This document shows, one piece after another, positions 1-39,251 of a stretch of 39,251 nucleotides of DNA. Position numbers and translations under genes: made by a program. Under the pieces are notes generated by a model, which saw nothing but the letters and a program-made list of their open reading frames with translations, was not told the DNA's origin and searched no databases. Origin of the DNA: a virus; the IMG/VR virus record IMGVR_UViG_3300048778_000044, positions 1 to 39,251 of that record, one strand, 5' to 3'. Numbering within the stretch: position 1 is the first letter of the stretch; every line of letters starts with the position of its first letter.

Positions 1-131
1 ACTCATCTATCGTGCAGGCTTCACAGTTATACTTCTAGCTGTGTATATGCTTATAGCATGGTAGCACCCACGTAGTACATTCTATCTCAACATTTTCATT
101 GGCGCCGCAGGTGCCACCGGAGGCAAGACAC
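1..131. other. left-edge noncoding stretch
   Basis: No convincing gene is seen before the first ribosome site. Two weak hairpins are visible: CACAG/CTGTG near 20-42 and ATGC/GCAT near 47-59. GGCGCC and GGTGCC at 101-115 can also pair. Whatever drives the first gene lies here or left of the window; no good -35/-10 pair was found. Confidence 0.4.
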
Positions 132-338
132 ATGAGAAGTACACAGATTCACAATATCGACGTAAAGGAACTTGAAGCTACGTGGATATGCGCTGACAAT
201 ACTCCAAGAGTGGACGTGCCGCGAATGAAGAAAAGCATACGTAGTATAAGTGCTCACGATAAACAATCGAATATCGTGAATAACGCTAAGCGTTACCGTG
301 CTGCTAGAAAAACAAAGTTGGCGGCGCAAGTAGTGTAG
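132..338 (+). CDS. small basic hypothetical protein (68 aa)
   Basis: The function is not recognised. The frame is open from a TTG at 99, but the ATG at 132 is chosen because GGAGG (119-123) sits 8 bases before it. The product is short, rich in Lys/Arg towards the C-terminus and has no membrane segment or cysteine motif, so it could bind nucleic acid, which is only a guess from charge. It is the first gene of the rightward block and is followed by a structured leader. A similar-sized open frame on the opposite strand (96-329) has no ribosome site and is treated as a shadow. Confidence 0.6.
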   Translation: MRSTQIHNIDVKELEATWICADNTPRVDVPRMKKSIRSISAHDKQSNIVNNAKRYRAARKTKLAAQVV

Positions 339-343
339 CTACA

Positions 344-462
344 GGAGAACTTCGGTTCTCCAGAGCACATCCAGGCTGTTATAACAAGTGGCCGTAAGTC
401 TCTTCTTCGCGAGCTGTTATAGCGACCCCCACGTGGATGTGCTCTGGAGAGCTAAAGGCTCT
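344..462 (+). other. structured leader A: UUCG hairpin plus long-range stem
   Basis: GGAGAAC (344-350) and GTTCTCC (355-361) form a 7-bp stem closed by a C(UUCG)G tetraloop. CCAGAGCACATCCA (360-373) and TGGATGTGCTCTGG (434-447) are a perfect 14-bp inverted repeat around a 60-base loop. That loop holds the palindrome TGTTATAACA and a second TGTTATA. AGAGC/GCTCT (448-462) forms a third hairpin just before the ribosome site of the next gene. No U-tract follows, so this is more likely a folded 5' leader, processing site or small RNA than a terminator. Confidence 0.6.
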
Positions 463-480
463 AAAAAGGAGAATCCGAAA

Positions 481-723
481 ATGCCAACATTACCAAAACT
501 CGCATCACTGAAACCAGAGGATAATGAGCTGGAAGCTATGCTCATTCTCTTACTCAAGGTAGCCTATAACATTTCCGGCGCGGATATTGAGCACGTTCGT
601 CAATTTGGCATGGGCATGTTCTACGAAGGTTGTGTTACAGGTGCTCAGGCATATGTGGAAGCACTTCGAACCGAAGTAGAACTCCGTAAAAGTCACTTCA
701 ATGCCGTCTGCGAGGTCGATTAA
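481..723 (+). CDS. small hypothetical protein (80 aa)
   Basis: The function is unknown. The ATG at 481 follows AAAAAGGAG (463-471) at normal spacing. A GTG at 388 would extend the frame, but through a structured leader with no ribosome site. The product is soluble, with a Leu-rich helical centre (LEAMLILLLKVAYN) followed by a GADIEHVRQFG stretch and a charged C-terminal helix. It sits alone between leader A and the 783-811 promoter, so it is probably expressed with the first gene. Confidence 0.65.
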   Translation: MPTLPKLASLKPEDNELEAMLILLLKVAYNISGADIEHVRQFGMGMFYEGCVTGAQAYVEALRTEVELRKSHFNAVCEVD

Positions 724-724
724 T

Positions 725-777
725 TAGCTTGAAAAACCTTCAAAAGATGCGCTAAATAGCTTGAAAATCAGCATCTT
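725..777 (+). promoter_or_regulatory. direct repeats and hairpin upstream of early promoter
   Basis: The 11-base sequence TAGCTTGAAAA occurs at 725-735 and again at 757-767, 32 bases apart (about three helical turns), just upstream of the -35 box at 783. Between and around them AAGATGC (744-750) pairs with GCATCTT (771-777). The repeats could be a regulator site for the following promoter. The hairpin could alternatively end the preceding transcript, but it lacks a T-run. Confidence 0.4.
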
Positions 778-782
778 AGCTC

Positions 783-811
783 TTGACAATCGACGCCGAG
801 AGGTGTATCAT
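783..811 (+). promoter_or_regulatory. sigma70-type promoter
   Basis: TTGACA (783-788) and TATCAT (806-811) are separated by exactly 17 bases, close to the bacterial sigma70 consensus. The expected start is around A818, which places GGGAG (820-824) right at the 5' end of the mRNA, 8 bases before the ATG at 833. The same TATCAT with a 17-base spacer is used at 5864-5892, which supports both. Confidence 0.8.
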
Positions 812-832
812 TTGAGAATGGGAGAACATAAC

Positions 833-1093
833 ATGACAGATGCAGCAATCGCAGCGAATGTGCCAGATTCCACATTTCCTCAGCAAATTGAGGTTACATT
901 CATACTCAGACTCACCGTGGACGATCAGTTTGATCGTGATTACTGGCTTGAGACAGGAACAGATAAGGTAACTTTGGATGCGATTGCCGATGTTACTGAT
1001 ATTCTACTCGACAATCTTAATCCAGCTCTTGAAACTGTGAACGGTCTTACCTATGAGCAGATCAAGCAAGCTATGGCAGACCGTGAAGTCTAA
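833..1093 (+). CDS. small acidic hypothetical protein (86 aa)
   Basis: The function is not recognised. The ATG at 833 follows GGGAG with an 8-base gap and lies about 15 bases after the predicted transcription start, so the upstream in-frame ATG at 761 (before the promoter) is rejected. The product is acidic and soluble, without cysteines or membrane segments. Being the first gene behind a near-consensus promoter suggests early expression, typical of phage host-takeover proteins, but nothing in the protein shows that role directly. Confidence 0.7.
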   Translation: MTDAAIAANVPDSTFPQQIEVTFILRLTVDDQFDRDYWLETGTDKVTLDAIADVTDILLDNLNPALETVNGLTYEQIKQAMADREV

Positions 1094-1159
1094 CACAGCA
1101 AGTGAGATGCGCATACTTTATCACGCATATTCTCACACACACACAGATGTGAGGTGTAT

Positions 1160-1304
1160 TCTTTAGAACAGAGTTTGAAGAGACTCTTGGGCAGTAGAAT
1201 AAGCTATTAACTAGATCATTTCTACTAGGCCATTCTCCTCTCTTCCACTCTGTTCTAAAGAGTACATGAGCCAAGGCTCTACTCTAACTCTCCTTTAATG
1301 GAGA
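1160..1304 (+). other. structured leader B: nested inverted repeats
   Basis: The perfect 15-bp inverted repeat TCTTTAGAACAGAGT (1160-1174) / ACTCTGTTCTAAAGA (1247-1261) can be extended inwards by GAAGAG/CTCTTC across a one-base bulge. It encloses AGTAGAA/TTCTACT (1193-1199/1220-1226). AGAGTA..GAGCC aa GGCTC TACTCT (1259-1285) shares three bases with the outer stem, so the two compete slightly. TCTCC/GGAGA forms a small hairpin at 1289-1304. No gene is seen in 1094-1331. This 238-base stretch is the leader of the 199-aa gene. Confidence 0.6.
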
Positions 1305-1331
1305 ATATGTTCTACCAAAGGAGCACTACAA

Positions 1332-1931
1332 ATGGCAGATGTAAACGTAACGGAGCAGGCGGGTGTGCTGACTCAGGAAAAGCTCACCTATCGCAAGTTT
1401 GTCAAGCTCGGAACCGATGCCGACGGCAAGACTACCATCGAGAAGAAGGCTGTAAAATCTGAGTCCGACAAGAAGGAGCCGGAAAAGCTGGAGGACGGCA
1501 CTGCTAATCCTCACGCTGGCGTGGCTGTTTCGTGGACTGGGCCTGCTAGGGAAGGTTTTACACTTTTCAACGAGAACGAGTTTATCCGTTATCAGGTCAA
1601 GTCTTGGACTGGTGCGGAGACGCTAGTTCCTGATGAAGCTCAGCGTGTCTACATCTTCCAGTACGGCCTCAATGCAATTCAAACAGCTCGCGCTATTGGC
1701 TACATGGATGAGATCAAGGAAGAAGCCGGCGAGCCGACTCCTGTACATGACGGCGAGACTATTGATCTCATTACTGCTATCAATGAGCCGCCCACTCGGA
1801 AGTCTACCTCTGACATTGACAAGCTCATCAAGCAACTCAATGCTATGGGTGTTCCGGCTGACAAACAGGCGGATTTCTTGGCGCTGTTGCTGGCTTCACA
1901 GACTGAAGCTACGACTGAAGCTGCTGAGTAA
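1332..1931 (+). CDS. hypothetical phage protein (199 aa)
   Basis: I do not recognise the family. The ATG follows CAAAGGAG at good spacing. The N-terminal 65 residues are Lys/Glu-rich and probably flexible. The centre (SWTGPAREGF, NENEFIRYQVKSW) looks like a compact mixed alpha/beta domain, and the C-terminal third is helical and ends in an acidic tail. The gene is isolated: a 238-base structured leader precedes it and a strong intrinsic terminator follows 43 bases after its stop. A separate transcript of this kind suggests a product needed in quantity, possibly an accessory or DNA-associated protein. That is inference only. Confidence 0.75.
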   Translation: MADVNVTEQAGVLTQEKLTYRKFVKLGTDADGKTTIEKKAVKSESDKKEPEKLEDGTANPHAGVAVSWTGPAREGFTLFNENEFIRYQVKSWTGAETLVPDEAQRVYIFQYGLNAIQTARAIGYMDEIKEEAGEPTPVHDGETIDLITAINEPPTRKSTSDIDKLIKQLNAMGVPADKQADFLALLLASQTEATTEAAE

Positions 1932-1974
1932 GAACAGGGTTGTAGCATTTTGCTGACAAGGTTACAATTCAGCA

Positions 1975-2015
1975 TACGGAGTATGTGTAGGGGACGCATA
2001 CTCCGTAGTTTTTTT
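1975..2015 (+). terminator. intrinsic terminator
   Basis: TACGGAGTATG (1975-1985) and CATACTCCGTA (1997-2007) form a perfect 11-bp stem with an 11-base loop. A run of seven Ts (2009-2015) follows one base later. This is a textbook rho-independent terminator that closes the transcript of the 199-aa gene. Confidence 0.9.
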
Positions 2016-2034
2016 AATTGCTGTACTCACAATG

Positions 2035-2241
2035 GTTCCATAGACAAGCCTTTTCGGTGGCGGAACTATAAGTAAACGTAGCGATACTACGTTGAAACTA
2101 ATTGTCTACTCGGCCATTACTATGGCCACAAGAAGAGTGGGTACAGCTAAGGTACTGAGGGGCTGTATTAAACCAGACATATCATTCTGACCCACTCTTC
2201 ACAATTCTATCACCACTCACATTCTTAGCAGCGTCGCTGCG
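2035..2241 (+). other. structured leader C: multiple stems, possible pseudoknot
   Basis: No gene is seen in 2016-2262. Inverted repeats fill the stretch: GTTCC/GGAAC (2035-2039/2062-2066), TAGACAA/TTGTCTA (2041-2047/2102-2108), AACGTAG/CTACGTT (2075-2081/2087-2093), GGCCA/TGGCC (2112-2116/2123-2127), GAAGAGTGGGT/ACCCACTCTTC (2132-2142/2190-2200, with ACAGC/GCTGT inside) and GCAGCG/CGCTGC (2229-2241). The first two pairs interleave, so they are either alternatives or a pseudoknot. The element lies between a strong terminator and the J-domain gene. Confidence 0.6.
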
Positions 2242-2262
2242 GGAAGATCACAGGGTACGTGT

Positions 2263-2826
2263 ATGTATGTGTACTACGAATACCACAAAGACACCTCTGA
2301 CAAAATTGTGCTCGCAGAGCTAGTTCTTTCTTCTTGGGGAAATGGCAAACTCGCAATTAACTTCAACAGCGCAACAGAGAAGATGATTTTTGAGATTTGT
2401 AAGCTCTCTCTCAAGCATGCGCCTGTAGCACAGAGAAGTTTTGATCCAGCTACAAATGTCTGGAGCTACTTTGACGAATGGGGCAAGTTTACGCTTGAGC
2501 GTTTAGTCGCTGTCACAGATGCCATCACACAAAGAGTCACACTCATTGAGGTTCAAGATCTAGCAGCGCAAGCTGTGAACAAACGGATTAGTCTTTCTGC
2601 CAAACATGTGCGACCGGAAGATTTCTTCTACAACTACGGCAAGCCCGTAGCACAAGCTACGATGACGAAAGAAACCGTAGCACAAAGGCTCAAGCAGCTT
2701 ATGGGCGAGACGTTGGATAAATCCTCCTATCGCCGCGCTGCATTGAAGTATCATCCTGACAGAAATAACGGCGATGGTACTAAGATGAGTGAGCTTAACA
2801 TGCTTTGGAGTGTGTACAATGCTTAG
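2263..2826 (+). CDS. J-domain-like protein (187 aa)
   Basis: The C-terminus carries a J-domain core. A basic helix (SYRRAALKY) runs into the HPD motif at residues 164-166 (HPDRNNGD), followed by a third helix (MSELNMLWSVYNA). J-domains stimulate the ATPase of Hsp70 (DnaK), with HPD as the essential contact. The usual order is reversed compared with DnaJ, because here the J-domain is last. The first 120 residues match nothing I know and would be the client- or target-specific part. The start is the first ATG of ATGTATG; its ribosome site is weak. The gene opens an operon with a basic peptide, a VWA protein and an FtsK-like motor. The J-domain call is fairly sure; the role (recruiting host DnaK) is inference. 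Confidence 0.75.
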   Translation: MYVYYEYHKDTSDKIVLAELVLSSWGNGKLAINFNSATEKMIFEICKLSLKHAPVAQRSFDPATNVWSYFDEWGKFTLERLVAVTDAITQRVTLIEVQDLAAQAVNKRISLSAKHVRPEDFFYNYGKPVAQATMTKETVAQRLKQLMGETLDKSSYRRAALKYHPDRNNGDGTKMSELNMLWSVYNA

Positions 2827-2938
2827 CAAAATTTATCATTGGTTCAAGCGTCGTCGTAAAGAATGGCGTTATGCTAAGATGTATGACGCACTTTGGTTAA
2901 CGCGCGTTAAAATTGTATGGCGAAACAGAAAGAAGTAG
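2819..2938 (+). CDS. very basic 39-aa peptide
   Basis: This short frame starts with an ATG that overlaps the stop of the J-domain gene by 8 bases and ends 11 bases before the ATG of the VWA gene, so the three would be translationally coupled. The product (MLSKIYHWFKRRRKEWRYAK...) is dense in Arg, Lys, Trp and Tyr with almost no acidic residues, suggesting nucleic-acid or membrane binding. The function is unknown. Its position and neat overlap support a real gene, but length alone could be chance. Confidence 0.5.
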   Translation: MLSKIYHWFKRRRKEWRYAKMYDALWLTRVKIVWRNRKK

Positions 2939-2949
2939 GAGAATCAGCA

Positions 2950-3729
2950 ATGGGCTTTCAAATCCAAAACCCTAAAAACGCCGTGGACGCCAAGCGAGCA
3001 GCTATCGAAGCTCTCAAAGCATCCACAGCTCCAGCAGGGACGAATCCTAGTGCAATCGTGCGCTATATTCCACCCGGCGAGTGCCCAGACCGAAACAGAA
3101 TTGTATTTGATGATTCTGGTTCTATGGGCGGTTACATTTATGATGCAAAACTTGGAATGATTGAGTATCTGCGGAATTGTATTCCCAATCAAACTTCCGT
3201 GGCGATTCATTTTATGAACTCTACAGCGTGTGATACACAGCTTGAGAGTAATTTGCTAAAGCTCGCTACGGATATTCGTGAGATAAATCTACGGAGTGGT
3301 GGAACACCGTTTTTTAACACTCTCAAGAAAGCTCTTGAAGCTACGCCCACGCTGACTCGGCTAATCGCTTTTACTGACGGCTCGCCGACGGACGCTCTAG
3401 CGGCAGACTATGGAGAAGAATTAGATACTTATTATGGTTCTAATTCCAATCCGTGGATTCACTCTGCTGACGTTATCATTAAGATTGCCAAAGCTACAGG
3501 TTCTGGTATCCCGATTGATACTGTATACTTTGGTGTAGGAGCAGAGTATGAGCGCAAGGAAATTGAGCTTCTGAAATATCTCTCTTCCAAAACCGGAGGC
3601 TATTTTCTGCACTTCGATCCTGCGAAGGTAAACTTCGCGCAAGCGTTCAAGTATCTCGCGCCGTGCAATCGTTTGATGCTGGCGTCTGCTAGCTTCAGAG
3701 CGCAAGTAGAAAGTGGGGCACAAAAATGA
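2950..3729 (+). CDS. VWA (MIDAS) domain protein (259 aa)
   Basis: This is a von Willebrand factor A domain with a complete metal-ion-dependent adhesion site. It shows DDSGSM (DxSxS) at residues 54-59, SGGT near 116-119 for the MIDAS threonine, and FTDGSP at 141-146. VWA domains bind partner proteins through a divalent metal and often work with AAA+ or chaperone partners. The ATG at 2950 follows AGGAG (2937-2941) by 8 bases, so it is preferred to the ATG at 2917 inside the preceding peptide gene. No signal peptide or membrane segment is seen, so it is cytoplasmic. The next gene overlaps through ATGA. The J-domain and FtsK neighbours suggest a shared complex. Confidence 0.85.
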   Translation: MGFQIQNPKNAVDAKRAAIEALKASTAPAGTNPSAIVRYIPPGECPDRNRIVFDDSGSMGGYIYDAKLGMIEYLRNCIPNQTSVAIHFMNSTACDTQLESNLLKLATDIREINLRSGGTPFFNTLKKALEATPTLTRLIAFTDGSPTDALAADYGEELDTYYGSNSNPWIHSADVIIKIAKATGSGIPIDTVYFGVGAEYERKEIELLKYLSSKTGGYFLHFDPAKVNFAQAFKYLAPCNRLMLASASFRAQVESGAQK

Positions 3730-3932
3730 GAATGCGTGAGTTTGAGTCAAGGCTCAAGAAACTAACTACTGTAACTATTCTCACCTACGGCAGAAAGCCT
3801 GTAGGAAAAGGTTTTGAATTCCACCAACTCTACGTGCATACTGGTCCAGGTGTCTGTCATTTGGAACTTGGATCGGATTGCATGGAGAATCAGTTAGCGT
3901 ATTTCCAGAAACTCTGCAAGAAGGAGTCATAA
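3726..3932 (+). CDS. small hypothetical protein (68 aa)
   Basis: The ATG overlaps the VWA stop (ATGA), and the stop is immediately followed by the FtsK-like ATG, so the gene is tightly coupled on both sides. The product is a small soluble mixed protein with three cysteines that do not form a clear metal motif. I do not recognise it. Its place between the VWA and motor genes makes it a likely partner or adaptor of one of them; this is inference from position only. Confidence 0.6.
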   Translation: MRMREFESRLKKLTTVTILTYGRKPVGKGFEFHQLYVHTGPGVCHLELGSDCMENQLAYFQKLCKKES

Positions 3933-5105
3933 ATGCTTCCTTCTGAAGCCGCGCAAAAACAATCTGAACGTCTAGCACAATACAGCCCGCTCATCCAGCA
4001 TCAAGTCACGACGCTGACGAGAAAGCTTTTTGTGCTAGGCTTCAGCGCGCTCTTCTCCCGTATGGTAGAGGGTCCGGTGGTTCGTATCTTCTACTTCAAA
4101 CCTCTCGGTGAGCCTAAATTCTCCAGCATCCTCAACAAAGAAGAAGAGTTTGCTGGCTCTCTTGCTGTAGAGTCCGTTCGTGTAGAACGTGCTCTCGGCG
4201 AAGTTGCTATTTCTGTTCCACGTGCAGACCGTCAAACCATACAGTTTGATGCTTGCTTGCATAAAATGATGACCTCGGAACTTACTCGTGGAATGGCGCT
4301 GCCTCTGTTACTAGGTCAATCCACTATCGGAGAACACCTTTATGCTGATCTTGCTCAGCAGCCGCATTTACTGGTCGCGGGAGCTACTAACTCAGGGAAA
4401 AGCGTATTTACCGCACAGCTTATTTGCTCGCTTTCTCTGTTTCGTTCTCCGGAAGAGCTTGAGTTTATCCTTGTGGATACTAAGAATCTTGATCTCGTAT
4501 TATTCAAGGGACTTGAGCATGTTAAATACGTACTCAACAACATCTCTGATCTCAGAGCCGCGCTTACGGTTTTACTTGAAGATGTTAGGTTGCGAAATGC
4601 CCAAATGAGTGGGTTAGCGCGGAACATTGGAGAGTGGAACAGCACAATCAATGGCTACGGTGATAAGAAGTTCAAGTACAAGATTCTTATCATCGACGAG
4701 CTGGCGGATGTGCTAGATCAGGATAACGCATTCTTAGCACAGATCGAGCGTAAAATGCGTCCACCGTCAATACACTCACTCTTGAAAACCATTGCACAAA
4801 TCTCTAGGGCTGCTGGAGTACATTTAATTCTTGCTACTCAACGGCCTTCAGTCAAGGTAATCTCTGGGGATATTAAAGCAAACTTTCCTGCTAGAGTATC
4901 CTTCAAGTTGCCAAGCTCGATGGATTCTCGCGTTATTCTTGACGAAACCGGCGCCGAGAATCTACTCGGTATGGGAGATTACTTGTACAAGATAGCAGGT
5001 TCCGATACCGTCAAGCGAGCGCACAGCGCGTTCGTATCAATCAACGATATTGCTAACATTCTCACACAGAATGAGAACATAAGGAGACAGTATGCCTCAA
5101 TCTAA
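3933..5105 (+). CDS. FtsK/SpoIIIE-type DNA translocase motor (390 aa)
   Basis: A full FtsK motor core is visible: an alpha-like domain with GPVVRIFYF near residue 47, Walker A GATNSGKS at 150-157, Walker B ILIIDELAD at 251-259, ILATQRPS near 299-306, and the DSRVILD...LLGMGDYLY block at 331-352. FtsK hexamers pump double-stranded DNA. The N-terminal membrane domain and the C-terminal winged-helix gamma domain that reads KOPS are missing, so it should be soluble and without known sequence steering. Packaging already has a terminase in this genome, so another job is likely: moving DNA at replication, segregation, or an anti-defence role. The ribosome site is GAAGGAG. The next gene overlaps by 14 bases. 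Confidence 0.92.
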   Translation: MLPSEAAQKQSERLAQYSPLIQHQVTTLTRKLFVLGFSALFSRMVEGPVVRIFYFKPLGEPKFSSILNKEEEFAGSLAVESVRVERALGEVAISVPRADRQTIQFDACLHKMMTSELTRGMALPLLLGQSTIGEHLYADLAQQPHLLVAGATNSGKSVFTAQLICSLSLFRSPEELEFILVDTKNLDLVLFKGLEHVKYVLNNISDLRAALTVLLEDVRLRNAQMSGLARNIGEWNSTINGYGDKKFKYKILIIDELADVLDQDNAFLAQIERKMRPPSIHSLLKTIAQISRAAGVHLILATQRPSVKVISGDIKANFPARVSFKLPSSMDSRVILDETGAENLLGMGDYLYKIAGSDTVKRAHSAFVSINDIANILTQNENIRRQYASI

Positions 5106-5337
5106 GCAAGAAGCAGAATCTCTGATGGAGCAGCAGCACTGCGGAGGAGATTACATCTCTCCTCAAGATGCAGGACTAGTTGATCCTGATGAAGAGCAGG
5201 ATGACGACCCCTATTGGTATGAGCACGTTGCTGATCTTTGTGCTTGCTGTGCTCATATGAGAGAATCCCATGTTAACTATGATGAAGACTGTAGCGAAGC
5301 TAACTGCGACTGTCTTCATTTCAAGGAGCCAGAATGA
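5092..5337 (+). CDS. small acidic zinc-binding protein (81 aa)
   Basis: The ATG lies inside the end of the FtsK-like gene behind AGGAGACAGT. The C-terminal half has the pattern CxCC-x2-H-x4-H-x8-C-x4-C-x-C-x2-F (CACCAHMRESH ... CSEANCDCLHF), a small zinc-knuckle arrangement common in short phage and actinobacterial proteins. The N-terminal half is strongly acidic. It probably binds one zinc ion and acts as a protein-interaction module. The function is unknown. It is coupled both to the translocase and, by ATGA, to the peptidoglycan enzyme after it. Confidence 0.75.
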   Translation: MPQSKQEAESLMEQQHCGGDYISPQDAGLVDPDEEQDDDPYWYEHVADLCACCAHMRESHVNYDEDCSEANCDCLHFKEPE

Positions 5338-5747
5338 AATACTACTACGATCGCTACTGGGGCACTTTCTTCAGGCGCTCTGTTGAAGCAGGTACTGGAC
5401 CTGTTACGCTTGACAACTCTGTAAGGCCAACAGACTTAGAACTCATTGGCTTTGGCTACAGCGGCAATGCAGCGTATCTCAACGACATCCACTCTCAGAA
5501 TCTTCAAGACAAAGGTCCGCTTCCAGCAGGAACATACACCTTCTCTGGCCCATTTGACGATCCTAAGCGCGGTCCACAGTGTTGGCGGCTTAATCCTGCA
5601 CCAACGAACCGCATGTTTGGTCGGTGTGCGTTTATGAACCACGGTGACACATCCGATATGTCTCACAATGCCTCAGACGGTTGTATCATAAGTCCGCACT
5701 GGGTAAGAAGTCTGTGGACTGATGGTGATACGTTGGAGGTGCTGTAA
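5334..5747 (+). CDS. Tlde1/DUF2778-like L,D-transpeptidase-fold peptidoglycan enzyme (137 aa)
   Basis: The protein has the hallmarks of the DUF2778/Tlde1 family: a GPLPAGTYTF stretch (residues about 62-71) followed by a His near NHGDT and the catalytic block SDGCIIS around residues 114-120. Family members are cysteine enzymes that cut or edit peptide stems of peptidoglycan; known ones are type VI secretion toxins. There is no signal peptide, so a holin or similar route would be needed if it acts as an endolysin. It is odd that this likely lysis enzyme sits in the rightward, probably early, block rather than with the late genes. It ends the cassette, and a terminator hairpin follows. Confidence 0.75.
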   Translation: MKYYYDRYWGTFFRRSVEAGTGPVTLDNSVRPTDLELIGFGYSGNAAYLNDIHSQNLQDKGPLPAGTYTFSGPFDDPKRGPQCWRLNPAPTNRMFGRCAFMNHGDTSDMSHNASDGCIISPHWVRSLWTDGDTLEVL

Positions 5748-5772
5748 GAGCGCTCACACTAGCTCACTCGGT

Positions 5773-5808
5773 AGGCCCGCTTCGACCTAAGGGCGGGCCT
5801 TCCATTTT
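5773..5808 (+). terminator. probable intrinsic terminator
   Basis: AGGCCCGC (5773-5780) and GCGGGCCT (5793-5800) form a GC-rich 8-bp stem with a 12-base loop, followed by TCCATTTT. The T-tract is imperfect, but the position after the last gene of the operon and before a new promoter fits termination. Confidence 0.65.
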
Positions 5809-5863
5809 CGGGATTTGGGCTAAGTCGTTGAAAACAAAGGTGCATACGGCCATTTTTCGCCCC

Positions 5864-5892
5864 TTGACTGCGAGCATACAGGCGAGTATCAT
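5864..5892 (+). promoter_or_regulatory. sigma70-type promoter, predicted leaderless start
   Basis: TTGACT (5864-5869), 17 bases, then TATCAT (5887-5892). This is the same -10 and spacer as the promoter at 783-811. Counting seven bases from the -10 box puts the transcription start at A5899, which is also the A of the ATG of the next gene, so its mRNA may have no leader. The promoter drives the replication operon. Confidence 0.78.
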
Positions 5893-5898
5893 GGGTAC

Positions 5899-6135
5899 AT
5901 GACCACCCGAACCGGACCGACCGTAGCGATGACCGCCCGCATATTCGTAGCACAAAACGAGGCGCTTAAAGTAGATTATCCGCAACTTAGCAAGAGCGCC
6001 TTAATGCGTGTCCTGTTACACTTATTCTTATCTAAACAACTACCTACAAATGTCTACCCTCTAGCTCTAGAGGAAATGGCTAGGGCCGAGCAGGCTCTAA
6101 AGAGCAATAAGATCAAACAAGTTTCTGCAACATAA
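5899..6135 (+). CDS. small hypothetical protein (78 aa)
   Basis: The ATG coincides with the predicted transcription start, and no ribosome site exists upstream, fitting leaderless translation. An in-frame ATG at 5929 is the alternative start and also lacks a clear ribosome site. The product is helical (LSKSALMRVLLHLFLSKQL) with a basic end and resembles a small DNA-binding regulator in size and make-up, but no defined motif is present. As first gene of the replication operon it could be a regulator. The family is unknown. Confidence 0.6.
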   Translation: MTTRTGPTVAMTARIFVAQNEALKVDYPQLSKSALMRVLLHLFLSKQLPTNVYPLALEEMARAEQALKSNKIKQVSAT

Positions 6136-6153
6136 GCACACAAGGAGAATAGC

Positions 6154-6924
6154 ATGGCAGAGCACGATGATTTCGTGATTGGTGATCTAGCTGATACAGA
6201 AGGTGAAGAAGATGCTAGAGATGCCGAAGCAGAATCTCCGGCGGAAGAAATCTTTGCGCCGACGGATGAGCCGGAAGAAATCACAGCAGAAGAAGCCTCA
6301 CACACGGATATTCCGGCAGAGCCAACAGAAGTTGAAGACTCCCATTTAACAGCGACAGTATGTGATGTGTGTCTTGAGCTAAACCTCACCCATCCAACGT
6401 CAGTTATAACCTGTGCTCGGTGTGGCCAACCGTTTTGTTTTCACTTTGCTTCTACGATTGATGCACAGTATTGTGTGAATTGTCTGAGTGATATTTCGGT
6501 GTCTAAGAGTGTTGTTACTAAAACTTATGAGCACAAAAATGACCAGGGTGACATAGTGTTTTATCGGCGCAGAGCCAGAGAAATACAGATTAGCGGTCTG
6601 GATTGGCTCTTTGCACAGCGTAAGATCAACGAACTTTCAGATCTTGAGCTTGATTTGAGTATTGAGTATCATCGAAATATCCTATCGCTGATGTGTACTG
6701 AGCAAGAGCAACGTCGCACAGCTAAGATGCACAGGTACGCTGGTGTGAAGATTCACTTAACACCTTCAGTGACAGATGTGAATCATACTACTACGACAAC
6801 GGTGAAGAAAACCCGTACAGTGTCAAAGACCAAAGCGCAAGAACAAATAGCGGCGCTGCTCAAGAATATGGCCGCTAAAGGAATGACGATGGATAAGATA
6901 GCTGCGATGCTGAAGAAAGCGTAG
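6154..6924 (+). CDS. zinc-finger protein with acidic N-terminus (256 aa)
   Basis: The ATG follows CAAGGAG. Residues 1-65 are almost purely acidic and Pro/Ala-rich. A cysteine-rich zinc module follows (CDVC at about 71-74, CARCGQPFCFH at about 87-97, CVNC at about 109-112), resembling a treble-clef or RING/FYVE-type double zinc site. The rest is a basic helical region with a Thr-rich linker (TTTTTVKKTRTVSKT) and an Ala/Lys/Met-rich C-terminal helix. I do not recognise a family. The modular plan suggests a scaffold or nucleic-acid-binding factor in replication. It is coupled to the DUF3310 gene 8 bases later. Confidence 0.75.
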   Translation: MAEHDDFVIGDLADTEGEEDARDAEAESPAEEIFAPTDEPEEITAEEASHTDIPAEPTEVEDSHLTATVCDVCLELNLTHPTSVITCARCGQPFCFHFASTIDAQYCVNCLSDISVSKSVVTKTYEHKNDQGDIVFYRRRAREIQISGLDWLFAQRKINELSDLELDLSIEYHRNILSLMCTEQEQRRTAKMHRYAGVKIHLTPSVTDVNHTTTTTVKKTRTVSKTKAQEQIAALLKNMAAKGMTMDKIAAMLKKA

Positions 6925-6932
6925 GAGATACA

Positions 6933-7214
6933 GTGAAAAATTTACCAGGTGTAAACGTGATTAATTCTGAGTTGAAAAAGAACGCAGAAGAATCTCTTAA
7001 ACTTCTCGGCGACGATCTAGTGAACCATCCTTCACACTATACCTTTGGTGATTTTGAGGTTATAGATGTGTTACAGGATTGGTTTCCAACGAGTCCACTG
7101 CTTTGGCAGGTTGTAAAGTATGTTGCTAGAGCACAGCACAAAGGTAATATGCTGCAAGACTTGAAGAAGGCTCAGTTTTATCTCAGCAAGCAAATTGCAG
7201 AATTGGAGAAGTAG
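6933..7214 (+). CDS. DUF3310 family phage protein (93 aa)
   Basis: The start is GTG at 6933 behind TAGGAG. The signature NHPSHYTFG near residues 31-39, then VIDVLQDW, KYVARAQHKGN and a final DLKKAQFYLSKQI helix, is the DUF3310 pattern. The family is widespread in phages next to nucleotide-metabolism and replication genes. Its activity is not established; some members are annotated as nucleotide-kinase-like, which this sequence does not prove. Its stop is directly followed by the ATG of the nuclease gene. Confidence 0.9.
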   Translation: MKNLPGVNVINSELKKNAEESLKLLGDDLVNHPSHYTFGDFEVIDVLQDWFPTSPLLWQVVKYVARAQHKGNMLQDLKKAQFYLSKQIAELEK

Positions 7215-8273
7215 ATGAAACCCTCCGGTCAGTTGATTGAGTTTCTTAATCGTACACCGTTGCCGTGGGTACGCTACGATGAGGCCAAGCAGAAGTTGAT
7301 TGTCGTCATAGATAACCACATGTTAAGCACTTATAGAAATTGTGCTCAACATTTCTTTTACTCCAACGTCCAAGGTTATCAAAAGAAATCCGGCGTCAAA
7401 GAAGGAGAAAAAGAACGTGCGTGGTACTTGGATTTTGGTGTTCTACTTCACAAGATGCTGGAGATGTACTATCAGGAGTTTAAGAATCTTGACTTTGATG
7501 TTACTAAGTGGGCTTCTGTCCGTGCTATGGCCGAATGGCAAGAAATGAACATGGATGCACACTCAGAACATAAGGAGTTTAAGGTTATCGGCGGCGTATT
7601 CGGTTTCGCTGGCTTGTTAATGCAGTATGCGTCTGTAATGTCGCCGTTGAATGAGAAGATCAGAGTTCTTGGCACAGAAGTCTCATTCGGTAGAAACGGT
7701 GAAGTTCCCTTATTCATTGGCGAGGATATTGAAATTTACCTTGCCGGTAGAATGGATCTGATCGTAGACGATGGCTATTTCATCTGTCCTATGGATCATA
7801 AGACAATGGGAGCCTTTCGCGGCGATCCTGGGATGCAGTTTGAGACAGAGGAAGGTCCGACAGGCTATATCTATGCACTCTCAAAGATTCTTCCTCAGTT
7901 TGTACCAGAGGATCAGCTCTTGAAACGTGATTGCTCGAAGATTCTGATGAACTTGATTCAGAAGAAGCCAGCTTCCACGCCGCAAGAACGGTTTAAGCGT
8001 GTACCGATTAGGAAGACAACAGAGCAGCTCGAAGCCTATCGTTATAGGATGCTTGCAACTGTACAGCATCTAATTCTCGATACAGAGAGTTTTGCAGCTA
8101 GTTCTCCTCTTTGGCGCAACACAACAGCTTGCACAAACTGGCACATGACAACGTGTGCGTTCAGAGATGTATGCAGACAGAGTTCTAGAGAAGCGGAACA
8201 AGCTACTCTCAACAATGGTTTCCTTAAGCTACCGATATGGGATACGGAAGCTGTTCAACCTACAACATTTTAA
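7215..8273 (+). CDS. PD-(D/E)XK nuclease, RecB/Cas4-like (352 aa)
   Basis: RecB-family nuclease motifs occur in order: LLHKML (His near residue 79), GRMDLI (178-183, motif II Asp) and MDHKT (193-197, the D-x-K). Cys43 in YRNC and a C-terminal trio C306, C314, C320 are placed as in AddB/Cas4-type nucleases that hold an iron-sulfur cluster around the fold. The spacing is not the textbook one, so the cluster is likely but not certain. The enzyme would resect or trim DNA ends. With the Sak4-like ATPase and SSB that follow, it forms a phage recombination module. Confidence 0.85.
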   Translation: MKPSGQLIEFLNRTPLPWVRYDEAKQKLIVVIDNHMLSTYRNCAQHFFYSNVQGYQKKSGVKEGEKERAWYLDFGVLLHKMLEMYYQEFKNLDFDVTKWASVRAMAEWQEMNMDAHSEHKEFKVIGGVFGFAGLLMQYASVMSPLNEKIRVLGTEVSFGRNGEVPLFIGEDIEIYLAGRMDLIVDDGYFICPMDHKTMGAFRGDPGMQFETEEGPTGYIYALSKILPQFVPEDQLLKRDCSKILMNLIQKKPASTPQERFKRVPIRKTTEQLEAYRYRMLATVQHLILDTESFAASSPLWRNTTACTNWHMTTCAFRDVCRQSSREAEQATLNNGFLKLPIWDTEAVQPTTF

Positions 8274-8295
8274 CAAGCAGGAGAAGGAGTAGCAC

Positions 8296-8604
8296 ATGGC
8301 AACAACGAAAACGTACGAACCTGTAACAAGTCTGCCGAATTTGCAGATTACTAAGTGCCAGCAGATGCTTGCAAATCATATGCAATGCTGGCGAGCAGGT
8401 GATTTTCTTGTCACAATTACTACTGACACGCCAACAGACGAGAATCCGGCAGCACAAACAGTCACGCAGTATCAGAAGTGTCGTGCTCATGCTTCCAGTG
8501 AGATGACACAAGATGCACAGATAACTGCGGATGAGGCGGCTCTGGCAGCAGCGCAAGCTGTTGTAGTGGCAGATACCGGATCTGTAGCAACCGTAAAGAA
8601 GTAA
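8296..8604 (+). CDS. hypothetical protein (102 aa)
   Basis: The ATG follows AGGAGAAGGAG. The N-terminal half has three cysteines and a short beta-rich segment (GDFLVTITTDT). The C-terminal 35 residues are Ala-rich and helical (DEAALAAAQAVVVA). No family is recognised. It lies inside the recombination operon between the nuclease and the small basic protein. Confidence 0.65.
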   Translation: MATTKTYEPVTSLPNLQITKCQQMLANHMQCWRAGDFLVTITTDTPTDENPAAQTVTQYQKCRAHASSEMTQDAQITADEAALAAAQAVVVADTGSVATVKK

Positions 8605-8626
8605 CTACCAAAGGAGCAGGAATCCA

Positions 8627-8818
8627 ATGGCAAAGTGGTATGTTGTAGGAAAAGGTGTTTGTGGTGTGGGCGCAAGAGCTGGCAATAACGCAAAATCAAA
8701 ACGTCGTGGACCATTTGACACCAAAGAAGAAGCCGAGCTTTTCCTAGCTGAGCAAAAAGCTACCTTTGAGCATGATGGTACAAGGTTCTCGGCTCACGTG
8801 GAAGAAGGAGAAGCATAA
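8627..8818 (+). CDS. small hypothetical protein (63 aa)
   Basis: The ATG follows AAAGGAG. The protein starts MAKWYVVGKG and continues with a basic loop (NAKSKRRGPF) and an acidic helix (KEEAELFLAEQ). This resembles the small SPOR-like or AP2-like beta-beta-alpha units seen in phage proteins, but that is not assignable by eye. Its stop overlaps the ATG of the Sak4-like gene (TAATG), so it is translated together with it. Confidence 0.65.
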   Translation: MAKWYVVGKGVCGVGARAGNNAKSKRRGPFDTKEEAELFLAEQKATFEHDGTRFSAHVEEGEA

Positions 8819-9600
8819 TGGCAACAACACTAAACGTGTTTACGAATATGACAGGAGTACGCTCTGAGGATGTACACGCCACAGAGCGTCTCAAGATTGC
8901 AATTATGGGAGTACCGAAGAGTGGGAAGAGTTGGCTTGCTGCTACGGCGCCGGGACCGATCAGATATTATGACTTTGATGATCGTGCTGAGTCGCTGGAA
9001 GGTAAACCTGATTTGTTTATTCTTTCTAAACCAACAATGCTTATGATTGAGTCAGATCTTTCAGTAATGAAAGCAAATAAGGCTAAAGGTCTAGCTCTTC
9101 CAACAACTGTTGTATTTGATTCTGTTACATTCATGGTAAAAGCTCTCGAAGACGAGATTCGCAGACAAGCTCCTACGCTTTTCAAGGGTATTAGAGTAGG
9201 TAATTCTACTACTGTATACAAAGGAAAAGACTGGGACGTTGTGGTAGGAGTACAAAGGTACTGCGAATATCTTATCGGTGAGCTTGTACCACTTGGAGTG
9301 AACATAATCTTTGTTTTCCACGAACGTGATGAAAAGGATAACGCTGAGTCTACTAAGGATGAAACCAAATACACTGGAAAGGTAGTGGTTAGTCCTCAGT
9401 ATCTTCAAAATATTCTCAGTCTTTTCAATGAAGTTTACCGTATTCAGGTTGACGGTAAGCAGAATTATAAAGTCACTTGCAAGCCAACGTATGATGTGAC
9501 GGCATCGACTACAATGTTACTTGATGCTACCGAACCGCCTAACATCATGGACATGATTGCGAAGCATAAGGCTAAACGAGCGGCGTTAGCAAAACTTTAA
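8818..9600 (+). CDS. Sak4-like RecA-fold recombination ATPase (260 aa)
   Basis: This is a P-loop ATPase of the phage AAA_24/Sak4 type. Walker A GVPKSGKS lies at residues 31-38, an early DFDDR at about 52-56, Walker B TTVVFDS at 96-102, and a later FVFHERDEKD. Sak4 proteins are short RecA relatives that anneal single strands with the help of a cognate SSB. The next gene encodes a DUF669-like SSB and the preceding genes a RecB-type nuclease, the standard arrangement. Length fits the family (about 230-270). Confidence 0.85.
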   Translation: MATTLNVFTNMTGVRSEDVHATERLKIAIMGVPKSGKSWLAATAPGPIRYYDFDDRAESLEGKPDLFILSKPTMLMIESDLSVMKANKAKGLALPTTVVFDSVTFMVKALEDEIRRQAPTLFKGIRVGNSTTVYKGKDWDVVVGVQRYCEYLIGELVPLGVNIIFVFHERDEKDNAESTKDETKYTGKVVVSPQYLQNILSLFNEVYRIQVDGKQNYKVTCKPTYDVTASTTMLLDATEPPNIMDMIAKHKAKRAALAKL

Positions 9601-9637
9601 CCAGATTTCAAAACCAAAGCGCAAGGAGCAGCACACA

Positions 9638-10138
9638 ATGGCATTTCAAATGTCGTATCAGAAAGAAGAACTCACTGGAGCATCGCCCGTACCAGCAGGA
9701 TGGTACACACTACAGATCAAGAACTTCCGTCCGAGGGCATCAAAGGATGGAGAGTCTGTGTCACTGAACGCCGAGCTTGCTATCATCAATAACGCAGAGT
9801 ATGATGGCCGCAGGATTTTCGCTGGCCTTAATTCTAAGGCTGGTTTCATTATCCTCGACTTCGTTCATGCTACCGGTTTGCCGATGGAAGAAGTACAGGA
9901 TGAGTTTGCTGGAACTGAAAAAGCTCACCTGACACTACCGGGGTTCTTTGAAGGTTCCGACACACATCCTGATGATCCTTCACAGTGGAAGTATCAAGGG
10001 CCGCTCTTGAACAAGACAATGGAAGTTGAGCTTGCGGAGACGGAGTATCAGGGTAAGAAGCGTAATGAAGTACGGCAGTTCAAATGCGCCGTGCCGGGTT
10101 GTACGGATAAGCATAGCACGAACCTAATCAAGAACTAA
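9638..10138 (+). CDS. DUF669-like single-stranded DNA-binding protein (166 aa)
   Basis: The start follows CAAGGAG. The opening (PVPAGWYTLQI), a beta-rich OB-like core with EYDGRRIFAGLN, and a partner position after a Sak4-like ATPase match DUF669, a phage protein family thought to act as SSB. A CAVPGC pair near the C-terminus replaces the acidic tail usual in cellular SSB. It would coat single strands made during recombination and replication. The gene ends just before a terminator-like hairpin. Confidence 0.75.
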   Translation: MAFQMSYQKEELTGASPVPAGWYTLQIKNFRPRASKDGESVSLNAELAIINNAEYDGRRIFAGLNSKAGFIILDFVHATGLPMEEVQDEFAGTEKAHLTLPGFFEGSDTHPDDPSQWKYQGPLLNKTMEVELAETEYQGKKRNEVRQFKCAVPGCTDKHSTNLIKN

Positions 10139-10143
10139 CACAG

Positions 10144-10180
10144 AAAGAGCGCGACTTCTACGGAGGTCGCCTCTTTTTCT
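10144..10180 (+). terminator. intrinsic terminator after SSB gene
   Basis: AAGAG-C-GCGAC (10145-10155) pairs with GTCGC-C-TCTT (10166-10176) across one mismatch, followed by a T-rich run (TTTTTCT). It probably lowers transcription from the recombination genes into the polymerase genes. Confidence 0.7.
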
Positions 10181-10210
10181 CTAAGCTCTTGAGGGGGAGC
10201 TTAGAGAAAA
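10175..10210 (+). other. perfect 14-bp hairpin before next gene
   Basis: TTTTCTCTAAGCTC (10175-10188) and GAGCTTAGAGAAAA (10197-10210) are exact complements with an 8-base loop. The left arm begins inside the T-run of the preceding terminator, and the right arm ends just before the ribosome site GGAG (10211-10214) of the next gene. The two hairpins cannot both extend fully, which hints at an attenuator or an RNase III-type processing site. Confidence 0.65.
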
Positions 10211-10221
10211 GGAGAATAAGA

Positions 10222-10422
10222 ATGAGCTACCATGATCTAAGTGAATGTACCCTTTCGCCACAAGAACGCTTAGAAGAAGCTGTCCGTATTATGGACATGC
10301 TTGAGAATTCATCTGAGCTAAGAGACAATGAACGTGGGATGATGGATAATGTTGTTAAGTATCAAACTTGTTCAGTAAAACAACTGTTTTGGTTTCGTGA
10401 TATCAAGGATCGTGTGCTATAA
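10222..10422 (+). CDS. small hypothetical protein (66 aa)
   Basis: The ATG at 10222 follows AAAAGGAGAATAAG; a start at 10189 would lie in the hairpin and is rejected. The protein is helical and acidic (SPQERLEEAVRIMDMLEN) with two cysteines. The family is unknown. The stop overlaps the next ATG (TAATG), so it is coupled to the UDG-like/exonuclease gene. Confidence 0.7.
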   Translation: MSYHDLSECTLSPQERLEEAVRIMDMLENSSELRDNERGMMDNVVKYQTCSVKQLFWFRDIKDRVL

Positions 10423-11510
10423 TGCCTTTCATTTCGCCTAGAGGTACGCCAACTTCGAGAATCTGGGTTATCCTATCAAAACCCTACGGCTCTGACAAAG
10501 GCACACTCTTCTCAGGAGGAATGGGTCATGTTTTCTTTAAGATGTTACAAGAAGCTGGTATCGCTCAGTCAGATTGTTATTTTACCTCTCGTTCGCCCAA
10601 TACTGACGACGCTCATGCTTGCGTCAATCTTGATGCTGAGTTAGCCCATCATACTCCTCCGATAATTCTCGTTCTAGGAGACGTGGCGGGTTGGTTTTTG
10701 CCAGAGTTACGCGAGCCGAAGCTAATGACTACAAGCGCAGGGCAGTTGCAGAAATATGCTGGCTCTTTGCTGTCGGCGCCGTCACTCTCATATCCACATT
10801 ACATGATTCCGATCTACGGTTCCGAAAGATGCGTGGCCGATTGGACAGAGCGGAACATTACTACCTATGTGGACTTACAGAAAGTCCGCGATGAGTTTAA
10901 GTATTGGCAAAAGCATGGCACACTTCAACCTCTTCCAGAACGTGTAATGAAGTATCAAGATATGGATACGGATGAGCTACTCTCTTATCTTGATCGCTTC
11001 CGTAATGCTAAGATTCTCTCAGATGATATTGAAAATCCTACGTACCGAAGTGCCAAGTACTCTCCGCACCCAGGGTATCCACTGTTAATGGGTCTTGCTG
11101 ACTCAAGTACGTTTGGGATTAGTTTTAAACTCTTTCGTGATAAGCCAAGCGAAAACAGAGAACTCTGGAGAAGACTTGATGATCTCTATTACAATGTTCC
11201 GATTCTCTTGGGTCAGAACTTCTTTAACTATGATGCACTGTTTCATAACATGCTGGGGTTTAGGATACGACTTGAGAGAGTCCAAGATACTTTGCTGCGC
11301 CATCATATCTTGTGGCCGGAGCTGAGTCATAAGTTACAGTTTATGACCAGACAGTATACTCGTGAGCCATACTATAAGGATGAGAGTCACCATTGGACAC
11401 TTAAATATATGGATAGATTTCGTAGATATAATTGTCTGGATGCTTGTATTACAAGAGAGATCTACGATGCCCAAGAACTTGAGTTTAACGAACGGCCACA
11501 CTTGAGGTGA
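10422..11510 (+). CDS. UDG-like domain fused to DEDD 3'-5' exonuclease (362 aa), N-terminal part of a split PolA
   Basis: Residues 1-155 resemble the uracil-DNA glycosylase superfamily: TLFSGGMGHVFFKMLQEAGI at 28-47, LVLGDVAGWFL at 83-93, then a DLQKVRDEF end. The catalytic motif is altered (LSKPYGSDKG instead of GEAPGxxED), so glycosylase activity is doubtful. Residues 190-355 carry the proofreading exonuclease motifs DDIE (201-204), GQNFFNYD (264-271) and YNCLD (336-340). In phage SPO1 a UDG domain, exonuclease and polymerase are one chain; here the chain ends after the exonuclease, and the polymerase is a separate gene about 0.9 kb downstream. Its last codons (EFNERPHLR, stop) are repeated after the HNH gene. 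Confidence 0.85.
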   Translation: MPFISPRGTPTSRIWVILSKPYGSDKGTLFSGGMGHVFFKMLQEAGIAQSDCYFTSRSPNTDDAHACVNLDAELAHHTPPIILVLGDVAGWFLPELREPKLMTTSAGQLQKYAGSLLSAPSLSYPHYMIPIYGSERCVADWTERNITTYVDLQKVRDEFKYWQKHGTLQPLPERVMKYQDMDTDELLSYLDRFRNAKILSDDIENPTYRSAKYSPHPGYPLLMGLADSSTFGISFKLFRDKPSENRELWRRLDDLYYNVPILLGQNFFNYDALFHNMLGFRIRLERVQDTLLRHHILWPELSHKLQFMTRQYTREPYYKDESHHWTLKYMDRFRRYNCLDACITREIYDAQELEFNERPHLR

Positions 11511-11967
11511 TAACCATTGAGAAGGACTCACATACGTTACGATGTCATTGACAAAGGCTATACGACACCCTGTTGGATTTGGCAAGGATGTACTCGTGAA
11601 GGCTACGGAATGAAACAGAATTTAACTGGTGGGCCTAGTAAAATGATGCAAGCTCATGTTTATTATTATGAACTTGCAAAAGGAAAAGTACCTGCTGGTT
11701 TAATACTAGATCATCTCTGTAATCAAAGAGCTTGTGTTAATCCAGACCATCTTGAGCCAAAGACTCATAAGGCTAACATACGAAGAGGTAAAGTTCCTGT
11801 TGTAACAAAAGAAATAGCTGCCAAGATCAAGGAGTTATATTCCACAGGAAAGTGGCAGCAAAGCTGTCTTGCGGCAGCGTTCAAAATCTCACAACCAACA
11901 GTGTCTCAAATTATAAGAGGCATAACTTGGAATTGAAGAATTTAACCAACGTCCACAGTTACGATAG
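11481..11967 (+). repeat. duplicated 3' end of exonuclease gene flanking the HNH gene
   Basis: Bases 11481-11510 encode EFNERPHLR-stop, and 11938-11967 encode EFNQRPQLR-stop. Seven of nine residues match, but only 21 of 30 bases; most differences are at third positions. The second copy is followed by GGAG and the next ATG, so it is the original gene end. The first copy is the replacement that came with the HNH gene. Confidence 0.8.
11517..11936 (+). CDS. HNH homing endonuclease with C-terminal HTH (139 aa)
   Basis: This is a free-standing HNH nuclease: CWIWQGC, then VYYYELAKGKVPAG, DHLCNQRACVNPDHLEP (residues about 65-81; His and Asn of the active site, flanking cysteines), followed by a NUMOD-like helix-turn-helix (QSCLAAAFKISQPTVSQIIRG). 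The start is TTG at 11517 with AGGTGA (11505-11510) as ribosome site, and that site includes the stop codon of the exonuclease gene. It sits between the two halves of DNA polymerase, a favourite homing target. A diverged copy of the exonuclease 3' end follows its stop. Confidence 0.9.
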   Translation: MRRTHIRYDVIDKGYTTPCWIWQGCTREGYGMKQNLTGGPSKMMQAHVYYYELAKGKVPAGLILDHLCNQRACVNPDHLEPKTHKANIRRGKVPVVTKEIAAKIKELYSTGKWQQSCLAAAFKISQPTVSQIIRGITWN

Positions 11968-11975
11968 GAGAATCA

Positions 11976-12128
11976 ATGAACAAGCATCTGACAAAAATTC
12001 GTGAAATCTGTGCGTTTCTTCGGCAACTTGTGCCGATTTGCTATCTTTCGGTACTACAGCATAGGCTGGATGAGATTGTTGCAGAAGTTGATGCTATCAA
12101 AGTGATTCTGGAAAGAGAGGGTTTGTAA
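11976..12128 (+). CDS. small helical protein (50 aa)
   Basis: The ATG at 11976 follows TAGGAG, and the stop overlaps the ATG of the next gene (TAATG). The product (MNKHLTKIREICAFLRQLVP ... LDEIVAEVDAIKVILERE) is a likely helical hairpin with a leucine-rich, charged coiled-coil second half. No family is recognised. Before the HNH insertion it would have directly followed the exonuclease gene, so a subunit-bridging role between exonuclease and polymerase chains is possible, though untested. Confidence 0.7.
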   Translation: MNKHLTKIREICAFLRQLVPICYLSVLQHRLDEIVAEVDAIKVILEREGL

Positions 12129-12448
12129 TGATTACTCCTAAGTTACTAACCTCAGCACAGATCAAAGCTATGAATCGCTTTCTCAAGAATCGTATGATTG
12201 CTTGGGGTGATATAACTTTAAGTAACGAGGCTGCTAATAGATTGGCATTACTTTGTCAAATTGAACCGATAAATCTTTCTTATGTACTTAGCAGAGATTC
12301 AGAGGCGATATCTTGTAGAACAGCTTTGGGATGGTATGTGACATTTCATCGCTTTGAACAAGGAATAGAACAAACCAATTATTTCGCACTAGAATATGAA
12401 GCATGGAATGACGCTGCCAATCGTCTAAGAATGGTTGAGAATGACTGA
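12128..12448 (+). CDS. hypothetical protein (106 aa)
   Basis: It is coupled to the preceding gene by TAATG and overlaps the polymerase gene by 8 bases. It is a soluble, mixed alpha/beta protein with LTSAQIKAMNRFLKNR at the start and aromatic strands (GWYVTFHRFEQG) in the middle. I do not recognise it. It lies between the two polymerase halves and may be an accessory factor; no motif shows this. Confidence 0.65.
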   Translation: MITPKLLTSAQIKAMNRFLKNRMIAWGDITLSNEAANRLALLCQIEPINLSYVLSRDSEAISCRTALGWYVTFHRFEQGIEQTNYFALEYEAWNDAANRLRMVEND

Positions 12449-13946
12449 TCGAGTAACTAACACCTACGAACACGCTCTTCAGGCTGCCTACTATGACATA
12501 GGCAACCGTGGCATCTGCGTCAACACAGCACGAATCGCAGAGGCTAAAGCCATCGTCAAAGCTGAAGTGGCAAGACAATTAGCAATAGCTTCTTCACAAT
12601 GGCAAACAAAGGTTTTTGTCGGCGCGGCTAATGCTCCAGATGAAGCTGTCAAAGGTCTTAACGCTGGCAGCGCAATCAATATCAATGCGACACAGGGTAA
12701 GTTTGCACTTTTGACAGGACTCAAAACTCTCGGCTACGAAGTTGTCAAGATCACAAAGAAAAACTCTGAGGGAGATTATGAACAAAACTATTCAACCGGA
12801 GAACTCGCATTACAAAAGATGCTCTCAAAGAATCAGTTTGCGTATCCCGGAGGAGATCCGGCAATCAAAGCAATACTTAAAATTAGAGAACTTGGTAAAC
12901 TCTACTCCTCTTACCTTAACGCTAGACTTCTCTTTCGAGAAGGAGAAAGTTTCTTTCTTAGTAACTATAATGTCGCCGGAACGCTTACAGGTCGTAGATC
13001 GTCCAGAAGACATACGTTTGGTTTTGGAAACAATGCTCAAAATTTCCCCAAACATTCAGACGTGGCGTCGATGTATAGACGATGTCTTGTCGCACGTCCC
13101 GGAAATATCTTCTTGATGGTCGATCAGATCAGTGCCGAAGATTGGCCTGTGAGTGCGTTGTCAGAGAATCACCAAGCACTCAAGGAGCTACGAGATGATA
13201 CTGACGTTTACGGTCGGCACACTCGACTCGCATCTATCATATTTAACATTCCACTCAATGCAAAAACTCCCGGAGAGTGGAAAGATTCAATGGAACGGTA
13301 TCTTGGCAAGAAAACTCGTCATGCCAGCAACTATGACATGAAAGCTGGTCGTATGAGTGATGCACTGGCGCAGGAAGGCTTTAGTTTTAGCGAGAGCGAT
13401 TGTAGTACGCTTCTCAAGAAAGTCGCTGCTCATGATCCTTCTGTGCAGAAGATTTTTCATCAGTACGTCAAAGACACAATTTCCAAAACACACATGCTAG
13501 TAACTCCCTTTGGGAGAGAACGTCAGTTCTTAGGAGCGAGACCAAATGACAGCAACTCAAGTGTCTTCAAAGAAGCTTATGCTTACATACCTCAATCAAC
13601 TGTCGGTGACAATACCGGAATGGCAATCCTTGCTATGGAAACTAAGTATCCTGTCGGCGAAAGATTCGTGGTCCAAGAAGGACATGATAGCATTGTCCAG
13701 GATGTACCTTCAGATATCGAAACAGTTTACAGATATCTCCTACGAGTTGGAGAGAGTTTTAAGCGCAGCATTACCTTCCATAACGGAATTACTGTTGAAA
13801 TCCCCATTGAAGCAGAAGTTGGGTATGACTTCCAGACAACAGTTAAGATCAAAGAAGTAACTCGTGCTGGAGTCGCGGCGGCGATCGAGAAGCTCAAGGA
13901 CAAATTAGCGGCAATAGAACCGAAACAAGTTCTAATCACAGCATAA
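12441..13946 (+). CDS. DNA polymerase I family, polymerase domain only (501 aa)
   Basis: This is the thumb-palm-fingers part of a family A polymerase without exonuclease or 5' nuclease. Motif A is MVDQISAEDW (catalytic Asp near 228, Glu at the steric-gate position). Motif B is KKTRHASNYDMKAG at 290-303. Motif C is GHDSIV (His415-Asp416). Compared by eye with E. coli Pol I, the O-helix Lys758 is His, Phe762 is Tyr and Tyr766 is Ala, while both metal-binding Asp are kept. It presumably works with the separate UDG-like/exonuclease chain as the phage replicase. The ATG at 12441 is preferred over TTG at 12435. Confidence 0.93.
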   Translation: MTDRVTNTYEHALQAAYYDIGNRGICVNTARIAEAKAIVKAEVARQLAIASSQWQTKVFVGAANAPDEAVKGLNAGSAININATQGKFALLTGLKTLGYEVVKITKKNSEGDYEQNYSTGELALQKMLSKNQFAYPGGDPAIKAILKIRELGKLYSSYLNARLLFREGESFFLSNYNVAGTLTGRRSSRRHTFGFGNNAQNFPKHSDVASMYRRCLVARPGNIFLMVDQISAEDWPVSALSENHQALKELRDDTDVYGRHTRLASIIFNIPLNAKTPGEWKDSMERYLGKKTRHASNYDMKAGRMSDALAQEGFSFSESDCSTLLKKVAAHDPSVQKIFHQYVKDTISKTHMLVTPFGRERQFLGARPNDSNSSVFKEAYAYIPQSTVGDNTGMAILAMETKYPVGERFVVQEGHDSIVQDVPSDIETVYRYLLRVGESFKRSITFHNGITVEIPIEAEVGYDFQTTVKIKEVTRAGVAAAIEKLKDKLAAIEPKQVLITA

Positions 13947-13961
13947 GAAAGAGCTTCTAGC

Positions 13962-15188
13962 ATGAGCAGGGTTCTAAAGAAGCCGTTCCATGAAAGTTTC
14001 ATTGACTGTGTCAGTCCTCATACTGATATTCCTGATACGTTTATCATCTGGTCGGCGCTCTCTCTTGTTGGAGCGGCGCTCAAAAACAATGTATACTTTC
14101 AGATTGGTACGTACACACTGTATCCGAATATGTTCATAGTACTTGTTGGACCTCCTGGCGTTGGTAAAGGAGCTTCGATGAACATTTTAGAACAGATGAT
14201 TATTGATACTAAACCAAATCAGGTAGTCAATACGCTGTCTGATCGTATTACAGCAGAACGTATCATCGAGCGTATCTCAGACGGCTGGAGTACAGCGCCG
14301 CAGCTAAAGAACATGCAACTTGTACTAGGTAAGAATGACCACAATTGCTTGCTCTTTAGTTCTGAGATTCGTGTCTTACTTGGAGCATCAGATTGGATGC
14401 TTGAGTTTCTCGAAGAAGCATGGAGCAAAACGACTTATGAATATCAAACTAAGAACAAAGGAAACGTGGCAATTGACAATATGTGCTGCTCGCTACTAGC
14501 TGCTTCTGTTCCTGATTTCCTTCGCAATGTCAATCGAGAAGCTCATATGGTCATTACAGGGGGGTTTTCAAGCAGATGCCTCTTTATCTACGCAGAAAAT
14601 CCGTCTAAAGACTTACCATTCCCGGAGCCGCTTAAAAAGAACGTAAAGTCCAAAGCTCTCTATGATAATCTTGTTCTTGATCTCCAAGAAATAGGCACTC
14701 TTCGTGGAGAGTTTGTCATAGACACTGGCGCACGATTACGCTTTGAGACTTTCTTACGTCTCAATCGCGCTGCCTCGTCAAAGGATGACTCCGAGGCTGT
14801 AGCAAATTTTCGAGCTAGAATAAAAGCTCATATTCTGAAGTTAGCTATGATTTTTAGTGTCTCTCGTGATAATTCTCTTCACATCTCTGATATGGATATG
14901 GTCAATGCTATAGCAGAGATACAAAAAATTCTTGCAAGTTTGTCAAAGCTTTTCCGCGGCGCTGGAGAAGGAATGGATGCCGCAGTAACGGCACGAGTAC
15001 AGGATTTTATTGAGAAGTACGGCAGAGTCTCGAAGAAAGAGATTTTCAAAGCGTTACACAGACACTTAAACTCTCCCGAAACTCTCGATAGAATTCTTTA
15101 CGTTCTTGAAGCCATAGGTTATTGTACTGTGGTGAACTCAAACAAAATGACGTTTTATCAACCTGTAGTGAGGAAGGTAGGTCCATGA
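13962..15188 (+). CDS. DUF3987-like helicase/primase-associated ATPase (408 aa)
   Basis: The layout matches DUF3987. An N-terminal helical lead (DIPDTFIIWSALSLVGAAL) is followed by YPNMFIVLVGPPGVGKG with Walker A GPPGVGKG at residues 63-70. A RecA-like core then has LLFSSEIRVLL and GGFSSRCLFIYAE (arginine-finger region), and the C-terminal part is a helical, winged-helix-like section (RVSKKEIFKALHRHL). Such proteins are linked to primases in mobile elements and are taken as replicative helicase-like ATPases. No primase domain is present. The gene lies directly after the polymerase and overlaps the next gene by ATGA. Confidence 0.8.
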   Translation: MSRVLKKPFHESFIDCVSPHTDIPDTFIIWSALSLVGAALKNNVYFQIGTYTLYPNMFIVLVGPPGVGKGASMNILEQMIIDTKPNQVVNTLSDRITAERIIERISDGWSTAPQLKNMQLVLGKNDHNCLLFSSEIRVLLGASDWMLEFLEEAWSKTTYEYQTKNKGNVAIDNMCCSLLAASVPDFLRNVNREAHMVITGGFSSRCLFIYAENPSKDLPFPEPLKKNVKSKALYDNLVLDLQEIGTLRGEFVIDTGARLRFETFLRLNRAASSKDDSEAVANFRARIKAHILKLAMIFSVSRDNSLHISDMDMVNAIAEIQKILASLSKLFRGAGEGMDAAVTARVQDFIEKYGRVSKKEIFKALHRHLNSPETLDRILYVLEAIGYCTVVNSNKMTFYQPVVRKVGP

Positions 15189-15925
15189 TGGCGATCTATA
15201 GCATACCAAAGTCAAATAAATCCGTGAACGTGGCACCAGAGGAGCCACAGAAACCAGATGCTCCGAATTTTTTGGCGCTAAGACGCCTTGAACTAGAAGC
15301 AGAAGACGCTGCCGATATAGCACTAAAGTCTGCCAGCGAAATCGTACTCGATGGTTCTAACAAGGTTACTATTCCAGGTTATGCTTATACATTCGAAGCT
15401 CTAGGTGAGCGGATACTCGTTAGTTTAGATATTCCACTCTCAGGCTATGAGTGTAAGACTTGTCTAGGCAGAAAGCGTATTAAGCGTCAGTGTGAGTGTG
15501 TAACGTGTGGAAGAGCAGGAAAAAAGTACACACTGGAACAAATAGAAGACATTCGTAAAACTCTTGGAGACTCTGTGGCAGATGCTCGTACTGAGATTAT
15601 CTGTCCAGAGTGCGGTGGTGATCCTGACAGTGTTGCCACAGATGAAGTCTGTCCAGAGTGTAACGGCGTTGGCGGCAAAGTTTGGATTCCACGTTCAGCA
15701 AAAGAATTCCCTACCACCGGTGTCGTAGTCTCGATGGGTTCTGTAGCAAGAGAGAAAGCTGAATTTAAGATCGGTGATCGTATTCTCTTTGGTTTCCAAG
15801 CAGGAACAATGATTCCAAACAAGGCTGGATTACCGTTTAAATACATGGACTATTACAACGGCGCGATTAAGATTGAAGGTGCCGAAGCTATGGCAGCCTT
15901 TGATTTTGTGTTGTCGGCAGTCTAA
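15185..15925 (+). CDS. GroES-fold protein with inserted DnaJ-type zinc domain (246 aa)
   Basis: The GroES signature is split by an insertion. [13 protein letters not shown] (72-84) matches the first strand of Gro[17 protein letters not shown] (173-187), KIGDRILFG (195-203) and the closing [13 protein letters not shown] match the rest. Where the GroES mobile loop belongs, residues 87-165 carry Cys90, 93, 103, 105, 108, 140, 143, 156 and 159, including CPECNGVGG, the exact CxxCxGxG repeat of DnaJ. The first 65 residues are an extra helical, charged region. It may serve as a co-chaperonin for host GroEL, as T4 gp31 does, with the zinc part adding client binding. The start is ATGATG in an ATGA overlap; ribosome site AGGAAGG. 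Confidence 0.8.
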
Positions 15926-15938
15926 GAAAGGAGGTGTC

Positions 15939-16100
15939 ATGCCACTTGAAGAAGGGAGTTCAAAAAAAGTAATCTCAGATAATATTAAAACTGAGATGCA
16001 CGCTGGTAAACCACAAAAACAAGCTGTCGCTATTGCAATGAGTGAAGCTGGTAAAAGAAGACAGAAGAGAAAGAAGACTCAGAAAAAGAAATACTCGTAG
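15939..16100 (+). CDS. small basic DUF6496-like protein (53 aa)
   Basis: The ATG at 15939 follows a perfect GGAGGT ribosome site. The core ([20 protein letters not shown]) matches the short motif of DUF6496-type proteins found across phages and bacteria. The C-terminus is almost only Lys, Arg and Gln. The charge suggests nucleic-acid binding. It is the last gene of the rightward block and stands just before the shared terminator. Confidence 0.75.
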
Positions 16101-16107
16101 CATAAGA

Positions 16108-16150
16108 AAGTCCCACTCTAGAGAACATTCTAGAGTGGGGACTTCTTGTT
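16108..16150. terminator. bidirectional terminator between convergent blocks
   Basis: AAGTCCCACTCTAGA (16108-16122) pairs with TCTAGAGTGGGGACTT (16129-16144) with one bulged G and a 6-base loop. CTTCTTGTTT follows on the plus side and CTTTCTTAT on the minus side. It lies between the last plus-strand gene and the 3' end of the spike gene, the expected place for a shared terminator. Confidence 0.75.
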
Positions 16151-16238
16151 TGTGCTCCCCCGGTACTACCTCAGCGCGTCCGTGTTCCGGCTGCTAGTTG
16201 CCGTCGATGAGGGAAAGGCGGCTCGACGCGCTCTCTGT

Positions 16239-19085
16239 CTAGTCTGTGCATGTATACGCAAAAACCATAGCTGTGCTCGCCGGAGGAGCAGTGACCAATT
16301 GCGCGTTAAGAAGATCTGTGCTGCTAGATCCGCCCGAGAGCCACTGATAAATTCCTGTGCCGATGGAATTTCCCGTTATTGTGCAGTTAGCAAAGTTGGG
16401 CCGATTGGTTCCCCCATCTACAACATAGACCATTGCTGTTCCGGTGGAACCCGTAGGACTCGTTCCAGTCGTAAACAGGACAGTCCCTCCAGATTGGTTA
16501 CAAACATTACTCGATTGGCATACGGCAGTTGCCCCGGTTCCCGCGCCCGATTGCACTGCGAATGTTACAGATCCTGTGCCCGTCCAAATTGGGCCTTTCA
16601 CAATGCCCGTAAAGGTCGGTGCGACGAGGGGCGCCCCTCCTAGATTCGCTAGCGCCGTAGCTGCCGTAGTTGCTCCTGTTCCACCATTAGCTATTCCTAC
16701 TGTGCCAGTAACAGCCGGGGCCGTATATGCTCCTGCCCCATTCAGATAGGTGGTCGCGCTGCCGCCTGTTGTCAGAGTCACTCCGTTGGTTGTTCCTGCA
16801 CGATTGCTGCTCGATGCAATCTCGTGCCACGCATTATCATAGGCGGAATAAGAAAGAGTCACAAATTCATTTGTCGGTATCGCCTCGCTCGTCGCGCCTC
16901 CCATCAGTTTGATGCCGTTCGGAGACGCTCCGCCTGTTTGAAGAACTGAAGGCCCATACTGAGCTGAGTAGATTTTTAGCAAGCGTCCATCGTACCCTCC
17001 TGTGATGGTGGTTATAGGCGTACCAGCCTGTACATCGTAAAGTCTAATGATGTCTCGATTGTTGGGTTGCAGCGGCAGGATACCTCCCGTTATGACATCT
17101 ACAAATGTTGAAGTTTCTCCTGTCGGGGCCGTTGTGGAAACCGGGTTGTCGCCTTCGTTGCCGCTGGCGTCGATAATCGTCACCTGCTGACTGAAGTTAG
17201 AGCCAATATGGATGTTGCTCTGATTACTCAGTGAGTTGATATAGATGTTCGGCGTTCGATTCCCGCTAATTTCTCCTGTGCTTTGACCCGCATCATCATA
17301 GATACTATAGATGGTTGTCGAGTCGTTGAAGATATTATCATTGACGTTAAAATTTGTGGCGTAAAGGCCGGTAGCTCGAATGTCGGCATTGGTAACTCCA
17401 GACGGACAATTTCCTTCAAAGTAGCCTAATTTGATGGTCACTGCCGCTTGATTCTGTAGATATATGCCAGCGCAGTTCGTTGCTATCCCTGCACCGTTGC
17501 CTTCAATGTCCATCTGGTCAAATTTAAGAGCCATAGACCCTCCGTAGGTCGAACCGGCAATCAAACCCACGCCGTAATTGCCATTGTTATTAAACGAGTC
17601 TCGTTCCCAAGCACTGTCATGTATAGTGTTGGAAGTTCCGTTGCATGTGGCTGTGGTACCCGTGCAGCCCGTGGTGCTTGTGTTTGACAAAAAGCCATCA
17701 TTGCTATCGGAGCTTTCATAAATATCCGTGTACTTACAAATGATGCACCGGCCCACCACATGTATGCCATTAACAAATGATCCTTGAATGTTTATATTTT
17801 CTATGTCATCTCGATCCGCAATCCAATTCATATCAACTCGGCTTTGGAGTTCGATAGCGTCGTTCGTTCCCGTGCCAGGACTGTTGACGGTCAAGTCTTT
17901 GATTGCAAAATCATTGATAACTGTTGCCGCTTGCACGGTATCTGACTGTAGAGCATAAGGCGTGCTGCACGCAGGTTCCGTGATCGTAAACTGCGTTGCT
18001 GTGGCTGTCCGAATATAGTAGCCAACATAGCCTGTCGTGGCAAACAGCTTCATGCAAGAAAACGCAGGAGAAGTCAAGAATGGCCCGGTAAAGGCTATGA
18101 ACTGCGTGCCTCCACCGATAAAGTTGTTATTAGACGTGAATGTTACCACGCCACCGGAGCCAACCGAGTATCCCGTCACATACGACAAGATTCTCCGGCC
18201 CAATGCGGGTTTTGTCGTGTCTAACGGCTCTACCGTCACGCAAGACTTGGCGGCGCCTTCAACCTCAACTCCTGTCGATGGTTGAAAGTTATCAAGATAA
18301 GTTCCACATGGAAGAAAGATCTCCCCGGTAGGATACCCATTAGTGACAAGCTGTGCGTAAGCGGCAGTGATTGTGCCGGTGCCTGGAACTGCCGCAACGA
18401 CAGAATCTAGCGAAGTGATATGCTGATCTAACGGCAGGAAGGAAGAGACGCCGCCTAGGTTAGCAAGTGCCACGGGTGCTGTAGTTGCGCCCGTGCCGCC
18501 GTTCGCAATTGTGATTGGTGTAGTAAGCGTATTTCCTGTAACACAACCCCATGCACTACCGCTATAACCTCTATAACAAGAATCGGTGACATTGTAATAG
18601 ATGTTACCTGGTACAAGTTGTAGAATTGCCTCTACGTCAGCATAACCGTAGTTTCCTATGACAGCAGAGAAGCGCGGTACTGGAATAGTGGCCGTGACTT
18701 GTGAGGATATATTCATACTTGGACCCGAAGCAGGAAGAACTAATATCCCACATTTAGAAGTAGAGAAGGGACATATAGTATATTGCCAAGAACTTCCAGC
18801 TGGAGTTACTTGGGTATTATCGTAGACTGAAACAGAAAAAGTTCCTTCTGAGCCTAGAGAAATTGGTCTTTGATTTACAACAGCCATTGATAATGGCGCA
18901 CCGTTTAACCTATAAACGCTAAGATTTGGCTGCGCTGGGTTAGGAACAAACTGTACTGTAACAGTCCCGTCGAACCATGTTATGTTGTCTGAGTCGGTTA
19001 CTGTGGCAGTTACCGTAGTAGTCTGTGCAAAAGAAATGCCACTCACAAAGAGTAGCATTCCAAGGAAAGCAAGATACTTCTTCAT
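16239..19085 (-). CDS. tail spike/fibre with beta-helix domain and signal peptide (948 aa)
   Basis: It begins with a clear Sec signal peptide (KK, a hydrophobic core LAFLGMLLFVSGI, probable cut after ISFA at residue 20), which is unusual for a virion protein. A beta-sandwich-like region follows, then the phage-fibre repeat IANGGTGATTAPVALANLGG near 193-212. A pectate-lyase-type beta-helix starts at EIFLPCGTYLDNFQPS (about 255), and a second copy of the repeat lies near 798-817. A C-terminal domain ends the chain. Such spikes bind or cut surface polysaccharide. The start follows GGAGGAAGT. The first 0.5 kb is AT-richer than the rest. The alternative is a secreted host-derived surface protein carried by the phage. 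Confidence 0.8.
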   Translation of the reverse strand: MKKYLAFLGMLLFVSGISFAQTTTVTATVTDSDNITWFDGTVTVQFVPNPAQPNLSVYRLNGAPLSMAVVNQRPISLGSEGTFSVSVYDNTQVTPAGSSWQYTICPFSTSKCGILVLPASGPSMNISSQVTATIPVPRFSAVIGNYGYADVEAILQLVPGNIYYNVTDSCYRGYSGSAWGCVTGNTLTTPITIANGGTGATTAPVALANLGGVSSFLPLDQHITSLDSVVAAVPGTGTITAAYAQLVTNGYPTGEIFLPCGTYLDNFQPSTGVEVEGAAKSCVTVEPLDTTKPALGRRILSYVTGYSVGSGGVVTFTSNNNFIGGGTQFIAFTGPFLTSPAFSCMKLFATTGYVGYYIRTATATQFTITEPACSTPYALQSDTVQAATVINDFAIKDLTVNSPGTGTNDAIELQSRVDMNWIADRDDIENINIQGSFVNGIHVVGRCIICKYTDIYESSDSNDGFLSNTSTTGCTGTTATCNGTSNTIHDSAWERDSFNNNGNYGVGLIAGSTYGGSMALKFDQMDIEGNGAGIATNCAGIYLQNQAAVTIKLGYFEGNCPSGVTNADIRATGLYATNFNVNDNIFNDSTTIYSIYDDAGQSTGEISGNRTPNIYINSLSNQSNIHIGSNFSQQVTIIDASGNEGDNPVSTTAPTGETSTFVDVITGGILPLQPNNRDIIRLYDVQAGTPITTITGGYDGRLLKIYSAQYGPSVLQTGGASPNGIKLMGGATSEAIPTNEFVTLSYSAYDNAWHEIASSSNRAGTTNGVTLTTGGSATTYLNGAGAYTAPAVTGTVGIANGGTGATTAATALANLGGAPLVAPTFTGIVKGPIWTGTGSVTFAVQSGAGTGATAVCQSSNVCNQSGGTVLFTTGTSPTGSTGTAMVYVVDGGTNRPNFANCTITGNSIGTGIYQWLSGGSSSTDLLNAQLVTAPPASTAMVFAYTCTD

Positions 19086-19093
19086 ACTTCCTC

Positions 19094-20404
19094 CTAGAGC
19101 CAGCCATTAGTCTCAAGAAACTGATAACGCTTGAGAGTTGATTTGTTGATATCGGTACGATACTGCATGTTTGGAATGTTGATTTTATTGAGCGCTTTAT
19201 CACACTCAGCTGCGGCTTCCTCAATAGAATCGCCAATGCCAATAGGTGCACAAACGTAACCATAGTTACCACTGGTAACGAGAGACTTCTTATCTTTAGC
19301 GAGCTTCACGTCGTACATATACGTGTGTGTAAGTTGCTCAAGATCCTCTGGATCAAGTCCCTCAATAGGAACATCCTTGGCTTTAGAAACTCGAATCTCA
19401 GTAGGATACGGCGGTATCGAAAGCGTTACCGACATTCCAAACGGCGCCCGCCATTTAATCTGAGGTATCTGAAATGAGGCCACACGTTGCAGCATCTCGC
19501 CAAAACCTGAACCATACATAGTGGCGATAGTAGTATCGGCGAGGTAGCCGAATCGCGGCGTCCACTCTAGGCCATAAGCTGTATCCATTGTCACAATGGT
19601 ATTAAGATCAATCATTCCAGTGAAACAATTTGCACGCAGAAAAGGTATAATTTTCTTTAAGCCCTCACGATAGAGCTTAGATTCTTCTGAGATAGCGAAG
19701 ACCAAATTACCAGAACATCCTGTATTCGGTCCCTTACCTTCATTCATGAACTTTTTTTCTTCGAGTGTACAAGTAAGCATATAGAAATCCGCGCCATTGA
19801 AATACCCCATCACCGAGGCTTCCGTACCCTTGACGAACTCTTGTAGAATGAATGGCTGATTCTTCGATAGCGCGTATAATCTGTCGATGACTTTGAGCAT
19901 GTCCAGTGCATCCTTAGCAACATACGTCAGCGCCTTATCATCGTTTCCACCTGGACCCTCGTAGGGTTTGTAGACATAGCGTTTCCCTTCTTTTTTTATG
20001 TGCGCCTTCCCTTCTGAGGCTGTAGCAAACTCCTGATACGGTGGCACCACAATCTTCGCTTGTTCCATTGCTTCCAAACCGAATTTCCTATCATCCTCCA
20101 AGGCTTCTTCAAAACTGCCATCTCCTAGTGTGGGCGCCTCCATTCTTGAAGCATCCGCTTGCTTTGGTTTGCCGGTGAGATCAAACAAGGACAAATTATA
20201 CCCTTTATACGATGGGTATCCATATCCTTGCACCGTGCGTCTATGATCCAGCGATAGCTTCTTGGGGGGTGGAATTAACCCCCCAAGAACATCCTCATAA
20301 TACTCTGGCTTAGACAAAAAGTAGTCTACATCATGACCTTCCGCAAGGAGGCGTAAGATAAACCACGCGCCCATGCCAGAAAAAGAGGACATTGCTATCT
20401 TCAT
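19094..20404 (-). CDS. PurD-like ATP-grasp protein (436 aa)
   Basis: This is an ATP-grasp ligase fold like phosphoribosylamine-glycine ligase: YVYKPYEGPGGNDDKAL (glycine-rich lid), FILQEFVKGTEASV, GPNTGCSGN (PurD has GPNTGGMG) and LEWTPRFGYLAD (PurD has EFNxRFGDPE). The usual metal-binding Asn of E-x-N is Thr here. ATP-grasp enzymes join a carboxylate to an amine or thiol via an acyl-phosphate. No other purine gene is near; it sits between the spike and ejection-protein genes, so it may modify a small molecule, DNA base or virion protein. The substrate is unknown. It is 8 bases upstream of the spike start in the same operon. Confidence 0.8.
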   Translation of the reverse strand: MKIAMSSFSGMGAWFILRLLAEGHDVDYFLSKPEYYEDVLGGLIPPPKKLSLDHRRTVQGYGYPSYKGYNLSLFDLTGKPKQADASRMEAPTLGDGSFEEALEDDRKFGLEAMEQAKIVVPPYQEFATASEGKAHIKKEGKRYVYKPYEGPGGNDDKALTYVAKDALDMLKVIDRLYALSKNQPFILQEFVKGTEASVMGYFNGADFYMLTCTLEEKKFMNEGKGPNTGCSGNLVFAISEESKLYREGLKKIIPFLRANCFTGMIDLNTIVTMDTAYGLEWTPRFGYLADTTIATMYGSGFGEMLQRVASFQIPQIKWRAPFGMSVTLSIPPYPTEIRVSKAKDVPIEGLDPEDLEQLTHTYMYDVKLAKDKKSLVTSGNYGYVCAPIGIGDSIEEAAAECDKALNKINIPNMQYRTDINKSTLKRYQFLETNGWL

Positions 20405-20406
20405 TG

Positions 20407-20676
20407 CTAGTTACCTTCTTCGTCAAGAATTTTACCAAGTTTACAAACGTGAACTTGAGAACTGAGTGTCTGCTTTTCAATCCTATCGTCAAAAACTTTC
20501 TCAAGGTCAACTGTAGCTGACCTCCCATCGTTTGCTTCAAGAGGAATTCTTACAGTAATCCTCTTATTCGCAAAGTTAATGTACACATAATGCGCACAAG
20601 TTGTGGTTGTAAGTTCAATTCCATCTTGATGAACTTCACTTTCGTTTCTGAGCCTAACTTTCGTAAAATCAATCAT
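20407..20676 (-). CDS. hypothetical protein (89 aa)
   Basis: The start follows AAAGGAGCAGG. It is a small beta-rich protein (YVYINFANKRITVRIPL) with an acidic C-terminus and no membrane segment. The stop is two bases before the ATP-grasp start, so the two are probably translated together. The family is unknown. Confidence 0.65.
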   Translation of the reverse strand: MIDFTKVRLRNESEVHQDGIELTTTTCAHYVYINFANKRITVRIPLEANDGRSATVDLEKVFDDRIEKQTLSSQVHVCKLGKILDEEGN

Positions 20677-20703
20677 TTTCCTGCTCCTTTGTTTTTACTG
20701 GTA

Positions 20704-20862
20704 TTACTTGTTATTCTTTCCAGCATGATCTGCTTTTTGGTTTTCATGTGGCTTCTTGCTATGACCGCTACCACAGCCTTTGGCTTGCGAACCACTGGCT
20801 TGCACACGTTCCTGCATCGCCTTGGCTTCTTTGAGTGAGAGTGCTGCACTTTGACCGCTCAT
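20704..20862 (-). CDS. small Lys/His/Gly-rich protein (52 aa)
   Basis: The start at 20862 follows AAAGGAGGAATCC and overlaps the 3' end of the 649-aa gene; a longer frame to 20889 lacks its own ribosome site. The sequence begins MSGQSAALSLKEAKAMQERV (helix) and ends in a polar tail (GSGHSKKPHENQKADHAGK). It is likely disordered and basic. No function can be given. Confidence 0.6.
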   Translation of the reverse strand: MSGQSAALSLKEAKAMQERVQASGSQAKGCGSGHSKKPHENQKADHAGKNNK

Positions 20863-20876
20863 GGATTCCTCCTTTC

Positions 20877-22826
20877 TTAGAATTCCCAAGTAGTATCTTC
20901 CCTGTGTCTGGAAGGTCGTCTTGGACGAACAGGTTTTTTAGCTTGTCCAATCTTTTGTTCTGCTGGAGTTTTTACAAACTGATGCGCCAAGATATTACCA
21001 GCAAGGGGTATTGTATCCTCCAATATATCACGTACCACAGGAGCTGCATTGTATTTGCCCATACTGTTTGTACGTGTAACCATGTTGAATACATCCTCTC
21101 CGGCACGAAACGGCGTTCCGATCGTCGGACCCATTAAAGAATAAGCTAGGCGATTTCCGTGAGCGGCTCCAATATAGTTTGTATATACTCCAAAAGACGC
21201 ATACATGGACATTAGAGAGATGTATTCACGCACAGTCGCAGGAATGTTACCAGAACCAAGCTGAGCATAATCTTGCTTTGCGGAATCAATTGCTTGCTTC
21301 GCATTCAGTGTGCGTCCATAGATTTCTACAGACTTCATCATAGGAGCGACAGCAGGCCATAAAGCTCCAACAGTTCCTGCAAACTGTGCCAAGCCTACGT
21401 AATCACCTGCTTCCCACATTTTAGTAAGTTCACGTCTCAAGAAACGAGATTGAGCGTTTACGAAAGTATGATACATTGTTGCAGAGCGCATTACCATATT
21501 AGAATTACTCTTGAGAGCTTGCTCTACTGTCTTATCCATGAAAAAACGATTATTTACAAAGTGAAACACTCCCGTACGAAGTTGTTCTTCATTAAGTTTT
21601 CCACCTTGTCTGATTACTTCTTCTGGATTGATACCCATTTCTTTGAGGTTAGCTATTGCAATCTTAGAACCCCTTAATGCTTGCGATGCCCAATTATGAG
21701 AAGCGCACCATCCTACAGAAGCCGCATATGAAAGTTGCTTCGAGCGCACAAAACTAAAAAAAGGCATGTGATAAGATTTGAAGAAGATCTGACCTGCTGT
21801 AGGACTTCCGGTTAACTTGGCAGTTGTACCAGAACCACCACGCATGGCACGATCCATGAAATCATGATCTGTGTAAGCTAAAATATTAGTAGAGTCAAGA
21901 AACGCCTTAAACTCAGGGTCACTCATGTGAAGCATACCTTCAACAAGACGCGGCGCTGGTATAGAAGCAAGGTTTCCAACCGTAGAAATATGCTTAAATG
22001 CCACCTGAGTCAGCTGAACTACCCTCATCACACCTTGTATACGACTCTCGATTCCTAGTTTATCTGGTGGCGTATACGTAGACGAGGTGTCAAAAGGCTT
22101 GAGCAAATCACTCTTATCCAGCTTCTCACCTTTAGCAAAACTTTGTAGCTTTACAAGTTTATTTCTGCGATTGATCTCTACTGCAATAGCTAATTTTGAA
22201 CTAGAAGCTGGCCTAACTCCGCCACCTTCTCTATGATTCACAGTGTCTCGAACTTCATTCGAGATCAAATTCATTGCACCTCTAGCCCAAGACTCTTGAA
22301 CAGGATCTTTACTTTCAAGAAGAGGCATTATATAAGGCATGACGTGTTGCATTTTTGGACCAAAAGCTACAGCAGCTCCTTGTACTCTGGCTTGTTGGAT
22401 ATTTTGATTTTTTATCTGCATTAAAGAGCGATCTTCGTTACCTGCTTCACGTGCCATGAGTTGTACTAAAGGACCATTAGAACTTGCGAGAGGATGGTTT
22501 AATCTCTGCGCTTCGGCATGAACGTCGCGCAGCGAACTATTTAGACCGATCTTATTACGTAACTCTGGATGCGCTAATACTTGTTTTTGAATCGAATCTA
22601 CAGGAGCATCTAATCTTGTAAGCGCCGCGGCTCGCTCTGTTTGAAAAGTCATATGCAATTGTTGGAGTCTCTCACCAAACGCACCGCCTACTCTAAAGTA
22701 AGCATCCTTAGCACCCACGGTATCGTTAAGATGAATCTCCATCTTGCTGATAGATTCTTCCGCAGAAGGAGCAACTGCTCGTGCTACTGTACGTCCCAGA
22801 TCGCCAAGAAGTGATCCAATTCCCAT
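20877..22826 (-). CDS. large putative internal virion/ejection protein (649 aa)
   Basis: The start MGIGSLLGDLG follows GGGAG at normal spacing, two bases after the stop of the upstream gene; a longer frame to 22847 is rejected. The protein is mostly helical with Ala-rich amphipathic stretches and a few hydrophobic segments (VGLAQFAGTVGALWPAVAPMM), ending in a Pro/Arg-rich tail. In short-tailed phages, several large helical proteins between the tail nozzle and the spike are packed inside the head and ejected into the cell. Position and composition fit this; no sequence family is recognised. Confidence 0.6.
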   Translation of the reverse strand: MGIGSLLGDLGRTVARAVAPSAEESISKMEIHLNDTVGAKDAYFRVGGAFGERLQQLHMTFQTERAAALTRLDAPVDSIQKQVLAHPELRNKIGLNSSLRDVHAEAQRLNHPLASSNGPLVQLMAREAGNEDRSLMQIKNQNIQQARVQGAAVAFGPKMQHVMPYIMPLLESKDPVQESWARGAMNLISNEVRDTVNHREGGGVRPASSSKLAIAVEINRRNKLVKLQSFAKGEKLDKSDLLKPFDTSSTYTPPDKLGIESRIQGVMRVVQLTQVAFKHISTVGNLASIPAPRLVEGMLHMSDPEFKAFLDSTNILAYTDHDFMDRAMRGGSGTTAKLTGSPTAGQIFFKSYHMPFFSFVRSKQLSYAASVGWCASHNWASQALRGSKIAIANLKEMGINPEEVIRQGGKLNEEQLRTGVFHFVNNRFFMDKTVEQALKSNSNMVMRSATMYHTFVNAQSRFLRRELTKMWEAGDYVGLAQFAGTVGALWPAVAPMMKSVEIYGRTLNAKQAIDSAKQDYAQLGSGNIPATVREYISLMSMYASFGVYTNYIGAAHGNRLAYSLMGPTIGTPFRAGEDVFNMVTRTNSMGKYNAAPVVRDILEDTIPLAGNILAHQFVKTPAEQKIGQAKKPVRPRRPSRHREDTTWEF

Positions 22827-22827
22827 A

Positions 22828-25356
22828 TCAATACTCCCACTTTGCAAGTTTGCCCTTAGAAAGTTTTACCAAAAGATCGTCGATTTCACTTTGCTTCCCG
22901 AGTCTCTCAGCATGTTGGCCTCCCGTAAAAGCCTTAGCGCGATCACCAGCAAGTATATTATACGCAGTTAAAGCTTGCTCGCGTTCAGCTGGCTTACCAC
23001 TGAACATATCTGTGATAAGTTTACGTTCTTGGATTATTGTTTCCTTGTGTAACTGCGCTTGTTCCGTAGTTATCGCATCTGGAGAATCAAAAGCAGAACG
23101 ATAGAAGTTTCCAACTTCGCCTTTGATATTTGGCACTTTGAATTTTTCAGTTTGTAGCAGCTCATCCATCTGAGCTAAGACTCCATGAGCATAGCGTTGT
23201 AGATCATCATCACCAAAATTACGAGTTTTACCTTGCCAATCCTGTACTCTTGAGGCACTTGCAAAATCATCTTCTAACCTTTTTCTAAAGATCGGTGGCA
23301 TACGATCTCTAAAATTATACATAAAAGCCAGAAAATTAGGATTCTCAGAACCTTTTCCTGCTACGTGCTCAGTCTCAAACAATGAAATTCCTGCCTTTTT
23401 TAGAGACTCAGGATAGAAAAAATCATGTAAATCTTGCTGAAAATCATGCTCAGAAAGTCCTTTAAGCCATTCTGCGGTTCCTAGACCTTCAGCTTTGGCT
23501 TTCTTAGCTGCATAGACATTCCAATCAGTCGAGATTGAAACAGAACGACCTCCTTTATTAGATGTACGTGTTTTAAGTGTCATAGCATCTCTATTACGTC
23601 GTCTCGCAGCTTCTTCTTTTATGATAGCGCCCCGTCGTGCGGCTATATCAAGCGCATCATCAATAGGTTTTTGTCCGACTTCTTTAGAAGCTCTTGCAGC
23701 TGCTTGTTTGTTACTTTGTACATAAGCATCCTTTCCTACATCTTTTACAACCTGTTGTCCTTGTGGCGTCTCCATTGCTCGCTTGATCTGTTGTTCTACT
23801 TCTGAAGTCTCTGCCTTAGTAAGATTCTCCGCGTGTTTAAGAAGCTCTCCAAACTTCGCAGAAAGATCCGCTCTTCCTTCTGGAGAAAGTGTAGATAATT
23901 TTCTATCCCCAAGAGTTGCTCTGAGCCACGCAGATATTTTAAAAGTAGGATTCCAATACGCTGGGTTTCCTTCATGTACGCTTCTGATATGCTCGTTAAG
24001 TTCCTCGTGTGAAAGATTCTCAGTCTCAGCTACATGCTTAAAAGCTGAACCTAATACATCCATCAATAAAGGTCTACCGCCAGCCAGAGAGACTCCTTTT
24101 ATTGCCTGCTGCACTTCTGGCGCAAGTTTATCAGCGTCGCCATGTATCCAACCTTTTTGAGCCGCTTCTGCTTTTTCAGCAAGCTGACCTAGTTCCGAAG
24201 TACGACTTGCAGAGGTAACTTCTGATAACTTAACCTTGCCAAACTTAGTGTGAAAGATAGTCCCAAGAATAGCTTGTTGAATCGCCCCTTGGATCATTAA
24301 CTGATTTTTATCGCCGTCGTCAGCCATAGTATAACCATACATAGCTCCTTCAGAACCATTTATCAATAGTTTAAGAGCTGTCTTACCACGCTCAGACTGA
24401 GAAAGTAACTTCGTAAGTGGCACAGCTGCGGTTTCTCCTGTTGCGCCTGCGATAATACCTTCTGTCAACTTCCCAGAACCTCTAAAAAAAGGAAGCAACA
24501 TTGCTTGCTCTGCGCTCCACGAGCGCGCTCTTTCTCCCCATGTAGTATCTGGATTAATATCATGCCAAAACTTATCGTGTGAAATTGCTGTTTCCAGCGA
24601 GCGTAGTACATTACCTACAACAGGCATAGCGCGTGCATTTTTGTCGAAAGTTTTGTAGATTCCCTTTGAAGCCATCTCTGAATGATCGCCAGAACCATCT
24701 GGAGACATATCATCATCAGTACCAGCTTGCCAGTCTGCTTTTACCATGTGACCCAAACCAGCAAGAATAACTATTCCTGTTCGCGCTGAGTTTTCTAAGT
24801 CTTCGAAACCTGCGTACAAGCCATGCCGCCAGTGTGAGTCATAAGCATCATCCATGTTCCATTTCAAAGCACTTGTATACGCATTGTCAATCCAGTTTTG
24901 TCTATCGGGTATCTCAGAGCCATGCGCTTTACTAAGTTCTCCATAAAACGGAGCTATTATCTTATCGTAGTAATTACCTGCTGCCTCAAGTCTCTGTGCA
25001 GGTGTGGCACTCTGTGACTCTTTTGAAGACGCCATCACTTTCCATCTTTGCAGGATATTGTTTGACGCATCGTAAGGTTCTAGATTGAAAGGATTTGTAT
25101 TCAAGTCTTTCAGAACGCTAAGTTTCTGTGTTCTCTCCATTGAGGATATCGAGTCATACTTTGTCGCTTCACGCTGTGCCGCTCTCGCATCAGCAGCAGC
25201 ATGCACATTAAATGAAGTTGGCACAACTCCACTAGAGTCTCGCCGAGGTGGCATCTCCGCTAGAGGACTACCTAACTGTCTCGATCGGTTGACTAGGGGG
25301 GGCTTTGAACCAGTCTGTGAAGCTGTTCCCTGTTCCTGGGGCTGTGGTAGTGACAC
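22828..25356 (-). CDS. large putative internal virion/ejection protein (842 aa)
   Basis: The GTG start at 25356 has an excellent AAGGAGG site 8 bases upstream, although it lies 89 bases inside the end of the preceding gene. The next in-frame ATG at 25254 has GGAG too close to it. The N-terminus is Pro/Gln/Ser-rich, followed by a helical body with Gly/Ala-rich amphipathic parts (GIVILAGLGHMV, GIIAGATGET), then long charged helices with basic clusters (KEEAARRRNRDAMTLK). No catalytic motif such as a lysozyme or transglycosylase ExxxS was found. The role as ejection protein is inferred from position. Confidence 0.6.
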   Translation of the reverse strand: MSLPQPQEQGTASQTGSKPPLVNRSRQLGSPLAEMPPRRDSSGVVPTSFNVHAAADARAAQREATKYDSISSMERTQKLSVLKDLNTNPFNLEPYDASNNILQRWKVMASSKESQSATPAQRLEAAGNYYDKIIAPFYGELSKAHGSEIPDRQNWIDNAYTSALKWNMDDAYDSHWRHGLYAGFEDLENSARTGIVILAGLGHMVKADWQAGTDDDMSPDGSGDHSEMASKGIYKTFDKNARAMPVVGNVLRSLETAISHDKFWHDINPDTTWGERARSWSAEQAMLLPFFRGSGKLTEGIIAGATGETAAVPLTKLLSQSERGKTALKLLINGSEGAMYGYTMADDGDKNQLMIQGAIQQAILGTIFHTKFGKVKLSEVTSASRTSELGQLAEKAEAAQKGWIHGDADKLAPEVQQAIKGVSLAGGRPLLMDVLGSAFKHVAETENLSHEELNEHIRSVHEGNPAYWNPTFKISAWLRATLGDRKLSTLSPEGRADLSAKFGELLKHAENLTKAETSEVEQQIKRAMETPQGQQVVKDVGKDAYVQSNKQAAARASKEVGQKPIDDALDIAARRGAIIKEEAARRRNRDAMTLKTRTSNKGGRSVSISTDWNVYAAKKAKAEGLGTAEWLKGLSEHDFQQDLHDFFYPESLKKAGISLFETEHVAGKGSENPNFLAFMYNFRDRMPPIFRKRLEDDFASASRVQDWQGKTRNFGDDDLQRYAHGVLAQMDELLQTEKFKVPNIKGEVGNFYRSAFDSPDAITTEQAQLHKETIIQERKLITDMFSGKPAEREQALTAYNILAGDRAKAFTGGQHAERLGKQSEIDDLLVKLSKGKLAKWEY

Positions 25357-26677
25357 TTGGAGTACCTCCTTCTGCTGGTTTGGGTTTAGTTATTGCTGGA
25401 ATAGGTACCACTCCAACTTGAAGCAACTTGTAGTTAAACTTATCAAGAGAATCATCAGCTTGATCTTGAATTCCTGCTAGATCATCAGTGGCTTGCTCAT
25501 AGGAAGCATTTGCCTTCTCGTATGCAGGAGTACCTGAAGTAAGTGCTGCTAGGTTATTCTCCATAGCATCAACTCGTGCTTGAGCTGCTTCCATCCTTCC
25601 ATCCCACTCTCGCGCACTTTGTTCCGCTGCATTTTGAACAAGTGTAGGATCAGCATTTCGCATATTCAAAACTTTCTGCTCACGCTGCACGGCTAAGTCA
25701 GATGAGTAATTTGCCAGTCTGCGAGCTTTTTGCTCCTCTAAACCAAGTAGAGATTTTCTATCTTCAAGGCGCTGCCTTCTTTGTTCGTCTCTTGCTACAA
25801 TTTCTTCGTGTTGTTTCTGTAATTGAGTCTGCTGCTGAAGTAGTGCAATTTCTCGCGGTGTTTGCGCTTTGTATGCTTCGACTAGAGCTTTTTCTTGAGC
25901 CTGTTGCTGCGCAAGTTGCGCTTGTGCCATCTGATTAGGCGCCAGCGTCTGAGGCTGAGACTTAGCAAATGCCGCGCCAAAATTCTGTGCACCTTTTGGA
26001 TTATTCTCGGCAGCGAACTTCTGCTTCGCTGCCTTAGCTGCTTCTATCTTTTCTCTGATACCTTTAGCATTCTTGATTGCCGCTTGCACAGCAGCGTGTT
26101 CTTCGGTCTTATTATTAGAAGGATCAATATAATCAATATTGAGTCCTTTTGCCAGAGCCTTTCTCAACTTAGGATCAGAAGTTATACCATCTCTTACTTT
26201 GGTATTCTGATCAATAAGTTGCTGAGCTTTCTGCGCTGTAGCGTTATCGCCGATAGCTGTAGCAGAATCATGCTGTTGTTGAGCTTCATCTATTGCTGCC
26301 TGCGCTGTGAAGAGTTTGGTCGCTGCATCTGTAAGATGAGTCCGCTTCTGCTCTTTCTCCGCCGTGATAACTTTACTCACAGCATTTCCAGCGGAGTTAA
26401 TCATATTAGAGATAGCCTCACCTTTACTACGAGGTCGCTCATAGGGAGTCTGATTTTGAGGAGCTTCGCCGATAGGTTTTGTTAGTGCCGATGGAATTTG
26501 ACCTACATGTGAACCACTCACAGGAGTGATCGCCTCGCGCATAAGTCTCTGCTGCATTGCTGCGTCACTCTGAATCTGCTGTAATCGTGCTCCGATATCA
26601 ACTCCATCGTTACTTGCTCCACTATTACCTACAGAGGTAGGTACAGTACCAATCGACGTAGTTTCTGTTGGACCCAT
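25268..26677 (-). CDS. coiled-coil virion protein, putative ejection protein (469 aa)
   Basis: It starts behind AAGGAGGATAAG. Residues 85-400 are rich in Ala, Gln, Glu and Lys and predict long coiled coils, with extended Gln runs (AQLAQQQAQEKALVEAYKAQ). A Pro/Thr-rich tail ends the protein, and its coding DNA overlaps the start of the 842-aa gene. It is probably an internal core or ejection protein, as in other podovirus-like genomes; no family is recognised. Confidence 0.6.
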   Translation of the reverse strand: MGPTETTSIGTVPTSVGNSGASNDGVDIGARLQQIQSDAAMQQRLMREAITPVSGSHVGQIPSALTKPIGEAPQNQTPYERPRSKGEAISNMINSAGNAVSKVITAEKEQKRTHLTDAATKLFTAQAAIDEAQQQHDSATAIGDNATAQKAQQLIDQNTKVRDGITSDPKLRKALAKGLNIDYIDPSNNKTEEHAAVQAAIKNAKGIREKIEAAKAAKQKFAAENNPKGAQNFGAAFAKSQPQTLAPNQMAQAQLAQQQAQEKALVEAYKAQTPREIALLQQQTQLQKQHEEIVARDEQRRQRLEDRKSLLGLEEQKARRLANYSSDLAVQREQKVLNMRNADPTLVQNAAEQSAREWDGRMEAAQARVDAMENNLAALTSGTPAYEKANASYEQATDDLAGIQDQADDSLDKFNYKLLQVGVVPIPAITKPKPAEGGTPSVTTTAPGTGNSFTDWFKAPPSQPIETVR

Positions 26678-26687
26678 CTTATCCTCC

Positions 26688-27326
26688 TTAAATTATGCCA
26701 GCTTTGATAGATGCGCCTGCAATACTACCAGCCGCTCCAATAGCACTGCCGGCGATTTCCCACGGCATCATAGATTGTTCTGCTGTGTAGTTCTCTGCCG
26801 GAGATTCCATACCTTGAATCATGTTCTCTTCCATCTGCTCACCAGATTCAGTCAGGTTAGCACTCTCACCAGCAATAGAGGCTGTTTCTTGAGCTTGAAG
26901 ATTTGCATCAGCGATGCCAGCTACACTAGAATTAGCTGATACTCCACCAGCGCCAAGTGCCGCATTAGTTTGAGCTTGCGCAGTAGCCATTTGCGGTTGG
27001 AGGGACTTAACATAATCCTGCAAAACCACAGAATTAGTTCCACTAACCGAACCGAGAAAACCACTGATATCTCCACCAACACCGCCACCAAAAATGTTAT
27101 TAAGTTCTGCTCCAGAAGCTTCAGTACTTGCAGCTGGTACAGTTCCTGTAGCAGTAGTAGCGGGTACAAGCGGATTGGCGGTCGATGCTCCTGTTGTGGA
27201 TGCAAGTGTAGAAGTTGCTCCGGGAAGTGCCTGCATCGCCGTTCCTGTTTTCACACTTCCAGATGTTGGCGTTGTCTGGTTATTTCCTGCCGGATTCGAG
27301 TACGGAACCATGCTATTTGTGGCCAT
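26688..27326 (-). CDS. Ala/Gly/Thr-rich virion protein (212 aa)
   Basis: The ATG at 27326 follows GGGGAG and sits just after the stop of the adaptor gene; a start at 27335 is less good. The first 100 residues are low-complexity Thr/Ser/Ala/Gly. The middle is helical. The end has a Gly/Ala-rich hydrophobic segment (IAGSAIGAAGSIAGASIKAG) that could insert into a membrane. It is a candidate for the smallest ejected virion protein, a pore-forming type, by position and hydrophobicity only. Confidence 0.55.
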   Translation of the reverse strand: MATNSMVPYSNPAGNNQTTPTSGSVKTGTAMQALPGATSTLASTTGASTANPLVPATTATGTVPAASTEASGAELNNIFGGGVGGDISGFLGSVSGTNSVVLQDYVKSLQPQMATAQAQTNAALGAGGVSANSSVAGIADANLQAQETASIAGESANLTESGEQMEENMIQGMESPAENYTAEQSMMPWEIAGSAIGAAGSIAGASIKAGII

Positions 27327-27327
27327 C

Positions 27328-28098
27328 TTACACACTCCCCATTCTCAGGCGCATCCGCCTTGTAGTTGTTCCTTGATCTCGATTACGCTGTGAGGTACGC
27401 TGAAAAATAAGTCCCGGCGCGCCTTCGATTCCTGCGCTAGTTTGAAACTTCTGATCTCCGTACAGAGATGTATGAAGTTCTGTCTTCTTATCGGCTAAAT
27501 TTACCGTCGGCGCTATTCTGATTGCCGTGGCATATTCTAAAATCTCCTGCCACTCATCAGCCATCATAATCTGTTGTGCTGCGAATGCTGCCGCTGCGAC
27601 GGTATTAGTAGGTGCAATCACAGTCTGTGAAAGTGGATGCTGTGTCTGATAGCGCATGTAACAGTTATAAGTGTTATCAGGCATTGAAGCGAGATAGATT
27701 AGATTGTTATTTCTAGTCCAATACATTGGTAAGCCAGGAATGTTCAACAATACTTCAATCGAATCAGGACTACGAAACTTTAAGTCATAACCAGCATTGG
27801 TTGCAAGATTCGAGAGCGAGGGTACTGAGTAAGGATTATTGAAAATGAAAAACGAATTGACCTTACTTATATCCAACGGTGCTTCTGTTGGTTGTAAGAA
27901 GAAATTTGCTGCATAGTTATTCTGATATGCTGTCAAACTTACAATCGGACCAGTATCTTCCAACAGAGGATGTTTATAATCCGTTGTCAGCTCCAGCACC
28001 GACTTTCTGATAGCCTCCATCATCACAGTAGTAGCAATGGTGCGATTCATCATAAGTCCAGTAATTCCCGCGACACAATCACTAGCAAGAAAACTCAT
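27328..28098 (-). CDS. podovirus-type head-tail adaptor (256 aa)
   Basis: The middle section (LPMYWTRNNNLIYLASMPDN ... YMRYQTQHP) has the pattern of podovirus tail-adaptor proteins, in which a beta-sandwich strand pair is followed by a conserved Pro-rich turn. Near the C-terminus, ADEWQEILEYATAIRIA is the typical amphipathic helix. The start follows AAGGAG. Adaptors form the ring between portal and tail nozzle. The adjacent 970-aa gene is nozzle-like, which supports the call. Confidence 0.65.
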   Translation of the reverse strand: MSFLASDCVAGITGLMMNRTIATTVMMEAIRKSVLELTTDYKHPLLEDTGPIVSLTAYQNNYAANFFLQPTEAPLDISKVNSFFIFNNPYSVPSLSNLATNAGYDLKFRSPDSIEVLLNIPGLPMYWTRNNNLIYLASMPDNTYNCYMRYQTQHPLSQTVIAPTNTVAAAAFAAQQIMMADEWQEILEYATAIRIAPTVNLADKKTELHTSLYGDQKFQTSAGIEGAPGLIFQRTSQRNRDQGTTTRRMRLRMGSV

Positions 28099-28107
28099 AT
28101 AGACTCC

Positions 28108-28500
28108 TTAGAACACATACAACGTAGCGTTTGCTGTTGGGTCAGATGGTAAAAGTGTGATACTGTTTTCATCCGGTGCTACAGGTTGACAATGAGTGAG
28201 TTGCTTATCAGAACTTACGATGTGACAACCTATCGGTTGCCGCAGCAGTCCGTGGTTGATAACCAAATTACCAGAAGCGGGCCATGTGTAAGTATTGTCA
28301 GTACTACCAGTAGCGCCAACTCTAATAAGAACACCAGAGCCATTTCCTTTTTTAAACTCGTTATACTGTCCTGTTGAGTCCTTTGAAGTTGGAGTTCCCA
28401 TGTCAACATTACCAGTAAGAACTTGATGTACAGACTGTAGCACTTGCCTGTGCTGCTCCGGCAATGTGTGTGCAAACGTATTAGGATCTTTTGGTAACAT
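28108..28500 (-). CDS. hypothetical virion protein (130 aa)
   Basis: The start overlaps the stop of the 970-aa gene (TAATG). The N-terminus is helical (LPEQHRQVLQSVHQVL) and the remainder beta-rich with Gly/Thr/Ser turns (GSGVLIRVGATGSTDNTYTW), the look of a small tail or fibre-attachment protein. No family is recognised. Confidence 0.65.
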   Translation of the reverse strand: MLPKDPNTFAHTLPEQHRQVLQSVHQVLTGNVDMGTPTSKDSTGQYNEFKKGNGSGVLIRVGATGSTDNTYTWPASGNLVINHGLLRQPIGCHIVSSDKQLTHCQPVAPDENSITLLPSDPTANATLYVF

Positions 28501-31412
28501 TATACTGGCCTCTGTTTCGGATCAAACGAGCCAAAAACTGCTATCTTCACAATATAGAGTTGCGATACTCCCGTATCAAGATATCGTGGTATAGTAATTG
28601 AGAGCTGCGGAGAATGTACCGTAAAAGCTCCCGAAGTAGTCGTTGAAGATGGAAACACCGGGAACTCTGTTGGCGTTGTCATATTTAGAGAATCTGCCGT
28701 GAGTACCAGAGAGCCAAAAGTTATGCCGTTAAAACTGAAGTTCAAAGTCGTAGCCTCGGTAATATTACCCATCAATGAAATATACAATCCATCAATCGTA
28801 ATATCACGTCCGAAACTAATCTCTTCAACTGGAAAAGTCACAGTTGGAGCATTAGAATTAACTGATATACTGTCTGGTACTCTGTCAATAAAGCTACAAA
28901 AAGTAGGTGCTGTCACCCCTAAAATAGAGTTACCACCTTGTTGACTTTGTACTAGTTGATTAGAACCTTGTATATTTGCAGACTCACTCACATTTAAGTT
29001 CGCAAAAATTCCTAAGAAGGAACTAAAAACTATTTCATCAGATGAAGTAGTTACTGCAAGTTGTGTCCAGGTTTTATTCGAAGCATTAAATAAGAATAAG
29101 AAATGCTCTAATTGAAAGCAGAAGAGTACTATGATACCCTGACCAGTAAATATAGCACAAGAGCCAGCAGATAATAGAAGCGTCGTCGCAGCAAGCGTTC
29201 TAAAAAACAACGCTTTAATTTTTTGTCCGATGGAACTTATAGAATTTGAGATTTGATAAATATCTGAATTACCTACAAAAGCTCCTGTCTGATCGTACTG
29301 ACAGATCAAAGTTGCAACTTGCGCTCCTTCTCCTTCATCACCGAGTCCAATATGAGAAAAGTTGAACGGGGATGAGGCATTTCCTGTAGCTGTGGCATAA
29401 CTTACACCTTGCGAACGAATGATAAAAGCTGTACCACTCGTTACAATCAGGCCAGTGAGATAGTCTCCAATATCTGCAACTTGATCAAATCCCGCTCCTG
29501 AAACATTGTTATCAAGTCCCAGCGTTGCCCAGGTATCTAGGTCATCAGTAGCACTCCACAGAAACATCATATCTTGAGCCGTGTCCTGTACATTAGGAGG
29601 ATCAATTTTACCAAGTCCGATGAGCGAGCCAGCAAACTTGCGAAGTACACGTACACCTTGTAGAGTCGTAGAGGTAGCAAGTGAGCCTGGACCACTATAC
29701 TTGATAATCATTGGTCCAACATTACCAATGTAAAGAGTTCCACCTACAGAAACTATCGAAGCCTGAGAAGGAAGCGTTGTAATAAGTTGATTTCCACTTC
29801 CACCTGTACTACTTCCATCTGTAAGATGTGTAGCTGTTCTAACAGAGAAGTAGTAATACGAGGGACTTCCACCAGTAATAACAGATAAATCCTGTGCCGT
29901 AATTGTGTTTCCAAGCGAACCAGACCTGATTGAAGTCAGAGTTAGAGAACTTGCACTAACATTAACAGCCGCAGTCACATTCTGATCCGGTTGTGTACTC
30001 GCAGAGTCAGCCCCACCATTATTTATAGCATCTCTCATTGCATCAAGTACGATGAGAGGTGTAGTAGATACAGTATTTACTGGCGCCGGACCTACGATAC
30101 CAACTAGATAATAGGTAGACAAAACAGGAGCATTAAGACCAGAAGTTTCGAGTCCTGTGCTTACAAGCTGTACACCTGTTATACCATCCGCTCCGACAGA
30201 AGTAATCTCAACCCATACGGTTGAGTTACCAGAACTATCCTCAGCGAGCGTATTTACATCATCAAAAGCCCAGCCAAGTCCGGTACTGGTAGTATGGGCA
30301 GAAGCGAGCATGTAAACTTCGCCAACATTATAACCTGTGCCAGCAGTATTAGAAGCTGTTGCTAGAGATAAGTTAGCAATGGCTACATCTGAAAAAGCGA
30401 TTCTCGGTTCTTGAGTGAAAAGATTTATAAAAGTTCCACCTTGGTAAACCCCTGTCACAGAAAACGCCGCCCCAGAACTAGTATACGTTGGTGTAACACC
30501 GGAACTGCCATTTGATATGACAGTATACGTATTAGTCCCAAACGGTCCCACAATCTCCAAAATTACATCACTTGCACTTGTAGTTACTAAGATAGCCGTT
30601 GTTATGCTATAACCCCAACCTGCTGTAGAAAGAGCGACAGCATGATTTGCACCATTGATATAAGTAGTATTAAATGAATTAGGAACAATCGTAAGTCCTG
30701 TAATAGCTCCTGTACCAGCATTGATAGAAGATACTGTTACTTGTGCCGTCGCATTAGAACCTTGGACAAGCCAAAAAGTTTCACCTACTGCGTAATTGAT
30801 ACCACCAGCATTTATACTTACGGTGCTTACGATTCCAGGCAAGGTAAATTCAAAAGCGCCAGATTGTGCTGGACCTGAGATAGAGGTTATCGCTGTGACG
30901 TTAATAATAGCGCCAGAACCGGCAGTTCCTGAACTTGAGGCATCCAAGTTCATAGTAAGTGTAGCAAATGTACCAGTCTCTACGCTACTATAAAGTGTAT
31001 TTGTAAGAGTATCATTCCAGAATTGCATTATATCCTCTGGATTCCAAGAAGTCATGTAAAATGTATAAGCTACTCCAGAAGATGAATTTCCTGTTGCAGG
31101 AATAAAAGCTGTTGTATAACCAAGAGCGTAGTTAAGAGTGCCATAAGTAGTATTGTAGAAATTTCCAAAGCCAATTAGTATTACTCCAGCAGTTCCACTC
31201 CACAAAGTGGGCACTGAGACAGGGTTTAACGATGCCGTAACAAGTTTATTATCTACAACAATAAACCCATCGCAATTAGCAAAGCACGCCGGATCAATAT
31301 AAGCCGGCGGCGCAGACGTATCCACGCCGCCGAAGGGAGCTTCTTTTCCACCGTAGGTAATTTCAAGCCCTATATTACCATTCGATAGTTCTGTTGTTTG
31401 GATAGCGCCCAT
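28500..31412 (-). CDS. large tail protein, nozzle/beta-propeller-like (970 aa)
   Basis: The start follows TAGGAG. The sequence is almost all beta, rich in Gly, Thr and Ser. Its opening (PFGGVDTSAPPAYIDPACFANCDGFIVVDNKL) and later LWSATDDLDTWATLG and GEGAQVATLICQYDQTGAFVGNSDIYQIS stretches look like the propeller of podovirus tail-nozzle proteins, which line the exit channel. An extra 300-residue Thr/Ser-rich region (about 150-480) could carry inserted fibre-like domains. Length is somewhat above that of T7 gp12 (about 800). The adaptor gene next to it supports the call. A structural tail-fibre protein is the alternative. Confidence 0.6.
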   Translation of the reverse strand: MGAIQTTELSNGNIGLEITYGGKEAPFGGVDTSAPPAYIDPACFANCDGFIVVDNKLVTASLNPVSVPTLWSGTAGVILIGFGNFYNTTYGTLNYALGYTTAFIPATGNSSSGVAYTFYMTSWNPEDIMQFWNDTLTNTLYSSVETGTFATLTMNLDASSSGTAGSGAIINVTAITSISGPAQSGAFEFTLPGIVSTVSINAGGINYAVGETFWLVQGSNATAQVTVSSINAGTGAITGLTIVPNSFNTTYINGANHAVALSTAGWGYSITTAILVTTSASDVILEIVGPFGTNTYTVISNGSSGVTPTYTSSGAAFSVTGVYQGGTFINLFTQEPRIAFSDVAIANLSLATASNTAGTGYNVGEVYMLASAHTTSTGLGWAFDDVNTLAEDSSGNSTVWVEITSVGADGITGVQLVSTGLETSGLNAPVLSTYYLVGIVGPAPVNTVSTTPLIVLDAMRDAINNGGADSASTQPDQNVTAAVNVSASSLTLTSIRSGSLGNTITAQDLSVITGGSPSYYYFSVRTATHLTDGSSTGGSGNQLITTLPSQASIVSVGGTLYIGNVGPMIIKYSGPGSLATSTTLQGVRVLRKFAGSLIGLGKIDPPNVQDTAQDMMFLWSATDDLDTWATLGLDNNVSGAGFDQVADIGDYLTGLIVTSGTAFIIRSQGVSYATATGNASSPFNFSHIGLGDEGEGAQVATLICQYDQTGAFVGNSDIYQISNSISSIGQKIKALFFRTLAATTLLLSAGSCAIFTGQGIIVLFCFQLEHFLFLFNASNKTWTQLAVTTSSDEIVFSSFLGIFANLNVSESANIQGSNQLVQSQQGGNSILGVTAPTFCSFIDRVPDSISVNSNAPTVTFPVEEISFGRDITIDGLYISLMGNITEATTLNFSFNGITFGSLVLTADSLNMTTPTEFPVFPSSTTTSGAFTVHSPQLSITIPRYLDTGVSQLYIVKIAVFGSFDPKQRPV

Positions 31413-31421
31413 TATCTACTC

Positions 31422-31700
31422 CTACTTGGTTGCCAGAAACAAGTCAACTTCTCCAGTGAAGGTACCGCTAAACGTAAGCGGTCCAGAGAGCCAACCCATT
31501 TCGTAGAATGTCATCTGCGTGTCTACTCCAGACGAAGTGAAGGTATAAGCTCTACCTGCCTCGTCTGTAATGATGAACGTCTGTCCAGCAGCCGTCATAC
31601 CAGTCCACGAACCGCCTTTGACTTTCACATTCGCCGCGCCAAAAGGAGTAGTTCCGCCAGTTGTGATCTTCCAGATACGCCCTGAGAAATCATTCGCCAT
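31422..31700 (-). CDS. small beta-rich virion protein (92 aa)
   Basis: The start follows AAAGGAG. The protein is a compact beta sandwich by composition (SGRIWKITTGGTTPFG, GTFTGEVDLFLATK) with alternating hydrophobic and polar residues. It lies between the 228-aa and nozzle-like genes, so a head-tail joining or decoration role is likely. No family is recognised. Confidence 0.65.
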   Translation of the reverse strand: MANDFSGRIWKITTGGTTPFGAANVKVKGGSWTGMTAAGQTFIITDEAGRAYTFTSSGVDTQMTFYEMGWLSGPLTFSGTFTGEVDLFLATK

Positions 31701-31715
31701 CTCGGTACTCCTTTC

Positions 31716-32402
31716 TTAGTTAAAGTTATAGTGACAGTGGAATACGGCACCGTAGAAAATAGCAGAGCCGGCAGCTTGAGTAGTCAGGTTAAGGTTAAAC
31801 AAGATCTCCGCATCTGCTGATGTAATCATCGCAGGAGTTGTGACCGGCACATTTGTTACATAAGGCTGTGCCTGTACTGCGGTTGGAAGTCCGTTAGCAC
31901 CAAGGGCAATCAAGCTTGTAACCGCCGGTGCGGTATTATTTACAAACACTGTCTTTGTCAGTCCGACAGTGGCAGTTGTAAGAGCCGCGCCAGTGACAGT
32001 ATAGATGACATCTATACTATCAATCTGCATACCCTTTGGAACCGGCCCACGTTGAAGATTTCCAAGCGTTGCCAAGCCAGCAGCAAGAATCGGCGGAATC
32101 CCTGCCAGTAGAGCCAATGGACCGCTAGTATTTGCTACAGTCGTAGGTCCAGCAACTCCTGCCGCAGTTCCAAACTGCTCTTGGTCATACGAAGACGCAT
32201 ACATACCAGTACGTAGCCAAGGTTCAACATTCGAGAACAATGTAGCAGCAAGTGAGGCCGCTAGCGTCTGGCTTGCAAGTCCAGCACCCTGCGTCGCATT
32301 CACAACATGTGCTGACGTGTCAATGAAATCATCGAAGCCTAGGAAAAACTGAAGGTCTGGATAGGACGTGTTTCCTTCAAACCTTCCTTCAGAAATACTC
32401 AT
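31716..32402 (-). CDS. structural protein (228 aa)
   Basis: The start follows AAAAGGAG. A helical N-terminus (YPDLQFFLGFDDFIDTSAHV) is followed by an Ala/Gly/Thr-rich beta region ending AIFYGAVFHCHYNFN. The composition (no Lys-rich parts, many small residues) is typical of abundant capsid-associated or fibre proteins. It lies two genes after the major capsid gene. No family is recognised. Confidence 0.65.
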   Translation of the reverse strand: MSISEGRFEGNTSYPDLQFFLGFDDFIDTSAHVVNATQGAGLASQTLAASLAATLFSNVEPWLRTGMYASSYDQEQFGTAAGVAGPTTVANTSGPLALLAGIPPILAAGLATLGNLQRGPVPKGMQIDSIDVIYTVTGAALTTATVGLTKTVFVNNTAPAVTSLIALGANGLPTAVQAQPYVTNVPVTTPAMITSADAEILFNLNLTTQAAGSAIFYGAVFHCHYNFN

Positions 32403-32432
32403 AACATCTCCTTTTCCAGCGCCTTCGCGCTC

Positions 32433-32714
32433 TTAAACTAGGAAATCCTCTACTTCTTCGGCAAAGTCTGGATTACGAAGTTTTTCTACAGGTGCGAATT
32501 CTTCTTTTCCATCAGTGAGTACCTGCGCTATCTTAATATCTCTCTCACCAAGCAATCCCGGAGTACCGTCAGAATCTTGACACTTCGGACAAAGAAGAAG
32601 TCCACGTTCCCATTTCATTAGTGCGATCTTAGTCTTACTATCACACCGATCACAGTAATGCCATGCACCTGTAAGATGTGTGTGCCGTAATCCAGTCTGT
32701 GCGAAGAAGCTCAT
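32433..32714 (-). CDS. zinc-ribbon protein (93 aa)
   Basis: Two CxxC pairs (CDRC near 21-24, CPKC near 42-45) separated by 17 residues form a classical zinc ribbon, with a charged C-terminal half (EEFAPVEKLRNPDFAEEVEDF). The start follows AGAGGA. Phages often have such a small zinc ribbon gene directly after the major capsid gene; its role is unknown, possibly a virion joining protein. Confidence 0.75.
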   Translation of the reverse strand: MSFFAQTGLRHTHLTGAWHYCDRCDSKTKIALMKWERGLLLCPKCQDSDGTPGLLGERDIKIAQVLTDGKEEFAPVEKLRNPDFAEEVEDFLV

Positions 32715-32735
32715 TTTGAATCCTCTGAGTAGTTA

Positions 32736-32790
32736 GGGGGCGGGAGCAGGAGCGCGCCCCCAGCTACTATCATAGCGATAAATTGCTATG
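32736..32790 (-). terminator. two hairpins after major capsid gene
   Basis: On the minus strand CATAGC/GCTATG (32771-32790) is followed by GGGGGCG/CGCCCCC (32736-32761), a perfect 7-bp GC stem. No T-run follows. They fill the 92-base gap after the capsid gene and could protect the capsid mRNA 3' end or lower read-through into later tail genes. Confidence 0.5.
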
Positions 32791-32806
32791 AATCTTTTGA
32801 ATTGTA

Positions 32807-33766
32807 CTAAGGACCTTGTGTCCCCCATACCCCTTGCCAACGAGGACACCAGGCGGCCACTCTCATACGAGTCTTCTGCTTGATAGCATCAGTGTCGAAG
32901 TCATCATCAAACTCCGTTGTAGGAGCTTCACGATTGACCACTTGCAAGGCATGATCTGCTTTTTCTGCAACCAAGAACCAAGCAGACGGCGAGTTAAGCC
33001 AAGGAACTTCAAGATTCTTGTAATCCTCAGGCAACAGAGAATTGATCGTATTATCTCCTGTATAGGGCTTACCCGGAGAACCAAGAATCTCTCGAACCAA
33101 GAACCGAAGTTCAGGAGGAGTAATGAGATTCGCCCATTTGAGCCGAATCGGGAAGCCCATGTTATCTACCATGCGGGAAGCGTGGTTAGTAGCAAGTTGA
33201 AGACCTGCTACTGAAAAATCCACATCTACAGAAGGTCGGTTAGGATAAGTTCCCGGCGCAGAAATAACGCCAGCCAATCCTGGACCAATCGCTGTAGCCT
33301 GTGCGCCACCGAGCAGAGCATGAGCATTGTAGAAAAGAGGATTACCGTCGAATGTAGTAACCGAAGATGTAAATCCTTGATTGAGCACATTCCATGAAAT
33401 CATCTCTTTGGTAAATGCCGCAGACCGTGCCAGCAACGTCGGACCCTTTTTCCCGACAAGGCCATACTTGTCATCGTCATACAGTTCCTTGGAAGTCCTA
33501 ATACCAAGAGAGTACGTCAGAGGCTCGACTCTCTTAGAAGCTCCCTGCTTCATCTCTGTATAAGTAGTAGAAGCATTTTCAGGCTTTTCAAGTAGCACAG
33601 AGATGCCTGCCATCTCAAGCTCTTGTTCATACTCAGAGTCAGAATCTACCTCATGAAACACCTTAGGATAGTCTGACGATTTCAACTGATTGTCAAGGCA
33701 ATCGAAGTAAATCTTCTTAAGCCCCGGCTGCATCAGCTGTGCGAATTTTGCTCTAACTTGAGGCAT
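32807..33766 (-). CDS. major capsid protein, Mu gpT-like (319 aa)
   Basis: The layout matches the gpT-like branch of HK97-fold capsid proteins: an N-terminal FAQLMQPGLKKIYFD, an E-loop-like region with EMAGISVLLEKPENA, LGIRTSKELYDDDKYGL, the FDGNPLFYNAHALLGG block near 139-154, and the closing TRMRVAAWCPRWQGVWG. The start follows GAAGGAG. It lies after scaffold and decoration-like genes, the standard head-gene order. It assembles the icosahedral shell. Confidence 0.85.
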   Translation of the reverse strand: MPQVRAKFAQLMQPGLKKIYFDCLDNQLKSSDYPKVFHEVDSDSEYEQELEMAGISVLLEKPENASTTYTEMKQGASKRVEPLTYSLGIRTSKELYDDDKYGLVGKKGPTLLARSAAFTKEMISWNVLNQGFTSSVTTFDGNPLFYNAHALLGGAQATAIGPGLAGVISAPGTYPNRPSVDVDFSVAGLQLATNHASRMVDNMGFPIRLKWANLITPPELRFLVREILGSPGKPYTGDNTINSLLPEDYKNLEVPWLNSPSAWFLVAEKADHALQVVNREAPTTEFDDDFDTDAIKQKTRMRVAAWCPRWQGVWGTQGP

Positions 33767-33781
33767 AGAAATCTCCTTCGA

Positions 33782-34405
33782 TTAAGCTACTTGGATCGCT
33801 GCGGTTAGAAAGACGAAGTTGACAAGAGAATTGAGTCCCGGTCCCATTGGAAGACCGACGACCTGCACGATAGCAGAACCGCCAGTCTTACCACCGTCAA
33901 CATACCAGTAACCATTGGCATCCTTGGTCATACCAAGAATAGCACCAACAGTAGCCTGTGTGGTAGTCCAATTAGCGGTCACAGTGCCAGTGGAGTTATC
34001 ATACAGAGCCTGGAAGATATTATTCTGATTTGGCTCCATATACAGAGTACGTCCATCAGTAACCGGCGTACCAAGTGCCATATTCACACCCAAAGGCTGA
34101 TTAACTACTGAGCCATAGGTTTGAATTGTGATGTTTCCTGTCACACCACCAAACGGCGCTACGGGAGCACCAAGACCTGCGCTACCAAGGTTAGCACCAA
34201 AGGACTCTGCTACTCCTAGAATCCCAGCCGTCACTGTAGTACCATCCCAGGCCTGCGCGAATCCTGTGCCATTCAACTGCACAGGAGTTCCTGACAAGAA
34301 GGTTTGTCCCGCTGCTTCGGGTTGAGAGCTGGTAAACGGCGTAGTACCCGCCTTCTCCAGCACTTGTAGAATCGGCAGATGTGTGGTAAGATTTGCCGCT
34401 GCCAT
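33782..34405 (-). CDS. capsid decoration-like protein (207 aa)
   Basis: The start follows GAGGAG. The protein is beta-rich and Gly/Thr/Ala-heavy, with segments such as GTPVQLNGTGFAQAWDGTTVTAGILGVAES that are typical of DUF2190-like or head-stabilising proteins, which often lie directly before the major capsid gene. It presumably sits on the shell and stabilises it. The call rests on composition and position. Confidence 0.6.
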   Translation of the reverse strand: MAAANLTTHLPILQVLEKAGTTPFTSSQPEAAGQTFLSGTPVQLNGTGFAQAWDGTTVTAGILGVAESFGANLGSAGLGAPVAPFGGVTGNITIQTYGSVVNQPLGVNMALGTPVTDGRTLYMEPNQNNIFQALYDNSTGTVTANWTTTQATVGAILGMTKDANGYWYVDGGKTGGSAIVQVVGLPMGPGLNSLVNFVFLTAAIQVA

Positions 34406-34460
34406 ATGCTCTCCTCATTTGCTGTTAGGGCGATGCCTGCTACACCGCGGGGTTTTTAGG

Positions 34461-35039
34461 TTAAGCTACTGGATCGTAGAATGAGCCTACTTCTGGATTC
34501 ATAGGAACTTCCTGAAGATCGAAAGTACCTGCGACCCTCGCCGTCGGTGGTCTACGATTGTTTCCAAGTTGACGCTGTGAGAGTTCTAATCCTGCACGGC
34601 GCTTACCGTAAAGGATACGCTTGTGAACACGCAAAGCAACAACATCCACATAGCAGTAGTGCTTGTCTGAATCGAACACCAGAGGAAGTTTGAAACTAGG
34701 ATGTACGTGTTCTGCTATCAGAAACTCGTACCCTTCCGCCATGAGCTGTCCGATCCTTCTCTGATCCTTCGAGGCCCATACAACCTCATACTCAGGATCT
34801 TTCAACTTGATATTCATATAATCAGGCACTTCGTGCTCAACTGTAGGGATATAAGTTGAAGTCTTGTACGCATCCTGCTCAGTCATGGTAGCCCAATTTG
34901 GCTCTTTTGGCTGCGCTGCTTCAATGCGCTCTTGCTTTCCTTTGGCGAGAACACGCTTGATAGCCTCTTCAAGCGCCGCCGCAGAAACACTAGAACCACT
35001 CAATGCTGCTGATATGTCTTTGTGACTAATCTCAGGCAT
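34461..35039 (-). CDS. hypothetical protein (192 aa)
   Basis: The start overlaps the scaffold stop by 8 bases. It has an Ala/Lys-rich helical N-terminus (AALEEAIKRVLAKGKQERI), then a compact region (EYEVVWASKDQRRIGQLMAEGYEFLIAEHV) and a basic segment (RRAGLELSQRQLGNNRRPP). Position between scaffold and decoration genes suggests a head-morphogenesis role, perhaps a connector or minor capsid component. No family is recognised. Confidence 0.65.
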   Translation of the reverse strand: MPEISHKDISAALSGSSVSAAALEEAIKRVLAKGKQERIEAAQPKEPNWATMTEQDAYKTSTYIPTVEHEVPDYMNIKLKDPEYEVVWASKDQRRIGQLMAEGYEFLIAEHVHPSFKLPLVFDSDKHYCYVDVVALRVHKRILYGKRRAGLELSQRQLGNNRRPPTARVAGTFDLQEVPMNPEVGSFYDPVA

Positions 35040-35766
35040 AACCGATTCCTTCCTTATCTAAGATTTCAGCGTAAGCCTTCGGTGTAAACCCAAGATGCTT
35101 AGCAGCTCGTTTGACATTTTCATCTGCTTCCAGTGTAGCGAGACGATTTTTGTTATCGTCTGCTACAGCAGAACTACCAGCAGAACCTGAACTTGTTCCA
35201 CGACCGCCTTCTGAGCTGGCAAAACGATTTTTGAGTTTACCTTCCACAAGTTCTGGTGTGTGCTTGCCCAAGATCGTATGGTAACAGTTCTCAACATTCT
35301 GCGCGTTGTTTCTAAACGCCGCTGGCTGATTTTCAAGAAGTGCATCAACTTCTTTCTTGATATCGCCAGAGTAATAAGGATACTTTTCAGCATCCTCGAA
35401 AACTTCACGCTTAATCCGATCCGCACGAAGCAACAACACTTCGTTTGTAACCGGCTGACTAGCAAGAGCAACAGCTTCTCTAGTCTTACCTTCGAGCATG
35501 AGAGACTCAATACGTTCCTCAAGCTCAGTCTGAGATTCAGTTGAGGTCTTCACCGCTGCTGCACGAGTAGCTGCTACGTCCTTAGCTGTCTGCGTTTCCA
35601 CAAACTTGTTAATTCCCGCAAGCGACTCTAAAATCTGCGTCACCTTCGGAGTGAGATCAGCCGCCGCGTTAGCACCAGCTTCGATCTTAGTAGTCAACTC
35701 ATCAGGAAGAGCGAACTCCTCAGCTCCATCTTCCTTGACCTTCTTTTGCCACGAGAACAGTGCCAT
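35032..35766 (-). CDS. putative capsid scaffolding protein (244 aa)
   Basis: It is acidic and almost wholly helical, with long Glu/Ala/Lys coiled-coil stretches (VETQTAKDVAATRAAAVKT), a Gly/Ser linker near 190-205 (GRGTSSGSAGSSAV) and a C-terminal helix-turn-helix-like end (AAKHLGFTPKAYAEILDKEG). This is the classic make-up of scaffolding proteins, and the place upstream of the capsid gene supports it. It would guide procapsid assembly and leave or be cut afterwards. The start is in a TAATG overlap. Confidence 0.7.
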   Translation of the reverse strand: MALFSWQKKVKEDGAEEFALPDELTTKIEAGANAAADLTPKVTQILESLAGINKFVETQTAKDVAATRAAAVKTSTESQTELEERIESLMLEGKTREAVALASQPVTNEVLLLRADRIKREVFEDAEKYPYYSGDIKKEVDALLENQPAAFRNNAQNVENCYHTILGKHTPELVEGKLKNRFASSEGGRGTSSGSAGSSAVADDNKNRLATLEADENVKRAAKHLGFTPKAYAEILDKEGIGYA

Positions 35767-36083
35767 TAAACTTCGCCTCCTTCTTGCGAGCGTCTCATCT
35801 TCAATGTCTGATCTTCTTGATGTTTTAGCTGCTCTTCGAGAGTTCTTAATCTCTGCGGCAACTCAAGAAGTATCTCAGTTACTCTTAACTGCGTACTAAT
35901 TCTGGTTGATATCGCTTTCACAGTATCTGCACTTTCTTTAGTCGTATCATACCTCGCCCAAGAAAGCGCCTCCTCTTTGAGACTATTCAACAACTCCATC
36001 ACCGGCTGGAACTCCTCCTTGAGCCATAGCTCCTGAAGGGCCACTCGGTATGGAATTAGATCCTCGATTTTGTTGATTTCCAT
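35766..36083 (-). CDS. small coiled-coil protein overlapping the portal gene (105 aa)
   Basis: The ATG at 36083 has GCAGGAGCAGGAA as ribosome site, inside the portal coding sequence, giving a 101-base overlap in another frame. The product is helical (ELWLKEEFQPVMELLNSLKEEAL) with a charged coiled-coil end (LPQRLRTLEEQLKHQEDQTL). It is probably an accessory of portal or scaffold. The stop overlaps the scaffold start (TAATG). A longer frame up to 36170 has no ribosome site. Confidence 0.65.
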   Translation of the reverse strand: MEINKIEDLIPYRVALQELWLKEEFQPVMELLNSLKEEALSWARYDTTKESADTVKAISTRISTQLRVTEILLELPQRLRTLEEQLKHQEDQTLKMRRSQEGGEV

Positions 36084-37935
36084 TTCCTGCTCCTGCTTGC
36101 GACTGCATCTGCTGCATTGCGGCTTCGATAATCTTTGACACATCAGGTAGCAACGCATCTGGATTATCACGGTTAAAGTTACGCGCCAAGGTCATAGCTG
36201 ATACTCTTGTCGCAAGAAGCATTTCTAAGTAATACTGTTTCAAATCTGGTGAAATGCCGGGAGAATTTATTGCTTGAATAATCTGTGCTTGACTCTGATA
36301 GTAACGATCAAACCTATCTGAGATAAGAATGTCGTTCTGTTTTTCAAGTTCTTTGTTAGCAGACGCCGAAGCTGGACGAAGACGTAGACCTAGTGTACCA
36401 TCGCGATAGAGATCAAGCGCCTTCTTTAACTTCTCAGCATCACTGCCATATTTCTTGAGCTTTTCTCCAATACCAAAGTTTGAGTACATTGTAAGAAACT
36501 TACAACCTAACTTCACATGTGCTGAGCGCATGTCTCCAGTACGCAGGTTGTTTCTGTTATTCTGCTGCGCCATGACCATAGAAGTGCCGCTGGCACTGTA
36601 GATCCCACGCTTTGGATTTACAAGTCCACCACCTGTGCCACCAGAGGCCGGATCAACGCCAGTACGCTCCTTAGCTATAGCCATGTGAAACTGGTCTGGA
36701 CCATCGCTGTAGCCCATGTCAGCGCCAGCTTTAATATGTTCAATTTCATCTTTACGACCCGGTAACACAATGCCAGGAAACACATCTAGCATAGAAGCAA
36801 GCTTAGATTCAGGATCAGCGCGCCATACACCCAGCATCGCCATGTTACGATTATTTGTACGCCAGTTATTATTATTCGACAATTCCTTCTGAATCATGTG
36901 AATCATCTCAGCAAAACCTGTACCAAGATAAGACTCATCATCGTAGGCTAATTTCATGTCCTGATATGGAAGCATGTTCTTAGGATAGTTATTAAAAGCT
37001 ACCCACAGAATTTTCTCAGAATTCTTGTGATACTTAGCCTGGAAGGAATACTCTTTGCCGCTGAGATAGTATGTGAAGAACACTGTATAAATGTACCACC
37101 GTGCTGCACCAGTATCCACACCAGAGGAATCAATCGAAAACTGCTCATTGATCTCCCGTTCCATCTCTGTTTCTTGAACAGCGTCAGGATTACTGAGCAA
37201 CTCCTCGATGTCCGACTGTTTGTAGTAAGGACTCTTCACTTTAAGATCTTGCACCGCCCACATATCAAGCGAATCAATATGTCCAAAGAGCTTCATATTC
37301 TCAAGCTTAGGCACTGAAGGATCAAAGATAAATCTGTTAAGCGGCAACAACTCAGGATGAGGACCATCACGCTTAGTAATGATGCGATCTTCTGAAACTA
37401 CAGGTCCATCCTCTGCCGAGGTTCCACCAGATTTATACTCACGTACTACCTGCGTCTCGTACTCATAAGGCGTGTAGATAATTCCTGTACCATACTTAAT
37501 CGCACTGTGAAATGCGCTCTGTTCTACTCTGTACAAATCAAGCTCATCTGGTGCATAAGCCATGTCCATTAAGAAATTTTGAACAACCTGTTTCAGCTCT
37601 TCCCCATCTTTCTTCGGCAATCCTCCACTCATTGTTGCTGCCCAGAGTGGATCATACATATAAATTCCACCCATAATGCGAGCAAGAAGTTCGTCTGAGG
37701 CAGTACCAATGATAGGAATCACCAAGTTCGCTGCGCCAGGCCAGGGCCAATCTGCCTCTTTATTTTTTGGGCGAGCCTTATATAACCGCACATATTCTGG
37801 CAACTTCTCAGTTCTAAAAGTCTGCAAACGTCGATCAAAATGTGCAACCTTGTCCTTGACAAAATTACAGATCTCATCGAAGTTGTCTTCTCCAATGAGC
37901 TTCGGCGTTACTTCAGTAGGCGGCTGGTATGGCAT
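35983..37935 (-). CDS. portal protein (650 aa)
   Basis: Typical portal features are present: WPWPGAANLVIPIIGTASDELLARIMGGIY near residues 63-93, YRVEQSAFHSAIKYGTGIIYTPYEYE, a central QDMKLAYDDESYLGTGFAEMIHMIQKELSNNNNWR helix, and a Gln/Asn/Ser/Gly-rich C-terminus. Twelve copies form the ring through which DNA is packaged and ejected. The start is coupled by TAATG to the 87-aa membrane protein. Length suits podovirus-like portals. Confidence 0.85.
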   Translation of the reverse strand: MPYQPPTEVTPKLIGEDNFDEICNFVKDKVAHFDRRLQTFRTEKLPEYVRLYKARPKNKEADWPWPGAANLVIPIIGTASDELLARIMGGIYMYDPLWAATMSGGLPKKDGEELKQVVQNFLMDMAYAPDELDLYRVEQSAFHSAIKYGTGIIYTPYEYETQVVREYKSGGTSAEDGPVVSEDRIITKRDGPHPELLPLNRFIFDPSVPKLENMKLFGHIDSLDMWAVQDLKVKSPYYKQSDIEELLSNPDAVQETEMEREINEQFSIDSSGVDTGAARWYIYTVFFTYYLSGKEYSFQAKYHKNSEKILWVAFNNYPKNMLPYQDMKLAYDDESYLGTGFAEMIHMIQKELSNNNNWRTNNRNMAMLGVWRADPESKLASMLDVFPGIVLPGRKDEIEHIKAGADMGYSDGPDQFHMAIAKERTGVDPASGGTGGGLVNPKRGIYSASGTSMVMAQQNNRNNLRTGDMRSAHVKLGCKFLTMYSNFGIGEKLKKYGSDAEKLKKALDLYRDGTLGLRLRPASASANKELEKQNDILISDRFDRYYQSQAQIIQAINSPGISPDLKQYYLEMLLATRVSAMTLARNFNRDNPDALLPDVSKIIEAAMQQMQSQAGAGNGNQQNRGSNSIPSGPSGAMAQGGVPAGDGVVE

Positions 37936-38198
37936 TAGAGAATTCCTGTGTTCGGTTGAGGATTAACTGGCTTAGACACTGTATCAATCTGACCAGTAGA
38001 ATTCTGTGTTGTAAGCACTGGCATAGGCATTGTGGAACTGAAACTCTTGAAATCCGCTGTCAGCAAACTTAGAAACTTATATAAGAATGGATACCATACA
38101 CCACCATTTGGTACAGGTAAAGCCTGTACCAAAGCCGAGGCGACAGAGTTTACAACATAGAACAAAAGAACTAACTGCAAAGTCACTGGAATGTTCAT
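37935..38198 (-). CDS. small membrane protein, holin candidate (87 aa)
   Basis: Residues 5-27 (VTLQLVLLFYVVNSVASALVQAL) form a membrane helix, followed by PVPNGGVWYPFLYKFLSLLTADF, an arrangement seen in small phage membrane proteins near lysis or packaging genes. The tail is polar and Pro/Thr-rich. The start follows TAGGAGG, which overlaps the stop of the next gene upstream. A holin role is plausible because no other holin is seen. It is not proven. Confidence 0.55.
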   Translation of the reverse strand: MNIPVTLQLVLLFYVVNSVASALVQALPVPNGGVWYPFLYKFLSLLTADFKSFSSTMPMPVLTTQNSTGQIDTVSKPVNPQPNTGIL

Positions 38199-38206
38199 TT
38201 TGCCTC

Positions 38207-38440
38207 CTACGTTCTTGATCTGTCATAAGTTGCTTTTGCAGCAGCATAGCCTTCTTGGAAGGCTTTTAACGCTGTGATTGCAACAGAGTGTGAAGTAATG
38301 TCTCTGGCATGTTCTTCAAGTTGCTTGTCATGTTCTGTCAAGTGAACAGTATGATTATTCTGATTAGAATACAAAATACCAGCAAAAAAGATACAAGTGA
38401 TAATACTTACGATTGTTGGTCCCCACGCTGCCCAGTCCAT
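38207..38440 (-). CDS. small membrane coiled-coil protein, spanin- or holin-like candidate (77 aa)
   Basis: One N-terminal membrane helix (WGPTIVSIITCIFFAGILY, residues 6-24) is followed by a charged helical region (TEHDKQLEEHARDITSHSVAI) and a basic end. This resembles Rz-type inner-membrane spanins or XhlA-like accessory proteins in layout. It lies between TerL and the holin candidate, similar to the T7 order where lysis genes stand next to the terminase. No outer-membrane partner with a lipobox was found. The start follows GGGGGAG. Confidence 0.5.
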   Translation of the reverse strand: MDWAAWGPTIVSIITCIFFAGILYSNQNNHTVHLTEHDKQLEEHARDITSHSVAITALKAFQEGYAAAKATYDRSRT

Positions 38441-38454
38441 GTTTATTCTCCCCC

Positions 38455-39251
38455 TTACGCCACTGCTGCTGTCATACGTTTTACGAACTGTGCCCGTTGT
38501 TTAATCATGAATTCATCAACATGTTCCTGAGAAACTTTATCGAACTTCCAGATCTGTGGACCGTAGGATAGAACATCAAGTAAATCAATTAGACCCTTAC
38601 GTTGACCATATTGTTCTGCTTCTTCTTTGAACTCTGCACAATTATTCGTATCCAACCAAAGTTCATGACGCTCTACGATTGGAATGAAATTCTCAATTCG
38701 CTCAGCCTTAGCACCAGCGTTCTGAGGAGTTTTGAGTGGAAGAAATTGAATCCCAATAAGTTCTGGATGTGAGTGCTTGTGCTCTTCGACAAAGTAATTC
38801 AGATGGTAAAGTAAATACTTCTGCGCTGCCACAGCTTCAACATAGACAACGCGAAGCTTCCACTTTACAGCAAGAAAGAAAATCTGTTTGACAAAATCAT
38901 CTATAGGACAAGCCTTTGCCCACTGATCGAGCAGATATACTCTACGTGGGTCACGCTCTACACCAGTCACTGCGATAGCATGGCGGCACCGACCATCTTT
39001 GCCGGCCTCAGCTCCTAGATGTGAGCCACCGTGATTCGGATCTACTGTCATATACCGATCAAGATTCCGTGGGAAAACATCTTTTTCTACATCTCCAGCT
39101 GCTACATGATGCCGAATGACAATACGATACTGCTGAGGATGCGAGGTCTCAAAATACCTGCTGAGTGTCGGAGACTCTTTCGGAATCGCCAGCGCGCCAG
39201 TAACTTTCTCAAAATTAAAGTACCGAAAATCCGCCATGTTAAACTTAGCTT
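38455..39251 (-). CDS. terminase large subunit, C-terminal nuclease part (partial)
   Basis: The RNase H-like nuclease domain is visible: DRYMTVDPNHGG (first catalytic Asp), YLLDQWAKACPIDDFVKQIFFLA, VVYVEAVAAQKYLLYHL (Glu) and GLIDLLDVLSYGPQIW near the end (last Asp). The frame remains open to the right window edge. The ATG at 39237 has no ribosome site, and no ATPase domain precedes it, so this is the 3' part of a larger gene whose ATPase half lies outside the window. TerL pumps and cuts phage DNA at the portal. Confidence 0.85.
   Translation of the reverse strand, partial: AKFNMADFRYFNFEKVTGALAIPKESPTLSRYFETSHPQQYRIVIRHHVAAGDVEKDVFPRNLDRYMTVDPNHGGSHLGAEAGKDGRCRHAIAVTGVERDPRRVYLLDQWAKACPIDDFVKQIFFLAVKWKLRVVYVEAVAAQKYLLYHLNYFVEEHKHSHPELIGIQFLPLKTPQNAGAKAERIENFIPIVERHELWLDTNNCAEFKEEAEQYGQRKGLIDLLDVLSYGPQIWKFDKVSQEHVDEFMIKQRAQFVKRMTAAVA

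Follow-up and report, generated by a model that had tools for sequence, protein, structure and literature searches.

The grip of the co-chaperonin GroES (Cpn10) on GroEL is set by its mobile loop, which is disordered until docked. In Escherichia coli, the residues in contact with GroEL are Ile25-Val26-Leu27 (PMC5653362). In gp31 of phage T4, the roof loops are missing and the mobile loop is lengthened to 22 residues (PMC6318259). A co-chaperonin of a further kind is encoded in a stretch of viral DNA of 39,251 nucleotides (IMG/VR record IMGVR_UViG_3300048778_000044), which was analysed as a whole and is referred to here as the window. Like T4 gp31 and other phage GroES (PHROG 3188), the protein is phage-encoded, has a predicted Cpn10 fold, and is expected to replace host GroES; as in gp31, the roof loop is short or missing and the mobile loop is lengthened. 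Unlike the 22-residue loop of gp31, however, the mobile loop of this family has a putative zinc hairpin of 31–76 residues built in.

With bacterial GroES and chloroplast Cpn20, which are its best profile matches, the family shares the barrel and the motif at the tip of the loop (GG, three hydrophobic residues, P), whereas the cellular proteins lack a zinc insert and possess a full roof hairpin. The insert resembles the zinc domain of DnaJ and BSD2 in having, in one clade, four CxxCxGxG repeats in order. It differs from that domain in being inserted in a co-chaperonin, and the copy in the window keeps one exact repeat and falls below the thresholds of both Pfam models. Weak echoes in sequence and fold were also obtained for the GroES-like alcohol dehydrogenases, whose structural zinc lobe is a zinc loop in a GroES-like fold; these enzymes do not function as co-chaperonins. 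Searches of an open-access library yielded neither a zinc-bearing GroES nor a DnaJ/BSD2-type insert in a Cpn10 mobile loop. As judged from that library, which does not prove priority, a putative zinc hairpin within the loop that grips GroEL appears to be a new co-chaperonin architecture.

Gene and GroES fold

The gene is located on the forward strand at positions 15185..15922 (15925 with the stop codon), and its translation comprises 246 residues without internal stops. Its ribosome-binding site (gaggaaggtaggtcc, followed by the ATG; 15167..15184, forward strand) lies within the last codons of the upstream neighbour, a DUF3987 primase/helicase-type gene (13962..15188, forward strand), whose stop codon overlaps the start codon of the GroES gene (ATGA). 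The primases of the relatives also terminate in KVGP followed by the stop. The end of the operon is marked by a terminator-like stem on both strands (16111..16140). A small basic ORF with a strong ribosome-binding site (15941-16100, forward strand) is present immediately after the GroES gene. Upstream of the primase, a family A DNA polymerase (10422-13946, forward strand) is split into two ORFs, one for the exonuclease side (10422-11510) and one for the polymerase part (12435-13946), which flank a gene for an HNH endonuclease (11517-11936).

The initial annotation had described two GroES halves around a cysteine-rich insert, an anatomy that is secure. The N-terminal GroES strands (residues 53-85; 15341..15439, forward strand) are conserved in the relatives, align with Cpn10 when the insert is left out, and form strands in the structure model. 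The C-terminal GroES body, including the shortened roof loop, comprises residues 170-246 (15692..15922, forward strand). Pfam Cpn10 (PF00166) matches residues 164-211 with 29.2 bits (cut-off 21.1), and most relatives also pass this cut-off; the curated cut-offs of the NCBIfam GroES equivalogs are missed by far (27.2 vs 133 bits). An insert-free profile of the family recovers the N-terminal strand, which is present also in the predicted fold, and spans the whole of Cpn10, first strand included; its matches to solved bacterial Cpn10 and chloroplast-type Cpn20 have E-values of 3e-17 to 1e-6.

The structure model of the window protein, which is of middling confidence (pLDDT 67.5, pTM 0.49), aligns over residues 66-232 with 1p3h_A (Z 9.1, rmsd 3.2, 82 residues; VIA-align) and also with T4 gp31 (Z 8.2). 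The top 16 rows of the fold search were all of the Cpn10 type. The absence of a DnaJ zinc domain among the fold matches listed is uninformative because the barrel filled the list. By the Pfam match, the insert-free profile, and the fold match over both halves, the window protein can be regarded as a predicted GroES-fold protein whose membership in Cpn10 is well supported. Its roof loop and those of its relatives have 8–11 residues and do not form a roof hairpin; measured in the same way, the E. coli loop has 17. In three relatives (L074, L086, and L082), an extra insert of ~35–47 residues is located at the roof loop, so that a second loop of GroES has also served as an insertion site.

Putative zinc insert and its site in the mobile loop

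The insert comprises residues 90-162 (15452..15670, forward strand) and reads CKTC ... CECVTC ... CPEC ... CPECNGV. All nine cysteines of the protein are found here (C90, C93, C103, C105, C108, C140, C143, C156, and C159), with CxxC motifs at residues 90, 105, 140, and 156. The count of nine cysteines including an exact CxxCxGxG, given in the initial annotation, was confirmed for residues 90-159; the only exact repeat is at residue 156 (CPECNGVG). When the protein sequence was shuffled, four CxxC motifs were reached in 8 of 100,000 cases, and a cluster of all cysteines within 70 residues in 9 of 100,000. Moreover, an alignment of seven proteins, down to about 61% identity, shows no change at any of the nine cysteines. 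Shuffling and invariance together rule out a chance accumulation of cysteines. The metal held by the insert is presumably zinc.

The description of the insert as a DnaJ-type zinc domain stands by way of the relatives. The window copy alone reaches 16.7 bits with PF00684 (DnaJ cysteine-rich domain), the best relative 27.0, and the cut-off is 32.7; the window copy also gives other weak zinc-ribbon matches. Because this copy alone is below the curated cut-off, the label rests on relatives with inserts at the same site, which match profiles of BSD2 and DnaJ. A four-repeat CxxC(xGxG) domain forms the insert in a clade to which L068, L051, L055, and L073 belong, and in L068 all four repeats are exact CxxCxGxG. 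An insert-only profile of the four-repeat type is closest to BSD2 (5e-7), followed by MAS5 and DNAJA2 (about 1e-5) and E. coli DnaJ (6e-5), and anti-TRAP is also among the matches. NCBIfam DnaJ models match the same clade via its zinc region. Separate profile searches of the two parts led to Cpn10/Cpn20 for the GroES part and to BSD2/DnaJ for the insert. In the window copy, the second repeat reads CxCxxC, and repeats 2 and 3 are separated by a long stretch that is predicted to be helical; judging from its sequence, this copy is a derived, degenerate form of the DnaJ/BSD2-type zinc domain. The GroES protein itself lacks a J domain and is therefore not a type I Hsp40, but a separate J-domain gene is present in the window.

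The insert is directly followed by the retained tip of the mobile loop (GGKVWIP, residues 163-169; 15671..15691, forward strand). In the family profile, the GG-(I/V/L)3-P of the phage proteins aligns with the GGIV(I/L)P of solved GroES; in the window, the tripeptide is VWI, and the triplet is mostly hydrophobic in 55 of the 56 clusters of the family. Because of this alignment at the loop tip and a fold match that spans the insert, the zinc hairpin is placed in the N-terminal arm of the mobile loop, beside the predicted GroEL-gripping residues. The insert had been thought to stand in place of the mobile loop. Such a replacement is ruled out, since both the tripeptide and the C-terminal arm have been retained and the insert lies inside the loop, which has therefore been lengthened and not swapped.

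Distribution, variation, and genome setting of the family

Scans of IMG/VR yielded 63 distinct viral proteins with the insert, which form 56 clusters at 90% identity. At the sensitivity used, neither INPHARED phages nor GTDB contigs yielded an insert-bearing GroES, one of the INPHARED scans having produced matches at chance level only, so that the family is known here from uncultivated phages only. INPHARED nevertheless holds 90 records with a recognisable ordinary GroES. Matches on plasmids were one ordinary GroES and some zinc-rich stretches, and did not belong to the family. Several viral GroES of 139–200 residues in BFVD may be unnoticed relatives.

Some of the scans used the motif SGYEC, which might have inflated the prevalence of the insert. 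Scans with the C-terminal pattern only speak against such an artefact, as the insert was present in 41 of 43 distinct matches and is therefore a fixed trait of the lineage. The two matches without it are a truncated contig end and an ordinary GroES (L138). The latter (742-969) is an insert-free viral protein and a possible outgroup for the state before the insertion.

The hallmark of the family is SGYE (S/T-G-Y-E; residues 86-89; 15440..15451, forward strand), which directly precedes the first zinc cysteine in all 39 non-redundant members, a conservation that is partly ascertained by the scans with SGYEC and was checked with the C-terminal-only scans. It is the most conserved stretch, with a mean entropy of 0.04 bits vs 1.5 for the neighbouring GroES strand; the rare variants SGYD, TGFE, and SGFE occur in the wider set from the C-terminal-only scans. 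Purifying selection acts on the GroES parts (dN/dS 0 to 0.17) and, more weakly, on the zinc part (dN/dS 0.15–0.34). Across the family, the insert ranges from 31 to 76 residues. Every complete insert-bearing member has the outer CxxC pair, and 8 of the 39 members in the tree have only two CxxC, in inserts of about 31 residues with two repeats. In a tree built from the insert-free part, six changes are needed to explain the two-CxxC state, and well-supported branches force no fewer than four of them. The inner repeats were thus repeatedly lost or gained as a unit, the outer pair never.

The genome setting differs between clades. In the clade of the window, the GroES gene overlaps the primase gene at the end of the replication operon, and in the sister clade it is located downstream of polymerase and primase. 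In a third clade, its place is upstream of homologues of the window's terminase and portal genes. No phage-borne GroEL was found in 16 records, which makes host GroEL the likely partner.

A J-domain gene with an HPD motif had been noted at position 2263 of the window, and it is indeed present in the same genome (2263..2826, forward strand), with the J domain at the C-terminal end of the protein. Its Pfam score (24.1 bits) is below the cut-off of 27.8, which is passed by orthologues in three records. An HPD-bearing J-domain gene is present in 18 of 24 window-like records, but its co-occurrence with the GroES gene lies within one lineage and does not independently attest to a joint action. None of 15 third-clade records, many of which are fragments, yielded such a gene. 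Phage proteins may act on both GroEL and DnaK of the host. In the window protein, HPD is followed by K.SELN.LW; the orthologues, which are widespread in window-like phages, share a region with (E)(D/N)F(F/Y)Y before the J domain. Other genes of the early region include one for an FtsK/SpoIIIE-type ATPase with an FtsK alpha domain in the early operon (3933-5105, forward strand) and one for a small protein with a Tlde1 domain (5334-5747, forward strand; Pfam PF10908, 45.7 bits), which is unexpected in a phage early region and may be a cell-wall enzyme.

Possible roles of the hairpin

The protein is probably a phage co-chaperonin that caps host GroEL and whose docking loop is stapled by the zinc hairpin. 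A lid with the GroES/Cpn10 fold would cap host GroEL as T4 gp31 does, and its clients would be phage proteins, most likely including head proteins; the capsid protein of the phage is encoded at 32807-33766. The DnaJ/BSD2-type hairpin would enlarge the mobile loop directly before the GroEL-contact tripeptide, and the outer zinc site, formed by the first and last CxxC, would close the base of the hairpin, so that the loop would be stapled. A stapled loop could present the tripeptide (VWI in the window) pre-formed, and the phage lid would then have an advantage over the GroES of the host. Contact with the apical domain of GroEL is probably made by the conserved SGYEC base as well, and the hairpin may also lend the lid client-binding power. 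Presumably, the lid forms a heptamer that docks on GroEL; the stapling effect and the identity of the clients are likewise presumed. The position beside terminase and portal genes in the third clade, a head-module setting, speaks for a folding lid, whereas the position in the replication operon of the window clade, away from the head genes, speaks against it.

An arrangement in which the hairpin is a client-binding arm, with seven DnaJ/BSD2-like fingers on the rim of the GroES ring, seems rather unlikely as the main explanation. The arm would catch phage proteins and either deliver them to the GroEL cage or take them over from it, a task in which the phage J-domain protein and host DnaK might cooperate. 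The profile of the insert is most similar to BSD2, a DnaJ-type zinc chaperone, which in Rubisco assembly works after release from the chaperonin (PMC5859369). Co-occurrence with the J-domain gene in 18 of 24 window-like records, all within one lineage, would also fit, but no J-domain gene was detected in the 15 records, mostly fragments, of the clade whose zinc domains are the most canonical. The two zinc centres of DnaJ are interleaved: centre I is formed by repeats 1 and 4, the very pair that is never lost here, and the other centre by repeats 2 and 3. According to Linke et al. (2003), cited in PMC4428491, centre I is required to bind substrate, and centre II for DnaK; the conservation of the outer pair therefore fits client binding by zinc centre I as well and counts to that extent against a stapled loop. 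However, two-repeat inserts of about 31 residues offer little surface for clients, and conservation peaks at the base of the hairpin beside the tripeptide, as expected of a fixed partner and not of varied clients. Stapling and client binding can hold together, but a stapled docking loop is favoured because the outer CxxC pair, SGYE, and the tripeptide are all located at the point of contact with GroEL. An extension of the client-binding arm, in which the Hsp40 kit is rebuilt on the lid, with the GroES-borne zinc domain catching clients and the phage J-domain protein recruiting DnaK for a hand-over from Hsp70 to GroEL, is a speculative and improbable scenario.

It is quite improbable that the protein is a modulator that blocks or redirects GroEL or another target, or serves the adjoining replication complex, and not a folding lid. 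Its large divergence from cellular GroES would agree with such a role, as would the overlap with the primase gene in the window clade and the position after the primase in the sister clade, but the elements of the GroES body are under purifying selection, and in the third clade the gene stands beside terminase and portal genes. Hardly credible is an origin of the insert from an unrelated zinc ribbon of the anti-TRAP or zinc-knuckle type whose likeness to DnaJ lies in its CxxC pairs alone: although the window copy is below the DnaJ zinc cut-off and shows other weak zinc-ribbon matches, and although anti-TRAP is among the matches of the family, same-site inserts with four CxxCxGxG repeats (L068) have their best-scoring matches in BSD2 and DnaJ.

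If the hairpin binds clients, the lid would be a co-chaperonin with a client-binding domain of its own, in which Hsp40 chemistry is joined to the GroEL lid. For a docking loop stapled by zinc, the natural loop variants with one or two predicted zinc sites provide a ready-made test of loop order versus the chaperonin cycle.
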